A stretch of 64,000 nucleotides of DNA, taken from NCBI GenBank assembly GCA_016873095.1, contig VGYC01000003.1, forward strand, positions 1 to 64,000, in the 5' to 3' direction. Below the pieces are notes generated by a model that saw nothing but the letters and a program-made list of their open reading frames with translations, made no database searches and was not told the origin of the DNA. Position 1 is the stretch's first letter; every line of letters begins with the position of its first letter. Positions 1 to 64,000 of the stretch are shown here, in pieces. The stretch is from Planctomycetota bacterium. GTDB lineage: Bacteria > Planctomycetota > Planctomycetia > Gemmatales > Gemmataceae. The position numbers and the translations under genes are program-made.

Positions 1-32
1 GTCAACGGCGGGCCTAAAACCGCTTCGCGGAA

Positions 33-51
33 AGCCCCGTGGAACGGGGCT
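33..51. terminator. Short hairpin downstream of the MscS gene
   Basis: A perfect 8-bp stem (AGCCCCGT / ACGGGGCT) with a 3-nt loop lies about 80 bp beyond the stop of the minus-strand MscS gene. There is no U-run, so it may be a weak terminator or only a structured spacer. I see no gene in positions 1-133. Confidence 0.35.
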
Positions 52-133
52 GTGAGACACTGCCAAGCGCAACAAATCCGGGATGACGGAACGCCTGGTT
101 TTTCATCAGCCCAGCCTCGCCCTCCCGAGTTGA

Positions 134-1633
134 TCATGAGTCTTTCGCCGGGACGCGATTCTCCGGGATGGCCCGGTCCGCTGGGGCGGCCTGCAGAAGG
201 TTTTCCCCCTCGTTTCGCGGCTGGGCCTGGCGCGCCTGTTCCTCCAGTTCGCCGGCCTCGCTCGACAACCCGGCCTCGGCCTTGGTGGACACCGCGTCCG
301 GTTCCTCGGGAACAGGCGCGGCGTCGCCACCCCTGCTCGGGCGGACAGGCGGCGTTTCTGCCGATTTGCTGTCGAGCATCGTGACGGGGATACCCTTCGG
401 GAAGACGACCTCGCGCGCCTCGTCGGGCATGGAAATGCCGTGCTGCTGAAAGGCACGCTTGACGAGCCGGATCACCGACGAGCGCACCTTGAGCCAGCTG
501 TGCTCCTTGCCATTCAGCCAGAAGTAGATGCGCAGATTGACGGTCGCGGGTCCGAGGCCGTCGGCCAGTACCCAGGGCTCGGGGTCATCGAGAACGGCCG
601 GGTGCTCCGCCAGCACTTTACGGGCCACCTCCTGGGCCTTGTCGATGGGGTCGCCGTAGCCGATGCCCACGACGAAGTTCTCGCGGCGATTGGGGTTGGC
701 GGTGAAGTTTCGCAGCGTGCTCTTGTAGACCGTGGCATTGGGCACCTGCACGAGGTTGCCGTCCAGGGTCATGAGGATGGTGGTGCGGACGTTCAGTTGC
801 TGGACATAGCCCGTTATCCCAGCGACCTCGATCATGTCACAGGTCTCGAAGGGCCGCTGCATGCTGAGAAAGATGCTGGCCAGGAAGTTCTCGGTGATGT
901 CGCGGAAGGCAATGCCGAGGGCCAGGCCGACCAGGCCGGTGCCGCCTACCACCGTCAAGGCCAGCTGAGTGAGACCGGAGACTCTCAGGACGATGTAGGT
1001 GCCGGCGAGAAACACGAAGACTCCTGCGCCCCATGCAATCACGCCGCGCAACAGCTTCGCCTGCACCCGGCTGCGCAGCATGGCCCGTACGCCCCGAGTC
1101 GCCAGCAGGCCGGCCGCCGCCGACAAGGCCAGGATCAACAGAGCGAACACAAGAAACGGCAGAAAGCGCACGAAGTCACGCCATAACCCGAGCAGCCCGC
1201 TCCACGCCGGGCTGAAGTCCCACGCGGACGGCTCGGACACTTCCATCCGATTGGCCACGGCGACCACGTCTTGAGTGTTGCGTGCCAGATCGCTGGCCCA
1301 CTTCTTGAGCTCGTCCGTCTCCGTGCGCCCGCTGAGGAATACAACGCCCTCCTCGACGCGGACTTCCGGGTCAGTGAACCAGCCGGTGGCATCCAGGACA
1401 TTCTGAAGCCGCTTGCCGATCTCCTCGTCGCGTGCCACTGGCTTGACGTCCACCTTCGTCGGCGCGGCAGGAAGCTCTTCCTTGTTCGGGGCCGGTTGCT
1501 TCTGCGCACCTTTGCCCTTGTCCGGTCCCTGTGCCGCAATCGGCGCAGCCAGCCCGCAGCAGCCGTGGAGCCCGAGAAGCCCGAGCACCACTGCCCGAAG
1601 GACCATGCCACAAGAAGAAGCGGATCGCCCCAT
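134..1633 (-). CDS. BON-domain mechanosensitive channel (MscS family)
   Basis: Predicted 499-residue small-conductance mechanosensitive channel of the envelope, opening under membrane tension. I chose the ATG at 1633 because it begins a hydrophobic, signal-like stretch (residues 10-35). The frame stays open upstream, but there it reads low-complexity sequence up to the neighbouring repeat element. A BON domain (about 68-135, with 'VEEGVVFLSGRTET') precedes transmembrane helices near 155-180, 195-217 and 224-245. The pore-lining MscS helix is 'GGTGLVGLALGIAFRD', followed by the beta domain ('GYVQQLNVRTT', 'VPNATVYKSTLRNF'). The last 100 residues are a charged, Pro/Ala/Glu-rich tail. BON domains bind membranes or other envelope material; joining one to MscS is known in planctomycetes. 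The gene is the last of a minus-strand series but is separated from it by an inserted repeat element. Confidence 0.9.
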   Translation of the reverse strand: MGRSASSCGMVLRAVVLGLLGLHGCCGLAAPIAAQGPDKGKGAQKQPAPNKEELPAAPTKVDVKPVARDEEIGKRLQNVLDATGWFTDPEVRVEEGVVFLSGRTETDELKKWASDLARNTQDVVAVANRMEVSEPSAWDFSPAWSGLLGLWRDFVRFLPFLVFALLILALSAAAGLLATRGVRAMLRSRVQAKLLRGVIAWGAGVFVFLAGTYIVLRVSGLTQLALTVVGGTGLVGLALGIAFRDITENFLASIFLSMQRPFETCDMIEVAGITGYVQQLNVRTTILMTLDGNLVQVPNATVYKSTLRNFTANPNRRENFVVGIGYGDPIDKAQEVARKVLAEHPAVLDDPEPWVLADGLGPATVNLRIYFWLNGKEHSWLKVRSSVIRLVKRAFQQHGISMPDEAREVVFPKGIPVTMLDSKSAETPPVRPSRGGDAAPVPEEPDAVSTKAEAGLSSEAGELEEQARQAQPRNEGENLLQAAPADRAIPENRVPAKDS

Positions 1634-1742
1634 GTGGATAACGTCTATTGAAAGGAAAGAGCGCCGGTCGCGACACGCATCCTGCGGCCGCGACGACGAC
1701 TTTACTATTGAAGCTCCATGACCAGGCAAAGGCAACAAGCCA

Positions 1743-1918
1743 CTAGGGCGTGTTGACAATAGCTGGCAAAGGTGGGCAAGAGACTGGGTAACGTGGGGCA
1801 GGTCGCCGACCTGCCATAGCCGCTGATGGCAGGTTGGCAACCTGCCCCACGAAGAGAATCGCCGAAATTTGGTTCACCATTCCTCCTTGCTTACCCAGGA
1901 TTTGTCAACACGACCTAG
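1743..1918. mobile_element. MITE-like element with terminal inverted repeats and CTAG at both ends
   Basis: This 176-bp non-coding segment is bounded by inverted repeats. The left end reads CTAGGGCGTGTTGACAA, and the right end, read on the minus strand, reads CTAGGTCGTGTTGACAA. CTAG at both edges could be a target-site duplication. Inside is a second dyad of 24-bp arms (1792-1815 and 1828-1851, 22 of 24 matching), with core GTGGGGCAGGT. On the minus strand the right end continues into GGTAAGCAAGGAGG and then ATGGTGAACC, which looks like the ribosome binding site and first codons of a deleted transposase. A 37-nt copy of this end occurs at 32277-32313. The TAG stop of the kinase gene (1915-1917) lies inside the terminal CTAG. 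No transposase is encoded, so this looks like a non-autonomous remnant. Confidence 0.75.
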
Positions 1919-4900
1919 TTCCGAGTGCCGGAGGTGCCGGTGGCGGGCTTGGCGGGCAATTCCTTGAAGGCGATGCTCTTGAACTCGACGACGCTGCCCT
2001 GGTTGCCGACGCCGAGCGCGATGTGATTGCTGCCGCCGCCGCGGCCGCCGATATCCACCTGTGACGTGTTCTTGCCGTCCACCTTCACCGTGATGAGCCC
2101 GTCCTGCGAGAGCACGTCGAGGACGAACCACTCGTTCGGCCTGGGGAGCTTTTCCACGGCCCCGCGAAACACCGGCCAGTTCAGGTAGACGCAGGAGAGG
2201 ACGCCCGTCTTGTAACCCGACTTCTCGGTGCTGTTGATGGACGCCCAGCAGCCGAAGGGCGAGTTGTTGGATCGCAACTCGGAACTGGTGTGGACGATGA
2301 TGGCGCCGTAGCCGCCGTCGTTGATGCGCGTCTCGGCGCGCAGATGAAACGACTTGCCAAAGCCGTCGCGGAACAAGTAGCTGTTCGGACTGCGGCCGAC
2401 CAAAATGCCGTTCTCCACCTTCCAGTTGTTCGGCAGCCTGGCATGCGGCGTCCAGCCGGTCAGGTCCTTGCCGTTGAAGAGCTGCACCCAGGCGGGCTTC
2501 TCTGGCGACAGCTCCTTGATCCTGATATTGCGAAACTCGGCGAGCGTACCAAAGTTTTGCAAACCGATCCGCCCGGTTTTCTTGGTCAAGCCGGGGATGC
2601 GCTTCAAGGCTTCGGGATAGTCGTCGAGGTTGACATCCTGAGCGCGCACGCCGTCGTGAACAACCTGGATGCGCCTGCCCTGGACCTTGATCGCCAGCAT
2701 GTGCCAGGATTTGGGCTTAGTGTCTACTCTTTGCTTGGCGGCAACGACGTCCACGATCGACGCCGTTCCATTGAGCTTCCCGATCATCCCGCTTGCCCAA
2801 TCGTCGATGAGTTGAATCGCCAGGAACTCGCTGCCGTGGATGTCTCCCTGCAACCAGCCGCGCAGGAACACGGCGCTCTTGGCGCCTGGGGCGAGACGGT
2901 ATTCGAGCTCCAGTTCGAAGTCGGCGTAGTCCCGCTTGGTGTGGAGCCAGCCGACACTCAGATTCTGCGTGGTCCGCAATGTTCCGTCGGCTACCTTCCA
3001 ATAGGGGCCGATGAAGTCCCATTCTTTGTGGTCCTTGCCGTTGAAGAGCTGCACCCAGCCGGGTTCGGTTTTCGGGGTGTAGCTCCGATCGATGGTCTTT
3101 GCAAGTTCGAGGCTGATGCCCACATGAAAGTCGCGCGTCAGAGTCAGCGGGAATGTTCCGCCAGCAGCCTTTTGCCAGCCGAGAGCGCCGGGAGTATTGG
3201 CCAAATGTGAAAAAGGTCCGACGCGGTACTTTGCCAGCTCGTAACCATCCTTGACTGTGATCTCAGCCTCGTAGTCCCCGGCCGGCAGTTGGATCGTGCC
3301 GTGCTTTGTGATGAGATCCGCCACCACTTCGCCGTCGCGCTTGATGAGGATTCTTTCGATATTCGCGTCGATCGTGCCGCTGTAGGTGAGGGTGCCCTGA
3401 TCCGTCAAAGAGCGGTACACGAAGGGACTCGACAACACAAGGCCCGCAAGGATGCCGGCAAGTGCTCCAGCGATCCGCCGCCGCCGCGACTGAACCAGCA
3501 GAAGAAAACCGGCGAGAAGCGCGGCAAGCCCGAATGCGCCGATGAGCCATGGCCAACCATGCCCACTGAACCGCTCCGGACGCAATACGAACGACACATA
3601 CAGTGGCACGAGGATCAGCACGGCGACCGCGGCCAAGGCAGTCCCGGGAATGCGGCGTTGTCCAACCGCAACCGCTCGGCGCGGGTCTCCCGGGTCTCCC
3701 GGGTCTCCCGACTCCGCCGACACGCCCGACCGAATGTCTTTATCACGCTCAGCGGCGGCGGCGGCAGACCCGCGCCGAACGCTTGGCACTTCGCGCCCCG
3801 CTTGCACAGCGGCGAGCCGTTGCCCCAGCAGTTCCGCCACTTCCCTCGCCGTCTGAAACCGCTCCTCTGACTTCTTCGCGTGCAGTTGGCCGATGATGTC
3901 ACTCAGCCACTCGGGAATCTCGTTGTTGACTTCGCGGATCGGCCGCGGCGAGGCGTCGATGACACGCTTCAATACAGCATGCGTGCCGCTGGCGCGGAAC
4001 GGCGAATGGCCGGTGCACAGCGCGTACAGCACCGTGCCCAGGCTGAACAGATCCGAGCGATGATCGACCGGCAGACCCTCGGCCTGTTCAGGCGACATGT
4101 ACATCGGCGTGCCGGCCACGACGCCCGATTGCGTCACGCTGGCGTCATCGACGGCGCGTGCTAGCCCGAAGTAGGTGATCTTGACGCGTTCGACGCCGTT
4201 CTCCAGCAGGATGTTGCTCGGCTTGATGTCGCGATGAACCAGCCCTTGCTTGTGCGCCGCCGCCAGCCCCTCCGCGATCTGCATGCCGATGCGCAGCATC
4301 TCCTTCACCTCGAGGGGACCATGCCGGTCGAGCTTGTCCTGCAGCGAGATGCCGTCGATGCACTCCATCACCAGGTAAGGCGGCTGCGCATCTTCCTGAA
4401 CGTCGTGGATGCCGACCACGTGCTCGTTCTTGACGGCGGCGGCGGCGCGGGCCTCGCGGATGAAGCGTTTGCGTGCCGAGCCGCTGGCCGCGTACGCCGG
4501 CGACAGCACCTTGATGGCCACCACCCGATGCAGCCGTTCGTCGAACGCCTTCAGGACGACGCCGAAGCCGCCCTTGCCGATGACTTCCTGTACCTCGTAG
4601 TGCCCGAGCCGGCCGAGATGTCCCGGCGTGGAAGCCGGCGACAGGAACGACAAACCGTCCGCGTCGCTGCTCGTTGCGTCAACCCGGGTGACCGGCTGAG
4701 ACTGCTGCGGAAACGCGGCGGTGGCCCCGGCATCGGTCACGCCGCCATCGGTCATGCCGCCGACCGCGACCCCGCCCTCCGCCAGCATTGCCGACGGCGC
4801 CCGCGGCAGCAACTCACCGGAGTTCTCGTGAGTCTGCAGCATGGCCTCGATGCGTCGCCGCAACTCGTGGTCGTCGCCGCAGGCTCGCTCCAGTAGCGCG

Positions 4901-4971
4901 GCCCGCTCGGGCGCCGGCACGTCCAGCGCCGCGAGAAACAGCTCCTTGGCCCTGGCGAGATCGACCGGCAT
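1915..4971 (-). CDS. Membrane Ser/Thr protein kinase with two C-terminal DUF1080 domains; DFG Asp replaced by Tyr
   Basis: A 1018-residue Hanks-type kinase. The start at 4971 (MPVDLAR) has a GGAG upstream; nine further in-frame codons upstream are less likely. A short helical region (1-50) typical of planctomycete ECF-linked kinases precedes the kinase domain (about 122-390): GKGGFGVV loop 132-139, VAIK Lys154, HRDIKPSN with Asp248, then 'ITYFGLARA' where DFG is expected, so the magnesium-binding Asp is Tyr267. The APE-like 'MSPEQ' and 'DLFSLG' motifs remain. A linker with GDP triplets (422-430, encoded by a 9-nt tandem repeat), three hydrophobic segments (443-463, 474-494, 500-519), a PEGA-like beta region (525-625) and two DUF1080 (3-keto-disaccharide hydrolase/concanavalin-like) domains (637-820 and 826-1003) follow. 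DUF1080 in such kinases is presumed to sense sugar outside the membrane. The gene follows an ECF sigma gene, a common planctomycete pairing. Confidence 0.93.
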   Translation of the reverse strand: MPVDLARAKELFLAALDVPAPERAALLERACGDDHELRRRIEAMLQTHENSGELLPRAPSAMLAEGGVAVGGMTDGGVTDAGATAAFPQQSQPVTRVDATSSDADGLSFLSPASTPGHLGRLGHYEVQEVIGKGGFGVVLKAFDERLHRVVAIKVLSPAYAASGSARKRFIREARAAAAVKNEHVVGIHDVQEDAQPPYLVMECIDGISLQDKLDRHGPLEVKEMLRIGMQIAEGLAAAHKQGLVHRDIKPSNILLENGVERVKITYFGLARAVDDASVTQSGVVAGTPMYMSPEQAEGLPVDHRSDLFSLGTVLYALCTGHSPFRASGTHAVLKRVIDASPRPIREVNNEIPEWLSDIIGQLHAKKSEERFQTAREVAELLGQRLAAVQAGREVPSVRRGSAAAAAERDKDIRSGVSAESGDPGDPGDPRRAVAVGQRRIPGTALAAVAVLILVPLYVSFVLRPERFSGHGWPWLIGAFGLAALLAGFLLLVQSRRRRIAGALAGILAGLVLSSPFVYRSLTDQGTLTYSGTIDANIERILIKRDGEVVADLITKHGTIQLPAGDYEAEITVKDGYELAKYRVGPFSHLANTPGALGWQKAAGGTFPLTLTRDFHVGISLELAKTIDRSYTPKTEPGWVQLFNGKDHKEWDFIGPYWKVADGTLRTTQNLSVGWLHTKRDYADFELELEYRLAPGAKSAVFLRGWLQGDIHGSEFLAIQLIDDWASGMIGKLNGTASIVDVVAAKQRVDTKPKSWHMLAIKVQGRRIQVVHDGVRAQDVNLDDYPEALKRIPGLTKKTGRIGLQNFGTLAEFRNIRIKELSPEKPAWVQLFNGKDLTGWTPHARLPNNWKVENGILVGRSPNSYLFRDGFGKSFHLRAETRINDGGYGAIIVHTSSELRSNNSPFGCWASINSTEKSGYKTGVLSCVYLNWPVFRGAVEKLPRPNEWFVLDVLSQDGLITVKVDGKNTSQVDIGGRGGGSNHIALGVGNQGSVVEFKSIAFKELPAKPATGTSGTRN

Positions 4972-5052
4972 GACGAGTCTCCGAGGGGATAAATGCATCC
5001 AATATCATAAGCGTCGTGCCAGACGAATTGTCTCAAGAATTCTGAATTACGT

Positions 5053-5097
5053 TTTCGTTGGGTTGCTACCCCCCTCTCAGCGCCCCGGCAACGAATC
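5053..5097 (-). promoter_or_regulatory. G-rich palindromic element upstream of the kinase gene (copy A)
   Basis: Read on the minus strand this begins GATTCGTTGCCGGGG, passes through AGAGGGGGGT and ends in GCAACCCAACGAA, about 80 nt before the kinase start. A near-identical element lies at 34879-34924, 36 nt before an aminotransferase start, in the same orientation relative to the gene. The two copies share about 38 of 44 positions, and both can fold with GTTGC pairing to GCAAC. It could be an operator, a leader hairpin or a small repeat. The assignment as regulatory is inference from position. Confidence 0.45.
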
Positions 5098-5164
5098 GGC
5101 GCGACTGGGGTATTCACAAGTCTCGACAGCAAATGCAGTTGTGTAACGTGGGGATGGGGCGCTT

Positions 5165-5734
5165 TCATTGCCGGGGGTCGCCGATCTCGCAGCGCAACCA
5201 GGCGCGGGCGAAGGCCCACTGGCGGTAGGCGGTGGCGCGAGACAGGCCAAGCTGCTTGCCGGCTTCCTCGACCGAGAGGCCGCCGAAAGTATGGAGTTGC
5301 ACCAGCTCCGCCGCCGCGGCATCGGCGTTGGCCAGCCGCGTCAGCGCCTCGTCCAGGGCGAGCAGTCGCTCATCTTCGTCGGTGGCCGGGTCGGGCTGAT
5401 CAACGAGTTCGACGCGCTGCCGATCGCCGCCGTGCTTGTCGCGGCGTTTCCGGCGGGCGTTGTCGATGAGGACATGGCGCATGGCCAGGGCCGCCGTCGC
5501 CAGGAAATGCGACCGGCCCTGCCATTCCGCCGACGCCTCGCCCCCGACCAGCCGGAGATAAGCCTCGTGCACCAGCGCGGTGGGTTGCAGCGTGTGTCCA
5601 GGATTTTCGCAATCGAGGTAGCCGGCCGCCAGCCGCCGCAACTCCTCGTACACCAGCGGCAGCAGTTGCTCGGCGGCGTGCGCCGCGCCGCGCGTGACGG
5701 CATCCAGAAGTTGCGTAACCTCGTGCGACGGCAT
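5165..5734 (-). CDS. ECF-type RNA polymerase sigma factor (PF07638-like)
   Basis: This 189-residue protein fits the planctomycete/acidobacterial 'Sigma70_ECF' group. The region-2 segment includes 'YEELRRLAAGYLDCENPG', 'LQPTALVHEAYLRLV' and 'SHFLATAALAMRHVLIDNAR'. Region 4 is near residues 130-180 ('LVQLHTFGGLSVEEAGKQLG', 'SRATAYRQWAFARAWLR'). It would direct RNA polymerase to a small regulon. It starts 24 bp after the stop of the PQQ-propeller gene and is followed by the large kinase gene, so kinase and sigma factor are probably one regulatory pair; phosphorylation-controlled ECF factors of this kind are described in planctomycetes. No anti-sigma gene lies next to it. I see no strong Shine-Dalgarno sequence before the ATG. 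Confidence 0.93.
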   Translation of the reverse strand: MPSHEVTQLLDAVTRGAAHAAEQLLPLVYEELRRLAAGYLDCENPGHTLQPTALVHEAYLRLVGGEASAEWQGRSHFLATAALAMRHVLIDNARRKRRDKHGGDRQRVELVDQPDPATDEDERLLALDEALTRLANADAAAAELVQLHTFGGLSVEEAGKQLGLSRATAYRQWAFARAWLRCEIGDPRQ

Positions 5735-5758
5735 CGGTTCGCTTGGTTCGCCTACAAA

Positions 5759-6967
5759 CTACTTCTTCGCGGCGATGCAATACAGAGCGTTATCGGAGCG
5801 AAGATACAGCGCCCCGCCGGCCGCGGCCGGAGAGGCGAGGAAGGTATCGCCCAGGTTGTTCACCGACAGAAACTTCGGTTGCGCGCCGGCCTGCATGACC
5901 GTGGTGGCGCCTTCCTCGTTGACAAAATAGATCTTGCCGTCGACCGCCAGCGGCGACGCGGAGAACGTGCCGTCGATGCGCTGGCTGAACACCGTCCGAC
6001 CGGTGAGGGCGTCCGCGCAGTTGACGATGCCGCGCGTGCTGATCGTGTACACCAGCCCGCGATAGACCAGCGGCGACGAATAACCCGTGGCGAGCTTGGC
6101 GTTCTCCCAGACGATCTTGGCCTTGTCGTCGCCGCTGGGCGGGCGGATGGCTTGCATCTTGCCGCCGGGCGCCATCACCAGGCCGTCGCCGAAGCTGGGC
6201 GACGGAATCGTCGAGAAACTGCCGGCAACCGACCAGAGCTTGACGCCCGTGGCGGGGTCGTGGGCGGATACATCGGACGGCCCCTGAAACAGCACCTCGT
6301 CCTTGCCGTGGTTCTTGATGATCAGCGGCGTGACCCAGTTGATGACCTTGGGACGTTCGACCTTCCAGGCATTCTGCCCGGTAGCCGTGTCGATGCCGAC
6401 GGCGAATGAAGCGCCCGAAGTCTCCAGGCAAGCGATGAACCGGTTCTTCCACAGCACCGGCGAGGCAGCCATGCCGACGTTGTTGACCAGGGTGGGATAG
6501 TCCCCTTCAAGTGAACGATACCAGACGAGATTGCCGTCCATGTCATAGCAGGCCAGGTCGCAGGTGGCGAACAGAGCGTAGATGTGCTTGCCGTCGGTGA
6601 CCGGCGTCGGGGCGGCCATGTTACTCTTTTGATGGCAAACGGTCGCGCCCGTGGCCCAGATTTGCCGGTGCCAGAGCTTGTCGCCGCTGGCCACGTCGTA
6701 GCAGAGCACATGCAGCCGCTCCTGATCCGGGCCGGAACAGGCGGTGACGAACACGCGCTTGCCGACGACCACTGGACAGGACAGCCCGCGTCCCGGCAAG
6801 GCCGCCTTCCAGCGGATGTTCTCGTTCTTGTCCCACTTGACCGGCAACGGGGTCTCCGCCACGCCGACGCCGCCGACCCCGCGAAACTGCGGTGAGTCCT
6901 CGGCGTGCACGGCGGCGCCGAAAGCGCAGGAGGCCACAACGATGGCTGCAACAAGAATTCGGGTCAT
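5759..6967 (-). CDS. Secreted PQQ-like beta-propeller protein
   Basis: A 402-residue protein starting at MTRILVAAIVV with a signal peptide ending near 'VHAEDSPQF'. It belongs to the BamB/PQQ-like propeller family common in planctomycetes, marked by 'PQFRGVGG' at the mature N terminus and repeated blades such as 'LHVLCYDVASGDKLW', 'GIDTATGQNAWKV' and 'DPATGVKLWSVAG'. These repeats build an eight-bladed scaffold; members often bind no cofactor and their substrates are unknown. The ATG at 6967 was preferred to the upstream one at 6982 because it begins the signal peptide directly. The gene sits 65 bp after a HEAT-type secreted protein gene and 24 bp before the ECF sigma gene, so the three may be co-transcribed. 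A second member of the family is at 57680-58957. Confidence 0.88.
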   Translation of the reverse strand: MTRILVAAIVVASCAFGAAVHAEDSPQFRGVGGVGVAETPLPVKWDKNENIRWKAALPGRGLSCPVVVGKRVFVTACSGPDQERLHVLCYDVASGDKLWHRQIWATGATVCHQKSNMAAPTPVTDGKHIYALFATCDLACYDMDGNLVWYRSLEGDYPTLVNNVGMAASPVLWKNRFIACLETSGASFAVGIDTATGQNAWKVERPKVINWVTPLIIKNHGKDEVLFQGPSDVSAHDPATGVKLWSVAGSFSTIPSPSFGDGLVMAPGGKMQAIRPPSGDDKAKIVWENAKLATGYSSPLVYRGLVYTISTRGIVNCADALTGRTVFSQRIDGTFSASPLAVDGKIYFVNEEGATTVMQAGAQPKFLSVNNLGDTFLASPAAAGGALYLRSDNALYCIAAKK

Positions 6968-7031
6968 TGGCTCACCGACCATGGGATAGAGGTTACAACC
7001 AGGAGGTACGCGCGCAGGCGACACAAGCCAG

Positions 7032-8165
7032 TCACTTTTTCTCCACGACCAGCGGGACGGCTGCACCCAGGTGGTCGCAGACGCGAAGCTGGAAGGTCCA
7101 GGTCTGGGCCCACGCCTCGGTCTGCTCGTTCTGGCTCACCTTGACGAGGATCTCGTTGCGGCCGGCGCGGAGAATTCCCTTGCCGACGTGCTGGTCCATG
7201 CGCGTGCCGTGGTGATACTCCTCGCGGCCGAAGATCTGCTTGCCGTTGAGGAACATCTGGATGGCGTTGTTGCTGCTGGCCCGCAGTTCGACAGGGCGCT
7301 CGCTCGGCGAGGTGACGACGGCAAAGGCGAAGGCCGTTGTCCCGTGCAGGTTGCCGTAGATCTTGTTGAAATCGACCAGGCCGAGCGGCAGCTTGGTCTC
7401 GTGTTCCTGCCAGCGCAGCGCCACGCCGTCCTTGTCCTTGTAGACGGCGGCGAGGTCCACGCCTTTCTCCGGCGGATAGACCGTGTGGAAGCCGACGCCC
7501 TTCTTGTTGTCGAAGGAGCCGACCACCTGCCAGCGGTTGATGAAACCGAAATGCGCCGTCAGATCCACTTCGACGCCGAGCTTCTTGAGGCGAGCGGCAA
7601 TGAGCTGAATCTGGTCGCGATCACGGGCATGCGTGAGGGCCTTGCGATACGCAGCCGAAGCCGCCGCCTTCTGCTCCTTGTCGAAGTATTCCTGAGCTTC
7701 CTTGATGACGACGGCGACCGCGTCGCGGCGCAGCTCAGCGCCAGGGTCGTCGAGCATGTCGGGGAGGAACCTGTCCGGCGTCCTGTCATCGATGCGCACG
7801 AGCCATTCGTAGGCCAGCCGTCGTGCCTGCCCCGAGTGCCTGGTGTCGCGCACGAAGGCTTCGAGCTTTTTCACAGGCAGCGACTTGCCGCCGGACAGGG
7901 CCCGATCGGCGACGGCATCGACCGCCGAGCGCAGCCAGTTGGCAGCCTGCGGACTCGCATCATTGATGGCGCCGAGGATTTCCGGCAAGGCCTCGGGGCC
8001 CTGCTTGATCAGCTCCTTCAGCGCCGCTGACGCTGCGGGGTTGCCCTTGCCCTCGCTGGCCACCGCCTTGATCCGAGCCAGGAGCGGGGTCAGGTCGGAG
8101 CCGCCGCTCGCCCGGCTCGACAGCAGAATGATGGCACAGGCGATGCTGACGCACAGGTTTCGCAT
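7032..8165 (-). CDS. Secreted HEAT-like repeat protein of unknown function
   Basis: A 377-residue protein with a signal peptide (MRNLCVSIACAIILLSSRAS). Residues about 25-200 are alpha-helical repeats resembling HEAT/armadillo units ('LKELIKQGPEALPEILGAI', 'RLAYEWLVRIDDRTPDRFL'). Residues about 200-377 are a beta-rich module with 'WQVVGSFDNKKGVGFHTVY' and 'NNAIQMFLNGKQIFGREEY', which resembles a PA14/jelly-roll carbohydrate-binding fold often attached to planctomycete envelope proteins. No catalytic motif is visible. It lies upstream of the PQQ-propeller gene on the same strand with 65 bp between them, suggesting a common transcript. Function is not known; a role in binding extracellular material is inference from the domain types. 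Confidence 0.75.
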   Translation of the reverse strand: MRNLCVSIACAIILLSSRASGGSDLTPLLARIKAVASEGKGNPAASAALKELIKQGPEALPEILGAINDASPQAANWLRSAVDAVADRALSGGKSLPVKKLEAFVRDTRHSGQARRLAYEWLVRIDDRTPDRFLPDMLDDPGAELRRDAVAVVIKEAQEYFDKEQKAAASAAYRKALTHARDRDQIQLIAARLKKLGVEVDLTAHFGFINRWQVVGSFDNKKGVGFHTVYPPEKGVDLAAVYKDKDGVALRWQEHETKLPLGLVDFNKIYGNLHGTTAFAFAVVTSPSERPVELRASSNNAIQMFLNGKQIFGREEYHHGTRMDQHVGKGILRAGRNEILVKVSQNEQTEAWAQTWTFQLRVCDHLGAAVPLVVEKK

Positions 8166-8240
8166 GGTGGTTTCTCTCGACCGGGAAGGAACGAGGCAGG
8201 GAGTTTTCTTAGCGTGCCCGAGCGAGCGCGTCAACAACGA

Positions 8241-8311
8241 CGAGCCGGAAGCGTGAGCGACCGGAGTAGGTGCGGCGGGCCCGCCCGTACTCCGCTCACG
8301 CTTCCGGCTCG
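8241..8311. repeat. Long palindrome between the WD40 and HEAT genes
   Basis: A perfect 19-bp inverted repeat, CGAGCCGGAAGCGTGAGCG at 8241-8259 and its complement at 8293-8311, encloses a 33-nt loop with further complementarity (GGAGTA / TACTCC and GCGGGCCCGC). It sits between two genes of the same orientation, just after the stop of the upstream WD40 gene (8321). It may act as a terminator or transcript-stabilising hairpin. The symmetric form also fits a dispersed palindromic repeat; I know similar 'GAGCCGGAAGCGTGAGCG' words from planctomycete intergenic regions, but that is recollection, not a search. Confidence 0.7.
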
Positions 8312-8320
8312 CCGGGGTGC

Positions 8321-10315
8321 TTAGCGTTTTGTCAGCCGGGCCAGGCTATCCCTGGCGTCGCGGGTGAGGCGGGCTTCCGGGGCGCCATCGGCGAGCTGTT
8401 GCAGCAATTGCCGGGCGTCGTTGTTGCCGATACGCTCCAGCACTTCCACGGCGCGGAACTGTTGCAACATGGCTGCCGACAGGTTGAGCCCCTCGAGTTT
8501 CTGAACGAGTTGCTCGATGCGCTTGCGGGCTTCGAGGGAAATCTGGCCGGTGAGCGTCTTCTTGAGAGTGGGCACGGCCCCCTCGCCGATCTTTTCCAGC
8601 TCATTCATGGCTTGCTGGCGCACCGGAAACTCGGCGCTGTCGATCTTGGCGAGCAAGTCATCGAGACGCTTGGGGTCAAAGCGCGGCGTGGCTTTCACGT
8701 GCTCGCGCAGCATGGGCATGGCCGTGTCGGCCCTGGCGGCCAGTTGATGGATGGCCCGGAACGCCTTGGCAGCGTCGCCGGAGGACAGGTCAATCCACAG
8801 GGTCTTGGGATCGGCGTCAGCAAGCGTCGCCGGCCGCACCTTGATGCGCTCGAGCGCATCCTTGGCAGCCACCGTGAGGCGGGCCCCGGCGGCGCCCTTG
8901 GCCAGCTTCTCCAGGAGCTGCTTGGCCTCGTCCGTGCCGACTTGCTCCAGCACCGGCACGGCCCGGACCGCCCGTTGCCGGTCGCCTGTCGTGTAGACGC
9001 GGTCGAGCTTCTGGATCATCATGACGACATTCTGGTTGAAGCCCTGATTGTTCTGGGCCATCTGCAGCAGAGCGCCCAGGGCGGCCTCGCCGTGCTCGCG
9101 CAGCCCGGCCATGGCCTTGCGGCGGGCGGCGCCGTTCTGGTTCTGCAGCTCGCCGACGAGCTGTGCGATCTTGTCGGCATTGCCGGCCGGCACGGCTTGC
9201 AGCCGGCTCTCGAGAAAGGCCACCGCCCGCTTCGGATCGGCGGACATCCAGCGCACCGACCGGAACGTCTGGAAAGCGTCCGTCTCGCCCAGACCCTCCC
9301 ACAGTTCGGCCATCTCCTCATCTGTGGGCGGGCGCAGCTTGGCCGTCAACACCTTGCCCAGCCGGCGAACGTCCCATTCCAGCTTGGTCGATTGACCGTC
9401 CATCGAGAGCAGCCGCTTGCCGTCCGGTGTGAACACAACACTGCTGACGACGCCTTGATGCCCCATGAGCGGCGGTAGCTCGCGGCCGGTCTTGAGGCTC
9501 CACAGGCGGATGGTGCCATCGTTGCCACCGATAGCCAGGATGGCGCCGTCCGCGGAGATGGCCAGTGACGAGAAGCCCGCGTTCTGCGGCATGGCGCGGA
9601 AGCCAAGGTTGACAAGGTTGGCGCCGGGTTGAGGCGAACCGAGCCGGACGACGAGGCGCTCCCGGCCGGTCGACACCTCCCACACCTGAATCACGTCATT
9701 GGCGCCGCCGGCCAGCATCCGACCATCGGGCGAGAACGACAGCGCCTGATAAAAAACGTTCTGCGGGCCGGTCAACGTGCGGACATCATCGGATGTCTTC
9801 GCATCCCATATCTCGACGCGCTGCGAGGTCCCCAGCGCCAGCAGCGTGCCGTCCGGCGACATGGCCAAGCTGTTGAATTGCTGGTCGTTGTCGATCTGGC
9901 GGATCGACTTGCCTGTGGCAACGTCCCAGAAATGAATGTTGAAGTCCGGGTAGTTGTTGGACATGCCGATGAGCGTCTTGCCGTCCGACGAGAAGGCGAT
10001 CGACGGATTGTAGAAGTTGGGGTTGTCGGTCGCGATCATGCGTGGCTGACGATTGAGCGACCGGCGGTCGGCATCGTAGATCAATAGCTGATTGCCGTTG
10101 CCGGTGCCGACGGCGAACTTGCCGTCTGGCGACAGGCGATAGACGCTACTGGTCGGCCCGCTGTAATAGCGGTAATCAAGGAGCCTGGTCTGAGCGACAG
10201 GCGTGATGGGAGCCAGGTCGGCGGCGGGCTCGTCGCCGGCTCGCGCCGGCGCAGCCGAGGCCGTCGCCAGCGACAAGATCGCCATTGCCGCGGTTGCACG
10301 CAGGTACCATGTCAT
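8321..10315 (-). CDS. Secreted WD40-repeat protein with HEAT-like C-terminal region
   Basis: A 664-residue protein beginning MTWYLRATAAM, with a signal peptide cleaved near 'APARAGDE'. Residues about 50-330 hold WD40 blades, each with the 'SPDG' turn ('YRLSPDGKFAVGTGNG', 'LAMSPDGTLLALGT', 'LSFSPDGRMLAGGAND', 'VFTPDGKRLLSMDG'). The rest is a series of helical repeats with 'ARLTVAAKDALERIKV' and 'ARLTRDARDSLARLTK', a form typical of planctomycete WD40/HEAT proteins where 'Ser/Gly-Glu-Ala-Arg-Leu-Thr' repeats recur. The protein is probably a scaffold outside the cytoplasmic membrane; no enzyme motif is present. A GAGGTG Shine-Dalgarno sequence lies before the ATG. It leads the minus-strand group that continues with the HEAT, PQQ, ECF and kinase genes, although a palindrome separates it from them. 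Confidence 0.87.
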   Translation of the reverse strand: MTWYLRATAAMAILSLATASAAPARAGDEPAADLAPITPVAQTRLLDYRYYSGPTSSVYRLSPDGKFAVGTGNGNQLLIYDADRRSLNRQPRMIATDNPNFYNPSIAFSSDGKTLIGMSNNYPDFNIHFWDVATGKSIRQIDNDQQFNSLAMSPDGTLLALGTSQRVEIWDAKTSDDVRTLTGPQNVFYQALSFSPDGRMLAGGANDVIQVWEVSTGRERLVVRLGSPQPGANLVNLGFRAMPQNAGFSSLAISADGAILAIGGNDGTIRLWSLKTGRELPPLMGHQGVVSSVVFTPDGKRLLSMDGQSTKLEWDVRRLGKVLTAKLRPPTDEEMAELWEGLGETDAFQTFRSVRWMSADPKRAVAFLESRLQAVPAGNADKIAQLVGELQNQNGAARRKAMAGLREHGEAALGALLQMAQNNQGFNQNVVMMIQKLDRVYTTGDRQRAVRAVPVLEQVGTDEAKQLLEKLAKGAAGARLTVAAKDALERIKVRPATLADADPKTLWIDLSSGDAAKAFRAIHQLAARADTAMPMLREHVKATPRFDPKRLDDLLAKIDSAEFPVRQQAMNELEKIGEGAVPTLKKTLTGQISLEARKRIEQLVQKLEGLNLSAAMLQQFRAVEVLERIGNNDARQLLQQLADGAPEARLTRDARDSLARLTKR

Positions 10316-10595
10316 GAGCGGTTCACCTCGTTGGGGGGTAGCAAATCCACTATCAAGACGAGAGATGGTAAGATTCTCGCAGAAAAAAGCGGCATTGCAA
10401 GTGGCTTTCGGAAGCTCGTTACACGCGGACACACCCGCGCCTTACACGTCGGGCTGGTTGCGAATGCTAGCGCGAATGGCAAGTGCCGCCAACATTGGCT
10501 GAAACTGTGCGTGCGGCAACGAGAAAATGAGCTTCCATCTTCTCCTTGCCACGTGGTCGCGCACCTTGGCCGACCACTCTGATTCTGAATTCGTT

Positions 10596-11024
10596 TCAGG
10601 CCGACTTGGACTTGCCGAGAGTTAGGCGGTTGCCGCGATCGTTGAACTTCACCCAGGTCATGTAGTGGCGGATGAGGAAGACGCCGCGGCCGCTGGGGCG
10701 CTCCAGGTTCTCAGGAGCAAGGGGATCGGGAACCTGTTCGGGCTTGAAGCCGGGGCCCTCGTCCTCGTCCTCGACCTCGACAATGACCTGATCGGGCTGC
10801 AACTGGTAGCGGACGTGGACGGACTTGTCCGGATCCTTGGCGTTGCCGTGGACGATGCCATTGACGATGGCTTCTTCCAGCGAGAGGCGCATGCCGAAGA
10901 GATCGCGCTCGGGAAAGCCGGCCGCCTGCATCAAAGACAGAATCTTTTCGATGACGGGAGTCATCTGTGCCGTGGTTCTGACACGTTCGTGCTGCCACGG
11001 TCCGAAGGGGGCCCCTGACTGCAT
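10596..11024 (-). CDS. RsbW-like ATP-binding anti-sigma/regulatory kinase
   Basis: A 142-residue GHKL ATPase of the serine-protein kinase/anti-sigma family. The N box 'EEAIVNGIVHGN' (Asn and Glu for Mg-ATP), G1 box 'DEGPGF' and G2 box 'SGRGVFLIRHYM' are all present, so it is probably catalytically competent. Such proteins bind or phosphorylate anti-sigma antagonists and control sigma factors or PP2C-type partner switches. I placed the start at MQSGAPFGP (11024); an in-frame ATG 16 codons upstream is also possible. It stands alone, with no STAS-domain antagonist or sigma gene adjoining it. The ECF sigma gene at 5165-5734 belongs to a different group, so a partnership is only a guess. Confidence 0.88.
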   Translation of the reverse strand: MQSGAPFGPWQHERVRTTAQMTPVIEKILSLMQAAGFPERDLFGMRLSLEEAIVNGIVHGNAKDPDKSVHVRYQLQPDQVIVEVEDEDEGPGFKPEQVPDPLAPENLERPSGRGVFLIRHYMTWVKFNDRGNRLTLGKSKSA

Positions 11025-11115
11025 TGTGACCTGTCGGCTCCCCAGGCGAAGTAAGGGACGGGCTTTCCTCAATTATGCCACATGAACGGTGAAACTCCAA
11101 TACTGGAATGCCATT

Positions 11116-11150
11116 CGCTTGCGGCCTGGCGTCGTGCCAGGCCGCAAGCG
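11116..11150 (-). terminator. Strong hairpin after the Tyr/Cys-rich protein gene
   Basis: A perfect 15-bp stem, CGCTTGCGGCCTGGC and its complement, with a 5-nt GTCGT loop, lies 28 bp past the stop of the minus-strand gene at 11179. There is no T-run after it, so it may be a factor-dependent terminator or a 3' stabilising hairpin. Confidence 0.6.
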
Positions 11151-11178
11151 GCGGAATCGGCCCCCGTTTTGCACGAAA

Positions 11179-12276
11179 TCAACGGCTGACCAGGGTGATT
11201 GGCGCGGCCTGGCTGGCGCTGACGTCGATGCGGCTGTGATAGATCTGCGTGCCGTTGGGGGCATCCAGGTAGACGAGCCAGCCGCCGGCAGGCAGATTGA
11301 TGCGGAAGCGGCCGGCCGAGTTCGCGAACGCCGTCTGCGTCGGCGACAGGCGGTCGGCGCTGACGAAGGTCACGCGGGCGTTGGGGCGGGCGGCCCGGTC
11401 GCTGCGAACGACTTGCCCTTCCACGCTGGCGTTCGGCCCGAAGACGATGCCATCGAGACGTACGGGCGGAGTAACCGAGCGATTGGCCGGGGCCGGATAG
11501 GTAGCCGGCTTCGGATAGTAGCGCTCGTAGTTGCCGTTGCCGTTGCGCTGCTCGTTGATGACGGGCGGCGGCGAAGTGGGCGGACGTTGCTCCATGACGG
11601 CGGGGGGCGGTTGCGTCGCCGGTGGGGCCTGCATCACCACGGGCGGGGCCGCCGGGGCCGGCTGGCCGCACGGAATCGGCGCACCAACGGTCGTCTGGCA
11701 GCAGGTCGTCTTCGGTTCCCAGTAGCACGATTGCTGGTAAGTCGTCACCGGCACGCTGGCACAGCGCTGCACCCAGCGCTGCACGGGGCACGCTTGCTCG
11801 CGCAGCTGGTACGAGGTCACCGGCGTGGCCACCTGCCGCGGGCAGCACGTGCACGGGTCGATGTAGCAGCTATAGCGATAGCTGACGACCGGCTCGTAGT
11901 AGTAGCTGGTGCGGTAGGTCGTCACCGGCTCGTAGTAGGTCTGCGTCTGATAGGTGGTCACCGGGGTGTAGTAGCAGCGCTGCGTGTAGCTGGTGGTGCA
12001 CTGCGGGCCGCACGGCGCGGGCGCCGCTGGCGCGGCGTAGGCCACGGTCGGTGCCGGCGCCGGCGCCGGCGCGCAGCTATTGCACACAGGGGCCGCGATG
12101 GCGACCGGTGCGGCCGCGACCACCGGGGTCGGGCAGCACGGCGGCGGGCAGCAGGCCGCGCGGCGGCGACGCCCGAACAGCGTCGTCTGGAACACGTTGT
12201 TCCACGCTGCGGACACCGATGCCACATCAACGGCCAAGAACGTCACGATACTCAGGCCGATCAGGATGCGTTTCAT
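11179..12276 (-). CDS. Secreted Tyr/Cys-rich repeat protein with a carboxypeptidase-regulatory-like end
   Basis: A 365-residue protein of unknown function. The start at 12276 (MKRILIGLSIVTFLAV) has a GGAGGA Shine-Dalgarno sequence and gives a signal peptide. Residues about 35-60 contain clustered Cys and Pro. Residues about 90-200 are repeats of the form [TVS]-x-Y-x(n)-C/Y-x-x-P-[VK]-[TV]-T-Y, for example 'YYTPVTTYQTQTYYEPVTTY' and 'SCYWEPKTTCCQT', with many Cys and Tyr. A Pro-rich linker follows, and residues about 285-365 look like a carboxypeptidase-regulatory beta sandwich ('VEGQVVRSDRAARPNARVTF', 'SAGRFRINLPAGG'). The Tyr/Cys pattern suggests a cross-linked structural protein of the cell surface; that is inference. 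A strong hairpin terminates the gene. Confidence 0.7.
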   Translation of the reverse strand: MKRILIGLSIVTFLAVDVASVSAAWNNVFQTTLFGRRRRAACCPPPCCPTPVVAAAPVAIAAPVCNSCAPAPAPAPTVAYAAPAAPAPCGPQCTTSYTQRCYYTPVTTYQTQTYYEPVTTYRTSYYYEPVVSYRYSCYIDPCTCCPRQVATPVTSYQLREQACPVQRWVQRCASVPVTTYQQSCYWEPKTTCCQTTVGAPIPCGQPAPAAPPVVMQAPPATQPPPAVMEQRPPTSPPPVINEQRNGNGNYERYYPKPATYPAPANRSVTPPVRLDGIVFGPNASVEGQVVRSDRAARPNARVTFVSADRLSPTQTAFANSAGRFRINLPAGGWLVYLDAPNGTQIYHSRIDVSASQAAPITLVSR

Positions 12277-12648
12277 GAGTTGTTTTCCTCCACGGGTGCC
12301 GATTCTTGAATCAATGCGTGTCGCGATTGCTGCGGACGCACCGCGCCAGCGCGCGCCGACAGCAGCCTCGACTAATCCACCATAATCGGACCATGATTTC
12401 ATGCAAGACGACAGCACCCGGTTTCCCGCAAAAAAACCAGGGCGCGACGCTAAAGTTCTCAGGTCAGGCAAAGCCGTTAATTCGTGCAGAATTTAACTCG
12501 TGCCGAACCGGACGCGCGATTGTAACGATTGGGGGGACCTTGCGGGGGCCGCTGGCCCATGCACTTTCGAAGGGAAGACCACGCCTTCAGCGCGCAATAG
12601 AAGCGACGGAATCCGTAACCACTGTCCGGCAATACAGATGGGGCTGGC
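12277..12648. other. Intergenic region without a recognisable gene
   Basis: This 372-bp spacer separates the Tyr/Cys-rich gene start from the prolyl oligopeptidase stop. Both flanking genes are on the minus strand, so it should hold the promoter of the Tyr/Cys-rich gene. It is less G+C-rich near 12400-12500. I see no gene, RNA or strong repeat in it. Confidence 0.6.
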
Positions 12649-14760
<2,112 letters not shown>

Positions 14761-14916
14761 GGGTCTTTCTCCCTTGAACTGACGGGCGTCAGCGCTTCAG
14801 CCATGCAGGACATCTTAGCCGATCCGGCCGGGCCGGCCGCACAATTCGGTAGGCGACGAAGCCAGCGCAGCCAGTTTGGCAGCTTCGAAGACGATAGGCT
14901 GTACGACTTCGCAAGC

Positions 14917-16467
14917 TCAGAAGCAGAATTCGAAGCCGGCGGTCAGGCCATGAATCCAGAACTCGCCCTGGTTGAAAGAAAACGCGGGCACCGGGCCGGC
15001 GCCGCTGGTGTTGATGCGCGTGTCGATCTGGTCGCCGGGGCGGACCACGTTGCCCAGCAGCAGGAAGTTGTAACCGACCGAAGCGCGAATGTGTTGCTGG
15101 ACCTGGTAGCCGAAGTTGACAGCGATCTCCGGGACATAGGCGAACTGATGGCGGCGATGGCGGCCGATGTTGCTGGGCTGCGTCAGCAAGCCGCCCGGCA
15201 GCAGGCGGCCGCCCAGCAAGCGACTGCCTTCGATCTCCAGCTGCTCGAAATTGTCGCCGACCGCGATCTTGGCCCACGAATCGAGAAACCACTTGCGATG
15301 ATAGATCTCGCACTCCACACCGGCCTGTGAGCCGAGGAAGCGGTTACGGGCGCCGAAATCGTCGTAGGTGAAATTCGAGCCGCCGCGCCGCGTGTTTGTT
15401 CCCGCCAGGACCGTCAAGTTCTCGTTGAAATCGAGGTAGCGAATGCCCGCCAGCGCATCGACGTGTCCCCAGTTCCAGCGGCACACCTCGCAGCGGACGT
15501 TGCCCTCCAGCCCCCACAACCGGCTGAGCATGCCGATGTCGATGATGCCCGGCGAGCCGGGCGCCGCGATGATGCTCTGCGAAGGCTGTCCGGTGACACC
15601 GTCGATGTACGGCCGGGCCAGCACCGGGGCGCCCGTGGACGTTCGTTCGTAAACGGAGCTGTCGCCGCCGATGAAGAAGCCGACGAATTCGACGGCCAGA
15701 TCCTGGCTATTGTCCAACCAGGCGCCAACCGTGAAGCGCCCGCCATGACGTGTCTGGGCAATCAATCGGACTTCGCCGCCGCCGACGAGAGGAACAGCCG
15801 GCGCTCCCTCGGTCAGCAACACGGGCGCGGATTGCGGCTGTCCCCACCACATCAAGTATTCGGCCCGGGCGTAGTATGGGTAGCCGCGCGGGGCGCACGG
15901 CGGACAGTGCGGCGCCGTGTCCGGCTTGCCGTCGTAATGGACCAGCATGGAACCCGGCCCAACTTCGGCAATCTCGGGAAGGGAGAACTCCGGCGGCCGG
16001 GTCGGATCCAGTTCCCGCGGCGGCGGCGCGATCTCACCCGGAGGCTGCCCAGGCGCGCCTGGCAGCGATGGCTGCGACGGGACCTGACACGTGTGTGACG
16101 GTACTGGCGCAGGAAGGGGCGTCGCCTGTGCAAGCTGGGGTGGCCTCGGCCACGTCAGCATCGGTAGCGGCGGCGCCGGCATGAGCGGTACGCCATTCCA
16201 GGGCCGTGGCGCGCTTGTTTGTGGAACCATGGTCGAGATCGGCAGCGCCGGCACATGGGCACCGTGAGACTGCGACCAGCCGGACGCTGCGTAATTGGGG
16301 TAACCGGGATAGTAAGCAGGATACCGGCTCGGCGCGTACATGAGGGGCGCCTGCGTCGGCGGCACTTGCGTCGGCCAGCCGGGAAACGACTGCGCGTGCC
16401 CGGCAGCCACGGCGAGCGCCCATGCCAGGATGGCCAACGTGAATCGTCGTCCTCGAAACAAGCACAT
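14917..16467 (-). CDS. BBP7-family outer membrane beta-barrel protein
   Basis: A 516-residue exported protein. A signal peptide (about 1-26) is followed by a Pro-rich region (30-190). The C-terminal 320 residues match the planctomycete BBP7 barrel family: 'YPYYARAEYLMWWGQPQSAP' opens the domain, with later 'GMLSRLWGLEGNVRCEVC', 'LAGIRYLDFNENL' and a final strand ending in Phe ('TAGFEFCF'), a typical outer-membrane insertion signal. BBP7 proteins are thought to be outer membrane barrels of unknown transport role. A GGGAG sequence lies directly against the ATG at 16467, unusually close, so a start two codons later at TTG is possible. No operon partner is evident. Confidence 0.85.
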   Translation of the reverse strand: MCLFRGRRFTLAILAWALAVAAGHAQSFPGWPTQVPPTQAPLMYAPSRYPAYYPGYPNYAASGWSQSHGAHVPALPISTMVPQTSAPRPWNGVPLMPAPPLPMLTWPRPPQLAQATPLPAPVPSHTCQVPSQPSLPGAPGQPPGEIAPPPRELDPTRPPEFSLPEIAEVGPGSMLVHYDGKPDTAPHCPPCAPRGYPYYARAEYLMWWGQPQSAPVLLTEGAPAVPLVGGGEVRLIAQTRHGGRFTVGAWLDNSQDLAVEFVGFFIGGDSSVYERTSTGAPVLARPYIDGVTGQPSQSIIAAPGSPGIIDIGMLSRLWGLEGNVRCEVCRWNWGHVDALAGIRYLDFNENLTVLAGTNTRRGGSNFTYDDFGARNRFLGSQAGVECEIYHRKWFLDSWAKIAVGDNFEQLEIEGSRLLGGRLLPGGLLTQPSNIGRHRRHQFAYVPEIAVNFGYQVQQHIRASVGYNFLLLGNVVRPGDQIDTRINTSGAGPVPAFSFNQGEFWIHGLTAGFEFCF

Positions 16468-16763
16468 CTCCCGATTGGCGCGCGTCAGCAGGGGCCAGCG
16501 CCCGCCGCTCGTCTGGTGTCCGACTTGTCATCGGACGGCGGTTTTGCCTTTGTCGACTCTTGTAGCGATGTTGCCGTCGAAACGGGTGGAAGCGGGTAAG
16601 AGCATGTCGCGAATTCCGGAAGATCGGGAGAGGCAAGCCACGCCGGATCTGTCAAGATTTCCGGTTATTCCGCCTGCTGGCGGTTGCAGCCGGAGAGCGG
16701 CACTGGTACATTTTACCTACGCCTCCCCGCCTGCACGATATTGTCCACGAGGAGAGAGATTCC

Positions 16764-18137
16764 ATGTTGCACCTGTATCGAGGCCAGGGCCGGTCCAATT
16801 GCCAGGGCATGACGCGGCGTAGCGCGCTCAAGGCCGGTTTTCTGGGTCTGGCAGGAATGTCACTCGCGGACCATTTGCAGCTACGGGCCCAGGGGACGGC
16901 CAGCCGCGACACGTCGGTCATCCTGCTGTGGCTGGATGGCGGGCCGAGCCAGATCGAAACCTACGACCCGAAGCCGGACGCTCCGGCCGAATACCGCGGT
17001 CCCTACGGCACGATCCAGACCAACGTCAACGGCATTCGCCTGTGCGAACTGTTACCGCAGCATGCCCGTCATGCCGACAAGATGATCTTCGTCCGCTCGC
17101 TCCATCATGGCACCGGCGATCATTTTGCCGGCGCGCACTGGATGCTCACGGGCAAGTTCGGCTCGACGGCAGCCAGTTTGCCACAACGATTCCCCTCGGT
17201 CGGCTCGTACGCCTCGCGCGTGCGCGGGCCCAATCGTCCCGGCCTGCCGGCCTACGTCGGCCTGCCGTCTGCCCAGAGTGTTTACCTGTTCCCCGGTTAT
17301 CAGGGCGCCGCCTATCTCGGGCCGGCCTACAACCCGTTCGACGTCAACCGCGAGGAACGCTATCTGGGCGCCAACTACAACGTGCAGATCAACCGGCCGC
17401 CCTTCCTCAATACGCTGGCCGACGGCCAGCCGCGGGTCATGCAGAATCGCATGGGCCTGCTGCGTGCCATGGACGGCATGCGCCGTGATCTCGACCGCTC
17501 CGGGGCCATGGAGTCGATGGACCGTTTCCAGCAGCAGGCCGTCGATCTCATCATGGGGACGCGGGCGCGCGACGCGTTCAATCTGGATCGCGAGTTGCCC
17601 CGCGTGCGCGACCGCTATGGCCGAGGCCCGTGGGGGCAGTACACGCTCATGGCGCGCCGGCTCGTCGAGGCCGGCGTCACCTTCGTCACCGTGGACATGC
17701 CGCACTGGGATGACCACTCGAACATCCGCGAAGGCCACGGCTACAAGCTGCCATATGTCGATCGTGCCGTCGGCGCCTTGATGGAAGATCTCAGCGAGCG
17801 CGGCATGCTGGACCGTGTGCTGGTTGTGGTGATGGGCGAGTTTGGCCGCACGCCGCGCCTCAACACCGGCCAGCCCGGCATCCCCATCCCCGGACGCGAC
17901 CACTGGGGCGGCGCCATCTCGGCTCTGCTCGCCGGCGGCGGCCTGCGCACCGGTCAGGTCATCGGCAGCACCAACGCCAAGGCCGAGCACCCCGTCAACC
18001 AGCCGCTACGCCCCTGCGACCTGCTGGCCACGGTCTATCACGTCCTGGGCATCGACCCACGGCAGACCTTCAACGATCACACCGGCCGGCCAATCGCGAT
18101 CCTGGATGAGGGAAGGCCGATCGCGGGGGCCGTGTAG
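16764..18137 (+). CDS. DUF1501 domain protein (alkaline phosphatase-like), Tat-type signal
   Basis: A 457-residue exported protein of the DUF1501 family, which has an alkaline-phosphatase-like fold. A Tat-like leader ('TRRSALKAGFLGLAGMSLAD') is followed by the family's 'ILLWLDGGPSQIETYDPKPD' segment, 'LCELLPQHARHADKMIFVRS', 'FVTVDMPHWDDHSN' and 'VVVMGEFGRTPRLN'. An AGGAGAG Shine-Dalgarno sequence lies 9 nt before the ATG. DUF1501 genes usually accompany a cytochrome PSCyt1/DUF1549 gene and are tentatively linked to polysaccharide (sulfatase-type) degradation. This copy stands alone, unlike the pair at 50463-54384. The 296-bp region before it, shared with the divergent BBP7 gene, probably carries both promoters. 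Confidence 0.93.
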   Translation: MLHLYRGQGRSNCQGMTRRSALKAGFLGLAGMSLADHLQLRAQGTASRDTSVILLWLDGGPSQIETYDPKPDAPAEYRGPYGTIQTNVNGIRLCELLPQHARHADKMIFVRSLHHGTGDHFAGAHWMLTGKFGSTAASLPQRFPSVGSYASRVRGPNRPGLPAYVGLPSAQSVYLFPGYQGAAYLGPAYNPFDVNREERYLGANYNVQINRPPFLNTLADGQPRVMQNRMGLLRAMDGMRRDLDRSGAMESMDRFQQQAVDLIMGTRARDAFNLDRELPRVRDRYGRGPWGQYTLMARRLVEAGVTFVTVDMPHWDDHSNIREGHGYKLPYVDRAVGALMEDLSERGMLDRVLVVVMGEFGRTPRLNTGQPGIPIPGRDHWGGAISALLAGGGLRTGQVIGSTNAKAEHPVNQPLRPCDLLATVYHVLGIDPRQTFNDHTGRPIAILDEGRPIAGAV

Positions 18138-18218
18138 CCGTTTCGCTGGCTTGATGCGTGTACACGGCGCGGCAGGAGCCTCGCCCGCCTCACCCTCCCA
18201 GCGCGGCTGACGGAAACC

Positions 18219-19598
18219 TCACTCCTTCTTCTGCATGTCGATATCGAGCTTCTGCCCTGGCTGTACCCGCAGCGCCCGGGTGCGTTCCACGGCCTTGCCG
18301 TTCTCGGTCCAGCGGGCGCGAATCTCGTAGCTGTACTTCCAGCCGGTCTCCAGCGGCGGCGAAACGAATTCGCGAACCGTTCCCTTCGACGTGGTTTTCG
18401 TGCCGTTGAGCCAGACCTGGGCATCGGCAGGAACGCGAACCATCAGCGTCACGGGCTGCAGCTTCGGCGCGTCTTTCTTCGCTTGCGGGGCGGCCTTCTG
18501 ATCGGTGTCCTTCAAGCGGACCAGCATCCATTGCTGCGTGCGATCCTTGCCGAAGTGGATGAGGATGGGGGCCTCGTCCTTCGTGAGGTTGTAGATGCCG
18601 GTGTCGTAGACGACGTCCTTGTTGTCACCGACGGTCCAGGCGGCCCGCTGCGTCTTCTCATCGACGGCGCCGCGGACCTGCAGGACGGTCGAGGTCAGAA
18701 CATTCTGGTAGTTGCCGTGGATGATGCCGGCCTTGTTGACCGCAAGCTGAAAGACCTCGCTGGCATCTCCCTGCTCGCCTTGCACCAGCGCGAAGACGCC
18801 GAGCGAGTTGAACTCGTCGGTCTTCTTGTCGGCGGCCGGATTGGCTTCAGCGAGAGTCTGAGCCTGCTCATAGTACTGCACGGCGCTGGGACCGGGCTGG
18901 TTGTTGATGTAGACCGTGTCGCCCTGATAGACGATGGTGTTGCCGAAGTCGTAGTAGACCGGATCGAGCGCGACCGGCCAGCCGAACCAGCCGAGCATTC
19001 CGCCCCACGCCAGTCCAGCCCAGAGTCCGGCGCCGTACCAGGCGGCGGGACGCCAGGCGTAGGGATAGCGGCCATACCAGCCGGCGTTGAACAGGTTGTA
19101 GTGGTAGAAGTTGTTGCGGACGTTGACACCGCGGGCTGTCATCACATTGCTGGAGACGAACGCAGTGCGATGACCGGCGACACCTCGATAGCCGGCGGAA
19201 ACAGCGCCGATGTGCCCGACGCCGAAATCGGTGGGCAGGCGGCCCACCTCGCCGGCACGGACGCCGCCGGCGCGAACACCCCCTGCCTCGAAGCCGCGCG
19301 GACCACGGACCGCGCCGGCCTCGACGCCGCCACGATAGCCGCCGTAGACAGGTGCATGATAGACCGGAGCGTGATACACCTGTGGTGTGTAGCGATAGCC
19401 GCCATAGCGGTCGCCGTAATTGACGCCCCCGTAGCGAACGCCGCCGTAGCCGCCATAATGCACGCCGCTGAAACCGCCATAATGAACGCCGCCGAAACCG
19501 CCGGCGTGAAAGCCGCCAAAGCCGCGCCCGGCGGCTTCCTGATGCGAAATCAGCAGCACGAGCGCCGACAGCGCCGCGATAGTGATGAGGTAACGCAT
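18219..19598 (-). CDS. Secreted Gly/Tyr-rich TIGR03000 domain protein
   Basis: A 459-residue exported protein. After the signal peptide (MRYLITIAALSALVLLISH) residues 24-80 are Gly/Tyr/His repeats such as 'GGFGGVHYGGFSGVHYGGYG' and 'YHAPVYHAPVYGGYRGG'. Two hydrophobic stretches near 190-215 ('AGLWAGLAWGGMLGWFGWP') are followed by a conserved middle region ('TIVYQGDTVYINNQPG', 'DEFNSLGVFALVQGEQGDAS') found with Gly/Tyr-rich planctomycete surface proteins. The C-terminal 55 residues ('MVRVPADAQVWLNGTKTTSK', 'YEIRARWTENGKAVERTRAL') form a TIGR03000 domain, a planctomycete-specific beta module. The role is unknown, and adhesion or cell-wall structure is inference. It lies 23 bp after the SgcJ-like gene on the same strand. 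Confidence 0.85.
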   Translation of the reverse strand: MRYLITIAALSALVLLISHQEAAGRGFGGFHAGGFGGVHYGGFSGVHYGGYGGVRYGGVNYGDRYGGYRYTPQVYHAPVYHAPVYGGYRGGVEAGAVRGPRGFEAGGVRAGGVRAGEVGRLPTDFGVGHIGAVSAGYRGVAGHRTAFVSSNVMTARGVNVRNNFYHYNLFNAGWYGRYPYAWRPAAWYGAGLWAGLAWGGMLGWFGWPVALDPVYYDFGNTIVYQGDTVYINNQPGPSAVQYYEQAQTLAEANPAADKKTDEFNSLGVFALVQGEQGDASEVFQLAVNKAGIIHGNYQNVLTSTVLQVRGAVDEKTQRAAWTVGDNKDVVYDTGIYNLTKDEAPILIHFGKDRTQQWMLVRLKDTDQKAAPQAKKDAPKLQPVTLMVRVPADAQVWLNGTKTTSKGTVREFVSPPLETGWKYSYEIRARWTENGKAVERTRALRVQPGQKLDIDMQKKE

Positions 19599-19621
19599 GA
19601 TGCCCTCGCTTCCTGTCGTGA

Positions 19622-20530
19622 CTATTTCGTCTTGCGGATGCGTTCGACCGTAATGCGTGCGGAATCGGGCAAGGCAGTGCCGTTGACGCCACGGCGGACG
19701 GATTGCCAGGTGAAGGTGTTGTCGTCGAGGCGCGTGATGATGTTGAGGGCCCGGGTTTCGCGGCCATTACGCATGACGCCAGTCGCCTCGCCCAGCCAGC
19801 GATCGCCGTCGCGCGTCCACATCTCACCGCCAAAGCCCCCCTCGTCGTCGAAGGTCCAGCTCCGCACTTGCCCGGCAAGGGGATCCCAGCCGATGATCTG
19901 CCGGCCGGCCTTCACGATCTTGCCCTTGTCCTCGACGACGAAGGTCCGTCCGAGGAAATTCTTGTTGCCCTCCCACACGCAGTGGAATCGAATGACCTTG
20001 CCGTCTCCCTTGGCATGCCAGTCCCCCACCAGCCAGGCCAGGTCCTTGAGGTGCTCGTGATTGGAAGCCGGCACGTGAGGCGTTTCGCGCACGCTGGCGA
20101 TCAGCCATTTGCCCTCTTGCCTGACGAGCACGGCCAGGTAGCGCGCGGCGGACACGGTCGCGCCCGAGGCGTCGCGCACCCAGACGATGCCGTTGTCGAT
20201 GGCCAGGTCCTTGGCCGGAAAACGGATCGCCAGGACGGCGATCTCGGCGGTCAGCCCTTTGCTGGTGGCGAACATGGCGGCAAATTCCTTTTCGATGGTC
20301 TTGCGGCCGCGAAATTCCTTCCCAGCTTCGTCCACCAGTTCGCCATCGGCGGTCCACAGGGCGGCGATGGCCTTGGCGTCGCCGGCGTTGAACGCCCTGG
20401 CATAGGCTGCTGCCGTCTGCCGGACGGCCTTCTCTTCGGCCTTCGGCGTGGCAACATCCTCGCCGCCACGGAGCGCCGTCACCGGCAGCGCGGTCCATGC
20501 CGCAAGCCACAACACTGCTGTCCATCTCAT
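19622..20530 (-). CDS. SgcJ/DUF4440-type secreted protein (SnoaL/NTF2 fold)
   Basis: A 302-residue protein with a signal peptide (about 1-22). Residues about 30-155 form a SnoaL/DUF4440-like NTF2 domain ('AYARAFNAGDAKAIAALWTA', 'GRKTIEKEFAAMFATSKGL'), annotated in databases as SgcJ/EcaC oxidoreductase although the activity is rarely shown. The C-terminal half ('KDLAWLVGDWHAKGDGKVIR', 'GRQIIGWDPLAGQVRSWTF') resembles a lipocalin-like/DUF1579 beta barrel seen fused to this domain in planctomycetes. Substrate unknown. It overlaps no gene and lies directly upstream of the TIGR03000 gene (23 bp), suggesting co-transcription. Confidence 0.8.
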   Translation of the reverse strand: MRWTAVLWLAAWTALPVTALRGGEDVATPKAEEKAVRQTAAAYARAFNAGDAKAIAALWTADGELVDEAGKEFRGRKTIEKEFAAMFATSKGLTAEIAVLAIRFPAKDLAIDNGIVWVRDASGATVSAARYLAVLVRQEGKWLIASVRETPHVPASNHEHLKDLAWLVGDWHAKGDGKVIRFHCVWEGNKNFLGRTFVVEDKGKIVKAGRQIIGWDPLAGQVRSWTFDDEGGFGGEMWTRDGDRWLGEATGVMRNGRETRALNIITRLDDNTFTWQSVRRGVNGTALPDSARITVERIRKTK

Positions 20531-20673
20531 GGCGATTCCCCTTCCCGCTGGTCAGTCGGAACGGCAAACAAACTTGATATGGGCGGCCCGGCACGAGGCC
20601 TGGCCCTAGAGGATTGTAGCATGGGAAAAACCAGAGCGAAAGCCGCGCGAACCGGGCTTGCTTCGTGGTCCGC

Positions 20674-21405
20674 CTACGTTCGCGATCCCTTCAGCTTCTT
20701 CCCCAGCGCCTTGATGCGATCGCCGCATTCATTGCGGGCGGCGGTGTAGGTCTTCGGATCGAGCTTGCCGGCCTTCAGATAATCGAGCACGACAGCCTCG
20801 GCGTCCATGTATTCCTTGCAGGCATGGGCGACGGCGGAGGCGATCTCGTTGGGGATCGCGGTGACGCCGTTGCAGTCGCCATGCAGGATGTCGCCGGGGC
20901 TGACGACCAGGCCGCCGACGTGAATGGGCACGCCGATGCTGACGATATGCGAGTAGCCGTGCGCCGGGATGACGCCGTCAGCGAAGCACGGGAACTTCAA
21001 GCCTTCCACCTGATCGAGGTCGCGGGCCGCCCCGCTGGTGATGAGGCCGACGGCGCCGAACGCCTTGTAGGTCGTGCACATGACCTCGCCGAACGTCGCC
21101 GACACGACGGGATTGTCGAGGTCCTGAAAGACGACGACCGGCGGCCCGGGCAGTTCCGCGAAAGACGCCACCTGCTCGCCCAGGCCTGAATAGACGTTGC
21201 CGGCCCGCGGCGGCGCCGAGGAGCGAAACGTCGCCGTCGCTGCGTAGCCGACCATCGGCGGCAACTTCGGATAGCACGCCCGGATCCGCCCATCCATGTA
21301 AAACGCCGTCCGCGCCGTCAGGTCGAACAGCTCGACTACGTTGCAGACGGTCGGCGTGTCATACTGTCGCAGTTTCTCCAGATCGGCGGCAGGGATGGCT
21401 TTCAT
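20674..21405 (-). CDS. RraA family protein
   Basis: A 243-residue member of the RraA/HMG aldolase family. The start at 21405 (MKAIPAADLEKL) matches the family's usual beginning; the in-frame ATG at 21456 would add a non-conserved extension. The signature 'SGAARDLDQVEG' with Arg-Asp, and 'VSPGDILHGDCNGVTAIPNE' with the Gly-Asp pair, form the metal/substrate site of 4-hydroxy-4-methyl-2-oxoglutarate aldolases and related enzymes. E. coli RraA itself inhibits RNase E. The catalytic Arg and Asp point to enzymatic function here, most likely cleavage of a 4-hydroxy-2-oxo acid or oxaloacetate decarboxylation; the exact substrate cannot be read from the sequence. Confidence 0.9.
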   Translation of the reverse strand: MKAIPAADLEKLRQYDTPTVCNVVELFDLTARTAFYMDGRIRACYPKLPPMVGYAATATFRSSAPPRAGNVYSGLGEQVASFAELPGPPVVVFQDLDNPVVSATFGEVMCTTYKAFGAVGLITSGAARDLDQVEGLKFPCFADGVIPAHGYSHIVSIGVPIHVGGLVVSPGDILHGDCNGVTAIPNEIASAVAHACKEYMDAEAVVLDYLKAGKLDPKTYTAARNECGDRIKALGKKLKGSRT

Positions 21406-21502
21406 GGTTGTGTCCGTTGTGGTGCTTGTTGCTTCGATTACGCTGGCATGATACATTTTTACTGCGCAATGGCACGACCATGCGTGGTCAGAGGATTGAC
21501 AT

Positions 21503-22138
21503 ATGCGAAACGACCCGATTGTTGAGGAGATCCGCAGAATTCGTCGGGAGCATAGTGACCGGTTCGGAGCTGACTTGCGCGCGATCTGCGATGATCTGCG
21601 CCGTCAAGAGCGCGAGTCCAGCCGCGAATTCGTCGCATCTCCTCCAAGACGCGCGAAGATCGCAACCGTGGCCGCCACTCCCGCTGCCGACGAGCGAATT
21701 GCTACCGAGTTTCCGAAGCGCTGCGGCAAATGCGGCCAGAAAGCGATGCGTCTGGCTACCTTGCCATACGCGACGACCATCGAGCACGAGGGCTGCTCCT
21801 ACCGTGTGAGAATTCCGTCGCTCACGGTGCCGCAGTGCGGCCACTGCCAGGCCATCAGCATCGATGACGAGGCCGACCGCGAAATCAGCGCAGCCTTTCG
21901 CCGCTGCGCCCGGCTGCTGACGCCGGATGAGATTCGCCAGGGCCGCGAACGGCTTGGTATGAACGAGCAACAATTTGCCAGCCTCCTCGGAGTCGGCGAG
22001 GCCACCCTGTTGCGCTGGGAGACAGGAGCGCAAATCCAGCAACGCGCCATGGACCGATTCCTTCGTCTGTGTCTCAGGAGCCCGACGGCTGTGCAATTGC
22101 TGCTGTCCGATTTCCAGCCTAGCGCGCGCAGCACATGA
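21503..22138 (+). CDS. MqsA-like zinc-finger/HTH regulator with an added N-terminal domain
   Basis: A 211-residue protein. Residues 72-120 carry two CxxC pairs (Cys74/77 and Cys112/115) as in YgiT-type zinc fingers, and residues 138-192 are an HTH domain ('LTPDEIRQGRERLGMNEQQF', 'LLGVGEATLLRWETGAQIQQ') as in MqsA/HigA2-type antitoxins. Residues 1-48 ('DPIVEEIRRIRREHSDRFGA', 'LRAICDDLRRQER') look like the small 'DPIVEEI..IR' proteins that occur as stand-alone or antitoxin-linked polypeptides in other phyla. This arrangement appears to fuse the two. No MqsR-like or other toxin gene adjoins it, and the next gene starts 29 bp downstream. It may be a solitary regulator. Confidence 0.85.
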   Translation: MRNDPIVEEIRRIRREHSDRFGADLRAICDDLRRQERESSREFVASPPRRAKIATVAATPAADERIATEFPKRCGKCGQKAMRLATLPYATTIEHEGCSYRVRIPSLTVPQCGHCQAISIDDEADREISAAFRRCARLLTPDEIRQGRERLGMNEQQFASLLGVGEATLLRWETGAQIQQRAMDRFLRLCLRSPTAVQLLLSDFQPSARST

Positions 22139-22167
22139 TTCGGGGTGTCAAACAGGAGCAAGCGGCC

Positions 22168-24141
22168 ATGAGAAAAGGAATCCTGGCGATCTCATTTCTC
22201 GTCTGCGCCACGTCGTCGGCCCAGACTCAGGCGCGCGTCCTGGACACCGACGAGCGCCGCATGCTGCACGATCACCTCATTGCCGAGGCGCGCAAGCACT
22301 TCGATGCGCGGCGGCAAGCGGTGGCGGCGCTGCGAACGCCGGACGACATCCAGCGCCGACAACAGGATCTCAAAGCCCGCTTCCGGTCAGCGCTCGGCGA
22401 CTTTCCAGAGAAGACGCCGTTGCGTGCCAAGGTCGTCGGCCACTTGAAGGGCGACGGGTTCCGCGTCGAGAAGGTGATCTACGAGAGCCGGCCGGACCAT
22501 CATGTCACGGCCGTGCTGTATCTTCCCGAAGCGAGGTCGCCGGTGCCCGGCGTGCTGGTCCCGTGCGGGCACAGCGCCAACGGCAAGGCGGCCGAGGCGT
22601 ATCAGCGTGCCTGCATCCTCATGGCGAAGAATGGCTTCGCCGTCCTGTGCTACGACCCCATCGGCCAGGGGGAACGCGTTCAGCTTCTCGACAAGCAGGG
22701 GAAGCCGGCGATCAAGGGCAGCACCTCCGAGCACACGATGACCGGCATCGGCGCGCTCCTGGTCGGCCAGAGCACGGCCGGTTATCGCGTCTGGGACGGC
22801 ATGCGCAGTCTCGACTATCTCGCCAGCCGGCCGGAAGTGGACGCCAAGCGGTTGGGTTGCACCGGCAACTCGGGCGGCGGAACGCTGACGGCGTACCTGA
22901 TGGCGCTGGATGAGCGAATCGTCGCCGCCGCGCCGTCGTGCTACATCACCTCGCTGGAACGGCTCTTCGACACCATCGGTCCGCAGGACGCCGAGCAGAA
23001 CATCACCGGGCAGGTAGCGTTCGGCATGGAGCACGCCGACTATTTGACGATGCGCGCCCCCCGGCCGACGCTGATGCTCACTGCCACTCAGGACTTTTTC
23101 GACATCAAGGGCGCCTGGACCACGTATCGCGAAGCGCATCTACTGTTCGGCAAGCTGGGCCATGCCGAGCGCGTCGGCATCTTCGAGTATGACGACAAGC
23201 ACGGTTTCAGCAAGCCGCGCCGCGAGGCCGCCATGCGCTTCATGCGCCGCTGGCTGCTGAACAAGGACGATGCCCCCAGCGAGGGCGACTTCCCCGTCTT
23301 CACCGACGAACAACTGCAATGCACACGCAGCGGCCAGGTGCTCGAGGACTTCAAGGGCAAGTCGGTGTTCGACCTGAACCGCGAACGCGGCCGGCAACTC
23401 CGTCTGGCGGCGAGCCGACAGGCGAGCGCGGAACTGGTTCCGCGCATCGAGAGGTTGCTCGGTAAGCAACCGCGTCCGGGCGATATCAAGATCACCGAGG
23501 TCGCGACGGAGCAGCATGCCGGCCACCAGATCGCGAAACGCATTTACCACACCGAGCCCGGCATCAAGATTCCAGCGCGAGAGTTCATTCCGAAAGACAA
23601 GGCGACTGGCCCGCTGGTCGTGTACGTCCACGGCGACGGCATGGCGGCCGAGGCTGGCAAGGGCGGCGCCATCGAGAAGCGCGTCCTGGCCGGGCAGCGA
23701 GTGCTGGCCATCGATCTGCGCGGCATGGGCGAGACGGCGCCGCTCGGCAAAGGAGGCGCGTTCGGCGCCGACTGGAAGGAGGCTTTTCTGGCCCTGCATC
23801 TCGATCGGCCGCTACTGGGTCAGCGCGTCTTCGACATTCGCGCCATCATCCGCGCGACGGGCGAAAAGGAGGTGCATCTCGTGGGTGTCGGCGCCGCCGG
23901 GCCGGTTGCCCTGCATGCCGCGGCTCTCGATGAGCGTGTCAAGGATCTGACGCTGGAGAAGTCGCTGGTATCGTGGTCTTCCTTGCTGGAGACGGGCATC
24001 TCGCAAGGTCAGCTCGCGAACGTCGTCCCCGGCGCGCTGCTCGCCTATGATCTGCCGGACATGGCCGCTCTGCTTGCGCCGCGGCGATTGACGATTCGCG
24101 AGCCGGTGGATGCACTCGGCCGGGTTATCCTTCGAGAGTGA
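22168..24141 (+). CDS. Exported double alpha/beta hydrolase (acetyl xylan esterase-like)
   Basis: A 657-residue protein with a signal peptide (MRKGILAISFLVCATSSA). The ATG at 22168 has an AGGAG Shine-Dalgarno sequence; the in-frame ATG at 22135 overlaps the previous stop and is less likely. Residues about 100-375 form an alpha/beta hydrolase of the acetyl xylan esterase/'abhydrolase_7' type: 'GHSANGKAAEAYQRACIL', the nucleophile elbow 'GCTGNSGGGTLTAYLM' and a His in 'FEYDDKHGFSKPRREA'. A second hydrolase-like domain (about 440-657) has 'VYVHGDGMAAEAGKGG' and 'VHLVGVGAAGPVALHAAAL', where the Ser nucleophile is replaced by Ala ('VGAAG'), so it is probably inactive. A role in polysaccharide ester removal is inference. 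Confidence 0.85.
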   Translation: MRKGILAISFLVCATSSAQTQARVLDTDERRMLHDHLIAEARKHFDARRQAVAALRTPDDIQRRQQDLKARFRSALGDFPEKTPLRAKVVGHLKGDGFRVEKVIYESRPDHHVTAVLYLPEARSPVPGVLVPCGHSANGKAAEAYQRACILMAKNGFAVLCYDPIGQGERVQLLDKQGKPAIKGSTSEHTMTGIGALLVGQSTAGYRVWDGMRSLDYLASRPEVDAKRLGCTGNSGGGTLTAYLMALDERIVAAAPSCYITSLERLFDTIGPQDAEQNITGQVAFGMEHADYLTMRAPRPTLMLTATQDFFDIKGAWTTYREAHLLFGKLGHAERVGIFEYDDKHGFSKPRREAAMRFMRRWLLNKDDAPSEGDFPVFTDEQLQCTRSGQVLEDFKGKSVFDLNRERGRQLRLAASRQASAELVPRIERLLGKQPRPGDIKITEVATEQHAGHQIAKRIYHTEPGIKIPAREFIPKDKATGPLVVYVHGDGMAAEAGKGGAIEKRVLAGQRVLAIDLRGMGETAPLGKGGAFGADWKEAFLALHLDRPLLGQRVFDIRAIIRATGEKEVHLVGVGAAGPVALHAAALDERVKDLTLEKSLVSWSSLLETGISQGQLANVVPGALLAYDLPDMAALLAPRRLTIREPVDALGRVILRE

Positions 24142-24157
24142 CCCGAAGCACTATCAT

Positions 24158-24210
24158 GGCGAGCGTCGGTGTTAGACCGAACACGTCGCGCTTACGCCGC
24201 GACGCTCGCC
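24158..24210. terminator. Hairpin between convergent esterase and sulfite oxidase genes
   Basis: GGCGAGCGTCG at 24158-24168 pairs exactly with CGACGCTCGCC at 24200-24210 across a 31-nt loop that contains a further CGCG-rich dyad. It lies between two convergent genes and could end both transcripts, but no T-run is present. Confidence 0.5.
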
Positions 24211-24272
24211 GTTGTGGTTACCAATCGTCTTCAATGCTTGCGACGAGGCAACGCTGCCGGCGGAAAAATGCA

Positions 24273-25445
24273 TCAGATGCCTTCGCCGCCGGCGAACTCG
24301 ATCTGCACGTCCAGAGGGAGTCGCGTGTTGTCGGCGGCGAAGCAGTTCATGTCGTAGAGGAGCGTTTCGGCGTCGGCACGCTGGTCCTGGATGTGGCGGG
24401 TGCGCAGGACCTGGATCGGCGTCGCCCGGCTATGGTGGATCAGGTAGCCCTCGTTCAGCGGATCGTGCTCGGCCGGCTGCACCTTGCCCGAAGACGAGAT
24501 GGCACGGGCGAGCAGCACGTACGCGCCAGGCTCGGCCACCTCCCAGAGGTATTCCCACATGGTCCAGGAGTACGGCGCTCGCATGCCGATGAGGTCCGCC
24601 TGCCGCCAGGTCTGGCCGGCGTCGGTGCTGATCTCGACGCGGGCGACGGCCTCCGGACCGGCCCAGGCCACGCCGAACAGCCGGTTCGTCCCCAGGCCGA
24701 GAACCTCGCCGGCATGAGGACGAATGATCTCCGACTTGACCGCCATCGGTCCGACGACGACGCGCTCGAGACCGCGGCCGGTGTGCCGCGCGACCGTGTA
24801 CTTCTTCGTCTGAAAGTAACCGCGGAACGGCTCGCGCAGCACCTCGATGCGCCGTAGCCACTTGACGGAGGCCACGCCATACCAACCGGGCGCCAGCAAG
24901 CGCACCGGATAGCCGTGGCTCGGTTCGAGCAATTCTCCGTTCATGCGCGTGACCAGCAGCGTGTCCATATCGAGCGCCTTGTCGAGCGGCAGGCTGCGCT
25001 GGAAGTGCATCGGCTCGGGATGGTCGGCCTCGCTGCCGATATCGGCCCCTTCGAAGAGGACCTCGACAGCGCCCGGCTTGATGCCGGCCTTCTTGAGGAG
25101 ATGGCCTACGGGCACTCCGGTCCACTCCGCGTGGCCGATGGCGCCGGCGCCCCACTGCACGCCATGCGCGTGCTGGGCGAGAAAAGACCGGCCATTGCCG
25201 GCGCATTCCATGGTCGCGAACACGCTGCGCTCCGGCAATGCCGCCAGGTCGTCCCATGACCACTCCAGGCGGCGCTCGACCTCGCCTTCGACCGTCAGTC
25301 GCCAGCTGGCGAGGTCGATACTCGGCAGCGGAAAGTGATTGCGAACGAAGAAGAGGCGGTTGGGCGTGACCCAGCCGCGCACGTCCTCGATGGGCGTCTC
25401 GCTGTTCTCCGGGAGGGCGGTGACGATCTTGCGTCCTTCGGGCAT
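24273..25445 (-). CDS. Molybdopterin-dependent sulfite oxidase-type enzyme
   Basis: A 390-residue member of the sulfite oxidase family. The Mo-cofactor domain (residues about 15-250) holds the catalytic Cys81 in 'ATMECAGNGRS', 'RHGYPVRLLAPGWYG'-like 'SHGYPVRLLAPGWYGVASVK' and 'WLRRIEVL'. The C-terminal Mo-co dimerization domain (about 265-375) has 'VARVEISTDAGQTWRQADL' and 'SWTMWEYLWEV'. There is no heme domain and no evident signal peptide, so it resembles plant-type or SorA-like enzymes acting in the cytoplasm unless exported by partner. It oxidises sulfite to sulfate. It starts 13 bp after the cysteine dioxygenase stop, which fits a pathway removing the sulfite formed from cysteine sulfinate. 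Confidence 0.9.
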   Translation of the reverse strand: MPEGRKIVTALPENSETPIEDVRGWVTPNRLFFVRNHFPLPSIDLASWRLTVEGEVERRLEWSWDDLAALPERSVFATMECAGNGRSFLAQHAHGVQWGAGAIGHAEWTGVPVGHLLKKAGIKPGAVEVLFEGADIGSEADHPEPMHFQRSLPLDKALDMDTLLVTRMNGELLEPSHGYPVRLLAPGWYGVASVKWLRRIEVLREPFRGYFQTKKYTVARHTGRGLERVVVGPMAVKSEIIRPHAGEVLGLGTNRLFGVAWAGPEAVARVEISTDAGQTWRQADLIGMRAPYSWTMWEYLWEVAEPGAYVLLARAISSSGKVQPAEHDPLNEGYLIHHSRATPIQVLRTRHIQDQRADAETLLYDMNCFAADNTRLPLDVQIEFAGGEGI

Positions 25446-25458
25446 GGCAAAGTTCCCG

Positions 25459-25995
25459 CTAAATCCCTGCCGCGTCGCAGAATTCGATGAACATCGGCTC
25501 CTGGCCGCGCGTCGTGTCGGTGAGCGAGTACGTACCCATCCACAAGAGCGGCGGCGAGTAGACGTGCAGCGTCACCAGGTCGGCATCGTTCGCTTGCAAG
25601 TTGGAAAGCTGGTGGATGTCGCTGTCCTGCGTGGCGCAGACCTTGCCGGCGGGCAGGTCGCGCGAGGCGACGGCCTTGATGTGGCCGTTGGCAGCCGGCA
25701 CGAAGGTCGTCTCGGTGGCCGTGCCGCGCAAAACGCGCACGCCGCAGGCAGAACCGGCGTGATCGTGGATGGGGCTGCGCTGGCCGTTCTTCCAGCACAG
25801 CACCAACAGGTGATACCAGGCGCCTTCGCGCACCTTGTTGCGCGTGTAGCCGCGCTCCGAGAAGGTGATGAAATCGCCCAGCCCGGCCAGATCGGTGCCG
25901 CGGATGTCCAGCGCTCCCAGGCGCGCGGCCAGATCGGCCAGCGGCGCAGGCTTGCTGAGTTCGTCGAGATAGGCGACAAGATCATCCAGGCTCAT
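25459..25995 (-). CDS. Cysteine dioxygenase (type I)
   Basis: A 178-residue cupin enzyme that oxidises L-cysteine to cysteine sulfinate. The three iron-binding histidines are visible as His77 and His79 in 'SPIHDHAGSACG' and His128 in 'DIHQLSN'. Cys84 and Tyr146 ('LHVYSPPL') match the Cys-Tyr cross-link pair of mammalian cysteine dioxygenase; many bacterial enzymes lack this Cys, so its presence is notable. The start at 25995 (MSLDDLVAYL) gives the usual length. It is the first gene of a two-gene unit with the sulfite oxidase-type gene; divergent from the S9 peptidase gene 189 bp away. Confidence 0.93.
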   Translation of the reverse strand: MSLDDLVAYLDELSKPAPLADLAARLGALDIRGTDLAGLGDFITFSERGYTRNKVREGAWYHLLVLCWKNGQRSPIHDHAGSACGVRVLRGTATETTFVPAANGHIKAVASRDLPAGKVCATQDSDIHQLSNLQANDADLVTLHVYSPPLLWMGTYSLTDTTRGQEPMFIEFCDAAGI

Positions 25996-26184
25996 GGCCG
26001 CTTTCCTGATAGTCCGCCTGGCCAACGACGGCGTGCATTCCTTCAGTAATTCTACTCGGCGCGGGGAGAAGTGGGAAACAGCAAACTGCAAACGCGCGGG
26101 CCCGGCCTGCGTTCGATCCCCTTCGTCGCATTGCGCCTGACATTGAACTGCAACAGAAGGTGTCCCCCTTGACGGAGAATTGCG

Positions 26185-28266
26185 ATGTCGGAGTCACGAC
26201 GAAGTTGCGGGCCGAGGCTGGCCATGGCCGCCGTCTGGTCCATCCTGTGCATATCGGGCGGGCACGGTTCTTGCGCGTTTGCCGATGGCCCGGTGAAGAA
26301 ACCTCTCGCCGTCGAAGACCTGTATCGCTTTGACGCTCCGGAGTCGTTGACGCTGGCGCCTGACGGCGCGCGGGCCGTCTATGTTCGCCGCTGGATCGAC
26401 CCGGCGACGCGCCGGGAACGTTTCGCGCTCTGGCTGGTCGAGGGCAGCCGTGACAAGGTGAAGCCGCTGGAGAAGGGCGAGCCGGACGGCCGGTCGCCGG
26501 CGATCTCGCCGGACGGCAAGTGGATCGCCTTCCTGTCCACTCGACCGCGGCCGAAAGGTTGGAAGGAAACGCCCAAGGCCGGTCCCGGGGCCGACGCCGC
26601 TGTCAATATCTGGTTGTTGCCCATAACGGGCGGCGAAGCGTTGCCGCTGGCCGGCCCGGACCAACCCTTTGGCCGCGTCTATCACGACGGCTTTTTCGGA
26701 AGGCTGGCGTTCTCGCCGGACGGCGGCCAGCTCGCCTTCGTTGCCGACGACGGCATCGATCCGCGCAGCAAGCAGGAGATCGCCGCGGATATCGAGATCG
26801 TCCGGCCAGACCAGGGCGAGGGCTTGACGGGTTACGGGCCCGCGCAACTCTGGGTCGCGCATCTCGACAAGCAGCCGCAGGAGTTCGCCGCCCGCCGCAT
26901 CGATCGGTTGACGAAGGACGCCATCTGCTACGGCGACCCCAACTGGTCTCCGGACGGCAAGTATCTCGCCGTGCATGCCAACAAGACCAAGGACCGCGAA
27001 GCGGCCCGCTACAGCATCAACCAGAACTTCGACATCTGGCTGATCGATGTCAAGACCCGCGCGTTTCGGCAGCTGACCACTGGTCCGGGGCCGGAAGTGT
27101 CGCCGCGCTTCGCGCCCGACGGCAAGACGCTGGCTTGCCTGAGTGTGCCGCGGAAAGGCTCGCACCGCGACATCTTCAACCTCGCGCTGGTGGCGCTGGA
27201 CGGCGGCGCCGCGAAGACTCGCATCGTGTTCGATCATCATGCGGGCAACAAGATCGGGCGGCGCCCCGCCCCGGTCTTTCCGTTGCCCGACGATTGCTGG
27301 GAAGGCGACAGGCAGTTGTACTACACGGCCGACACCGGACTGAGCAGCGCCATGGTCCGCGTCAATCTCGTCGATGGGACTGCTCACATCGTGCATGCCA
27401 AGGCCGAAGACTCGACCGGGCCCCTCAAGTCGGGCGCACAGCGCCTGGGACGTCGCCTGAACCTGACGCCGCGCGGCAACACATTCCTCGATGACCGGCA
27501 GGTTGCCAGCAGCGAGGCCATCGTCTGGAAGAACGACGGGCTCGCCATCGAGGGACTGCTGACCACGCCGCCCGCCGCGGTGGCCCGGCCGCCCTACAAG
27601 CTGGTGCTGTATCCGCACGGCGGTCCGCACAGCCGCACGTCGCTCGAATTCGATTTTCTGGTGCAGGCCCTGGCGGCGCACGGTTACGCGGTACTGCAGC
27701 CGAACTTTCGCGGCAGCGCCGGCTACGGGCAGCAGTTCGTCGATGCCGATCGCAACGACATGGGCGGCGGCGACATGCGCGATTGCCTCGCCGGCATCGA
27801 GCACCTCGTCAAGCGGAAGCTCGTCGATCCCAGAAAGCAGTTTGTCTTCGGTTCCAGCTATGGCGGGTTCATGACCTGCTGGCTGGTCGCGCAGACGAAG
27901 CAGTTCCGCGCGGCCGTGGCCCAGAACGCGGTCACCGACATGCACATGATGTGGGCGTTATCCGATATTCCGAGCTGGACGCGCTGGGAGTTCGCCGGTC
28001 AGCCCTGGGAAGTCGCCGACAAGATGCGCGAGCGCAGCCCGCTCACGCACGTGGCCAAGGTGCAAACGCCGACGCTGATCCTGCACTCGCGCGACGACCG
28101 CCGGGTGCCGTTGCCGCTTGGCCGGGCCTTCCATCGCGCCCTCGAGGCGAGAAATGTGCCCACGCAGATGGTCATCTATCCGGACGAGGGCCACGGCATC
28201 CGCCAGCCCCAACACCGGGAGGATGTGCTGCGCCGCATGCTGGCGTGGTTCGCGACGCATGAGTGA
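26185..28266 (+). CDS. S9 family peptidase (acylaminoacyl/dipeptidyl peptidase-like)
   Basis: A 693-residue exported serine peptidase of the S9C type. A signal sequence (about 1-34) precedes a propeller built from TolB/DPP-like blades ('APDGARAVYVRRWIDPATR', 'FSPDGGQLAFVADDG', 'FAPDGKTLACLSVPRKG'). The catalytic domain (about 440-693) has the nucleophile Ser558 in 'GSSYGGFMT', the Asp in 'HSRDDRRVP' (637/638) and His670 in 'PDEGHGI', so the triad is complete. It removes N-terminal acylated or dipeptide units from peptides. A GGAG Shine-Dalgarno sequence stands before the ATG. The gene runs towards the Uma2 gene, with their stops only 32 bp apart. Confidence 0.94.
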   Translation: MSESRRSCGPRLAMAAVWSILCISGGHGSCAFADGPVKKPLAVEDLYRFDAPESLTLAPDGARAVYVRRWIDPATRRERFALWLVEGSRDKVKPLEKGEPDGRSPAISPDGKWIAFLSTRPRPKGWKETPKAGPGADAAVNIWLLPITGGEALPLAGPDQPFGRVYHDGFFGRLAFSPDGGQLAFVADDGIDPRSKQEIAADIEIVRPDQGEGLTGYGPAQLWVAHLDKQPQEFAARRIDRLTKDAICYGDPNWSPDGKYLAVHANKTKDREAARYSINQNFDIWLIDVKTRAFRQLTTGPGPEVSPRFAPDGKTLACLSVPRKGSHRDIFNLALVALDGGAAKTRIVFDHHAGNKIGRRPAPVFPLPDDCWEGDRQLYYTADTGLSSAMVRVNLVDGTAHIVHAKAEDSTGPLKSGAQRLGRRLNLTPRGNTFLDDRQVASSEAIVWKNDGLAIEGLLTTPPAAVARPPYKLVLYPHGGPHSRTSLEFDFLVQALAAHGYAVLQPNFRGSAGYGQQFVDADRNDMGGGDMRDCLAGIEHLVKRKLVDPRKQFVFGSSYGGFMTCWLVAQTKQFRAAVAQNAVTDMHMMWALSDIPSWTRWEFAGQPWEVADKMRERSPLTHVAKVQTPTLILHSRDDRRVPLPLGRAFHRALEARNVPTQMVIYPDEGHGIRQPQHREDVLRRMLAWFATHE

Positions 28267-28298
28267 CGCGAAATCTCGATAAAGGCAGATCGCAACGA

Positions 28299-29150
28299 TC
28301 AGCGTGCTGGATCTATCCCCAGTTCACGCAACTTTGCCGCCAGTCGCTCCGCTTCGCGCCGCGCCTGCTCGGCCTGTTGCCGCGCCTGCTCGGCCTGTTG
28401 CCGCGCCTGCTCGGCCTGTTGCTGCGCCTGCTCGGCCTGTTGCTGCGCCTGCTCGGCTTGCTGCTGCGCCTGCAGTTGCGCCTGCTGCGCTTCTACCGCC
28501 TGCTGCCGCGCGTGCTCGGTCTGCTGCTGGGCCGCCTCCGCGCGGCGCAGCGCCTGGTCCTTTTCCCGAGCTTCGCGCTCACCTTGCTCGACGAGCTCCG
28601 TGTAAGTCAGGAATGGCTTGCCATCGGGTCCAAACAGGCGGAGCGGGCCGTCGTGGATCTCGAATCGGACGCCGAGCCGGGGACTGACCCATCCGTTCAT
28701 GTTGGGAATCTCGACGAGACGCTCGCCGGAACGGGTCCAGCCAAAAAGTTCGCCAGTGTCCGGATCATACAGGTAGTACTCTTCGGCTCCGTAGCGCTCG
28801 TAGAAGACGAACTTGGTGGTCAGCTGGCCGGCGCGGTTTCCCGGGGAGGCCACCTCAAACACGACCTGAGGCGCTATGTGATCTTCAAGCCATTGCAGAT
28901 AGGAGCCACGATCTCCCTTGGGACGGCCGAATGCGACCAGCACATCCGGAGCGGCCCGGATCTTGTTGTCCCCCTCCACCGGATACCACAGCAGGTTGCC
29001 CGCGACGAAGACATTCTCGTCATGACGAAAGATGCCGTCGATCCCGCCCTGAATGGTCATGATCCAGCGAAACTGCCTGGTGTTGTCGGACATGGGCTGG
29101 CCGTCGCTTTCAGGATAGATCACAGGTTTCTTGAGAGTCAGCACGCTCAT
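28299..29150 (-). CDS. Uma2 family (DUF820) PD-(D/E)xK protein with a coiled-coil tail
   Basis: A 283-residue protein. The start at 29150 has a GGGAGG Shine-Dalgarno sequence. Residues about 20-185 form the Uma2 (DUF820) restriction-endonuclease-like domain with Pro68-Asp69 in 'AAPDVLVAFGRPKGDRGSY' and Glu99 in 'PQVVFEVASPGN'. Residues about 190-275 are a long Gln/Ala/Glu coiled coil with seven-residue units (QAEQARQ) encoded by 21-nt tandem repeats. Uma2 genes are strongly multiplied in planctomycetes and cyanobacteria and their role is unknown; nuclease activity is inferred from the fold only. A large non-coding repeat island adjoins its 5' side. Confidence 0.92.
   Translation of the reverse strand: MSVLTLKKPVIYPESDGQPMSDNTRQFRWIMTIQGGIDGIFRHDENVFVAGNLLWYPVEGDNKIRAAPDVLVAFGRPKGDRGSYLQWLEDHIAPQVVFEVASPGNRAGQLTTKFVFYERYGAEEYYLYDPDTGELFGWTRSGERLVEIPNMNGWVSPRLGVRFEIHDGPLRLFGPDGKPFLTYTELVEQGEREAREKDQALRRAEAAQQQTEHARQQAVEAQQAQLQAQQQAEQAQQQAEQAQQQAEQARQQAEQARQQAEQARREAERLAAKLRELGIDPAR
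28360..28464. repeat. Five 21-bp tandem repeats inside the Uma2 gene
   Basis: The unit CGCGCCTGCTCGGCCTGTTGC begins at 28360, 28381 and 28402 without change, then two variant units follow at 28423 and 28444. In the gene's frame each encodes one heptad (QQAEQAR type). The unit length equals one coiled-coil heptad, so copy number can change without a frameshift. Confidence 0.9.
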
Positions 29151-29333
29151 TTGCCTCCCAGTCGGGCGTGAATAGTACGGCGCCGCGCTGCCGGGCGCGA
29201 TGCCAGCAAATCCCAAAAAAGTTCAAGAAAAAAAACCACGGCTCACACGGATGAGCACGGATGGGTATGTCACTTTGCTGACGTCAAACGGTAGTGAGCG
29301 ACGACTTCAACTACTGGGTTGAGGTCCTGCTTG

Positions 29334-29417
29334 GCACCGCGAAGACGCGAAGAGCGCCAAGGATTCCAAATCGATGCGGCCTAGCATTTCTTGGCGCTCT
29401 TCGCGTCTTGGTGGTGC
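29334..29417. repeat. Inverted repeat with core AAGACGCGAAGAGCGCCAAG
   Basis: The left arm begins GCACCGCGAAGACGCG and the right arm, reverse-complemented, begins GCACCACCAAGACGCG. The arms are about 29 nt long and differ at a few positions. The spacer is 25 nt. Related 'CGAAGACGCGAAGAG' words are common dispersed repeats in many large bacterial genomes, which is recollection rather than a search. Confidence 0.75.
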
Positions 29418-29475
29418 GCTGTTTTTGCTCAAGTGCGGCTCGGCCGCGCTGTGTGATCCGTGGTTTGATCTCTGA

Positions 29476-29585
29476 GAGGCTGTCCGAAAAGGGGTCAGAC
29501 CCCTTGCCCAACCAAGTGCAATGTACCCAGATTGACGCTGGATCATACGAAACGCAAGGGGTCTGACCCCCTTTCGGACAGCCTC
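29476..29585. repeat. 32-bp inverted repeat with core GGGGTCAGACCCC
   Basis: Arms at 29476-29507 and 29554-29585 match at 31 of 32 positions and each contains the internally palindromic GGGGTCAGACCCC. The 46-nt spacer has no coding sequence. The structure resembles a REP/BIME-like unit of the type mobilised by REP-associated tyrosine transposases; no such transposase gene is in the window. Confidence 0.8.
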
Positions 29586-29696
29586 TGAGACGCTCTGTGT
29601 GATGATACTGCCGAAGGAGGCTGCCAAGCAAGACTGCCGACCCAGTATCCTTGTATTGACGGTCATCTTCCGCATCGAGAAAGAGGGGCTGCCTCT

Positions 29697-31043
29697 TCAC
29701 GGCTGTTTCCGGCCCTCGAGCCGATGCCCCGTCAGCACGAAGCTGCGCACGCTCAGGCCGCCGTCGGCGGCGATGGTGACGGTGTGGGCGGCGGACAGAT
29801 CCCAGGGTCCGATTCGCACCCAGCGGTCGTGAATGGTCTCGGTGCGCTTGAGCTTGCCGTCGGCGGCGTCCCAGTACTGCACCGTGTAGGAGCGCGGCAT
29901 GAAACGGCCCTCGGCGTTGCGGTCGTTGTCGAGCGCGGTGATCGTCATGCTCTCCTTGCCGAGATGGCGATTGACGACCATGATCTGCCTGTCCTTGACG
30001 CGATAGCTCGACGCGAAACGGCCGCCGCGGAAGATGAGCAGCCGGCCCAGCGGATGCGACGTGTCGTGATCGCCGAAGTACAGGAACGGCTGCTCCTTGC
30101 CCTTGGAGCGGGCGTCGCTGCGCGCGGCGCGGTGGAGCACGATCGAGTCGAGTTGCTCCTGCACCCAGGTTCGGCCGGTCTCGTCCTTCACATCGACGAT
30201 CACCTCGCCGTCACCATCGACGCTGACGCTGCCGGCGTATCTGCGGCCATCGACCTCGCCGGAAACCTTTGCGCTGAAGCCGGTGAACTTGTCCCAGCGG
30301 CTGCGGGCTGCCAGCGCTTCCTGAAACAGGGCCACGGCTTTCGGGTCGGGGCGCGACGGCTGCAAGGGCCAGGTGAACGCCAGCGTCGCGAAGTCGCGGA
30401 TCTCCTCGTACTTCGTGTCCTTGAAGGTCCCCGCTTGCTTCTTGACGTCCTGGATGTAGACCGAGTAGTCATCCCGCTCGGCCGGCTGCCACTCGGTGCT
30501 GCCATCCGCGCCGGCCTTGAGCTTCGTTTCGACGAGATCGCGGGTGATGATGATGAAAACGGCATCGGCCAGCGGCTTGCCATCTCTGAGTGCCGTCAAG
30601 CGCACGCTGTCGCCGTTGACCTGGGCGGCGATCTCGAGGGGGACACCGTCGAACGGCTTCATGCGGTTCAGCTCGCTGGGAACGCCTGCCATCGCCTTGG
30701 GGTAATGCCGCAGCAGGAACGGCGTCTTGCGGGGCAGGACGCCGTACTCGCACTTGCCGATGATGGCGATGCTCTCCGAGCCAGGCATCGGCGCCCGCAA
30801 GCGGTCGGGCCGCTTGTGCGTCTGGAGGGGTGTGAACTTGCCCGGCGTGGCTTGCAGCCAGAGTTGCGTGTGCGCGATCTTGTTGATAAAGATGGGATCG
30901 CCCGCCTCGGCGCGCTCGCTGAAATAGACCTCCGCGGCCCGCCCGGCCTCCGCCGGCGGCGTCACGCGGACGAAGAGAAAGTGGCCGCGCGCTTCCGCGG
31001 CGGCGAGGATCAAGGCCACGTTGCAAGCAAGCCATCGTATCAT
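29697..31043 (-). CDS. Exported DUF4198-like/DUF3386-like two-domain protein
   Basis: A 448-residue protein of unknown function. The ATG at 31043 has a GGAGGA Shine-Dalgarno sequence and a signal peptide ending near 'AEARGHFLFVRV'. Residues 20-215 resemble DUF4198, a periplasmic beta-sandwich with a conserved N-terminal His ('GHFLFV') linked to metal-uptake systems ('PGKFTPLQTHKRPDRLRA', 'ALRDGKPLADAVFIIITRD'). Residues about 235-448 resemble DUF3386 ('ALFQEALAARSRWDKFTGFS', 'GEVDGRRYAGSVSVDGDGEV', 'RSYTVQYWDAADGKLKRTET'). The mature N terminus begins with an Ala-His group that could bind a metal; that is inference. It is divergent from the serine hydrolase gene 115 bp away. Confidence 0.7.
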   Translation of the reverse strand: MIRWLACNVALILAAAEARGHFLFVRVTPPAEAGRAAEVYFSERAEAGDPIFINKIAHTQLWLQATPGKFTPLQTHKRPDRLRAPMPGSESIAIIGKCEYGVLPRKTPFLLRHYPKAMAGVPSELNRMKPFDGVPLEIAAQVNGDSVRLTALRDGKPLADAVFIIITRDLVETKLKAGADGSTEWQPAERDDYSVYIQDVKKQAGTFKDTKYEEIRDFATLAFTWPLQPSRPDPKAVALFQEALAARSRWDKFTGFSAKVSGEVDGRRYAGSVSVDGDGEVIVDVKDETGRTWVQEQLDSIVLHRAARSDARSKGKEQPFLYFGDHDTSHPLGRLLIFRGGRFASSYRVKDRQIMVVNRHLGKESMTITALDNDRNAEGRFMPRSYTVQYWDAADGKLKRTETIHDRWVRIGPWDLSAAHTVTIAADGGLSVRSFVLTGHRLEGRKQP

Positions 31044-31158
31044 TGTCGAAGTTCCTCCGTGGCGATAAGCAAATCACTGCGTCCATCGTGCCATAAAGTC
31101 CCGGCAACCGCAACCAGCAAGTTTGCTGGAATACCCCTGATGATGTCAGGAGAATTTC

Positions 31159-32280
31159 ATGCCCGCCGTGACCGTCGCCAAGCCTGAAGCCATCGGATTG
31201 GACCCGGCTCGCCTCAAGCGTGCCGAGCAACTGATGCAGGAGTGGGTGAATCAGGACCGCATTCCGGCCGCGGGCTGGGTGGTCGGCCGGCGCGGGCGGA
31301 TGATCGAGCCGCGCTTGGTCGGCCGGCAGCGGCCCGCCAAGGAGGCGCCGCCCTTGCGCCGCGATGCCCTGTTCCTCATCGCCTCCATCACCAAGCCCGT
31401 CACGGTCGGCGCCGTGATGATGCTGGTCGAGCGCGGCTTGCTGACGCTGGAGGATCGTGTGGCAGCCTTCGTGCCGCGCTTCGGCGCCAATGGCAAGCGC
31501 GAGGTGCAGATCCGCCATCTCATGACGCACACCTCGGGCCTGCCCGACATGCTGCCCAACAACGAGGCGCTGCGTCGCGCCCATCGGCCGTTCGCGGCGT
31601 TCATCGACGAGGTCTGCAAGCTGAAGCTGTCGTTCGCACCGGGCACGCGTGTCAGCTACCAGAGCATGGGGACCGCCATGCTGGCCGAGGTGCTGCATCA
31701 GGTGACGGGCATCACGCTGGCCGAGTTCCTGCGCCGCGAGGTCTTCGCGCCCTTGGGCATGAAGGACACGTCGCTGGGCTGGAACCCGACGGTGAAGGAG
31801 CGCATCGCCGCCGTCCGTGTGCCACGCGAGATGGAGAAGGAAGACTGGAACTGGAACACGCCGTACTGGCTGGGCTTTGGCGCTCCCTGGGGCGGCCTGA
31901 TCACGTCGCCGGCCGACTTCGCAATCTATTGCCAGATGATGCTCAACGGCGGCGTGCTGGGCACGACGCGCATCTTCAGCCCGGCAGCCGTGCGGGCCAT
32001 GACGCTCAATCAACTCGCGACCATGCCGCAAGTGCCGGAGGAGGAACGCCGCTGCCGGCCGTGGGGCCTGGGCTGGCGGCTCAACTGGCCCGGCCATTCG
32101 TCAAACTTCGGCGACCTGCTCGGCCCACGCACCTACGGCCACTGGGGCGCCACCGGCACGCTGTGCTGGATCGACCCGGACGCCGAAGCATACCTGATCC
32201 TGTTCACCACGCAACCACAGGAGCCGGAGGGACGCTTTCTGGCCAGGTTGTCGAACGTCGTGGCGTCTGCGCTGGTCTAG
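31159..32280 (+). CDS. Serine hydrolase (class C beta-lactamase/esterase family)
   Basis: A 373-residue penicillin-binding-protein-like enzyme. Ser76-Ile-Thr-Lys79 is the SxxK nucleophile motif ('FLIASITKPVTVGAVM'), Tyr167-Gln-Ser169 ('RVSYQSMG') occupies the YxN position, and 'THTSGLPD' and 'GHWGATGT' match the family. There is no signal peptide, so it is probably cytoplasmic; members include esterases, D-amino-acid peptidases and beta-lactamases, and the substrate cannot be read here. The TAG stop is part of the CTAG that begins the repeated sequence at 32277. An AGGAG Shine-Dalgarno sequence precedes the ATG. Confidence 0.9.
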   Translation: MPAVTVAKPEAIGLDPARLKRAEQLMQEWVNQDRIPAAGWVVGRRGRMIEPRLVGRQRPAKEAPPLRRDALFLIASITKPVTVGAVMMLVERGLLTLEDRVAAFVPRFGANGKREVQIRHLMTHTSGLPDMLPNNEALRRAHRPFAAFIDEVCKLKLSFAPGTRVSYQSMGTAMLAEVLHQVTGITLAEFLRREVFAPLGMKDTSLGWNPTVKERIAAVRVPREMEKEDWNWNTPYWLGFGAPWGGLITSPADFAIYCQMMLNGGVLGTTRIFSPAAVRAMTLNQLATMPQVPEEERRCRPWGLGWRLNWPGHSSNFGDLLGPRTYGHWGATGTLCWIDPDAEAYLILFTTQPQEPEGRFLARLSNVVASALV

Positions 32281-32313
32281 GGCGTGTTGATAATTCCTTG
32301 GTAAGCAAGGAGG
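32277..32313 (+). repeat. 37-nt copy of the MITE end, carrying a Shine-Dalgarno sequence
   Basis: Starting at the CTAG that includes the hydrolase stop codon, this sequence matches the minus-strand end of the element at 1743-1918 at 33 of 37 positions: CTAGGGCGTGTTGATAA, then TTCCTTGGTAAGCAAGGAGG. It ends in the ribosome binding site that serves the next gene, 8 nt before its ATG. No matching second end was found downstream. Confidence 0.8.
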
Positions 32314-32320
32314 AGACGCC

Positions 32321-32749
32321 ATGGCGGAAGTCGAGTGGTTTGCCTCGCATGACGCATGGGCGATGTTGCACATTGTGGCGAGTTCGAGGCCATCTGAGCG
32401 AAAAGTCCGGTTGTTCAACGCAGCCGTTTGCCGACGCTACTGGGATTTCTTGCCGGAGGCATCGCAAGCAATTCTTGAGAAGTCCGAGCTTCTTGCCGAT
32501 GGGCTGCTTCAACCGAGTTCGGATGGCATGGAACTTTGTGGTCTCGCGAACGCAGTCGTCGCACCATTTGACCGAGAATACCCAAGCAAGCAGTTTCCTA
32601 GCAGGAAGGTCCGCATTCAACGGGACGCCGCGGCCGCTGTGTGTTACGCAGTGATTCCCAACGAACTGTGGGGCGCAGTCGGCTATTTCTGGGATCTTGA
32701 CCAGAAAGAAAGACAATCGCATTCGGCCTTATTGTTTACCAAGAAGTAA
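32321..32749 (+). CDS. Small protein of a planctomycete 'EAEWL' family, possibly truncated
   Basis: A 142-residue cytoplasmic protein with an excellent AAGGAGG ribosome binding site. The N terminus 'MAEVEWFASHDAWAMLHIV' with 'SERKVRLFNAAVCRRYWDFL' resembles proteins I remember from Gemmata-type genomes that start like MTEAEWL and contain a Cys-Arg-Arg motif; that family has no assigned function. After the TAA the frame stays open for a further 81 codons that look coding, so the gene may be shortened by a nonsense change. G+C content is lower than in its neighbours, suggesting recent gain or decay. Its leader is the mobile end described at 32277. Confidence 0.6.
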   Translation: MAEVEWFASHDAWAMLHIVASSRPSERKVRLFNAAVCRRYWDFLPEASQAILEKSELLADGLLQPSSDGMELCGLANAVVAPFDREYPSKQFPSRKVRIQRDAAAAVCYAVIPNELWGAVGYFWDLDQKERQSHSALLFTKK

Positions 32750-32995
32750 AGCCCGCAGACGCTTGACGAGTTTCTTAGACTTGTTCCAAAGGAGGTTCTT
32801 GAGCAACTGAAGAATCAGGCGCAGCAAGAGCCGACAACTGATGCGGCATGGAGCGGCATGTTTGTGATTCGGAGTTGGTGTGGTCCTTCGAGCGAAGAGA
32901 CTGCCGAGAGAGTTCGACACGAAGATGACCAGGCCATTCGCCGATACCGGACGGGCGTAGAGACTCTACGCAAGGCATCTTCGCGAGAAGCCTGA
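32750..32995 (+). pseudogene. In-frame open extension after the stop of the preceding gene
   Basis: Reading on past the TAA at 32747-32749 in the same frame gives 81 codons up to TGA at 32993-32995. The translation ('TLDEFLRLVPKEVLEQLKNQ', 'ETAERVRHEDDQAIRRYRTG') is soluble and helix-forming, unlike random frames here. It lacks an early start codon (first ATG at the 'SGMF' position), so it is best read as the disconnected 3' part of the 32321 gene or as unrelated debris. Nothing further is recognisable between 32996 and 33111. Confidence 0.4.
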
Positions 32996-33111
32996 TCACG
33001 CAAGTCAGCCCGAGCCGACTGCGTGGACCCAAGTTTGATGCCGAACTTCGTTTGGAAGTCAGCGGCCCCATCTGCTACCATCTAGCAACAGGTGACGAAC
33101 TGGAGACCGCG

Positions 33112-33900
33112 ATGAAAAGCCCCTTCCCGGGAATGGACCCGTATCTCGAACAGCACTGGCGCGATGTCCACGCCCGGCTCATTATTTATGCATGCGATCA
33201 GTTGCAACCGCGCTTGCCAGAGAGCTTGCGCTCCCGCGTCGAGGAGCGCGTGTTTGTGGAGACCGAGCAGGGCGAAGGGCGCAGCATGTATCCGGACGTG
33301 CGCGTGGTCGAGAAGCATCCGCGCACGCCCAGGGAAACCGTCGCCGTGGCTGGCGTCGCGGTGGCCGAGCCGTTGCTGATCCATCTTGGCGACGAGCCGG
33401 TGACGCAGGGCTTTATCGAAATCATTGATGTGAGCTCCGGCAACAAGGTGGTGACGGTCATTGAGTTTGTCAGCCCATCCAACAAGCTGCCCGGCGATGG
33501 CCAGGACCAGTATCTCGCCAAGCAGCGCGAGTTGCGGGCCGGGCGGGTGTCGCTGGTGGAGATCGACCTGGTGCGGGCGGGCAGGCATGTCCTGTCGGCG
33601 CCGCTGTATCGCATTCCGCCGTCGCATCGCACGCCGCATCTGGCCTGCGTTCGCCGCGGCTGGGATCCGGACAAGGTGGCGGTCTACCGGCTGCCGCTGC
33701 GCGAGCCGCTGCCCGCCCTGCGGCTGCCGCTGCGCAAGTCGGACGAGGAGGTGGTCCTGGAACTCCAGCCGCTCATCGACCAGTGCTACCGCAACGGCGG
33801 CTACGACGACATTGACTACCGAGTCGATCCCCGCCCGCCGCTCGACAAGGATGACGCCGCCTGGGCCGACGAGTTGCTCCGCCAGGCGAAACGGCGCTGA
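33112..33900 (+). CDS. DUF4058 family protein
   Basis: A 262-residue protein starting MKSPFPGMDPYLEQHWRDVH, which is the hallmark of DUF4058; frame sequence upstream of this ATG is not conserved. Other family segments are 'MYPDVRVVEKHPRTPRET', 'FIEIIDVSSGNKVVTVIEFV', 'SPSNKLPGDGQDQYLAKQRE' and 'LVEIDLVRAGRHVLSAPLY'. The 'VIEFVSPSNK' and 'EIDLVR' segments recall a PD-(D/E)xK nuclease core, but no biochemical role is established. DUF4058 genes are common in planctomycetes and cyanobacteria, as are Uma2 genes. The gene stands alone. Confidence 0.92.
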   Translation: MKSPFPGMDPYLEQHWRDVHARLIIYACDQLQPRLPESLRSRVEERVFVETEQGEGRSMYPDVRVVEKHPRTPRETVAVAGVAVAEPLLIHLGDEPVTQGFIEIIDVSSGNKVVTVIEFVSPSNKLPGDGQDQYLAKQRELRAGRVSLVEIDLVRAGRHVLSAPLYRIPPSHRTPHLACVRRGWDPDKVAVYRLPLREPLPALRLPLRKSDEEVVLELQPLIDQCYRNGGYDDIDYRVDPRPPLDKDDAAWADELLRQAKRR

Positions 33901-33940
33901 CGCCGGCTATGGGCTGATGACTGGGGGCTGCGCAGCGAAA

Positions 33941-33999
33941 GTAGCACGGATCTCCGAATCCGTGCGGAATGCGCGCACGGAATCAGAATTCCGTGCTAC
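33941..33999. repeat. Imperfect palindrome GTAGCACGGA...TCCGTGCTAC
   Basis: Arms at 33941-33965 and 33975-33999 match at 21 of 25 positions with a 9-nt spacer; each arm also holds a smaller GCACGGA/TCCGTGC dyad. It sits between the ends of convergent DUF4058 and FHA genes and could act as a bidirectional terminator, or be a dispersed palindromic repeat. Confidence 0.65.
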
Positions 34000-34066
34000 G
34001 TTAGCAGCGCCGCGAGCAGTGCAGCAGCTGCGCTTGCCAGCGGTTCAAGGACGTGCATCCCACGAC

Positions 34067-34468
34067 TTAAGCCGATTGCCGCAGCGGCGAGACGGCGTGG
34101 CGCTGGGGGCTGGCGAGGTGAACCTGGAAGGTGAAGCTGCCAAGGCGGACCTGGTCGCCTTCGTAGAGGACGGCCTCGTGCATGCGCTCGCCGTTGACGT
34201 AAACGCCATTGAGACTGTTCAGGTCGATGACCTTCCACGAGTCATGCTGGAAGACGAAGCGGCAATGGCGGCGGCTGACGTCGGCAAGTGCCAGGCGGAT
34301 GTCGGCGGAAGAATGCCGGCCGATGAGCATGTCCGGCCTGGTCAACTCCAGACAGAGCCCGCCGGGCAAGAGCAGCAGATGGAGAGGCACGAAGCCGGTG
34401 GGCGTCGGATCCTTGTGCGGGCCTTGCAGCGTGTGCGCAGCCGATTCCTCTGGCAGCGGATGGAGCAT
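34067..34468 (-). CDS. FHA domain protein
   Basis: A 133-residue cytoplasmic protein made almost wholly of a forkhead-associated domain, which binds phosphothreonine peptides. The conserved pattern is visible: Gly-Arg in 'MLIGRHSSADIRLA', Ser and His in 'VSRRHCRFVF', then 'LNSLNGVYVNGERM' with the Asn-Gly pair, and 'GDQVRLGSFTFQVHL'. FHA proteins act with Ser/Thr kinases such as those encoded at 1915-4971 and 38526-41123; which kinase it serves cannot be told. A convergent DUF4058 gene lies 166 bp away, and upstream is a long spacer with a GC-rich hairpin. Confidence 0.9.
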   Translation of the reverse strand: MLHPLPEESAAHTLQGPHKDPTPTGFVPLHLLLLPGGLCLELTRPDMLIGRHSSADIRLALADVSRRHCRFVFQHDSWKVIDLNSLNGVYVNGERMHEAVLYEGDQVRLGSFTFQVHLASPQRHAVSPLRQSA

Positions 34469-34960
34469 GGCTTCTTCCTGTTCCGGGGAAGGAGTGTCAG
34501 GCGAGCCGGGGCGGGTCGAAACCCGCCCCGGGTTCTATGTTCCGAACCGGCTTGTACCAGATGTGTTTCGTGAGAACAAGATGACACGCGGCCGGCGCCG
34601 CGGCCGGTCAGACAGGCTTTCTAGGCTGCCTTCAATTGCCCAGGTTTCAGAACGGCCATGCCTCCCGAGCGTGCGGCCCCGCGAGGCAGAGCCGCGCCTG
34701 CCAAGCGGGCCCGGGGCCTGCCCGAGATATATCCACACTCGACAAGCAGCAATTGAATTCCCGGGTTCGGAAGCGACAATGAAAAGGAAGCGTTAGCCAC
34801 CCGGCAACGAATGTGCCAAGATCGGCGCGATCGCAAATCATTAGCTTCAGGATCGTTATGGCGAACGAGCGATTCGCGGATTCGTTGCCGGGGTTTGCAG
34901 AGGGGGGTGGCAACGCAACGAATCTTTTCTGTCGGCAAGCGTGGCAAGCGGAGATGAGTC
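34469..34960. other. Spacer between the FHA and aminotransferase genes
   Basis: This 492-bp region between divergent genes holds a perfect 11-bp hairpin with a 4-nt loop (34506-34531, CCGGGGCGGGT / ACCCGCCCCGG), a GC-rich direct repeat near 34587-34608, an inverted half copy (CCGGCAACGAAT, 34801-34812) of the element at 34879-34924, and that element itself. No gene was found. Confidence 0.6.
34879..34924 (+). promoter_or_regulatory. G-rich palindromic element upstream of the aminotransferase (copy B)
   Basis: GATTCGTTGC at 34879-34888 pairs exactly with GCAACGAATC at 34915-34924 around a 26-nt centre that includes CCGGGG and AGAGGGGGGT. The start codon is 36 nt further on. The similar element at 5053-5097 lies upstream of the kinase gene. 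Both the sequence and the position relative to the gene are kept, which suggests an operator or leader structure. Confidence 0.5.
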
Positions 34961-36070
34961 GTGAATGACCGATGGCTGGCGAAGAAGACACAGGAGATCG
35001 AGGTCTCGGGCATTCGCAAGGTATTCGACCTCGCAGCCAAGCTGCGCGACCCGGTGAACCTGAGCATAGGCCAGCCGCATTTCGACGTGCCGGAGCCGAT
35101 CAAGACTGCCGCCCAGGAGGCCATCGCCGCCGGCCGGAATGCCTATACCGTGACACAAGGCATCGCCGAGTTGCGCACGCGCCTGCGCGCCGATCTACCG
35201 CAGCCGGCGGCGGAACGCGAGGTGCTGATCACCAACGGCACCAGCGGGGCGCTGGCCCTTGCCCTGTTTACCATTCTCGACCCCGGCGACGAGGTCATCG
35301 TCTTCGACCCTTATTTCGTCATGTACCCGCACTTCGTGACGCTCGCCGGCGGGCGGACGGTGCTGATCGACACCTATCCGGATTTCGACATTGACCCGGA
35401 GCGCGTCAAGAAGGCGATCGGCCCGCGCACCAAGGCCATCATCGTCAACAGTCCCGCCAATCCGACGGGCAAGGTCTACGGCGCCGAAATCCTGCGCGAT
35501 CTCGCGCGGCTGGCCGCGGACCGGAATGTATTGCTGATCAGCGACGAGGTCTACCGTGCGTTCTGCTACGATGCGCCGTTTGTCAGCCCGCTGGACTACA
35601 ATCCGGACACGCTGGTGGTGGACGGTTTCAGCAAGAAGTACGGCATGACCGGCTGGCGGCTGGGCTATTGCCACGGTCCGCGACGGCTGATCGAGGAAAT
35701 GACCAAGCTGCAGCAGTTCACCTATGTGTGTGCGCCGAGCATCGTGCAGCATGCGGGCGTGGTCGCGATCGATTGCGATGTGTCGGCACACGTGGCCGAC
35801 TATCGCTGCAAGCGTGACCGCATCGTGGAAGGCCTGAAGGACCACATCGAGCTGAGCCGGCCCGGCGGAGCCTTTTACGCGTTCCCCAGGGCGCCATGGG
35901 GCACGGGCAGCGACTTCGTCGCCGAGGCGATCCGCAACAATCTGCTCATCATCCCCGGCGGCACTTTCAGCAAGCAGGACACGCATTTCCGGATCAGCTA
36001 CGCCGCCAGCGACGCCACGCTGGACCGCGGTCTGGAGATCCTGCGCCGGCTGGCGAAACACGCCGTGTAG
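34961..36070 (+). CDS. Class I/II pyridoxal-phosphate aminotransferase
   Basis: A 369-residue enzyme of the aspartate aminotransferase superfamily, starting at a GTG with a purine-rich ribosome site. Family motifs: 'NLSIGQPHFDVPEPI', 'ITNGTSGALALALF', 'VNSPANPTGKVYGA' with the Asn contacting the cofactor, 'LLISDEVYRAF' with the Asp, and the PLP Lys225 in 'DGFSKKYGMTGWRLGY'. The Arg in 'HFRISYA' binds the substrate carboxylate. Substrate is not determinable; LL-diaminopimelate, aspartate and aromatic aminotransferases share these motifs. No biosynthetic neighbours are present. A conserved palindrome upstream may control it. Confidence 0.92.
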   Translation: MNDRWLAKKTQEIEVSGIRKVFDLAAKLRDPVNLSIGQPHFDVPEPIKTAAQEAIAAGRNAYTVTQGIAELRTRLRADLPQPAAEREVLITNGTSGALALALFTILDPGDEVIVFDPYFVMYPHFVTLAGGRTVLIDTYPDFDIDPERVKKAIGPRTKAIIVNSPANPTGKVYGAEILRDLARLAADRNVLLISDEVYRAFCYDAPFVSPLDYNPDTLVVDGFSKKYGMTGWRLGYCHGPRRLIEEMTKLQQFTYVCAPSIVQHAGVVAIDCDVSAHVADYRCKRDRIVEGLKDHIELSRPGGAFYAFPRAPWGTGSDFVAEAIRNNLLIIPGGTFSKQDTHFRISYAASDATLDRGLEILRRLAKHAV

Positions 36071-36189
36071 GTTGGGTATTCCCAGCGTCACAGGCACGAA
36101 CTTCGGCCGATCCGCACGGTCATGTCGGGACGTCAGGGACCGACCTGCAGCAGCGCATCATTTGACAGTGCGCGAATGCTGACCTAACG

Positions 36190-36636
36190 TTGAGCAAGCG
36201 GTCCCGACGATTGAAGTCGTTTCAACCCGAGCGAGGCCGCAACGGAACACCGGTCGAGGCCCAGCTCATGACCCAGCTTGCCGCTTCTGCGCGCCACGTT
36301 CCTGTCGCATTGCTTATCGAGGCGGACAACCGCGCATGCAATCGCTACCTGTGCGAGCAGGAAGCGGTCACGCAGGCGCTCGATGCCTCGGCGACCATGT
36401 CTTGGGGGGCAACGGTCAAGGACATTTCCGCGGGCGGCATGGGCATTGTCCTGTGCTTCCCCTTCAAGCCGGGCTCGCACCTGGCCGTCGCGATCCAGGC
36501 GATTGAAATCCGCCGCACCTTCCTCGTCCGGGTCGTGCATGTCCTGGACCAGTCGGACGGCACGTGGTTTCTGGGTTGCGAGTTTGTCCGCCAACTCCAG
36601 GACGAAGAGGTTGAAAGAATCCGCCAGGCGTCGTAA
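36190..36636 (+). CDS. PilZ domain protein
   Basis: A 148-residue protein read from a TTG at 36190; an ATG at 36268 is the alternative and would give a 122-residue form. Residues about 70-140 match PilZ: 'WGATVKDISAGGMGIVLCFP' carries the D/N-x-S-x-x-G motif that contacts cyclic di-GMP, followed by 'GSHLAVAI' and 'GTWFLGCEFVRQLQDEEVER'. The RxxxR half of the binding motif is not obvious, so ligand binding is unproven. The nearest PilZ relative in the window is the C-terminal domain of the kinase fusion at 38526-41123, 2 kb away. Confidence 0.8.
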   Translation: MSKRSRRLKSFQPERGRNGTPVEAQLMTQLAASARHVPVALLIEADNRACNRYLCEQEAVTQALDASATMSWGATVKDISAGGMGIVLCFPFKPGSHLAVAIQAIEIRRTFLVRVVHVLDQSDGTWFLGCEFVRQLQDEEVERIRQAS

Positions 36637-37395
36637 CGCGATTGTTGACCTTTCGCCTGACGGCTCCCGACCAAGCAGCGTCCACATTTCTTCACGTTTT
36701 GCTCTGGACACGAGCAACCGTCATCGGTATCAGCCCCGCTCGAATTGTGTCCGGAAGTAGCGCACAACGACAGCCGCACGCCTGGGCGGCAGGGGTCAGC
36801 CAGGGAATCGGGGGATTCTCGCGGCCAGCCTCGGTTTCGTCGTCCGCGCCAACCATGGGCATGGGGGAAATGGTTATGGCCGGGATTTTGCTTCAGCATT
36901 TCACGCCCAGCGGCCGATAACCACGAAGCGGATGAATGTCCTTTGAGAGGACACAGAGCGTTTGTGAAGGCGTCGCTTTGGGGGACGTCGGCATCCCGGT
37001 TTCCGTCCATATCCGGGAAACCAACGACCAGCGCCGCCTAACGAAGACGGGGTACGGTAAGCGGGTACGGTTCGGTCAGATTCGCGAGAACAGACAGAGG
37101 CGAGATGAGGCGGCATGCGGCCGCTCTGTCTCAGGTCGGGGCCGGGACGCGGGGAGTTCCGGACGTCTTGAGCATCGAAGAAGCTGCCGGCGCGGCCGGC
37201 ACGCGCGCTCAGGATGATTGAGTCCGCCGCAAGGACCAAGGACCAGCGGCGCCGACTCACACGCGCCCTCAGGTCGTACCTTTCGCGAAGCAAGCGCGTC
37301 CACCGACGCGGCGCCGCCGGCAATTCAGCCCGGTCAGGCGCTGGCGGACACGGCACGCGCGGAACCTCCTGCTTGCCCTTCATCGGGAGGAGTCC
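36637..37395. other. 759-bp region upstream of the sigma factor with no recognised gene
   Basis: Several overlapping open frames exist on both strands, but none shows conserved motifs, a good ribosome site or consistent codon use. Stretches resemble coding sequence only briefly, such as near 37110-37216 ('VPDVLSIEEAAGAAGTRAQDD'), and could be a decayed gene. It should contain the promoter and long leader of the sigma gene at 37396. Confidence 0.5.
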
Positions 37396-38169
<774 letters not shown>

Positions 38170-38251
38170 GGGCGTTGCGCGTAAACAATCATCCGAATAG
38201 ACCTGAACTGGGTACCATCAGTGGCATCCGTGCCATCGTCGAGCCTTCAAT

Positions 38252-38293
38252 GGCCGCTTCTCCCACGAACGTGACGGGAAGCGGCCTTTTTTT
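38252..38293 (+). terminator. Intrinsic terminator after the sigma factor gene
   Basis: GGCCGCTTCTCCC pairs with GGGAAGCGGCC (one bulged base) and is followed at once by seven T. It is the clearest Rho-independent terminator on the plus strand of the window, 83 bp after the sigma stop. The remainder of the 356-bp spacer to 38525 should hold the next promoter; nothing else stands out. Confidence 0.92.
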
Positions 38294-38525
38294 GTTGCGG
38301 AAAATCACAATCGGCCGATGTGCTGCCGCAACACAACTCCAAGTCCATCGCCAAGATACGTGCAACAACAAGCATCAATCGTTATCAGCATGGGTGGGCT
38401 GACCGGTTGCCGGCGCAACCACGGATTCCGATTGGCTTTCGCGCCAATCATGACCTAGGTTTGTGTGAGCGTTTCATTGGGCCCTCCTGGAAACGTTGGT
38501 TTCCTCCCGACCAGGGTCGCAACAG

Positions 38526-41123
38526 ATGATTGTCACGAAGGAAGCGAATGCGGAGCCGATCCCCGGCTACCGGCTGATCGAGCCATTGGGGAGCGGCGGG
38601 TTTGGAGAAGTGTGGAAGTGCGAGGCCCCCGGCGGGCTCTTCAAGGCCGTCAAGTTCGTGTTCGGCGAACGGGACAGCCTGTCCGGGGACAGCGACCGCG
38701 CCGAGGAAGAACTGCGCGCCGTCCAGCACATCAAGGCGCTTCGTCATCCCTTTCTGCTCTCGATGGATCGAGTCGAGTGCATCGACGGCGAGCTGGTTAT
38801 TGTCATGGAGCTGGCGGACCAGAATCTGCACGAGCTGTTGACCCAGTACCAGAAAGCCGGCAAGCAGGGCATTCCGCGCAAGGAATTACTCGGCTACCTG
38901 CGCGAGGCGGCCGAGGTACTCGACCTCATGAACCAGCAGCACCAGCTGCAACATCTGGACATCAAGCCGCGCAACCTCTTTCTGGTAAGCAATCACGTGA
39001 AGGTCGCCGATTTCGGGCTGGTGAACAGCCTGACGGCGCACGCGGACCAGTCGGTGCAGCTGGGAGCGATCACGCCAATCTATGCCTCGCCGGAGGTGTT
39101 TCTCGGCCGTCCCAGCTCATTCAGCGACCAGTACAGTCTCGCAATCGTATACCAGGAGCTACTCACCGGGACGCTGCCGTTCGAGGGCAAGAACGGCCGG
39201 CAACTATTGCTGCAACACACCAAAATGGAGCCCAACCTCAAGGCGTTGCCAGCGAGCGAGCGTGCTACCGTGGGGCGGGCGCTGGCCAAGGAGCCCGAGA
39301 ATCGATTCCCCTCGTGCAAGGACTTCATCGAGGCATTGAGCGGCGAACCGTCGGCGGCGCACCTGTTGCCGACGAGCCCCGCCAAGAAATCCACGCCGAC
39401 CAGGCCGACCGAGGAAACCGCTGCCAATCTGGCAAAGGACACACTTTCGCTCCGTAAGGACGCCCCGATTCCTCGCGATCTCTTGCCCGGCTATCGCTTT
39501 GGCGAATGTCTCGGCCGAAGCACGCTGGTCGACAAGTGGTTGGTGGAACGGCCGGACGGCAAGCAGCGCCTGCTGCAGATTCTGTACGGTTGTCCAAGCG
39601 GCGCTCGACTCGAGCAGGCCGTCGCCCGCCTGCGTTCGCTGCAGTATCCGGGGCTGAAAGAAGCGGAAATTGTCTCGGCCGACACCGGCCGGATCATCCT
39701 GTTGACTGGCCTGGTGAAGGAAACGTTGCGCGACCGTGCCCAGCAGTGCCAGGCGCGGAAACAGCCGGGGATCATGCGTGGCGAGCTGCTGGAATACCTT
39801 GGCTACGCCGCCGAAACACTGGACTATCTCTACGAGCAACATTCGATCCAGCATCTGTGCTTGAACCCGCGCAACCTGGCGCTGCTGCGTGATGGCCGCG
39901 TACAGATCATCGGCTACGGCCTGGCACAGCTACTGTGGTTGCCGGGCGGCCAGGCGGTGGCGCATGTCAATGGCCGTTACGCCGCACCGGAACTATTCCA
40001 GCCCAAGGTTGGCCGGGCCTGCGATCAGTACAGCCTGGCGCTGATATACCACGAGATGCTGACCGGTGCATTCCCTTTCAAGGGGACGACGGCGGTGTCG
40101 GGCAGCGCCCGGCTCACTGTGCCGCCGGATCTTGATCGGCTGCCAGAGCCGGACCGCGAAGTCATTGCCCGCGCCCTCGATCCCGATCCGCACAAGCGCT
40201 GGCCGAGTTGTGCGGCGCTGATCAGGGCCCTGGACGGGACAAAGTCGGAAGTCGAGTCAGTCGCGCGTGGGAACAGCGACTCATTCATCAAGCGCGTCTC
40301 CGAGTCGCGCGCGGCGCCGAACACGATCCCGGTGCAGACGCAGGAGAATCTGAATCAGATCATCGCCGAGATGATTGAAGCCGCAGGTGGCGAAGGCCAG
40401 GGCGGAGATCGCACCGACGCGGCGCCGACGCTGTCGAGGGACGGCGAGGTCCTGCAACACAAGTTTCTTGCCGGCTTGCCGCTGGGCTCGGCGCGGCTGC
40501 GGCTCGAATCGTTCTGTCAGCAATGGTACGGTCAGCTCATCCGTGAGGACGAGCGCGGCTGCGGCTTCACGGTGAACATGCCGCGGAACTTCTGGAATCA
40601 CTGGATCGGCCGGCAGCCGGCTCTGGAGGTGCAGGTGATCCTCGACCGGCCGAATCCGCTGGCCACCACGCCAATCGAGGTCGGGGTGCAGGTTCGCGCT
40701 CTGGGCTGCAGCAGGAAGCGCGCGGCGCAACTCCTGCAAGAGATGGGCCCGTCTCTGCGCGAGAATCTGCGCGCCCACTTGCTCGTCAATTCAGAGAGAC
40801 GGACGCAGGACCGCCTGCTCTGGCCGCACGCGCTCAAGGTTCAGCCGCTCTATCTGGACGGCCGAAAAGGCAGCGTCATCGAGTGCCAGGGCAAGGACCT
40901 GTCGACAAGCGGCATCGGTTTCTTCCTGCCGAACGAACTGGACACGTCGGAAGTACTCATCGAACTGCCCAGCAACGTGCATCCGCCGTCAGTGTCGGTG
41001 CCGGCCACGCTGGTTCGGGCCAAGCGCTGCGCCGATGGGACCTATGAGGTCGGCGCACTGTTCCGGCTGCCCGGACTACGACAGACTCGCGCTCCAAACC
41101 GGTCGCATTTCTCGGCATCTTGA
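38526..41123 (+). CDS. Protein kinase-pseudokinase-PilZ fusion protein
   Basis: An 865-residue cytoplasmic protein with no membrane segment. Kinase 1 (about 15-270) looks active: 'GSGGFGEV' loop 21-28, Lys43 in 'KAVKFV', 'HLDIKPRN' with catalytic Asp145, and Asp162 of 'ADFGLVN'. Kinase 2 (about 323-570) keeps the fold ('PGYRFGECLG', 'LLEYLGYAAETLDYL', 'AAPELF', 'DQYSLALIYHEMLTGAFPF') but has Cys445 in place of the catalytic Asp ('HLCLNPRN'), Gly463 in place of the DFG Asp ('IIGYGLAQ'), no Gly loop and no Lys: a pseudokinase. Residues 640-760 are an unassigned domain. Residues about 764-848 resemble PilZ ('GKDLSTSGIGFFLPNE', 'VPATLVRAKRCADGTYEVGA'), with D-x-S-x-x-G at 791-796. A start at ATG 38526 was chosen; ten more codons are open upstream. 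It probably integrates cyclic di-GMP or another signal with phosphorylation. Confidence 0.88.
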   Translation: MIVTKEANAEPIPGYRLIEPLGSGGFGEVWKCEAPGGLFKAVKFVFGERDSLSGDSDRAEEELRAVQHIKALRHPFLLSMDRVECIDGELVIVMELADQNLHELLTQYQKAGKQGIPRKELLGYLREAAEVLDLMNQQHQLQHLDIKPRNLFLVSNHVKVADFGLVNSLTAHADQSVQLGAITPIYASPEVFLGRPSSFSDQYSLAIVYQELLTGTLPFEGKNGRQLLLQHTKMEPNLKALPASERATVGRALAKEPENRFPSCKDFIEALSGEPSAAHLLPTSPAKKSTPTRPTEETAANLAKDTLSLRKDAPIPRDLLPGYRFGECLGRSTLVDKWLVERPDGKQRLLQILYGCPSGARLEQAVARLRSLQYPGLKEAEIVSADTGRIILLTGLVKETLRDRAQQCQARKQPGIMRGELLEYLGYAAETLDYLYEQHSIQHLCLNPRNLALLRDGRVQIIGYGLAQLLWLPGGQAVAHVNGRYAAPELFQPKVGRACDQYSLALIYHEMLTGAFPFKGTTAVSGSARLTVPPDLDRLPEPDREVIARALDPDPHKRWPSCAALIRALDGTKSEVESVARGNSDSFIKRVSESRAAPNTIPVQTQENLNQIIAEMIEAAGGEGQGGDRTDAAPTLSRDGEVLQHKFLAGLPLGSARLRLESFCQQWYGQLIREDERGCGFTVNMPRNFWNHWIGRQPALEVQVILDRPNPLATTPIEVGVQVRALGCSRKRAAQLLQEMGPSLRENLRAHLLVNSERRTQDRLLWPHALKVQPLYLDGRKGSVIECQGKDLSTSGIGFFLPNELDTSEVLIELPSNVHPPSVSVPATLVRAKRCADGTYEVGALFRLPGLRQTRAPNRSHFSAS

Positions 41124-41143
41124 CATCGAGTCATCGAGTCGCG

Positions 41144-41851
41144 TCAGCGCGGCTTGCGAGTGCTCGGTGTCGCCGCGCGCAGATCTTGCCCCGTCGGGCA
41201 ATCCTTGCAAAGCGGACAGGCACTGCAGCGTGGTGCGTCATCGTGGCAGTATTCGTCGGCCAGGAGCGAGACCAGGTCATTGAAGAGCGGCGCGCGAGCC
41301 TTGGGGACCTGGTGCTCGAGGGCAGCGCGCATGGACTCGAGATCGGCGGCGTCGCCGTCGAGCAAGCCAAGCCGGCGCAGGGCGCGCAAGCTCGGCTCGT
41401 CGAGCGGGATCGTGTGTCCTCCCAGGGAATGCTGCACGACCTGTGCCACGGCATAATCGTTGGCCGCCTGGTAGCGAGCCAGCTGTTTGGCCGCCAGCTT
41501 GGGGCCCTTCCTTTCCAGCGGCGCCAGGTCAAAGGAGAATTCCGTCTCGAAGACCTCTTGCAGGAAGTCGACGATGCGCTGGGCACGTATCTCGGCGTGG
41601 GGCAAGCCGGCCAGTGCTTCAGCCAGCTCGCGCGTCGAGCTGACGCGGACTTCGTTCCAGTCGAAGAAGCGCTGCTGCAGCTGGCGAAATGCCCTGTCGG
41701 CGGGCTCGCGCGTCGTGCCTTCGCGGCACACGGCGTAGATGAACTGTTCCAGCACGGGCCGGGGCTCGGGCGCCGGTTGCTTGCCCTTGCCCAGCACGGA
41801 AAAGATCTGCGACACGAGTCGTTGCTTGGCGGTTACGGTGGTTGTGGACAT
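41144..41851 (-). CDS. Endonuclease III-like Fe-S protein lacking the catalytic lysine
   Basis: A 235-residue HhH-GPD family protein. The C terminus has the C-x6-C-x2-C-x5-C iron-sulfur pattern of endonuclease III (Cys202, 209, 212, 218 in 'YCHDDAPRCSACPLCKDC'). Asp151 ('IPLDEPSLRALRRLGL') corresponds to the catalytic Asp, but the usual 'LPGVGRKTA' hairpin with the Schiff-base Lys is replaced by 'LARYQAANDYAV'. It is therefore probably a monofunctional glycosylase or a DNA-binding relative. 'AEIRAQRIVDFLQEVF' matches the helix before the hairpin. It is the last gene of the nusA-infB-DUF503-rbfA unit, 31 bp after rbfA. The start at 41851 follows from its length; a longer frame upstream overlaps rbfA. 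Confidence 0.8.
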   Translation of the reverse strand: MSTTTVTAKQRLVSQIFSVLGKGKQPAPEPRPVLEQFIYAVCREGTTREPADRAFRQLQQRFFDWNEVRVSSTRELAEALAGLPHAEIRAQRIVDFLQEVFETEFSFDLAPLERKGPKLAAKQLARYQAANDYAVAQVVQHSLGGHTIPLDEPSLRALRRLGLLDGDAADLESMRAALEHQVPKARAPLFNDLVSLLADEYCHDDAPRCSACPLCKDCPTGQDLRAATPSTRKPR

Positions 41852-41882
41852 GGCGGTGCTGACTCCCTTCCTTAGGTTTGGG

Positions 41883-42335
41883 TCATCCTCGATCCCCACG
41901 CTCCTCTGCCGTTCCTCGGGTTGCATCCTCCGATGCCTCGTCCGATGCTTCCTCCGATCCTTCGTCGTCATCCGACGATTCATTCTGGCGAGACTGGGCC
42001 AAGGCCTCGTTGATCAGTCGCGAAACCTCGATGCTTTTCTTCACTCCCTCGTCAAGGATGAAGCGAATCGTGGGCGTGTAGCGCGTTTTGAGGCGTGAGC
42101 CCAGCTTGGCCTGCACGAAGCCGGCGGCGCGCTGAAGGCCGTGCAGGCACTCCTCCTGTTCCTTGGCGCTACCCATCAGCGACACGTGGACCTTGGCGTG
42201 TTGCAAATCTGCAGAAACCTCGGCGCGCGTCACGGTCACCCCCTTGACGCGCGGGTCCTGCAACTCGAACAGGATCGTGGTGCTGGCCACCTCGCGAATC
42301 ACTTCCGCAACGCGGGCCAGGCGGTGAGTTTTCAT
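41883..42335 (-). CDS. rbfA: Ribosome-binding factor A
   Basis: A 150-residue KH-like protein that binds immature 30S subunits during 16S rRNA 5'-end processing. Recognised by 'RLARVAEVIREVASTTILFE', 'LQDPRVKGVTVTRAEVSADL', 'AKVHVSLMG' and 'RYTPTIRFILDEGVKKS'. The acidic Ser/Asp/Glu tail (about 118-150) is longer than in E. coli. It follows DUF503 by 87 bp; that spacer contains an AT-rich dyad of TTTCGAGT/ACTCGAAA words. It lies in the nusA-infB order usual for bacteria, but rimP, truB and rpsO are absent from the group. Confidence 0.96.
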   Translation of the reverse strand: MKTHRLARVAEVIREVASTTILFELQDPRVKGVTVTRAEVSADLQHAKVHVSLMGSAKEQEECLHGLQRAAGFVQAKLGSRLKTRYTPTIRFILDEGVKKSIEVSRLINEALAQSRQNESSDDDEGSEEASDEASEDATRGTAEERGDRG

Positions 42336-42422
42336 GCCAAGTTCCGGGTTTCAGGTTTCGAGTGACGGCTTCGAGCCCCGGGATTCAGAATTCCTGAAAA
42401 ACTCGAAACTTGAAACTCGAAA

Positions 42423-42701
42423 TCATACCTCCATCTCATGGTCGAGCAGCTCAGCGACCGGATGGCTGCGCAGTGCCTCGACAATCTGGCCAAGAGCAAC
42501 CTTCAGGTGATGCGACTCGTTGCTGACCATGGCAAGTCCCAGCACCACGAGTTGCCGGTGGTCGAGCGCCTCCACCTCGGCAATCGACACATTGAAACTG
42601 TTGTGCAACCGATCCTTGATGCTCTTCACCACCTGCCGCTTGTCCTTCAAGGATCGCGATTCACGCAACAGCAAGCGAACACGCAAGGTGCCGACCAGCA
42701 T
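42423..42701 (-). CDS. DUF503 (YlxP-like) family protein
   Basis: A 92-residue protein beginning 'MLVGTLRVRLLLRESRSLKD', the signature of DUF503. The rest ('KRQVVKSIKDRLHNSFNVSI', 'EVEALDHRQLVVLGLAMVSN') matches throughout. Members are small ferredoxin-fold-like proteins found next to infB and rbfA in many bacteria (YlxP of Bacillus) and are believed to help ribosome assembly, without proven mechanism. It lies between infB and rbfA as usual. Confidence 0.92.
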   Translation of the reverse strand: MLVGTLRVRLLLRESRSLKDKRQVVKSIKDRLHNSFNVSIAEVEALDHRQLVVLGLAMVSNESHHLKVALGQIVEALRSHPVAELLDHEMEV

Positions 42702-42715
42702 CGTTGTTGATCTCT

Positions 42716-42782
42716 GATTTTTGAATCTTGATGACCGTCACGTAGCACCAATCGAAGAATCGAAAATCAAGAATCAAAAATT
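42716..42782. repeat. AT-rich inverted repeat between DUF503 and infB
   Basis: Arms at 42716-42732 (GATTTTTGAATCTTGAT) and 42766-42782 are inverted copies differing by one inserted or shifted base, in an AT-rich spacer inside an operon. The right arm ends at the infB stop. It may be an intercistronic hairpin that affects mRNA stability. Confidence 0.6.
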
Positions 42783-42784
42783 CC

Positions 42785-45592
42785 TTACAGGGTGCGTTGC
42801 ACCTGATCCACACGGAAGGCTTCGACGACGTCGCCGACCTTGATGTCGTCGTAGCCGGCGAGCTTGAGGCCGCACTCGAAGCCTTCGCGTACCTCGCCGA
42901 CGTCCTCCTTGAACCGCTTGAGAGATTCCAGTCCCGCCGTGCGGTCGGCGGGAGGATAGATGACCACGCCTTCGCGGATCACGCGGACCTTGGCGTTGCG
43001 ACGGATGTTTCCCTGGGTGACGTAGCAGCCGGCGATGGTGCCGACGCGGCTGATCTTGAAAGTCTCGCGGACCACGGCCCGACCCAGGTGCACGACCTCT
43101 TCGCGCGGCTTGAGCTTGCCTTCCAGGGCGGCGCGAATGTCGTTCGTCAAGTTGTAGATGATGTCGTACTCGCGGATCTGCACCCCCTTCTCCTCGGCCA
43201 GGGCCAGGGCGCGGTCGTCGGGAACAACGTTGAAGCCGACGATCAGGGTGTCCTCCGGCGAGGTCAACGCCAGCCAGACATCGTTTTCGGTGATGGCGCC
43301 GATGGCGGCTTCAAGGATGCGCAGGCGTACCTCGTCGTGCTGGAACTTGTCGAGCTCCTTGCGGATGGCCTCGATGGAGCCGCGGAAATCGGCCTTGAGG
43401 ATGATCTTCAGCTCGGCGATCTTGGCCTCGGTGAGCCGTTCGAGCGTGAGCGCCGGCCGCTTGGTCTGTGCGGCTTCCTGCACGCGGCCCTTGCGGCGCT
43501 CGGCGATGCCGCGGGCAACGGCCAGATCGGGCACAACCATGAACGGGTCGTCGGCGTTGGGGACTTCGTCGAGTCCGGTGATGCGCACGGGAACACTTGG
43601 GCCGGCCTCGATGATGCCGCGCCCCTGATCGTCGTACATCTGACGCACGCGGCCGTAGGCGGCGCCGCAAAGGATCACATCGCCGCGCCGAAGCGTGCCG
43701 GACTGAACCAGCATGGTGGCGCGGACGCCCTCCCCCTCGCTGAGCATGGCCTCCAGACAAATCCCCTGGCCCGGCTTTTTGGGATTGGCCTTCAGTTCCT
43801 TGAGCTCGGCAACCACGGAAAGCTGATCGAGCAGCTCATCGATCCCCTTGCCGGTGGCGGCGCTGGTTTCCACGAAGGGAGTATCGCCGCCCATGTTATC
43901 CGGGAGGACCTCGAGGCTATAGAGCTGCTGGCGGGTGCGATTGAGGTTGGCGCTTGGCAGATCGACCTTGTTGATGGCGACGACGAGCGAGACGCCGGCT
44001 GCCTTGGCGTGGTTGATGGCCTCCTCGGTTTGCGGCATGACGCCGTCGTCGGCTGCGACGACGATGACCGCCACGTCCGTCACCTGAGCGCCGCGGGCGC
44101 GCATCTTGGTAAAAGCCTCGTGGCCAGGCGTATCCAAGAAGGTGATGGGCCGCCCGCCGTGTTCGACGCGCCAGGCGCGTATCACCTGAGTGATGCCGCC
44201 GGCCTCGGTGGCCACGACGTTGCTCTCGCGGATGCGATCCAGGAGCGACGTCTTGCCGTGGTCGACGTGGCCCATGACCGTGACGACCGGAGCACGCGGC
44301 AGCAGGTCGTCGGGATCGTCCGCCACATTGAAGCTCGACAGCAACTGGTCTTCCGCGTCGAACTGTTTCTTGATCTCGATTTCACAGCCAACCTCCACGG
44401 CCAGCAACTCGGCCAGCTCCGTGGCCAGAGTCGTGTTGACGTTGGCGTTGGCCATGCCGTGGTCCTTGAGCCGGAAGAGCAGGTCCAGCGAACGCACGCC
44501 GATGGCCTCGGACAGCGAGCGCACGGAGATGGGGATGTCGAGCACCACCTTCCCCTTGCGCGGCATGGTGGCTTGCTTCGGCTTGACCTTGAGTCGTGCA
44601 CTCTTGGCACGAAAGGCGGCGCGGCTCTCGTCGATCTCGTCGCGCGACACGATGCGGCCGCCGGCCTGGATGTCGACGTCGCTACGGGTCTTGCGCTGCT
44701 TGGCGCGTTCGTTGCGTGCTTGCTGGCGCTTGTCGCGGCCGGCCACGCCCTTGGGGCGATTCTTGTCTTTCTTGGCATCGTCCTCTTCGTCGAAGTCGGC
44801 TACCGGCGCCGTGCCAGGCTTGATGACGTCTGCCGGCTTGATCGGCTTGCCCTGGACCAGTTGCTCCGGACTGAGGCGGGCAATGGGCTTCTGCACCGGC
44901 TCGTCCTTCTTGGTTTCCTTGAGGACGTGCGGCTTGAGAGTTGGCGGGCGCGCGGTCAGGTGCGACGGCGGCCTCAACTCGCGCGGCCGGCGTGTGGAAC
45001 GCCCCGAGCCGGCGCCCGGACCGCCACCCGCTGGCGAGCTTTCCAGATCGCGAACCTTGGATCCGCTTGACAGCGGCATGTCCTTGCTGGTACCGGGCAT
45101 GCTGGGTTTGCTCGCAACTGGGGAGACAGGCGCACTCGCGGGCGCACCAGGAACGCTGGCCGGCGCGGCCGGTGGCGATGGCGGGGCGGCCGTGGTCGGC
45201 TTCAACTCGGCGGCCACGGGCGGCGGTTCTGCCGCCGGCTTGCCCGGGGCCGCAGCCTCGCTTTCATCCGGCTCGGCGGGAGATTCCGGTACAGCCCCCG
45301 GCTTGGCAGGTGCGGGCACATCACGGCGAACCGGCCGCGAGTCCAGATTGCGCACCGTTCGCGCCACGTCCGGCAACGGGGCCGGTGCCGCGACCTTGGG
45401 CGGAGCGGCCACGGCAACGCCACCGCCGCCTCGCTTCACCATCTGCTCGATCATGTCCCGCTGTTCGGGATCAAGGCTGCTCAGCTGATTCTTCACGTCC
45501 AGCCCGGCGCCCTGACACAGTTCGAGCAGATCCTTACTGTCGATGTTCAGCTCGCGGGCCAGCGCGTAGACTCGGACTTTTTCTCGTTGCAA
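42785..45592 (-). CDS. infB: Translation initiation factor IF-2
   Basis: A 935-residue GTPase that joins initiator tRNA to the 30S subunit and promotes subunit joining. An IF2_N domain (1-52, '[20 protein letters not shown]') is followed by a long Pro/Ala/Lys-rich linker (65-330). The G domain has 'GHVDHGKT' (441-448), 'DTPGHEAF', '[10 protein letters not shown]' and '[13 protein letters not shown]'. Domains II-IV complete the protein ('[10 protein letters not shown]' end). The switch I motif, usually AGGITQHIGA, here reads [10 protein letters not shown]: Val470 for His and Arg472 for Gly. It lies 128 bp after nusA, in the conserved order. Confidence 0.98.
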
Positions 45593-45720
45593 GCAGGGCT
45601 CCTCTTCAGGGCAGGCATCCTCGGTGAATCGTCGAATGAATGTGGTTTATTCTAACCGCTTTCCGCCAGGTGGGAAAGGGCAAGGAGACTCGGACACGCG
45701 CCAAAGCCGCAAGCGGCTGC

Positions 45721-47130
45721 TCAGGGTTGTTCGCCGGTCTCTCCTTCGGCTGGGGGTGGGGTGGGATTCGGCGGCGCGGAGCTGCCGAAAATGCGATCGG
45801 GATCCAGCGGTTTTTCCTGCTCCGGGGCGCTGCCTGTGTCCGGGCCGAACAAGCTCTCGAGCGTCGGCTTGGCGTCGGGCGTCCTGACCTCGCCATCGGC
45901 CGGGCACAGCGTCTCGGCCGGCGACGGTCGCGGCGTTTCCCGCTCCTGTGCCGCGGCGGCTGCCTGGGCTGCGCGCGTCTCCACTTCGACTCGCGCGGCG
46001 GCTTCCTCGGCGAAGGCGATCATTTCGTCGGCATGGTCTTCGGTCGTGCCTGCCAATTCCGCCAGCTGCGCCGGCTCCATGAACGTCAAGTCATCGAAAG
46101 ACAGAAAGCCTTCCTCGATGAACGCCTCCACCATCGTATCAGTGACGTTGGGCAGTTCGTGGAACCAGGCTTCGGCCTTTTCGATGCCCTCGTTGAGTTC
46201 GTCGAGGGTCATGATCTCGATGTCCCAGCCCACGAGCTTGCTGGCCAGGCGCACATTTTGTCCGCGCCGGCCGATGGCCAGCGACAGCTGATCTTCCTTG
46301 ACCAGCACGATGGCTCGCCCGAGGCGCGGATACAGGAAGACCTCTTCGATCTGGGCCGGCTGCAGGGCATTGGGAATCATGATCTGCAACGAGTCGTTCC
46401 AGCGAACGATGTCGATGCGCTCGCCGCCCAGCTCGTCCACGATGTTCTTGATGCGCGAGCCGCGCACGCCGACGCAAGCGCCAACGCAATCGACCTTGAG
46501 GTCGATGCTGGAGACGGCAATCTTCGTACGGTAGCCGGCTTCGCGGGCCAAGGCCTTGATCTCGATGGTGCGGTCGGCGATCTCGGGAATCTCATTCTCG
46601 AACAGGCGGCGGACAAAGTCGCCGTGGGTGCGTGACAGGATGATCTTCACCCGATGCCCGACCTTGCGAACGTCGATGATGACGGCCTTGATGCGCTCGC
46701 CGACATGATGAGTCTCGCCGGGAATCTGCTCGCTGCGCGGCAGCAGCGCCTCGGACTTGCCGAGGCCGACAATGCCAGAGCCGCCTTCGTGCCGTTGCAA
46801 GTTGCCGTGGACCAGGTCCCCCTTGAGGGCGGCGAACTCGTCGAAGACGGCGTTGCATTCCGCCTCGCGAATCTTCTGAATCATGACCTGCTTGGCGCTC
46901 TGGGCGGCGATACGGCCCAGCTCGGCCGGGTCGATCATTTCCTCGCCCTTCTTGGCCTGAATCTCGCCCGAGTCGCGGTTGATGGTGACCAGCACGCCGG
47001 CCTCCTCGCCGTAGCGTTTCTCGCTGGCGAGCTGCAACGCTGCCTGGATGCCCTCGAAGATGACCTCGCGAGGGATGTTCTTGTCGTGGTGCATCTGGTC
47101 CACGAGCCGCAACAAGTCGGAGCCCTTCAT
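45721..47130 (-). CDS. nusA: Transcription termination/antitermination factor NusA
   Basis: A 469-residue protein that binds RNA polymerase and nascent RNA. The N-terminal domain (1-130, '[20 protein letters not shown]', '[13 protein letters not shown]') is followed by an S1 domain (135-200, '[20 protein letters not shown]') and two KH domains (205-345, '[20 protein letters not shown]', '[20 protein letters not shown]', '[20 protein letters not shown]'). A helix-hairpin-helix-like region follows, then a Pro/Glu-rich tail (380-469) not needed in most orthologues. The start at 47130 gives the standard N terminus; open frame upstream is unlike NusA. A terminator-like hairpin in its leader suggests control by attenuation. 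Confidence 0.97.
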
Positions 47131-47524
47131 CGTGCTGTGTTCCTCGATCCAGTCAGAATCGTGCCAAACAAGGTCCACATAACAAAAAAAGTGGGACAAG
47201 CCCACTTTGACCGCCTCGGCGCGCACCCGCCCGAGCGCGTGTTCCCGGTCAGCCAAGCATGCCGGCCGCCGGCATGTCCTGGAACCTGCTCAGCCTGCTA
47301 TCGTTCATTGCCGCACCCATGCCCAAATTATATTGCCGCGGCGAGGGGAAATAACCCCACCTCGGCATTTTCCCCGTAATTCACCATTTGGACAAGACGA
47401 GATTGCGTCGTCGCGACCGGCGGCTCCAGTATCGCAGCTTCGCCAGATGATCACGCCTTGCAAGAATCATCTTCGGACCCTACTATCCGCCGCTGGCTTG
47501 TTGCATGGAGGCCGGACGGTAGCG
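47131..47524. other. Divergent spacer between nusA and the RND transporter
   Basis: 394 bp between divergent genes. It contains the hairpin described at 47184-47208 and a shorter dyad near 47342-47364 (CGAGGGG / CCCC-AC-CTCG). Both promoters should be here. I see no small gene. Confidence 0.6.
47184..47208 (-). terminator. Terminator-like hairpin in the nusA leader
   Basis: Read on the minus strand: AAAGTGGG, loop CTTGT, CCCACTTT, and the stem runs directly into T7. It lies about 57 nt before the nusA start codon. If transcription begins further upstream, this is an attenuator-like structure in the nusA 5' leader; otherwise it is a boundary terminator of a transcript ending there. No gene lies upstream on this strand within 400 bp. 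Confidence 0.75.
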
Positions 47525-50335
47525 ATGCGCACGGAACGAGCGGAACCGGAGAACACGGAGGCGGCTGGCTGGCTTGCGGGCGCGCTGGCGTGGTGGGTGG
47601 CGATCGTGTGCCGCCGACCGCGGCTGGTCCTCGCAGGATCGCTCGTGCTGGTGGCTCTCGCCGTGGCATTCGCCTGGAACCAGCTCAAATATCAGACGCA
47701 GCGCGACGATCTCCTCAGCCCGCACAAGGACTTCTACAAGCGCTGGCAGCAATACGTGCGCGAGTTCGGCGAGGACGACGACATGGTGGTCGTGGTCCAG
47801 GGCGACAGGCAGCCGCGGATGAAGCAGGCGCTCGACGACCTGGCCGGCCGTATCGCCACTCAACCGGACCGCTTCAACCACCTGTTTTACCGGGTTGACC
47901 TGCGCCATCTACGCGATCGCGCCCTGCTATTCTTGCCAGTCGAGCAGATCCGCCAGATTCAGGACAACCTTCAGGACATGAACCTGCTGCTGGACCCGCC
48001 GGTGCTACGCGGCTTCGATCCGCTGTTTAGCTGGAAGTCGGTGACCCTGCAGATGCTGGTGCTCGAGGCCCAGCGCCGGCTGACGGGGGTGCCGTCAGAG
48101 GATCCGGCCTCGGACAGGCGAGTGCTGCGGCAACTGGATGCCGTCTGCTCCGCCGCCGCCGATTCGCTCGACCGTCCCGGCAGCTATCGCAGTCCCTGGC
48201 AAGACATTCTGCCGCGCTTTCCCAACGACCAGGCCCGGCTCGACGAGCCGCAGTACTTCTTCAGCAAGCAAGGAAACCTGGCCTTCCTGCTGGTAAGGCC
48301 GGTGCGAAAGCATTCGTTCACCGGCACGCAGCAAAGCGTGATCGCGCTTCGCAAGCTGATTGATGAGCTGAAGCTGAATTACACGGACTTGCGGATCGGC
48401 CTCACCGGGCTGCCGGTGCTGGAAGATGACGAGATGGCGGCGTCCGAACGTGACAGCCAGCGCGCCGCCTGGCTGGCGCTGGCCGGCGTGGCCATCCTGT
48501 ACATGGCTTTCTATCGCCGCTGGCGCTACCCGGTATTCACGGTGGCCACCTTGCTCGTAGGGACCGCCTGGGCGATGGGCTGGACGACGTTGACCGTCGG
48601 CCATCTGAATATCCTGTCAGCGGCGTTCGCCGTCATGCTCATCGGCATGGGCGACTACGGTGTGCTGTGGGTGACGCGCTACGGGCAGGAGAGGAAAGAG
48701 GGAGCGGACCTGGCGAGGGCGATGGGCAACACGGCCCGCAGCGTCGGCCCCGGCATCCTGGTTGCCGGCATCACCACGGCGCTGGCCTTCTTCGCCACCA
48801 TGCTGGCGGACTTCAAGGCCATCATCGAACTCGGCTGGATCGCCGGCTGCGGCATCCTGCTGTGCGCCCTGGCGTGCTTCATCGTCTTGCCGGCGATGCT
48901 GGCGATATGGGACGGCCGCCGCAACCGGACCGGCCGAGTCGTCCGGCCCGGACCGCCGCGCTTGCTCCCCTTCGAAGAAATCAAGAACGACCGCCGCGAA
49001 TGGCTGCCGGGATTGATGCGCCGGCCGCGGCTGGTGCTGATCGCCAGCGGCGTCGCCATTGTCGTCTTCGCGCTGCTGGCGCTGCGCACGCGCTACGACC
49101 ACAACCTGCTGCACATGCAGGCGCGCGGGCTGGAATCGGTCCGCTGGGAAAAGACGCTGATTCGCAACACTGCCGGCGCGAGCTGGCACGCGCTGAGCTA
49201 CACGACCACGCCGGAGGAAGCGCTGGCCCTCAAGGCACGCTTCGAGAAGCTGCCGATGGTGAGCCAGGTGGTCGAGGTCGCCTCGCTGGTACCGCGCGAC
49301 CAGGACCGCAAGCTCGAGCAGTTGCGTGACATTCAGCTGCGGCTGAAGCATCTGCCACCCAAGGGCCAACGCATCAGCCACCTGTTGCCGCGCCCCGCCG
49401 AGCTGGGCCGGGCCCTCGACCGCCTTCTAGAGGCTATCGAGCAAGCGGGCCTGGAATCGCAGCGAGCACTGCTGGCCTCGCTCAAGACCCGCGCGCGGGC
49501 GTTGCGTGACAGGTTGGCAGCGGCCGACCCAGAGAAGGCCAGCCATATCTTGCAGGACTTCGAGGAACGCATGACGACCGATCTGGCTGCCGACCTGCAC
49601 CGGCTCCGCGACGTGTCGCACGCCGCGCCGATCACCATCGCAGATCTGCCGTCGTCGCTCCGCGATCGCTACATCGGCAAGAACGGCCATTGGCTCGTAT
49701 GCGTCTTTGCCAGGGACTCCCTGTGGGACTACGCTCCGCTCGAACGCTTCATCGCCCAGGTGCAGACCGTGGACCCGGAAGCCACCGGCAAGCCGTTCAC
49801 CACACTGGAAGGACTGCGGGCCATGAAGGAGAGTTTCCTGTGGGCATCGCTGTACGCAGCCGTGGCGATGTTCCTGGTTCTGCTTTTGGATTTTCGTAGC
49901 TGGAAATGCACGTTCGTTGCGCTCGGGCCGGTCGCGATGGGTCTGTGCATGACCTTCGGAGCGATGGGCCTGTTTGACATTGCCTTCAATCCGGCGAACA
50001 TGATTGCCTTGCCGCTGATCCTGGGCGTGGGCATGGATAACGGCGTGCACGTGCTGCACGATTTTCGTTCCAGGCCGCCGGGTGCCTATTCGCTGACGCA
50101 CGCCACCGGCCGCGGCATCCTGGTCGCGGGCCTCACGACGATCCTCGGCTTCGGCACGCTCATGATCTCCAGCCACCGTGGCATTGCCAGCCTCGGCCTT
50201 GCGCTCAGCCTGGGCGTGAGCTGCTGCATGCTTTGCTCGCTGGTGACGCTGCCGGCGTTGCTGCGCTTGCTCGACGGCCGCCGTCGACGCGAGCCGCGCC
50301 ACGACTACACGGCGACGGCACGCCGCGCCGCATGA
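47525..50335 (+). CDS. RND/MMPL family transporter (HpnN-like)
   Basis: A 936-residue inner membrane transporter. The ATG at 47525 starts just before the first helix (36-52, 'VLAGSLVLVALAVAFAW'); a long open frame upstream is unsupported. A large periplasmic loop (55-300) precedes helices about 310-470 ('YMAFYRRWRYPVFTVATLLV', 'LSAAFAVMLIGMGDYGVLW', 'GPGILVAGITTALAFFATML'), a second loop (510-765), and a second helix set ('SFLWASLYAAVAMFLVLLLD', 'NPANMIALPLILGVGMDNGV', 'GRGILVAGLTTILGFGTLMI'). The 'GMGDYG' and 'GMDNGV' Asp residues suit proton coupling. Closest by arrangement are hopanoid transporters HpnN and MmpL proteins; lipid export is inference. Confidence 0.88.
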   Translation: MRTERAEPENTEAAGWLAGALAWWVAIVCRRPRLVLAGSLVLVALAVAFAWNQLKYQTQRDDLLSPHKDFYKRWQQYVREFGEDDDMVVVVQGDRQPRMKQALDDLAGRIATQPDRFNHLFYRVDLRHLRDRALLFLPVEQIRQIQDNLQDMNLLLDPPVLRGFDPLFSWKSVTLQMLVLEAQRRLTGVPSEDPASDRRVLRQLDAVCSAAADSLDRPGSYRSPWQDILPRFPNDQARLDEPQYFFSKQGNLAFLLVRPVRKHSFTGTQQSVIALRKLIDELKLNYTDLRIGLTGLPVLEDDEMAASERDSQRAAWLALAGVAILYMAFYRRWRYPVFTVATLLVGTAWAMGWTTLTVGHLNILSAAFAVMLIGMGDYGVLWVTRYGQERKEGADLARAMGNTARSVGPGILVAGITTALAFFATMLADFKAIIELGWIAGCGILLCALACFIVLPAMLAIWDGRRNRTGRVVRPGPPRLLPFEEIKNDRREWLPGLMRRPRLVLIASGVAIVVFALLALRTRYDHNLLHMQARGLESVRWEKTLIRNTAGASWHALSYTTTPEEALALKARFEKLPMVSQVVEVASLVPRDQDRKLEQLRDIQLRLKHLPPKGQRISHLLPRPAELGRALDRLLEAIEQAGLESQRALLASLKTRARALRDRLAAADPEKASHILQDFEERMTTDLAADLHRLRDVSHAAPITIADLPSSLRDRYIGKNGHWLVCVFARDSLWDYAPLERFIAQVQTVDPEATGKPFTTLEGLRAMKESFLWASLYAAVAMFLVLLLDFRSWKCTFVALGPVAMGLCMTFGAMGLFDIAFNPANMIALPLILGVGMDNGVHVLHDFRSRPPGAYSLTHATGRGILVAGLTTILGFGTLMISSHRGIASLGLALSLGVSCCMLCSLVTLPALLRLLDGRRRREPRHDYTATARRAA

Positions 50336-50462
50336 GTCCTCCTCGCCACCCTTCAAGGGAACGGCCGCGCACACGACAATTCACTGAGTTGCCGGGTTGA
50401 GGAAACTGACGTTCCATCACAGCAAAGACAGGAAATCAGTAGCGATGTCAGGAAGCGCCGTC

Positions 50463-51863
50463 CTAGCGCATGATCTCGCGCACCACCGTGCCGCGCACGT
50501 CGGTGAGGCGCATGTCGCGGCCGGCATAGCGGTAAGTGAGCCGCTCGTGGTCGAGGCCGAGCAGGTGCAGGATGGTGGCGTGCCAGTCGTGGATGTGCAT
50601 CTTGTCTTCGACAGCCTCGTAGCCGAAGTCGTCGGTGGCGCCGTGTGAGAGTCCGCCGCGGACGCCGCCGCCGGCCATCCAGGTGGTGAAGCCGCGATGG
50701 TTGTGGTCACGGCCGTCGCTGCCCTGACCATAGGGCGTGCGCCCGAACTCGCCGCCCCAGATCACCAGCGTGTCGTCCAGCAGGCCGCGCGACTTCAGGT
50801 CGGTGAGCAGTCCGGCAATGGGTCGATCGACGCTCTGCGCCTTGTTCGCCAGCGCGGTACGCAGGTTCTGGTGGTGGTCCCATTGTCCGGAAGTGACCTC
50901 GACGAAGCGGACGCCGGCCTCGACGAAGCGGCGGGCCATCAGGCACTGCCGGCCAAAACCGTCCGTGCCGTCGTTGCCGATGCCGTACAGGGCACGGGTG
51001 GCCGCGCTTTCACCGGCGATGTCGATGACACGCGGCATGTCGTTCTGCATGCGAAAGGCTAGCTCGAGAGACTGAATAGCGCCATCGATGCCGGGATGCT
51101 GCCGGTCGCGTTCCAGCGCGCCGCGATGGAGCGACTGGATGAAGTCGAGCTGGCGGCGCTGAGCCGCCGTGGTCTGGTTGGGATTGCGAATGTTGCTGAC
51201 GCCGGGAGTGCTGCCGCCGGGCCTGCCGAAACCGCCGCCGCCGAAGCCGCCGAAGCCTGTGCGAATGGGCGTCCCCTGGTAGACGGCCGGAAGGAAGGCG
51301 CTGCCGTAGTTGGCCGGCCCGCCGTTCTGCAGCGGTGGATTGATGGACACAAAGCCGGGCAGGTTCTCGTTCTCGGTGCCCAGGCCGTAGAAAGCCCAGG
51401 CGCCCATCGATGGCCGCTTGAACTGGAAGATGCCCGTGTGCAGTTGCAGGAAGGCCTGGGCGTGGGCCGGTACGTCGGTATGCATGCCGCGCAGCAGGCA
51501 GAGTTCATCGGCGTGCTTGGCGACCTCGGGGAACACCTCCGAGATCCACAGGCCGCTTTGCCCGTGTTGCGAAAAACGATAAGGCGAGGCCATCAGCCTG
51601 GCGAAGGTGCGGGCGCGCGGCATGCTCTGCCCGGCACGCTCGGCCAGCTTCGGCTTGTAATCGAAAGTATCGACGTGCGAGGGCGCCCCTTCCATGCACA
51701 GAAAGATCACGTGCCTGGCCCGCGCCGGGAAGTGCGTCCGCCGCGGCGTCAGCGGATTGGCCCGCTCGTTGGCCATGGTGGACAGTCCGGCGAACGCCAG
51801 GTAACCAAAACCGGCAACCGTGCTCTTCAAGATATCCCGGCGAGAAACGGTGTGATTCACCAT
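50463..51863 (-). CDS. DUF1501 domain protein paired with PSCyt1 protein
   Basis: A 466-residue exported protein of the DUF1501 family. A Tat-type leader ('VSRRDILKSTVAGFGYLAFA') precedes 'ARHVIFLCMEGAPSHVDTFD', 'ADELCLLRGMHTDVPAHAQA', 'FVEVTSGQWDHHQNLR' and 'LVIWGGEFGRTPYGQGSDGR', all family hallmarks. A Gly-rich insertion (about 205-225) is unusual. It follows the PSCyt1/DUF1553 gene by 79 bp on the same strand, the common planctomycete pair. The pair is thought to act in exported polysaccharide breakdown or redox chemistry; evidence in the literature is limited. A second, solitary DUF1501 gene lies at 16764-18137. Confidence 0.94.
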   Translation of the reverse strand: MVNHTVSRRDILKSTVAGFGYLAFAGLSTMANERANPLTPRRTHFPARARHVIFLCMEGAPSHVDTFDYKPKLAERAGQSMPRARTFARLMASPYRFSQHGQSGLWISEVFPEVAKHADELCLLRGMHTDVPAHAQAFLQLHTGIFQFKRPSMGAWAFYGLGTENENLPGFVSINPPLQNGGPANYGSAFLPAVYQGTPIRTGFGGFGGGGFGRPGGSTPGVSNIRNPNQTTAAQRRQLDFIQSLHRGALERDRQHPGIDGAIQSLELAFRMQNDMPRVIDIAGESAATRALYGIGNDGTDGFGRQCLMARRFVEAGVRFVEVTSGQWDHHQNLRTALANKAQSVDRPIAGLLTDLKSRGLLDDTLVIWGGEFGRTPYGQGSDGRDHNHRGFTTWMAGGGVRGGLSHGATDDFGYEAVEDKMHIHDWHATILHLLGLDHERLTYRYAGRDMRLTDVRGTVVREIMR

Positions 51864-51882
51864 GGTAGACTCCGATCGCGTA

Positions 51883-51940
51883 TTCAGTGTTCAGTGTTCA
51901 GTATTCAGTTGGAGATGTTTGCTGCACACTGAACACTGAA
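51883..51940. repeat. Inverted repeat of TTCAGTGTTCAGT between paired genes
   Basis: TTCAGTGTTCAGT at 51883-51895 and its complement at 51928-51940 flank a 32-nt spacer; two further TTCAGT words follow the left arm, making it a small tandem array. It lies between the PSCyt1 stop and the DUF1501 start, so it could form a hairpin that lowers expression of the second gene. Confidence 0.7.
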
Positions 51941-51942
51941 AA

Positions 51943-54384
51943 CTATCTCTGTGAAAATTCCGCGCTGGCGAAGAGCGCCTGACTGAATGCCGTCCAGGCG
52001 GCGCGGCGCGATTGCCGGGTTGCATAGTCGGCCACGAAGCGCTGCGCTGTCTTCAACTCCAGTTCCGAGGGCGAACGCGAATAGCACAGCACGAAGGCGC
52101 GGCGCAGCCTTGCCGTGTCGTCGTCACCGCTTTCCAGCAGGCGGTCGGCGAGGGCCTCGGCCTGCTTGATGACGAAGCCGTTGTTCATCATGAACAGTGA
52201 TTGCGCGGGCACGGTTGTGGTCGCGCGCTCGCCGATGATCAGGCTCGGATCTGGGAAATCGAAGATGGTCAGCATCTCCGGCAGGCCGTCGCGGACGATG
52301 GAGAGAAAAACGGTGCGATGCATGTCGGATGCGATAGGGTCGCCGCCGCCGCGCCCGCCGCGCCGGAAGCGGAAGCTGGCGTTGCCTTCGCCCCCTTGCT
52401 GCACCGAGCTGCCCTTAGGCGGCGTCAAGTCGAGCCGGCCGGCGAGTGACAGCATCGTGTCACGCAGTGCCTCGGCCTCCAGCCGACGCCTCGGCATCCG
52501 CCAGACGAGAACATTGTCCGGGTCGGCCTCGTAGTTTGCATCATCAAATCGCGAAGAAAGCTGATAGGCCCGGCTCAGGACGATGGTGCGGATCAGCTTC
52601 TTCACGGACCAGCCGTTGTCGGCGAAGCTGATGGCCAGGTGATCGAGCAGGGCCGGGTGGCTGGGCTTCTGTCCGGAGGCGCCAAAGTTGTCCGGCGTGG
52701 GAACCAGTCCTCGGCCGATCAGGTGCAGCCAGACGCGGTTGGCCATGACGCGAGCTGTCAGTGGGTTGTCGCGCGAGGCGATGAACTCGGCGAGTTCGCG
52801 CCGGCCGCTGCCGCCATTGATGGCCGGCTGCGTCGCGGTCAGCACCTGCGGGAAACCACGCGGCACGGTCTCGCCCGGTTGTGTGAGTTCGCCGCGAATG
52901 TACAGCCGGCTGTCGGCCACGCGATAACGCTCGCGCACTCCCACCGCCAGCGGCTGCGGCGTGCCATCGGAGTCATACAGCGCCAGCTGACTCTGCAACT
53001 GAGCGACGCGACTGTTCAACAAGATACGCTGGATGAAGGCGTTCTGTCCGGTTGCCTTCTTCATCTGCGAACGCGTATCGCTGATCTGCTTGTCGATGGC
53101 GGCACGGCGCTCGGTCGATAGCGGTTCCAGCGGAATCGTCACCTTGGCGCCGCGCGGCAAAGTCAGGTGCTGGCTCGGATGGATGTTCTGGAAGAGACGC
53201 ACGGTTCCATAGCACGTCTCGGTACTCAGAAAGATTCCGGCCAGGGCGTAGTAGTCCTTCTGCGTGATCGGGTCAAACTTGTGATCGTGGCAGCGGGCGC
53301 AGGCGACGGTCAGGCCTTGAAAAGCCTGAAAGGTTGCGTCGATCTGCTCGTCGGCGAGGTCCATCTGGAATTGCTTGCGGTTACGCTCGTCGTGCGTCTT
53401 CGGGCCGATGGCCAGGAAGCCGGTCGCGACGGTGAACGCCGCTTTCTCGTCGTCATCCTTTGGAGACAGCAAATCGCCGGCCAGCTGCTCGCGGATGAAC
53501 TGGTCATACGGCTTGTCGGCGTTGAAGGCGGCGATGACGTAATCGCGGTAGCGCCACGCGTGGGGATAGGCGAAGTTGACGGACCGGCCGCTGGACTCGG
53601 CATAGCGGGCCACATCCAGCCAGTGCCGCCCCCAGCGCTCGCCGAACCGCGGTGACGCCAGCAAGCGATCGACCACAGCTTCAATCGCCTGGGGTTTCGC
53701 GCGCGGCTCCTTCACGAACGCCTCCACTTCCTCCGCGGTGGGCGGCAAGCCGATGAGGTCGAAATACAGTCGGCGGAGCAAAGCGGATGGATCGGCGTCC
53801 GCGACCGGCTTCAGCCCCTTGGCCTCCAGCTGCGCCAGCAGGAAGCGGTCGATATCGCTTTTCGGCCAGGCGGTGTCCTTGACGGCGGGAACCGTCGCCG
53901 GCCTGGCTGGCTGAAAGGCCCAGAAGCGGCGGCCCTTCTCGATGTCGATCTCGTACCTGGCAACCTTGGCGCCGCCGTCGCGAGGGTCAGGGGCCCCCAT
54001 GGCGATCCACTTCTCGAAGTCGGCGATCACGTCGTCGCCCAGCTTCTTCTTGGGCGGCATCTTGAGTTCCTTGGTGGCGTGCTGGATCGCCTTGAGAAGC
54101 AGGCTGGCGCGGGCATCGCCCGGGACAATGGCCGGGCCGGTGTCGCCGCCCTTGCGCAGGCCGTCGCGCGTGTCCACGACCAGGCCGCCCTTGATCTTCT
54201 TCGCCGTGGTGGCATGGCAGGAGTAGCACTCGCGGACCAGGACCGGCCGGATGCTCTTCTCGAAGAAGGCAATTTGCTCCGATGTCGCCCGGCCGCGCGG
54301 TGCTTCGTTTTCTTGCGCGCCTGACCGACCCGTGGCCACAAGTAGTGCGCCGCCGACCATCGCCAGATGCGACCAGCTTCTCAT
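51943..54384 (-). CDS. PSCyt1/DUF1549/DUF1553 cytochrome-type protein
   Basis: An 813-residue exported protein. After a signal peptide (about 1-23) the PSCyt1 domain carries a single heme-binding CxxCH in 'VRECYSCHATTAKKIKGGL' and 'PPKKKLGDDVIADFEKW'. DUF1549 follows ('WPKSDIDRFLLAQLEAKGLK', 'RFGERWGRHWLDVARYAES') and includes the second Cys-rich site 'ACARCHDHKFDPI'. DUF1553 occupies about 545-790 ('RRELAEFIASRDNPLTARVM', 'NRVWLHLIGRGLVPTPDNFG', 'RRLEAEALRDTMLSLAGRL'). An Arg/Gly-rich insertion (about 655-665) is unusual. It may deliver electrons to or from exported sugar-degrading enzymes; that is inference. Confidence 0.95.
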   Translation of the reverse strand: MRSWSHLAMVGGALLVATGRSGAQENEAPRGRATSEQIAFFEKSIRPVLVRECYSCHATTAKKIKGGLVVDTRDGLRKGGDTGPAIVPGDARASLLLKAIQHATKELKMPPKKKLGDDVIADFEKWIAMGAPDPRDGGAKVARYEIDIEKGRRFWAFQPARPATVPAVKDTAWPKSDIDRFLLAQLEAKGLKPVADADPSALLRRLYFDLIGLPPTAEEVEAFVKEPRAKPQAIEAVVDRLLASPRFGERWGRHWLDVARYAESSGRSVNFAYPHAWRYRDYVIAAFNADKPYDQFIREQLAGDLLSPKDDDEKAAFTVATGFLAIGPKTHDERNRKQFQMDLADEQIDATFQAFQGLTVACARCHDHKFDPITQKDYYALAGIFLSTETCYGTVRLFQNIHPSQHLTLPRGAKVTIPLEPLSTERRAAIDKQISDTRSQMKKATGQNAFIQRILLNSRVAQLQSQLALYDSDGTPQPLAVGVRERYRVADSRLYIRGELTQPGETVPRGFPQVLTATQPAINGGSGRRELAEFIASRDNPLTARVMANRVWLHLIGRGLVPTPDNFGASGQKPSHPALLDHLAISFADNGWSVKKLIRTIVLSRAYQLSSRFDDANYEADPDNVLVWRMPRRRLEAEALRDTMLSLAGRLDLTPPKGSSVQQGGEGNASFRFRRGGRGGGDPIASDMHRTVFLSIVRDGLPEMLTIFDFPDPSLIIGERATTTVPAQSLFMMNNGFVIKQAEALADRLLESGDDDTARLRRAFVLCYSRSPSELELKTAQRFVADYATRQSRRAAWTAFSQALFASAEFSQR

Positions 54385-54562
54385 GGTAGACCTCGAGCTA
54401 GAAGTGCGGCAACTCCCGACAGTCTACCACGGATATCTTAGAAGCCAATGAGAAAATCCTTGTTCTGCCGGGCATGGACGGTGCCATGCTCACGCGGTAT
54501 CTCATTCGCCGCGCAGGTTTCCGTAAGATAGACGCCGCCGCGAGTGTAAACGGAGCATCATC

Positions 54563-55924
54563 ATGCCAGCCATGGCCACGCAAGCCACCATCCGCCAGCG
54601 CTTCGAGGCGGAGTTTCCCAATGCCCGCAAGATCTTCGCGCAGGCCCAGGAAGTCTTCCCCCAGGGGGTGACGCACGACCTGCGTTACCTCGAGCCGTTT
54701 CCCATTTACATTGACCGGGCGGAAGGCGCCTACAAGTGGGACGTCGATGGCCATCGCTTCATCGATTTCTGGTCCGGGCACGGCTCGATCCTTCTGGGAC
54801 ATAGCCATCCCGAGGTCGTGGGAGCGGTGCAAAAGCAAGTCGCGCGTGGCACGCATCTGGGAGCGTGCCATGAACTGGAGATCGAGTGGGGCCGCTGGGT
54901 GCAAAAGCTGATGCCGTCGGCGGAAAAGGTTCGCTTCGTGTCGTCCGGCACGGAAGCGACATTGATGGCGTTGCGGCTGTCGCGCTTGTTCACCGGTCGT
55001 TCGAAGGTGCTGAAGTTCGCTGGCCATTTCCACGGCTGGCACGATTACCTGGTTCCGGCCGCCGATCCACCCTATGAAGGCGCAAGCATCCCCGGCTTGC
55101 CCGCGGAAGTCGCCGGCTTCACCGTCGTCGTGCCGCCCAACGATGCGGACGCCGTCGACCGGGCGCTGGCGAGCGATCCGGATATTGGCTGCGTGATCCT
55201 TGAGCCGACGGGCGGCCATTTCGGCGCCGTGCCCATCCGCGGGCCGTTCTTGCATGCGCTGCGTGACCTGACCAGGAAGCATGGCCGGCTGCTGATCTTT
55301 GACGAGGTCATATCCGGCTTTCGCGTGCATCCGGGCGGGGCCCAGGGACTGTACGGCATCACGCCGGATCTGACGACGCTGGCCAAGATCCTTGCCGGCG
55401 GCTTGCCCGGCGGTTGCCTGGCGGGGCGCGCCGACATCCTCGCCAGTCTGGAGTTCCGCCCCGGCAAGCCGAAGATGAAGCACCCGGGCACATTCAACGC
55501 CAACCCGCTGTCGGCGGCCGCCGGCTGCGCGACATTGCGGCTGGTTGCCACCGGCGAGCCGGTTCGCCACGCCAGCGAGATGGGCAAGCTGCTGCGGCAA
55601 CGGCTCAATCGCCTCTTCGAGGAGAAGGGCTGCGACTGGGTTGCCTACGGCGAGTTCTCCGGCTGGAAGCTCTTGCCGGGCTATCGCGGGCCGCGCCCGA
55701 CCGGCGACGACTTTGTTCCCTACAGCGGCGCGCTTGACAAGCTCGACGGCCCGAAGAATCCCGCGCTGACGCATGCCTTCCGCCAGGCCATGCTGCTCAA
55801 CGGCGTCGACCTTGCGGGGCTGGGCGGCATGACGACGGCTGCGCACGTCGAGAGTGATATCGACAGGGCAATCGCGGCGTTCAGCAATGCGCTCGATCTG
55901 CTCCGCGAGGAGGCTTTGGCGTAA
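54563..55924 (+). CDS. Class III aminotransferase (glutamate-1-semialdehyde aminomutase-like)
   Basis: A 453-residue PLP enzyme. '[20 protein letters not shown]' and '[20 protein letters not shown]' resemble glutamate-1-semialdehyde 2,1-aminomutase; '[13 protein letters not shown]', '[20 protein letters not shown]' and the PLP Lys275 in '[14 protein letters not shown]' complete the site. The C-terminal 150 residues are longer than in HemL and less conserved, so it is more likely a relative acting on another amino-keto compound than the heme enzyme. A GGAG Shine-Dalgarno sequence lies before the ATG. No porphyrin genes are nearby. Confidence 0.9.
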
Positions 55925-56021
55925 TATAAGTGGAAGGGCGAGGCTCGCGCCGAGTCGCAGCGCGATCCGAGATGATTCAAGGCAGGAGACCACCGCCTCG
56001 CCATCCGGAGCTGGCAACACC

Positions 56022-56951
56022 ATGCCCCAAGACTACTACGACGTTCTCGGCGTGAAGCGCGAAGCCTCGGATGACGAGATCAAGAGGGCATACCGCAAGC
56101 TGGCGCGCGAACTGCACCCGGACCGCAATCCCGGTGACAAGAAGGCCGAGGCTCGCTTCAAGGAAGTGCAGGAAGCCTACGACGTGCTGAGCGACAAGGC
56201 CAAGAAGTCGCAGTACGACCGCTACGGCTTCGCGGGCCCGGATGGCGGCTTCCCGGGCGGCGGCCGGGCAGGCGGCGGTCCCACGTTTCACTGGGGCGGC
56301 GGCAGTGGCGGTGGCTTCCCGGGCGGCTTTCAGGTCGATCCCGAGCAGGCCGAAGAGATTCTGAGCCAGATCTTTGGCGGCGGCATGGGCGGCATGGGCG
56401 GCTTTGGCGAGCGCCGCACCGGAGGCCGAAGGCCACGCGGCAGAGAACCGGCAGTACCCGTTTCCGCCGACGTCTCCATTCCCTTCACCACTGCCGCGCT
56501 GGGCGGCAAAGTCTCGTTCCATGTGAACGACAAGGAAATCGAAGTCACGATTCCCGCCGGCGTGCAGGAAGGCAAATCGCTGCGCGTGCAGGGCCAGGGA
56601 CCGGGCGGCGGCGATCTGCTCCTCAAGCTGCACATCGAGCCGCATCCGTACTTTCAGCGCGAAGGCAACAACATCATCCTCGAGGTGCCGCTGTCTCTTT
56701 CCGAGGCGGTCCTCGGCGCCAAGGTGGACGTGCCGACGCTTGCAGGCGCCAAGCTCAGCGTCACCATCCGGCCGGGCACGGCGAGCGGTTCGCGTCTGCG
56801 GCTCAAGGAACAAGGCATCAAGGGGGGCGATCAGTTCATCGCGATCAAGGTCGTGGTCCCCGCGCCGAAGGACGAGCGCAGCCGCGAGATCGTCGAGGAG
56901 TTTGCCCGCCTCAATCCGCAAAACCCGCGCTCGGGTCCGCCGTGGGAGTAG
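56022..56951 (+). CDS. DnaJ-class co-chaperone without zinc finger (CbpA-like)
   Basis: A 309-residue J-domain protein. Residues 3-70 form the J domain with 'HPD' in '[19 protein letters not shown]'. A long Gly/Phe-rich region (75-135) is followed by the two C-terminal substrate-binding domains ('[20 protein letters not shown]', '[20 protein letters not shown]', '[20 protein letters not shown]'). There is no CxxCxGxG zinc region, so it is a type II (CbpA) form acting with DnaK. The ATG at 56022 gives a normal N terminus with a GGAG upstream; an open frame extends upstream without conservation. Confidence 0.93.
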
Positions 56952-56994
56952 ACCGTCCTGGGATTCAACCGTAGTGGGCGGGCCGGCGTCGAAC

Positions 56995-57567
56995 TCAGCG
57001 CAGAATCACTTCGTGCGTGGTCTGGCTTTCGGCGATCTGTTCTTGCTTGGCGTCGTTGGTGCCTGCCTGCCAGATGAAACTGCGGTCGAGGCGCAGGTTT
57101 AGCGTGCGGTTACGCGGGACGAGATGGGTTTCGCCATTGACCTTGAGGTTGACGTCCTTGCCGGAGATGTTCCAGAAGCCGACGCGTAGCGGGCCGGTCT
57201 TGTCGTCCATCGACGCGTAGTTTCCACCAAGGGAGCGCGATTCGGTGATGGTCGGCCCCTTCTTGGTCGCGGCCATCGGCGGCTCATTGCTTTGCGAAGG
57301 GGGCGCGGCCTGCGGAGTCGCGTATGTCGGCGCCGTCGCCACGGGCAACGACACGCCACAGGCCGCGGGATATACGCCATATGTCGCTGCATAGGCCGGC
57401 GCATAGGCAACCGGATAATAGCCGTAGCCGCCGTAGTAAGCGCCCCCGTAGTAGGCGGCGCGGTAATAACGATGATGGAAGCCCCCCCAGCGCCACCAAC
57501 CGTGGGCCAGGCTGGGAATGATGAGCAGGACAAGCCCCGCGGCGAACAGTCGATGCCAGGATTTCAT
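56995..57567 (-). CDS. Secreted Tyr-rich protein
   Basis: A 190-residue exported protein. The ATG at 57567 has an excellent AAGGAGG and starts a signal peptide (about 1-23). The mature N terminus is Trp/Tyr/Gly-rich ('WWRWGGFHHRYYRAAYYGG', 'YGGYGYYPVAYAPAYAATYG'). Residues about 110-190 are a compact beta module ('YASMDDKTGPLRVGFWNISG', 'DVNLKVNGETHLVPRNRTLN'). Function unknown. The protein is of the same broad type as those at 11179-12276 and 18219-19598, though the end domains differ. It is divergent from the PQQ propeller gene, 112 bp apart. Confidence 0.75.
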   Translation of the reverse strand: MKSWHRLFAAGLVLLIIPSLAHGWWRWGGFHHRYYRAAYYGGAYYGGYGYYPVAYAPAYAATYGVYPAACGVSLPVATAPTYATPQAAPPSQSNEPPMAATKKGPTITESRSLGGNYASMDDKTGPLRVGFWNISGKDVNLKVNGETHLVPRNRTLNLRLDRSFIWQAGTNDAKQEQIAESQTTHEVILR

Positions 57568-57679
57568 GGCGCTTCCTCCTTGCCGATATGTACCGTTCTC
57601 GGGGCATTCTATGAAACCTGCCAGTATGATAAAGTGGCAGGGAGTTGCCTTTGTCATCCTGATGTCTCCGGGAAACTTC

Positions 57680-58957
57680 ATGAGATCACACCTGTTCACG
57701 TTGGCAGCGTTGGTCATCGCCACATTGGCCACGCCCGCACAGCAGCCCGGCCCATGGCCACAGTTTCGCGGGCCGGGAGGCATGGGGATCAGTCCTGACA
57801 AGGGTTTCCCCACTACCTGGAGCAAGACGGAAAACATCATTTACAAGGCCGCACTGCCGGGCGCGGGAGCTTCCAGCCCCATCATAGTCGGCGAGAGCAT
57901 CTACCTGGCGTGCTACACCGGCTACAACGAGCCGGGCAAGCGCGGCAGCCCGGAGAGCCTCAAGCGTTTTGCCGTGTGCCTCAATCGCGCCGATGGCAAG
58001 GTCGTGTGGAAGACGGAGGTCGAGTCCAAGCTGCCGGAGCAGGATCGCATCCGCGACGATCACGGCTACGCCACCAGCACTCCCATCGCGGATGGTGAGC
58101 GGCTCTATTTCTTCTTCGGCAAGTCCGGCGTGGTTGCGTTCGACTACCAGGGCAAGCAACTCTGGCAGGCCGACGTCGGCGCGCGGCTGAGCGACTGGGG
58201 GTCGGCGGCGTCGCCGATCCTGCATGGCGACCTGGTCATCATCAATGCCAGCGTCGAAAGCGACGCGCTGGTGGGGCTGGACCGCAAGACCGGCAAGGAA
58301 ACCTGGCGGGCGCGCGGCATCCGCGAATCGTGGAACACGCCCATCCTCGTCAACGTGAATGGCAAGACCGAACTGGTGGTCGCGGTTGCGGGCAAGATCC
58401 TTGGCTTCGACCCGGACACGGGCAAGCAACTCTGGTCATGCGCCACCGACATTGGCTGGTACATGGTCCCGTGCCTGGTGGCCAGCGAGGGCGTGATCTA
58501 CTGCGTGGGCGGCCGGACGGGCGGCGGACTGGCCGTCCGCGCCGGCGGCCGCGGCGACGTCACACGCAGCCACCGCCTCTGGACCATGCGCAAGGGATCC
58601 AACGTCACTTCGCCCATCCATCATCAAGGTCATCTCTACTGGATGCACGAAGGGGCGGGAGTCGCCTACTGCGCGGAAGCCGAATCCGGCAAGCTGGTCT
58701 ACGAGAAGCGCATACCGCGACTGGACAATGTCTACGCGTCGGCGGTGCTGGGGGACGGCAAGCTGTACTATGTGACGCGCGACGGCGGCACCGTCGTGCT
58801 GGCCGCCACCCCGGAATTCAAGCTGCTTGCCACCAATACGCTGCGCGAGCGCGGCGACCGCGATGATCGTAGCGTCTTCAACGCCAGTCCGGCCCTCGCC
58901 GGCGGCCGCATCTACATCCGGTCCGACAACTTTCTGTACTGCATCGGAACGCGATGA
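57680..58957 (+). CDS. Secreted PQQ-like beta-propeller protein
   Basis: A 425-residue propeller protein with a signal peptide ('MRSHLFTLAALVIATLATPA') followed by 'WPQFRGPGGMGIS', the planctomycete PQQ-like hallmark. Blades include 'FAVCLNRADGKVVWKTEVES', 'FDYQGKQLWQADVGARLSDW', 'GLDRKTGKETWRARGIRESW' and 'LGFDPDTGKQLWSCATDIGW'. The ATG at 57680 was chosen for the signal peptide; longer frames upstream overlap the divergent gene. The relative at 5759-6967 has the same length class but lies in the ECF/kinase group. Role unknown. Confidence 0.9.
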   Translation: MRSHLFTLAALVIATLATPAQQPGPWPQFRGPGGMGISPDKGFPTTWSKTENIIYKAALPGAGASSPIIVGESIYLACYTGYNEPGKRGSPESLKRFAVCLNRADGKVVWKTEVESKLPEQDRIRDDHGYATSTPIADGERLYFFFGKSGVVAFDYQGKQLWQADVGARLSDWGSAASPILHGDLVIINASVESDALVGLDRKTGKETWRARGIRESWNTPILVNVNGKTELVVAVAGKILGFDPDTGKQLWSCATDIGWYMVPCLVASEGVIYCVGGRTGGGLAVRAGGRGDVTRSHRLWTMRKGSNVTSPIHHQGHLYWMHEGAGVAYCAEAESGKLVYEKRIPRLDNVYASAVLGDGKLYYVTRDGGTVVLAATPEFKLLATNTLRERGDRDDRSVFNASPALAGGRIYIRSDNFLYCIGTR

Positions 58958-58979
58958 GCCCATGACGCTGGCTTGACGA

Positions 58980-59318
58980 TCATGTCAGGTCACGCGCCTG
59001 CATGCGCCGTGCCTCGGCTTGCCGGTAGCGAATGATGATGATGGGCAAGTTGATGCCCAGGACCAGGACGCCGATGAGCCCGGTAAGACCCATGCCGTAC
59101 CAGACCGCGTAGGGTTGGCCCGCCAGGTAGCCGGCGACGCCACCGGCCAGCAGCACGCCGGAGGCGGCGAGCAGCAGCCACCACAACGTCAGGACTGCGG
59201 CCCTGGCCTTGCCTTGCGGGGCCAGCCAGCCGGCCAGTCCGCCGGCCAGTCCGCCCAGCACGCCAAGCATCGCGCCCGGCAGCCAGGCGTAAGAGGGATC
59301 AAACCACGGCTCGTTCAT
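58980..59318 (-). CDS. Small integral membrane protein
   Basis: A 112-residue protein with three predicted helices (about 14-32, 40-66 and 73-93) and a basic C-terminal tail ('RYRQAEARRMQARDLT'), likely on the cytoplasmic side. It begins 4 nt after the DUF2089 gene, so the two are translationally coupled and should act together. No family was recognised. Confidence 0.75.
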   Translation of the reverse strand: MNEPWFDPSYAWLPGAMLGVLGGLAGGLAGWLAPQGKARAAVLTLWWLLLAASGVLLAGGVAGYLAGQPYAVWYGMGLTGLIGVLVLGINLPIIIIRYRQAEARRMQARDLT

Positions 59319-59321
59319 GGG

Positions 59322-59636
59322 TCATTTCCTTTCCAGGGCGGTGCGATGCGCCTGCATGAGGTCTTTGCCCACGTGGGCCGGCAACTTGCCGTCGGCCACC
59401 AGCACGCGGAGCTTGCGCTCGAAGGGATCGTGGATGCGCGGGTCCTCGGCGGCCTGTGCCTTGGCGATCAGCCGGTCCAGCCGGGCCCGCAAGGTCGGAT
59501 ACGAGACGCCGTACTCCTCCGCGAGCGCCTTGAGCGAACCGGAGGCGAGCAGGAAACGCCGCAGGAACTGCAGGTCCTCCTCCTCCAGCGCCGCCAGCCA
59601 GGCGGGCAGCGTCGAACTCGCGGTCGTCATGGACAT
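59322..59636 (-). CDS. DUF2089-type HTH regulator
   Basis: A 104-residue protein with 'LPAWLAALEEEDLQFLRRFL', 'LASGSLKALAEEYGVSYPTL' and 'RARLDRLIAKAQ', which matches DUF2089 and reads as a sigma-region-4/HTH-like DNA-binding unit. The ATG at 59636 has AGGCTGGCGAG upstream; an ATG two codons later is equally possible. It is immediately upstream of a small membrane protein gene, and an AT-rich block with repeated TTGAA/TCAAT words lies before it. DUF2089 proteins commonly pair with membrane proteins, perhaps as envelope-stress regulators. Confidence 0.85.
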   Translation of the reverse strand: MSMTTASSTLPAWLAALEEEDLQFLRRFLLASGSLKALAEEYGVSYPTLRARLDRLIAKAQAAEDPRIHDPFERKLRVLVADGKLPAHVGKDLMQAHRTALERK

Positions 59637-59646
59637 CTCGCCAGCC

Positions 59647-59719
59647 TTTTGTTTTATTGATTGTATGATTGATTTTGTTGAAGTCAATATTATTCAAGTG
59701 AAATTCAATTTTATTGATA
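59647..59719 (-). promoter_or_regulatory. AT-rich control region before the DUF2089 gene
   Basis: This 73-nt block is far richer in A+T than the rest of the window and contains repeated ATTGA, TTGAA and TCAAT words on both strands, including ATCAATCATACAATCAAT on the minus strand. It lies directly before the DUF2089 start and is the most likely place for promoter and operator sites, possibly for self-regulation. Confidence 0.5.
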
Positions 59720-59770
59720 CGCGGCCGTCTGGCGGTGGTGTGCGCAGGGCGAGCGCCGCGCTTGCGCACC

Positions 59771-60235
59771 TCATGGCGGCTGGCCGGCTGCTGCACCGGC
59801 GCTGTCCGCTTCCAACCCACCCGCGTCGATGAAGCCCTGCAAGATGATCTGTGCCGCGAGCCGATCGCGGCGTTGCTTGCGCTTGGCGCGCGTGAGGCCG
59901 GCGCCGCGCAGATGTTCCTCGGCCTCGATGCTCGTGAAGCGCTCGTCCCAGAAGGCAACCGGCAAGCCGGTGACATCGTGAAGCCATTCGCCGTATTTGC
60001 GGGCAGCCTCGGCAAGGATGCCCTCGCGGCCGTCGTTGTGCAATGGCAGGCCAACCACCAGCAGCCCGATCTCCTCGTCGCGGACCAGGTCCTGGAAATA
60101 ACGGGCGTCGCGGTCGTTGTCCTTGCGCTCAAGAGTTGCCAGAGGCGAAGCGAGGCGGCGCTCCGGGTCGCTGACGGCGAGGCCGACGCGAGCCTTGCCA
60201 TAGTCGATCCCCAGCAGTCGCTTGCCCGTGCTCAC
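59771..60235 (-). CDS. ruvX: Putative pre-16S rRNA nuclease RuvX (YqgF)
   Basis: A 154-residue RNase H-fold protein. The N terminus after GTG is 'STGKRLLGIDYGKARVGLAV' with the catalytic Asp in 'GIDYG'; 'LLVVGLPLHNDGREG' and 'AFWDERFTSIEAEEHLR' complete the YqgF family signature, and 'RRDRLAAQIILQGFID' closes it. It processes the 5' end of 16S rRNA in E. coli. The GTG start (60235) shares its bases with the TGA stop of the upstream guanylyltransferase gene (GTGA overlap), indicating translational coupling. Confidence 0.93.
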   Translation of the reverse strand: MSTGKRLLGIDYGKARVGLAVSDPERRLASPLATLERKDNDRDARYFQDLVRDEEIGLLVVGLPLHNDGREGILAEAARKYGEWLHDVTGLPVAFWDERFTSIEAEEHLRGAGLTRAKRKQRRDRLAAQIILQGFIDAGGLEADSAGAAAGQPP

Positions 60236-61311
60236 AGATGCTTGTCCAGACCCTTGTGCTTGAGCAGATCGACGATGCGGCGAATGCCGGCCTCCTGGGC
60301 GCGATGCGCGATCAAGATGGCGTCCCCTTCGTGAATGATGATGAGGTCTTCGACGCCGACGGTGGCGACAAATTGCCCCTCGTCGGCGACGACGATGCAG
60401 TTCCTGGTGTCGATGCCGCAATGGCCGGCGAGGACGGTGTTGCCCTCGGCGTCTTGCGGATGCAGCCGTTCGAGCGCAAGCCAGCTGCCGACGTCGTCCC
60501 AGCGAAACGGCGCGGGGACGACCCAGACCTCGCTCGCCTTTTCCATGACGGCGAAGTCGATGCTGATCCTGGCGAGCGCCTCGTATTCACGACCGAAGGT
60601 CTCCAGCCGCGCGGAGGACGGCCAGGCGGCGGCGATGCGCTGGACGGCGGCGTGGATGGCCGGCTGCTGCCGCGCGACCTCCTTCAGGATCGCCGCGGTC
60701 CGCCAGATGAATATGCCGCTATTCCAGAGATAATCGCCGCTGGCAACCATGGTCTCGGCCACGTCGGCTTGTGGCTTCTCGCGGAAGCCCTTGACGCGGC
60801 AGATGTCCAGCCCCTGCCGACGGACGATCTCCGTGCCGCGCTGGATGTAGCCGTAGCCGGTGGCCGGATACGTGGGCGGCACGCCGATGGTGACCAGCGC
60901 GTCCGTCTTCTCCTCGGCGACGCGCAGCGCCGCCTGCACGGCGCGGGTGAACTCCTGGTATGGCTCGATGACGTGGTCGGCCGGTGTGACGACCATGATG
61001 GCGTCCGCGTCCTGGCGGGCAATCAAGGCCGCGCCCAGCGCGATGCACGGGCCGGTATCGCGTCCACAGGGCTCGCCGACGATGTGATCTGGCGGCAGCG
61101 CCGGCAGCTGCCGCGCGGTTTCATCCCGGTAACGCTCGGCCGTGATGACCCAGGCATGCTCGGCGGGCACGACGCCTTCCAGACGGTCAAAGGCCTGCTG
61201 CAGAAGCGAGCGGCCGCCGGTCAGCGACAGGAATTGCTTGGGTCGATCCTGACGGCTCCGGGGCCAGAACCGCGTCCCGCCGCCGCCGGCCATGATCATG
61301 CCGTGTATCAT
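60232..61311 (-). CDS. Mannose-1-phosphate guanylyltransferase
   Basis: A 359-residue nucleotidyltransferase. 'MIMAGGGGTRFWPRSRQDRP' followed by 'KQFLSLTGGRSLLQQAFDRL' is the pyrophosphorylase signature; 'VTPADHVIEPYQEFTRAVQA' contains the metal-binding Asp, 'GYGYIQRG', 'GFREKPQADVAE', 'LWNSGIFIWR' and 'WDDVGSWLALERL' follow. It converts GTP and mannose-1-phosphate to GDP-mannose for surface polysaccharides. It lacks the C-terminal isomerase domain of bifunctional ManC. The ATG at 61311 begins 'MIHGMIMAGGGG'. Its stop overlaps ruvX. Confidence 0.93.
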   Translation of the reverse strand: MIHGMIMAGGGGTRFWPRSRQDRPKQFLSLTGGRSLLQQAFDRLEGVVPAEHAWVITAERYRDETARQLPALPPDHIVGEPCGRDTGPCIALGAALIARQDADAIMVVTPADHVIEPYQEFTRAVQAALRVAEEKTDALVTIGVPPTYPATGYGYIQRGTEIVRRQGLDICRVKGFREKPQADVAETMVASGDYLWNSGIFIWRTAAILKEVARQQPAIHAAVQRIAAAWPSSARLETFGREYEALARISIDFAVMEKASEVWVVPAPFRWDDVGSWLALERLHPQDAEGNTVLAGHCGIDTRNCIVVADEGQFVATVGVEDLIIIHEGDAILIAHRAQEAGIRRIVDLLKHKGLDKHL

Positions 61312-61648
61312 TGCGCACCTATGCCCGCTGAAGCTGGCTCCTGACCGCTGATAGCGGATTGCTATTCTATGGGTGCGCAAGGATGGGCAAGCAACCCGTC
61401 CGGCGAGACCGGCCGGCGCGGCTGTGCGGCGTGCTGTGCGGCGTGCTGTGCGGCGCGGCTGTCCAGCCGTCAAAGTTCGCCCGGCCGTTGCGGTTTGACT
61501 TTTCGCGCCACAGCGCGCAGGCGCTACAACTCGTCTGGAAAATCAAATAGTCGCGACCGAAGTCCGCAGATTACGTTGATCGGCCGGAAACACCTTTCTA
61601 CCCTGGAGATGTTGGATAACGATTCCAGCGCCTCTAGGAGAAACAACA
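61312..61648. other. Spacer with a short tandem repeat
   Basis: 337 bp between divergent genes. Three 12-bp copies of GCTGTGCGGCGT lie at 61421-61456. Upstream of the small lipoprotein gene the sequence is less G+C-rich (61540-61640) and likely includes the promoter. No gene is apparent. Confidence 0.6.
61421..61456. repeat. Three 12-bp tandem repeats
   Basis: GCTGTGCGGCGT occurs at 61421, 61433 and, with one changed base, 61445, followed by a partial unit. It lies in non-coding sequence. Confidence 0.85.
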
Positions 61649-61909
61649 ATGAGAACACGCATGCTGCTGGCCGGGCTTGCCCTGGGAGCGGCGATTCTAA
61701 GCAGTGGTTGCCGGTCACGGTCATGTCGCCAGTCGTACTGCCCGCCCGTCGTGGTGGGCAGCGCACCGGTGGCAAGGCCATGTCCCGCGCCGTGCTGTCC
61801 TGGCGCTCCCGTGCCGGGAGTGGCCGTCCCGGTCCCTGCCGCCCAGCCGCCCCTGGCGGTATCCGGCTATGCTCCCGCTCCATGTCCCAACGGTAATTGC
61901 GGCCGTTGA
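61649..61909 (+). CDS. Small Cys/Pro-rich lipoprotein
   Basis: An 86-residue protein with an AGGAG Shine-Dalgarno sequence. The signal peptide ends in a lipobox, 'AILSSGCRSRSC', with the lipidated Cys at about 21. The mature part is Cys/Pro/Val-rich ('CPPVVVGSAPVARPCPAPCC', 'PVPAAQPPLAVSGYAPAPCP') and would attach to a membrane. It shows no known domain. Its Pro/Cys style matches the N-terminal part of the protein at 11179-12276. Confidence 0.7.
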   Translation: MRTRMLLAGLALGAAILSSGCRSRSCRQSYCPPVVVGSAPVARPCPAPCCPGAPVPGVAVPVPAAQPPLAVSGYAPAPCPNGNCGR

Positions 61910-62052
61910 CATGCTGTTAGCGGGACAAGTTGCCTTGCCCGCCATGGCAACGGCTTGACGGCGGTTCCGAAACCGTATGTGGGGCTGTTTGCAACTTGCC
62001 TGAAGCCGCCCTGTCCCGGTTCGCCCGGATCGCCCGTTGATGGAGGTCACCC

Positions 62053-62466
62053 ATGCGAATGGCATCGTTGACGCTGTTGACAGTAGTCAGTCTGTTGTTG
62101 GCCCATGGCCAGGCGAACGCCGAGGTTGTCCGCTATCGCTATGCCCCGGATGCCTGCGGCAACCTGCAACTCGTTCCCGGACCGAACGGCGCTCCGGGAG
62201 AACGCTCCGGCTGGCTGGGCGGGACGCCCGCGCCCTTCCCGCGCCAGGTCATCGCCACCCACGTCGTCAGCTTCCGGCATTCCTATAGCCGGCAAAACGT
62301 CCAGGTGCCCATCACCTTTCCGGACGCGGCGGTACGCATGGAAACCGTCGCCGACTACGTGCAGTTCACCTTCACGTCGTACACGATACGCGTGATCTTC
62401 CAGCCCAACGGCTCAGTGGACGTGGTCTACAACAGCGGCTGGCTGCGGCCCATCGCGTTTCAATGA
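62053..62466 (+). CDS. Small secreted protein of unknown function
   Basis: A 137-residue protein with a signal peptide ('MRMASLTLLTVVSLLLAHGQ', cleaved near 'ANAEVVRY'). The mature chain has alternating hydrophobic positions ('MRETVADYVQFTFTSYTIRV'-like segment 'METVADYVQFTFTSYTIRV') and 'FPRQVIATHVVSFRHSYSRQ', suggesting a single beta domain. I do not recognise the family. A GGAGG lies 9 nt before the ATG, and a strong hairpin follows the stop. Confidence 0.7.
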   Translation: MRMASLTLLTVVSLLLAHGQANAEVVRYRYAPDACGNLQLVPGPNGAPGERSGWLGGTPAPFPRQVIATHVVSFRHSYSRQNVQVPITFPDAAVRMETVADYVQFTFTSYTIRVIFQPNGSVDVVYNSGWLRPIAFQ

Positions 62467-62957
62467 CAAAAGTTGCCGGCCAAACGACTACCCCCCATGT
62501 GGCCGGCAACTCGTCGTTGCAATCTGTCAACTGGGAATAACTTCCGCCATGCATTCGAGTTGCCGGCCAAGTTTTGCGAGAGTCACGGTCGTGACCTGCA
62601 CAAGAATCCGCCGACCGAGCTTGACAATTCTCGCCTGACAAGAAATCCATGCCACGGCGAAGGGAGCGCATGGACGGATGAAACGGCGTCCTTGCGGCGG
62701 CGAGCGTTCTTGCCATGCCGCGTTGATTCGCGCTGCCTTTGCCAGCGGCTTGTCACTGCTGTGCCCGTCACCCAGATTGCCATTGCAGTTCGCGCCCAGG
62801 GCAGCAATTCCGCCGGATTCGCCTCAAAGCCTTTTCCGGCCCCGCCTTTCTGCCATTCGCCAGTCTGTCTTTTTTTCCAATCGCGCTTCCGTTATATTCC
62901 CACGAGAGGTCGCCAACTACACAAAAGTCCGAATCGCACAAGACTTGCAGGGCGTTC
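62467..62957. other. Spacer before mnmG
   Basis: 491 bp with the hairpin at 62472-62510 and a further GTTGCCGGCCA copy at 62559. The second half, 62860-62957, is less G+C-rich and is the likely promoter of mnmG. I see no gene. Confidence 0.55.
62472..62510. terminator. Hairpin after the small secreted protein
   Basis: GTTGCCGGCCA at 62472-62482 pairs exactly with TGGCCGGCAAC at 62500-62510 around a 17-nt loop that contains ACCCCCC. It begins 6 nt after the stop codon. There is no T-run. A third copy of the 11-mer occurs at 62559-62569. Confidence 0.65.
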
Positions 62958-64000
62958 ATGGCATCCCTGGTTTACGAATTTGACGTGCTCGTCGTCGGCG
63001 CCGGCCATGCCGGGACCGAGGCGGCACTCGCCGCCGCCCGACTGGGGATGCGCACCGCCTTGCTTACCATGAATGCCGACACGGTCGGGCAGATGAGTTG
63101 CAACCCGGCCATCGGCGGCGTCGCCAAGGGACAGATCGTCCGGGAGATCGACGCCCTCGGCGGCGAGATGGGCAAGGTCATCGACGCCAGCGGCATCCAG
63201 TTCCGCATGCTGAACCGTGCCAAGGGCCCGGCCATGCACTCGCCCCGCGCCCAGGCCGACAAGAAACTCTACCAGTTCACCATGAAGCACCGCGTCGAGG
63301 CCCAGCCCAACCTCACGCTCCGCCAGGAAATCGTCGAACGCATATTGATTGAGGACTGCAAGGTAAGCGGCGTGCTGGTCCGCGGCGACATTCTCTATCG
63401 TGCCCAGGCCGTGATCCTGACGACGGGGACATTCCTCAAGGCCCTCATGCACATGGGGGAGAGCCAGACGCGCGGGGGCCGGGCGGGCGATGCGTCCGCC
63501 GAGGCGCTCAGCGATTCGCTGACAGCCAGCGGCTTTCAGCTGGCGCGCTTCAAGACGGGCACACCGTGCCGGCTCAACGGCCGCACGATTGACTTCGACA
63601 AGCTCGAGCCGCAGCCCGGCGACTTCGAGCCGCAGCCGTTCAGCTTCGCGACCGCCGAGATCACGCAGCCGCAGCTGGATTGCCACATCACCTACACCAA
63701 CGAGGCAGTGCATGAACTGATCCGGGCGAACCTGGAGCGGGCGCCGATGTACTCCGGGCAGATCCAGGGGCGCGGGCCGCGCTACTGCCCGTCCATCGAG
63801 GACAAGGTCGTTCGCTTCGCCGACAAGGACCGCCACCAGATCTTCCTGGAGCCGGAAGGACGCAACACGCTCGAGTCCTACTGCAACGGCATCAGCACGA
63901 GCTTGCCCAACGACGTGCAGCAGGCGATGCTGCGGCTGATCCCCGGCCTGGAGAATGCCGAGGTGATGCGCTGGGGCTACGCCGTCGAGTACGATTATGC
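62958..64000 (+). CDS. mnmG: tRNA uridine-5-carboxymethylaminomethyl modification enzyme MnmG, 5' part
   Basis: Only the first 347 codons are in the window; the frame is open at the edge. MnmG (GidA), with MnmE, modifies the wobble uridine of several tRNAs using FAD and methylene-tetrahydrofolate. The FAD-binding 'VVGAGHAGTEAALAAARLG' opens the protein, followed by 'MSCNPAIGGVAKGQIVREID', 'GIQFRMLNRAKGPAMHSPRA', 'TGTFLKALMHMGESQTRGGR', 'FKTGTPCRLNGRTIDF' and 'YCPSIEDKVVRFADKDRHQI'. All are typical and intact. The start at 62958 (MASLVYEFDVL) gives the standard N terminus. Confidence 0.97.
   Translation, partial: MASLVYEFDVLVVGAGHAGTEAALAAARLGMRTALLTMNADTVGQMSCNPAIGGVAKGQIVREIDALGGEMGKVIDASGIQFRMLNRAKGPAMHSPRAQADKKLYQFTMKHRVEAQPNLTLRQEIVERILIEDCKVSGVLVRGDILYRAQAVILTTGTFLKALMHMGESQTRGGRAGDASAEALSDSLTASGFQLARFKTGTPCRLNGRTIDFDKLEPQPGDFEPQPFSFATAEITQPQLDCHITYTNEAVHELIRANLERAPMYSGQIQGRGPRYCPSIEDKVVRFADKDRHQIFLEPEGRNTLESYCNGISTSLPNDVQQAMLRLIPGLENAEVMRWGYAVEYDY

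Follow-up and report, generated by a model that had tools for sequence, protein, structure and literature searches.

A Gemmataceae protein that joins a kinase, a pseudokinase and a PilZ domain: a candidate link between cyclic di-GMP and Ser/Thr phosphorylation

To our knowledge, almost no inputs are known for the about a hundred Ser/Thr kinases that a Gemmataceae genome encodes. The gene described here lies in a stretch of 64,000 nucleotides from a Gemmataceae bacterium (contig VGYC01000003.1, positions 1 to 64,000; hereafter the window) and raises the question of what a kinase, a dead copy of a kinase and a domain resembling a cyclic di-GMP (c-di-GMP) sensor do in a single chain. Our main reading, to which we assign a probability of about one half, is that the product would be a soluble Ser/Thr kinase whose output is set by c-di-GMP, with the pseudokinase as a regulatory or allosteric partner.

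Two kinase folds in one chain

The features of the gene are collected in Table 1. Its ATG agrees with the N-termini of the orthologues, which share the pattern MP-x-EK...EPI-x-GY in the alignment. An earlier note, made from the sequence alone, had proposed a soluble protein with two kinase folds in tandem, and this description held. The Pkinase profile matched both domains, and a hydropathy scan of the 865-aa protein revealed no transmembrane segment, so that the protein is predicted to be soluble. In an AlphaFold2 model based on a nine-sequence alignment, both kinase domains adopt a complete bilobal fold, residues ~630–752 form an alpha/beta domain (domain X) and PilZ is a six-stranded barrel; with a mean pLDDT of 73.9 and a pTM of 0.39, the arrangement of these domains in the model is not reliable.

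Table 1. Positions of the gene, its domains and its motifs in the window
Feature	Position	Strand	Basis
Whole gene, 865 aa, Kinase 1 – pseudokinase – X – PilZ	38526..41123	+	Single open frame; orthologue-supported start
Kinase 1 (residues 15–270), catalytic residues complete, non-RD (HLD)	38568..39335	+	Pfam Pkinase 3.8e-44; residue table
Linker (residues 271–319)	39336..39482	+	Mostly low-confidence in model, pLDDT under 50 at 275–316
Pseudokinase domain (residues 320–572)	39483..40241	+	Pkinase 1.8e-13 on segment; kinase fold in model; clade support
Degenerate catalytic loop HLCLNPRN (residues 443–450), Cys445 for catalytic Asp	39852..39875	+	Residue alignment
Pseudokinase activation segment (residues 463–490): GYGLAQLLWLPGGQAVAHVNGRYAAPEL	39912..39995	+	Fixed length; W471, R484 conserved in family
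Domain X (residues 630–756), predicted strand-helix-strand-strand-(helix)-strand-strand-helix	40413..40793	+	AlphaFold2 full-length model; profile searches
PilZ domain (residues 757–848)	40794..41069	+	Pfam PilZ 24.2 bits on segment; six strands in model
PilZ RxxxR motif (R759–R763)	40800..40814	+	Motif alignment
PilZ DxSxxG motif (D791–G796)	40896..40913	+	Motif alignment

Kinase 1 possesses the complete Hanks-type residue set, K43, E62, D145, K147, N150 and D162, which includes the three residues named in the earlier note, and all of its catalytic residues are kept in the 21 tandem proteins that could be aligned (21/21). From this set and the fold, we predict a working Hanks-type Ser/Thr kinase. 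The catalytic loop reads HLD in 39/39 aligned active members of the family of Kinase 1, whereas five outgroup kinases have HRD. The non-RD state of a kinase points to control by partner domains rather than by phosphorylation of the activation loop; therefore, Kinase 1 is probably switched by contact with its neighbouring domains. Its activation segment varies in both length and sequence.

The second kinase domain retained the fold and lost catalytic residues. In a profile comparison proposed in the earlier note, the isolated segment reached 50.9 bits with Pkinase, above the curated cut-off of 31.7. The residue table confirmed that C445 replaces the HRD Asp, G463 the DFG Asp and Q351 the VAIK Lys, and that the glycine loop is degenerate. 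Neither the HRD Asp nor the HxDxK Lys occurs in any of 31 aligned pseudokinase domains, and five additional copies likewise lack the catalytic Asp, which brings the number of checked copies to 36. The fold core is conserved throughout, with the HRD His, the αF Asp and the αI Arg each present in 31/31 domains. Furthermore, the activation segment comprises 28 residues in 30/31 pseudokinases and follows the pattern L-x-W-x-P-x-G...N-x-R-Y-x-A-P-E (W in 94%, R in 87%). From the alignment, this motif is a gained constraint peculiar to the pseudokinases.

Family variants and the origin of the pseudokinase

A search covering the relatives and the host's order retrieved 25 proteins with Kinase 1 and the pseudokinase in one frame, distributed over 16 genera and two families; one of them is truncated at a contig edge. 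The named relatives with the same architecture derive from Gemmataceae or Planctomycetota metagenome-assembled genomes. Thus, the domain order recurs in other planctomycetes. Its presence in 16 genera, together with the absence of the catalytic Asp from all pseudokinase copies, shows that it is not a product of chance. The complete X-PilZ pair was found only in the host's order; elsewhere in the class and phylum, the matches listed were to either PilZ or X on its own.

Two natural variants accompany the tandem form. Proteins with an active kinase, X and PilZ, devoid of the pseudokinase, occur in several genera and are mostly 600–780 aa long. Conversely, pseudokinase-X-PilZ proteins of 547–602 aa lack Kinase 1. 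One of these is encoded in the genome of the window (L083:5740-7446, G000:C135); this paralogue is so diverged that it matches no Pfam family at E 0.01, and its activation segment is shortened. At another locus (L100:8157-10765), a tandem gene is apparently frameshifted between pseudokinase and X, which is possibly an assembly error.

In the kinase tree, the pseudokinases form a single clade (ultrafast bootstrap 100, SH-aLRT 100), which was still supported (98) when divergent members of two more genera were added. We infer a single origin; the loss of the catalytic Asp was thus probably a single event that predates the divergence of the two families. The stand-alone pseudokinase-X-PilZ proteins of the second family also form a clade. 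In the X-PilZ tree, the X-PilZ part of L084/L085 nests inside the tandem proteins (support 97), and the kinases of the kinase-X-PilZ proteins fall among the tandem Kinase 1 domains, with several of these branches being weak. This suggests that the pseudokinase was secondarily lost in some kinase-X-PilZ proteins. A mirror-tree comparison of domain distances was uninformative, as all domains correlate with each other (r 0.57–0.71).

A conserved operon was considered and rejected: the window genes at ~30–48 kb have no homologues beside other family members, except for one open reading frame (31144–32277) that is also carried by two stand-alone pseudokinase loci (L091, L092). Without a conserved neighbour, the gene context appears to indicate no pathway. 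A FliA/WhiG-type sigma factor gene (37396–38169, +) lies directly upstream of the kinase gene, a pairing not kept in the relatives, and a small PilZ protein (36190–36636, +; 36.3 bits to PilZ) is encoded two genes upstream, likewise not as a conserved neighbour. We found no phage copies of the family, only kinase-level matches on plasmids and no RNA elements near the gene, and promoter and terminator scans at the gene did not rise above chance.

The PilZ domain and domain X

The C-terminal region, which the earlier note had called PilZ-like on account of its D-x-S-x-x-G motif, indeed scores to PilZ. Within the full-length protein it reached 21.1 bits with the Pfam profile, just below the cut-off of 22.5, and as an isolated segment it passed this cut-off with 24.2 bits. 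The second half of the c-di-GMP signature, R759-x-x-x-R763, had been overlooked; together with D791, S793 and G796 the signature is complete. RxxxR and [DN]xSxxG are both intact in 46 of 53 PilZ domains of relatives, namely in 22/28 tandem proteins (fragments included), 8/8 pseudokinase-X-PilZ proteins and 16/17 kinase-X-PilZ proteins. Judging from these residues, the domain looks able to bind c-di-GMP. The genome encodes three GGDEF proteins with an intact GG[DE]EF motif, two degenerate GGDEF proteins and one EAL protein, and is thus predicted to make and break the messenger; it also contains nine PilZ matches.

A second, unrelated kinase-PilZ design in this genome (L144:1086-2303, G000:C18; 406 aa) fuses an active HRD kinase directly to a PilZ domain with RxxxR and DxSxxG. 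Another protein (L143:1003-2187, G000:C60) joins an HATPase_c_2 (anti-sigma/RsbW-like) domain to two PilZ domains. N-terminal FHA domains are present on one GGDEF cyclase and on the EAL protein (L137 and L142; G000:C12 and C358). Since FHA domains read phospho-Thr, they may give Ser/Thr kinases a route to c-di-GMP turnover, and signals may pass in both directions between kinases and c-di-GMP enzymes.

Domain X, predicted from the model to adopt an alpha/beta fold, had been described in the earlier note as a domain of unknown type. Profile searches returned neither a Pfam family nor a PDB relative for it. X recurs, however, in other proteins, both c-di-GMP enzymes and further kinases. An assignment of X to the YcgR-type xPilZ domains, which place an all-beta N-terminal barrel before PilZ, was rejected in view of the modelled alpha/beta fold and the lacking Pfam match. 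A broad X profile matched 201/298 Planctomycetia genomes. Outside the host's order, 20/20 sampled proteins, all chosen from long frames (716–1531 aa), have a C-terminal X preceded by a GG[DE]EF motif, and Pfam detected GGDEF and HD domains in 19/19 scanned proteins of this kind and in three more. Such HD-GYP-(PAS)-GGDEF proteins with a C-terminal X occur across the Planctomycetia (L205-L224, L155-L157 and others), with about one X protein per genome in most. There are also short X proteins, whose 137–261 aa leave no room for a GGDEF-HD-GYP body. In ten Gemmatales genomes, by contrast, all X domains belong to reading frames for kinase-X or (pseudo)kinase-X-PilZ proteins, and no GGDEF protein carries one. 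The Gemmatales kinase-X proteins (444–577 aa; L226-L230, L235-L243, and G000:C9 in the genome of the window) consist of a classical HRD kinase and a C-terminal X, with no PilZ. X is therefore common to c-di-GMP enzymes and Ser/Thr kinases.

Possible mechanism and comparison with known systems

The combination of a kinase, a dead kinase copy and a c-di-GMP-sensor-like domain points to a direct, previously undescribed link between two signalling languages. In the mechanism we propose, PilZ would be the receptor: c-di-GMP held by RxxxR and DxSxxG would alter the packing of PilZ against domain X. Together with the pseudokinase, X would form a regulatory body that holds Kinase 1, the catalytic part, in an 'on' or 'off' state, and would probably also hold a partner through the conserved activation segment of the pseudokinase. 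The natural occurrence of kinase-X-PilZ and pseudokinase-X-PilZ forms shows that the parts can function separately and argues against an indispensable relay role of the pseudokinase. A relay from PilZ to the pseudokinase to the kinase is therefore one option among several, and the pseudokinase may instead, or also, serve as a docking platform. A more specific version, in which c-di-GMP gates the kinase directly through the same-family pseudokinase by an independently evolved JAK-like logic, wired by the X domain common to HD-GYP-GGDEF proteins and kinases, is tentative and in our judgement rather unlikely. X may bind a ligand or pair proteins, for instance the makers of the signal with the kinases that read it; for Bacillus, direct contacts between cyclase and receptor have been described (PMC7064775).

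A serious alternative, though one that we would not bet on, is a scaffold: the pseudokinase would bind a substrate or partner, and c-di-GMP at PilZ would set location or partners instead of the rate of Kinase 1. Stand-alone pseudokinase-X-PilZ proteins without an active kinase, including the clade in the second family, are consistent with this role, as is the fact that the strongest pseudokinase-specific conservation falls on the activation segment, a typical docking surface. Precedents are the MviN pseudokinase as a recruitment scaffold (PMC12599244) and the sequestration of the histidine kinase SgmT by c-di-GMP (PMC3509222). However, 25 proteins fuse the pseudokinase directly behind a same-family active kinase, as allosteric pairs also would. 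The PilZ domain might also have ceased to bind c-di-GMP and act as a protein contact, with Kinase 1 being controlled otherwise. PilZ proteins that do not bind c-di-GMP exist (PMC10333796), the PilZ score lies near the Pfam cut-off, and motif residues are altered in several relatives. We regard this as improbable, since the window's protein and most relatives keep the five signature residues despite a mean sequence difference of about 70% among the PilZ domains of the tandem proteins, and since X co-occurs with c-di-GMP enzymes elsewhere.

Two further explanations concern the second kinase domain itself. It might keep an unusual activity and either bind nucleotides or catalyse a non-kinase transfer of the SelO or SidJ kind, which would agree with the 11/31 members that have both VAIK Lys and DFG Asp. 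Yet the window's copy belongs to the 6/31 that have neither, so that Lys, catalytic Asp and DFG Asp are gone together; a few other copies share these losses of the Lys and the DFG Asp, and one or both residues persist in many relatives. As the clade is not uniform in the residues that it retains, a family-wide activity is unlikely, and we consider the idea as a whole very improbable. The domain evolves faster than Kinase 1 (mean p-distance 0.63 versus 0.45), and some kinase-X-PilZ proteins have probably lost it, as would be expected of a decaying duplicate without function. This last explanation deserves scarcely any credence: dN/dS values of 0.05–0.25 in six close pairs reveal purifying selection, and thus the pseudokinase is not decaying. 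A domain of one ancient origin, retained across two families with a conserved fold core and a gained motif, also argues against decay, which is already refuted at the sequence level.

If a c-di-GMP-set kinase is the true reading, the family would give one Gemmataceae Ser/Thr kinase a defined input and add a bacterial pseudokinase family that is conserved and whose evident partner kinase is part of the same polypeptide. The forms with and without the pseudokinase, and with and without the kinase, would be a natural experiment on what the pseudokinase adds, and domain X would be a handle on the meeting point of c-di-GMP and phospho-Ser/Thr signalling.

Like the protein described here, the JAK family (TYK2, JAK1-3) carries a kinase and a same-family pseudokinase (JH2-JH1) in one chain. 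The top Foldseek match of the model was the TYK2 pseudokinase-kinase structure 4oli, with a TM score of 0.24 and an rmsd of 22, and hence reflects a shared composition and not the same arrangement. The JH2-JH1 domain arrangement was rejected on this superposition and on the order of the domains, which is reversed here with the kinase first. The protein furthermore differs from JAK in being a bacterial Ser/Thr kinase, in its predicted solubility and in having a C-terminal PilZ domain in place of receptor-binding domains. The origins are independent, and the resemblance, the closest among the systems considered, lies in how the systems would work.

Among bacteria, the pseudokinase families ActPs1-3, GLW, CP1, DYD and DLHK (PMC12599244) likewise combine a Hanks-type fold with degraded catalytic motifs. 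Of these, ActPs3, GLW, CP1, DYD and DLHK belong to Actinobacteria, Proteobacteria, Cyanobacteria or Firmicutes and have other partner domains and motifs. None of these five, compared by their text descriptions, fits the window's pseudokinase, and neither PilZ nor Planctomycetes is named in that paper. On the side of the messenger, BcsA-type receptors share a PilZ domain C-terminal to an enzyme with RxxxR and (D/N)xSxxG (PMC10333796); here, the effector is a Hanks-type kinase, with the pseudokinase and domain X in between. A kinase is also controlled by c-di-GMP in CckA, ShkA and SgmT, which, unlike the window's protein, are two-component histidine kinases with other receptor domains (PMC10333796, PMC3509222).

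Kinase 1 belongs to the Gemmataceae kinase expansion of about 100–140 Ser/Thr kinases per genome (PMC11032199) and is close to its ~1200-aa kinases. In their main text, the authors of this Planctomycetota survey report WD40, TPR and other accessory domains, count only domains with K, D and D as 'functional' and mention neither PilZ nor pseudokinases. A PilZ-Ser/Thr-kinase is not among the proteins in the part of the c-di-GMP review PMC10333796 used here. The earlier note knew of no described bacterial protein with this order, and the available text of PMC12599244, PMC10333796 and PMC11032199 contains none either; as the literature covered was open-licence, an earlier mention elsewhere is possible. 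Compared with these systems, each domain is known, and the combination of domains and the pseudokinase lineage appear to be new.
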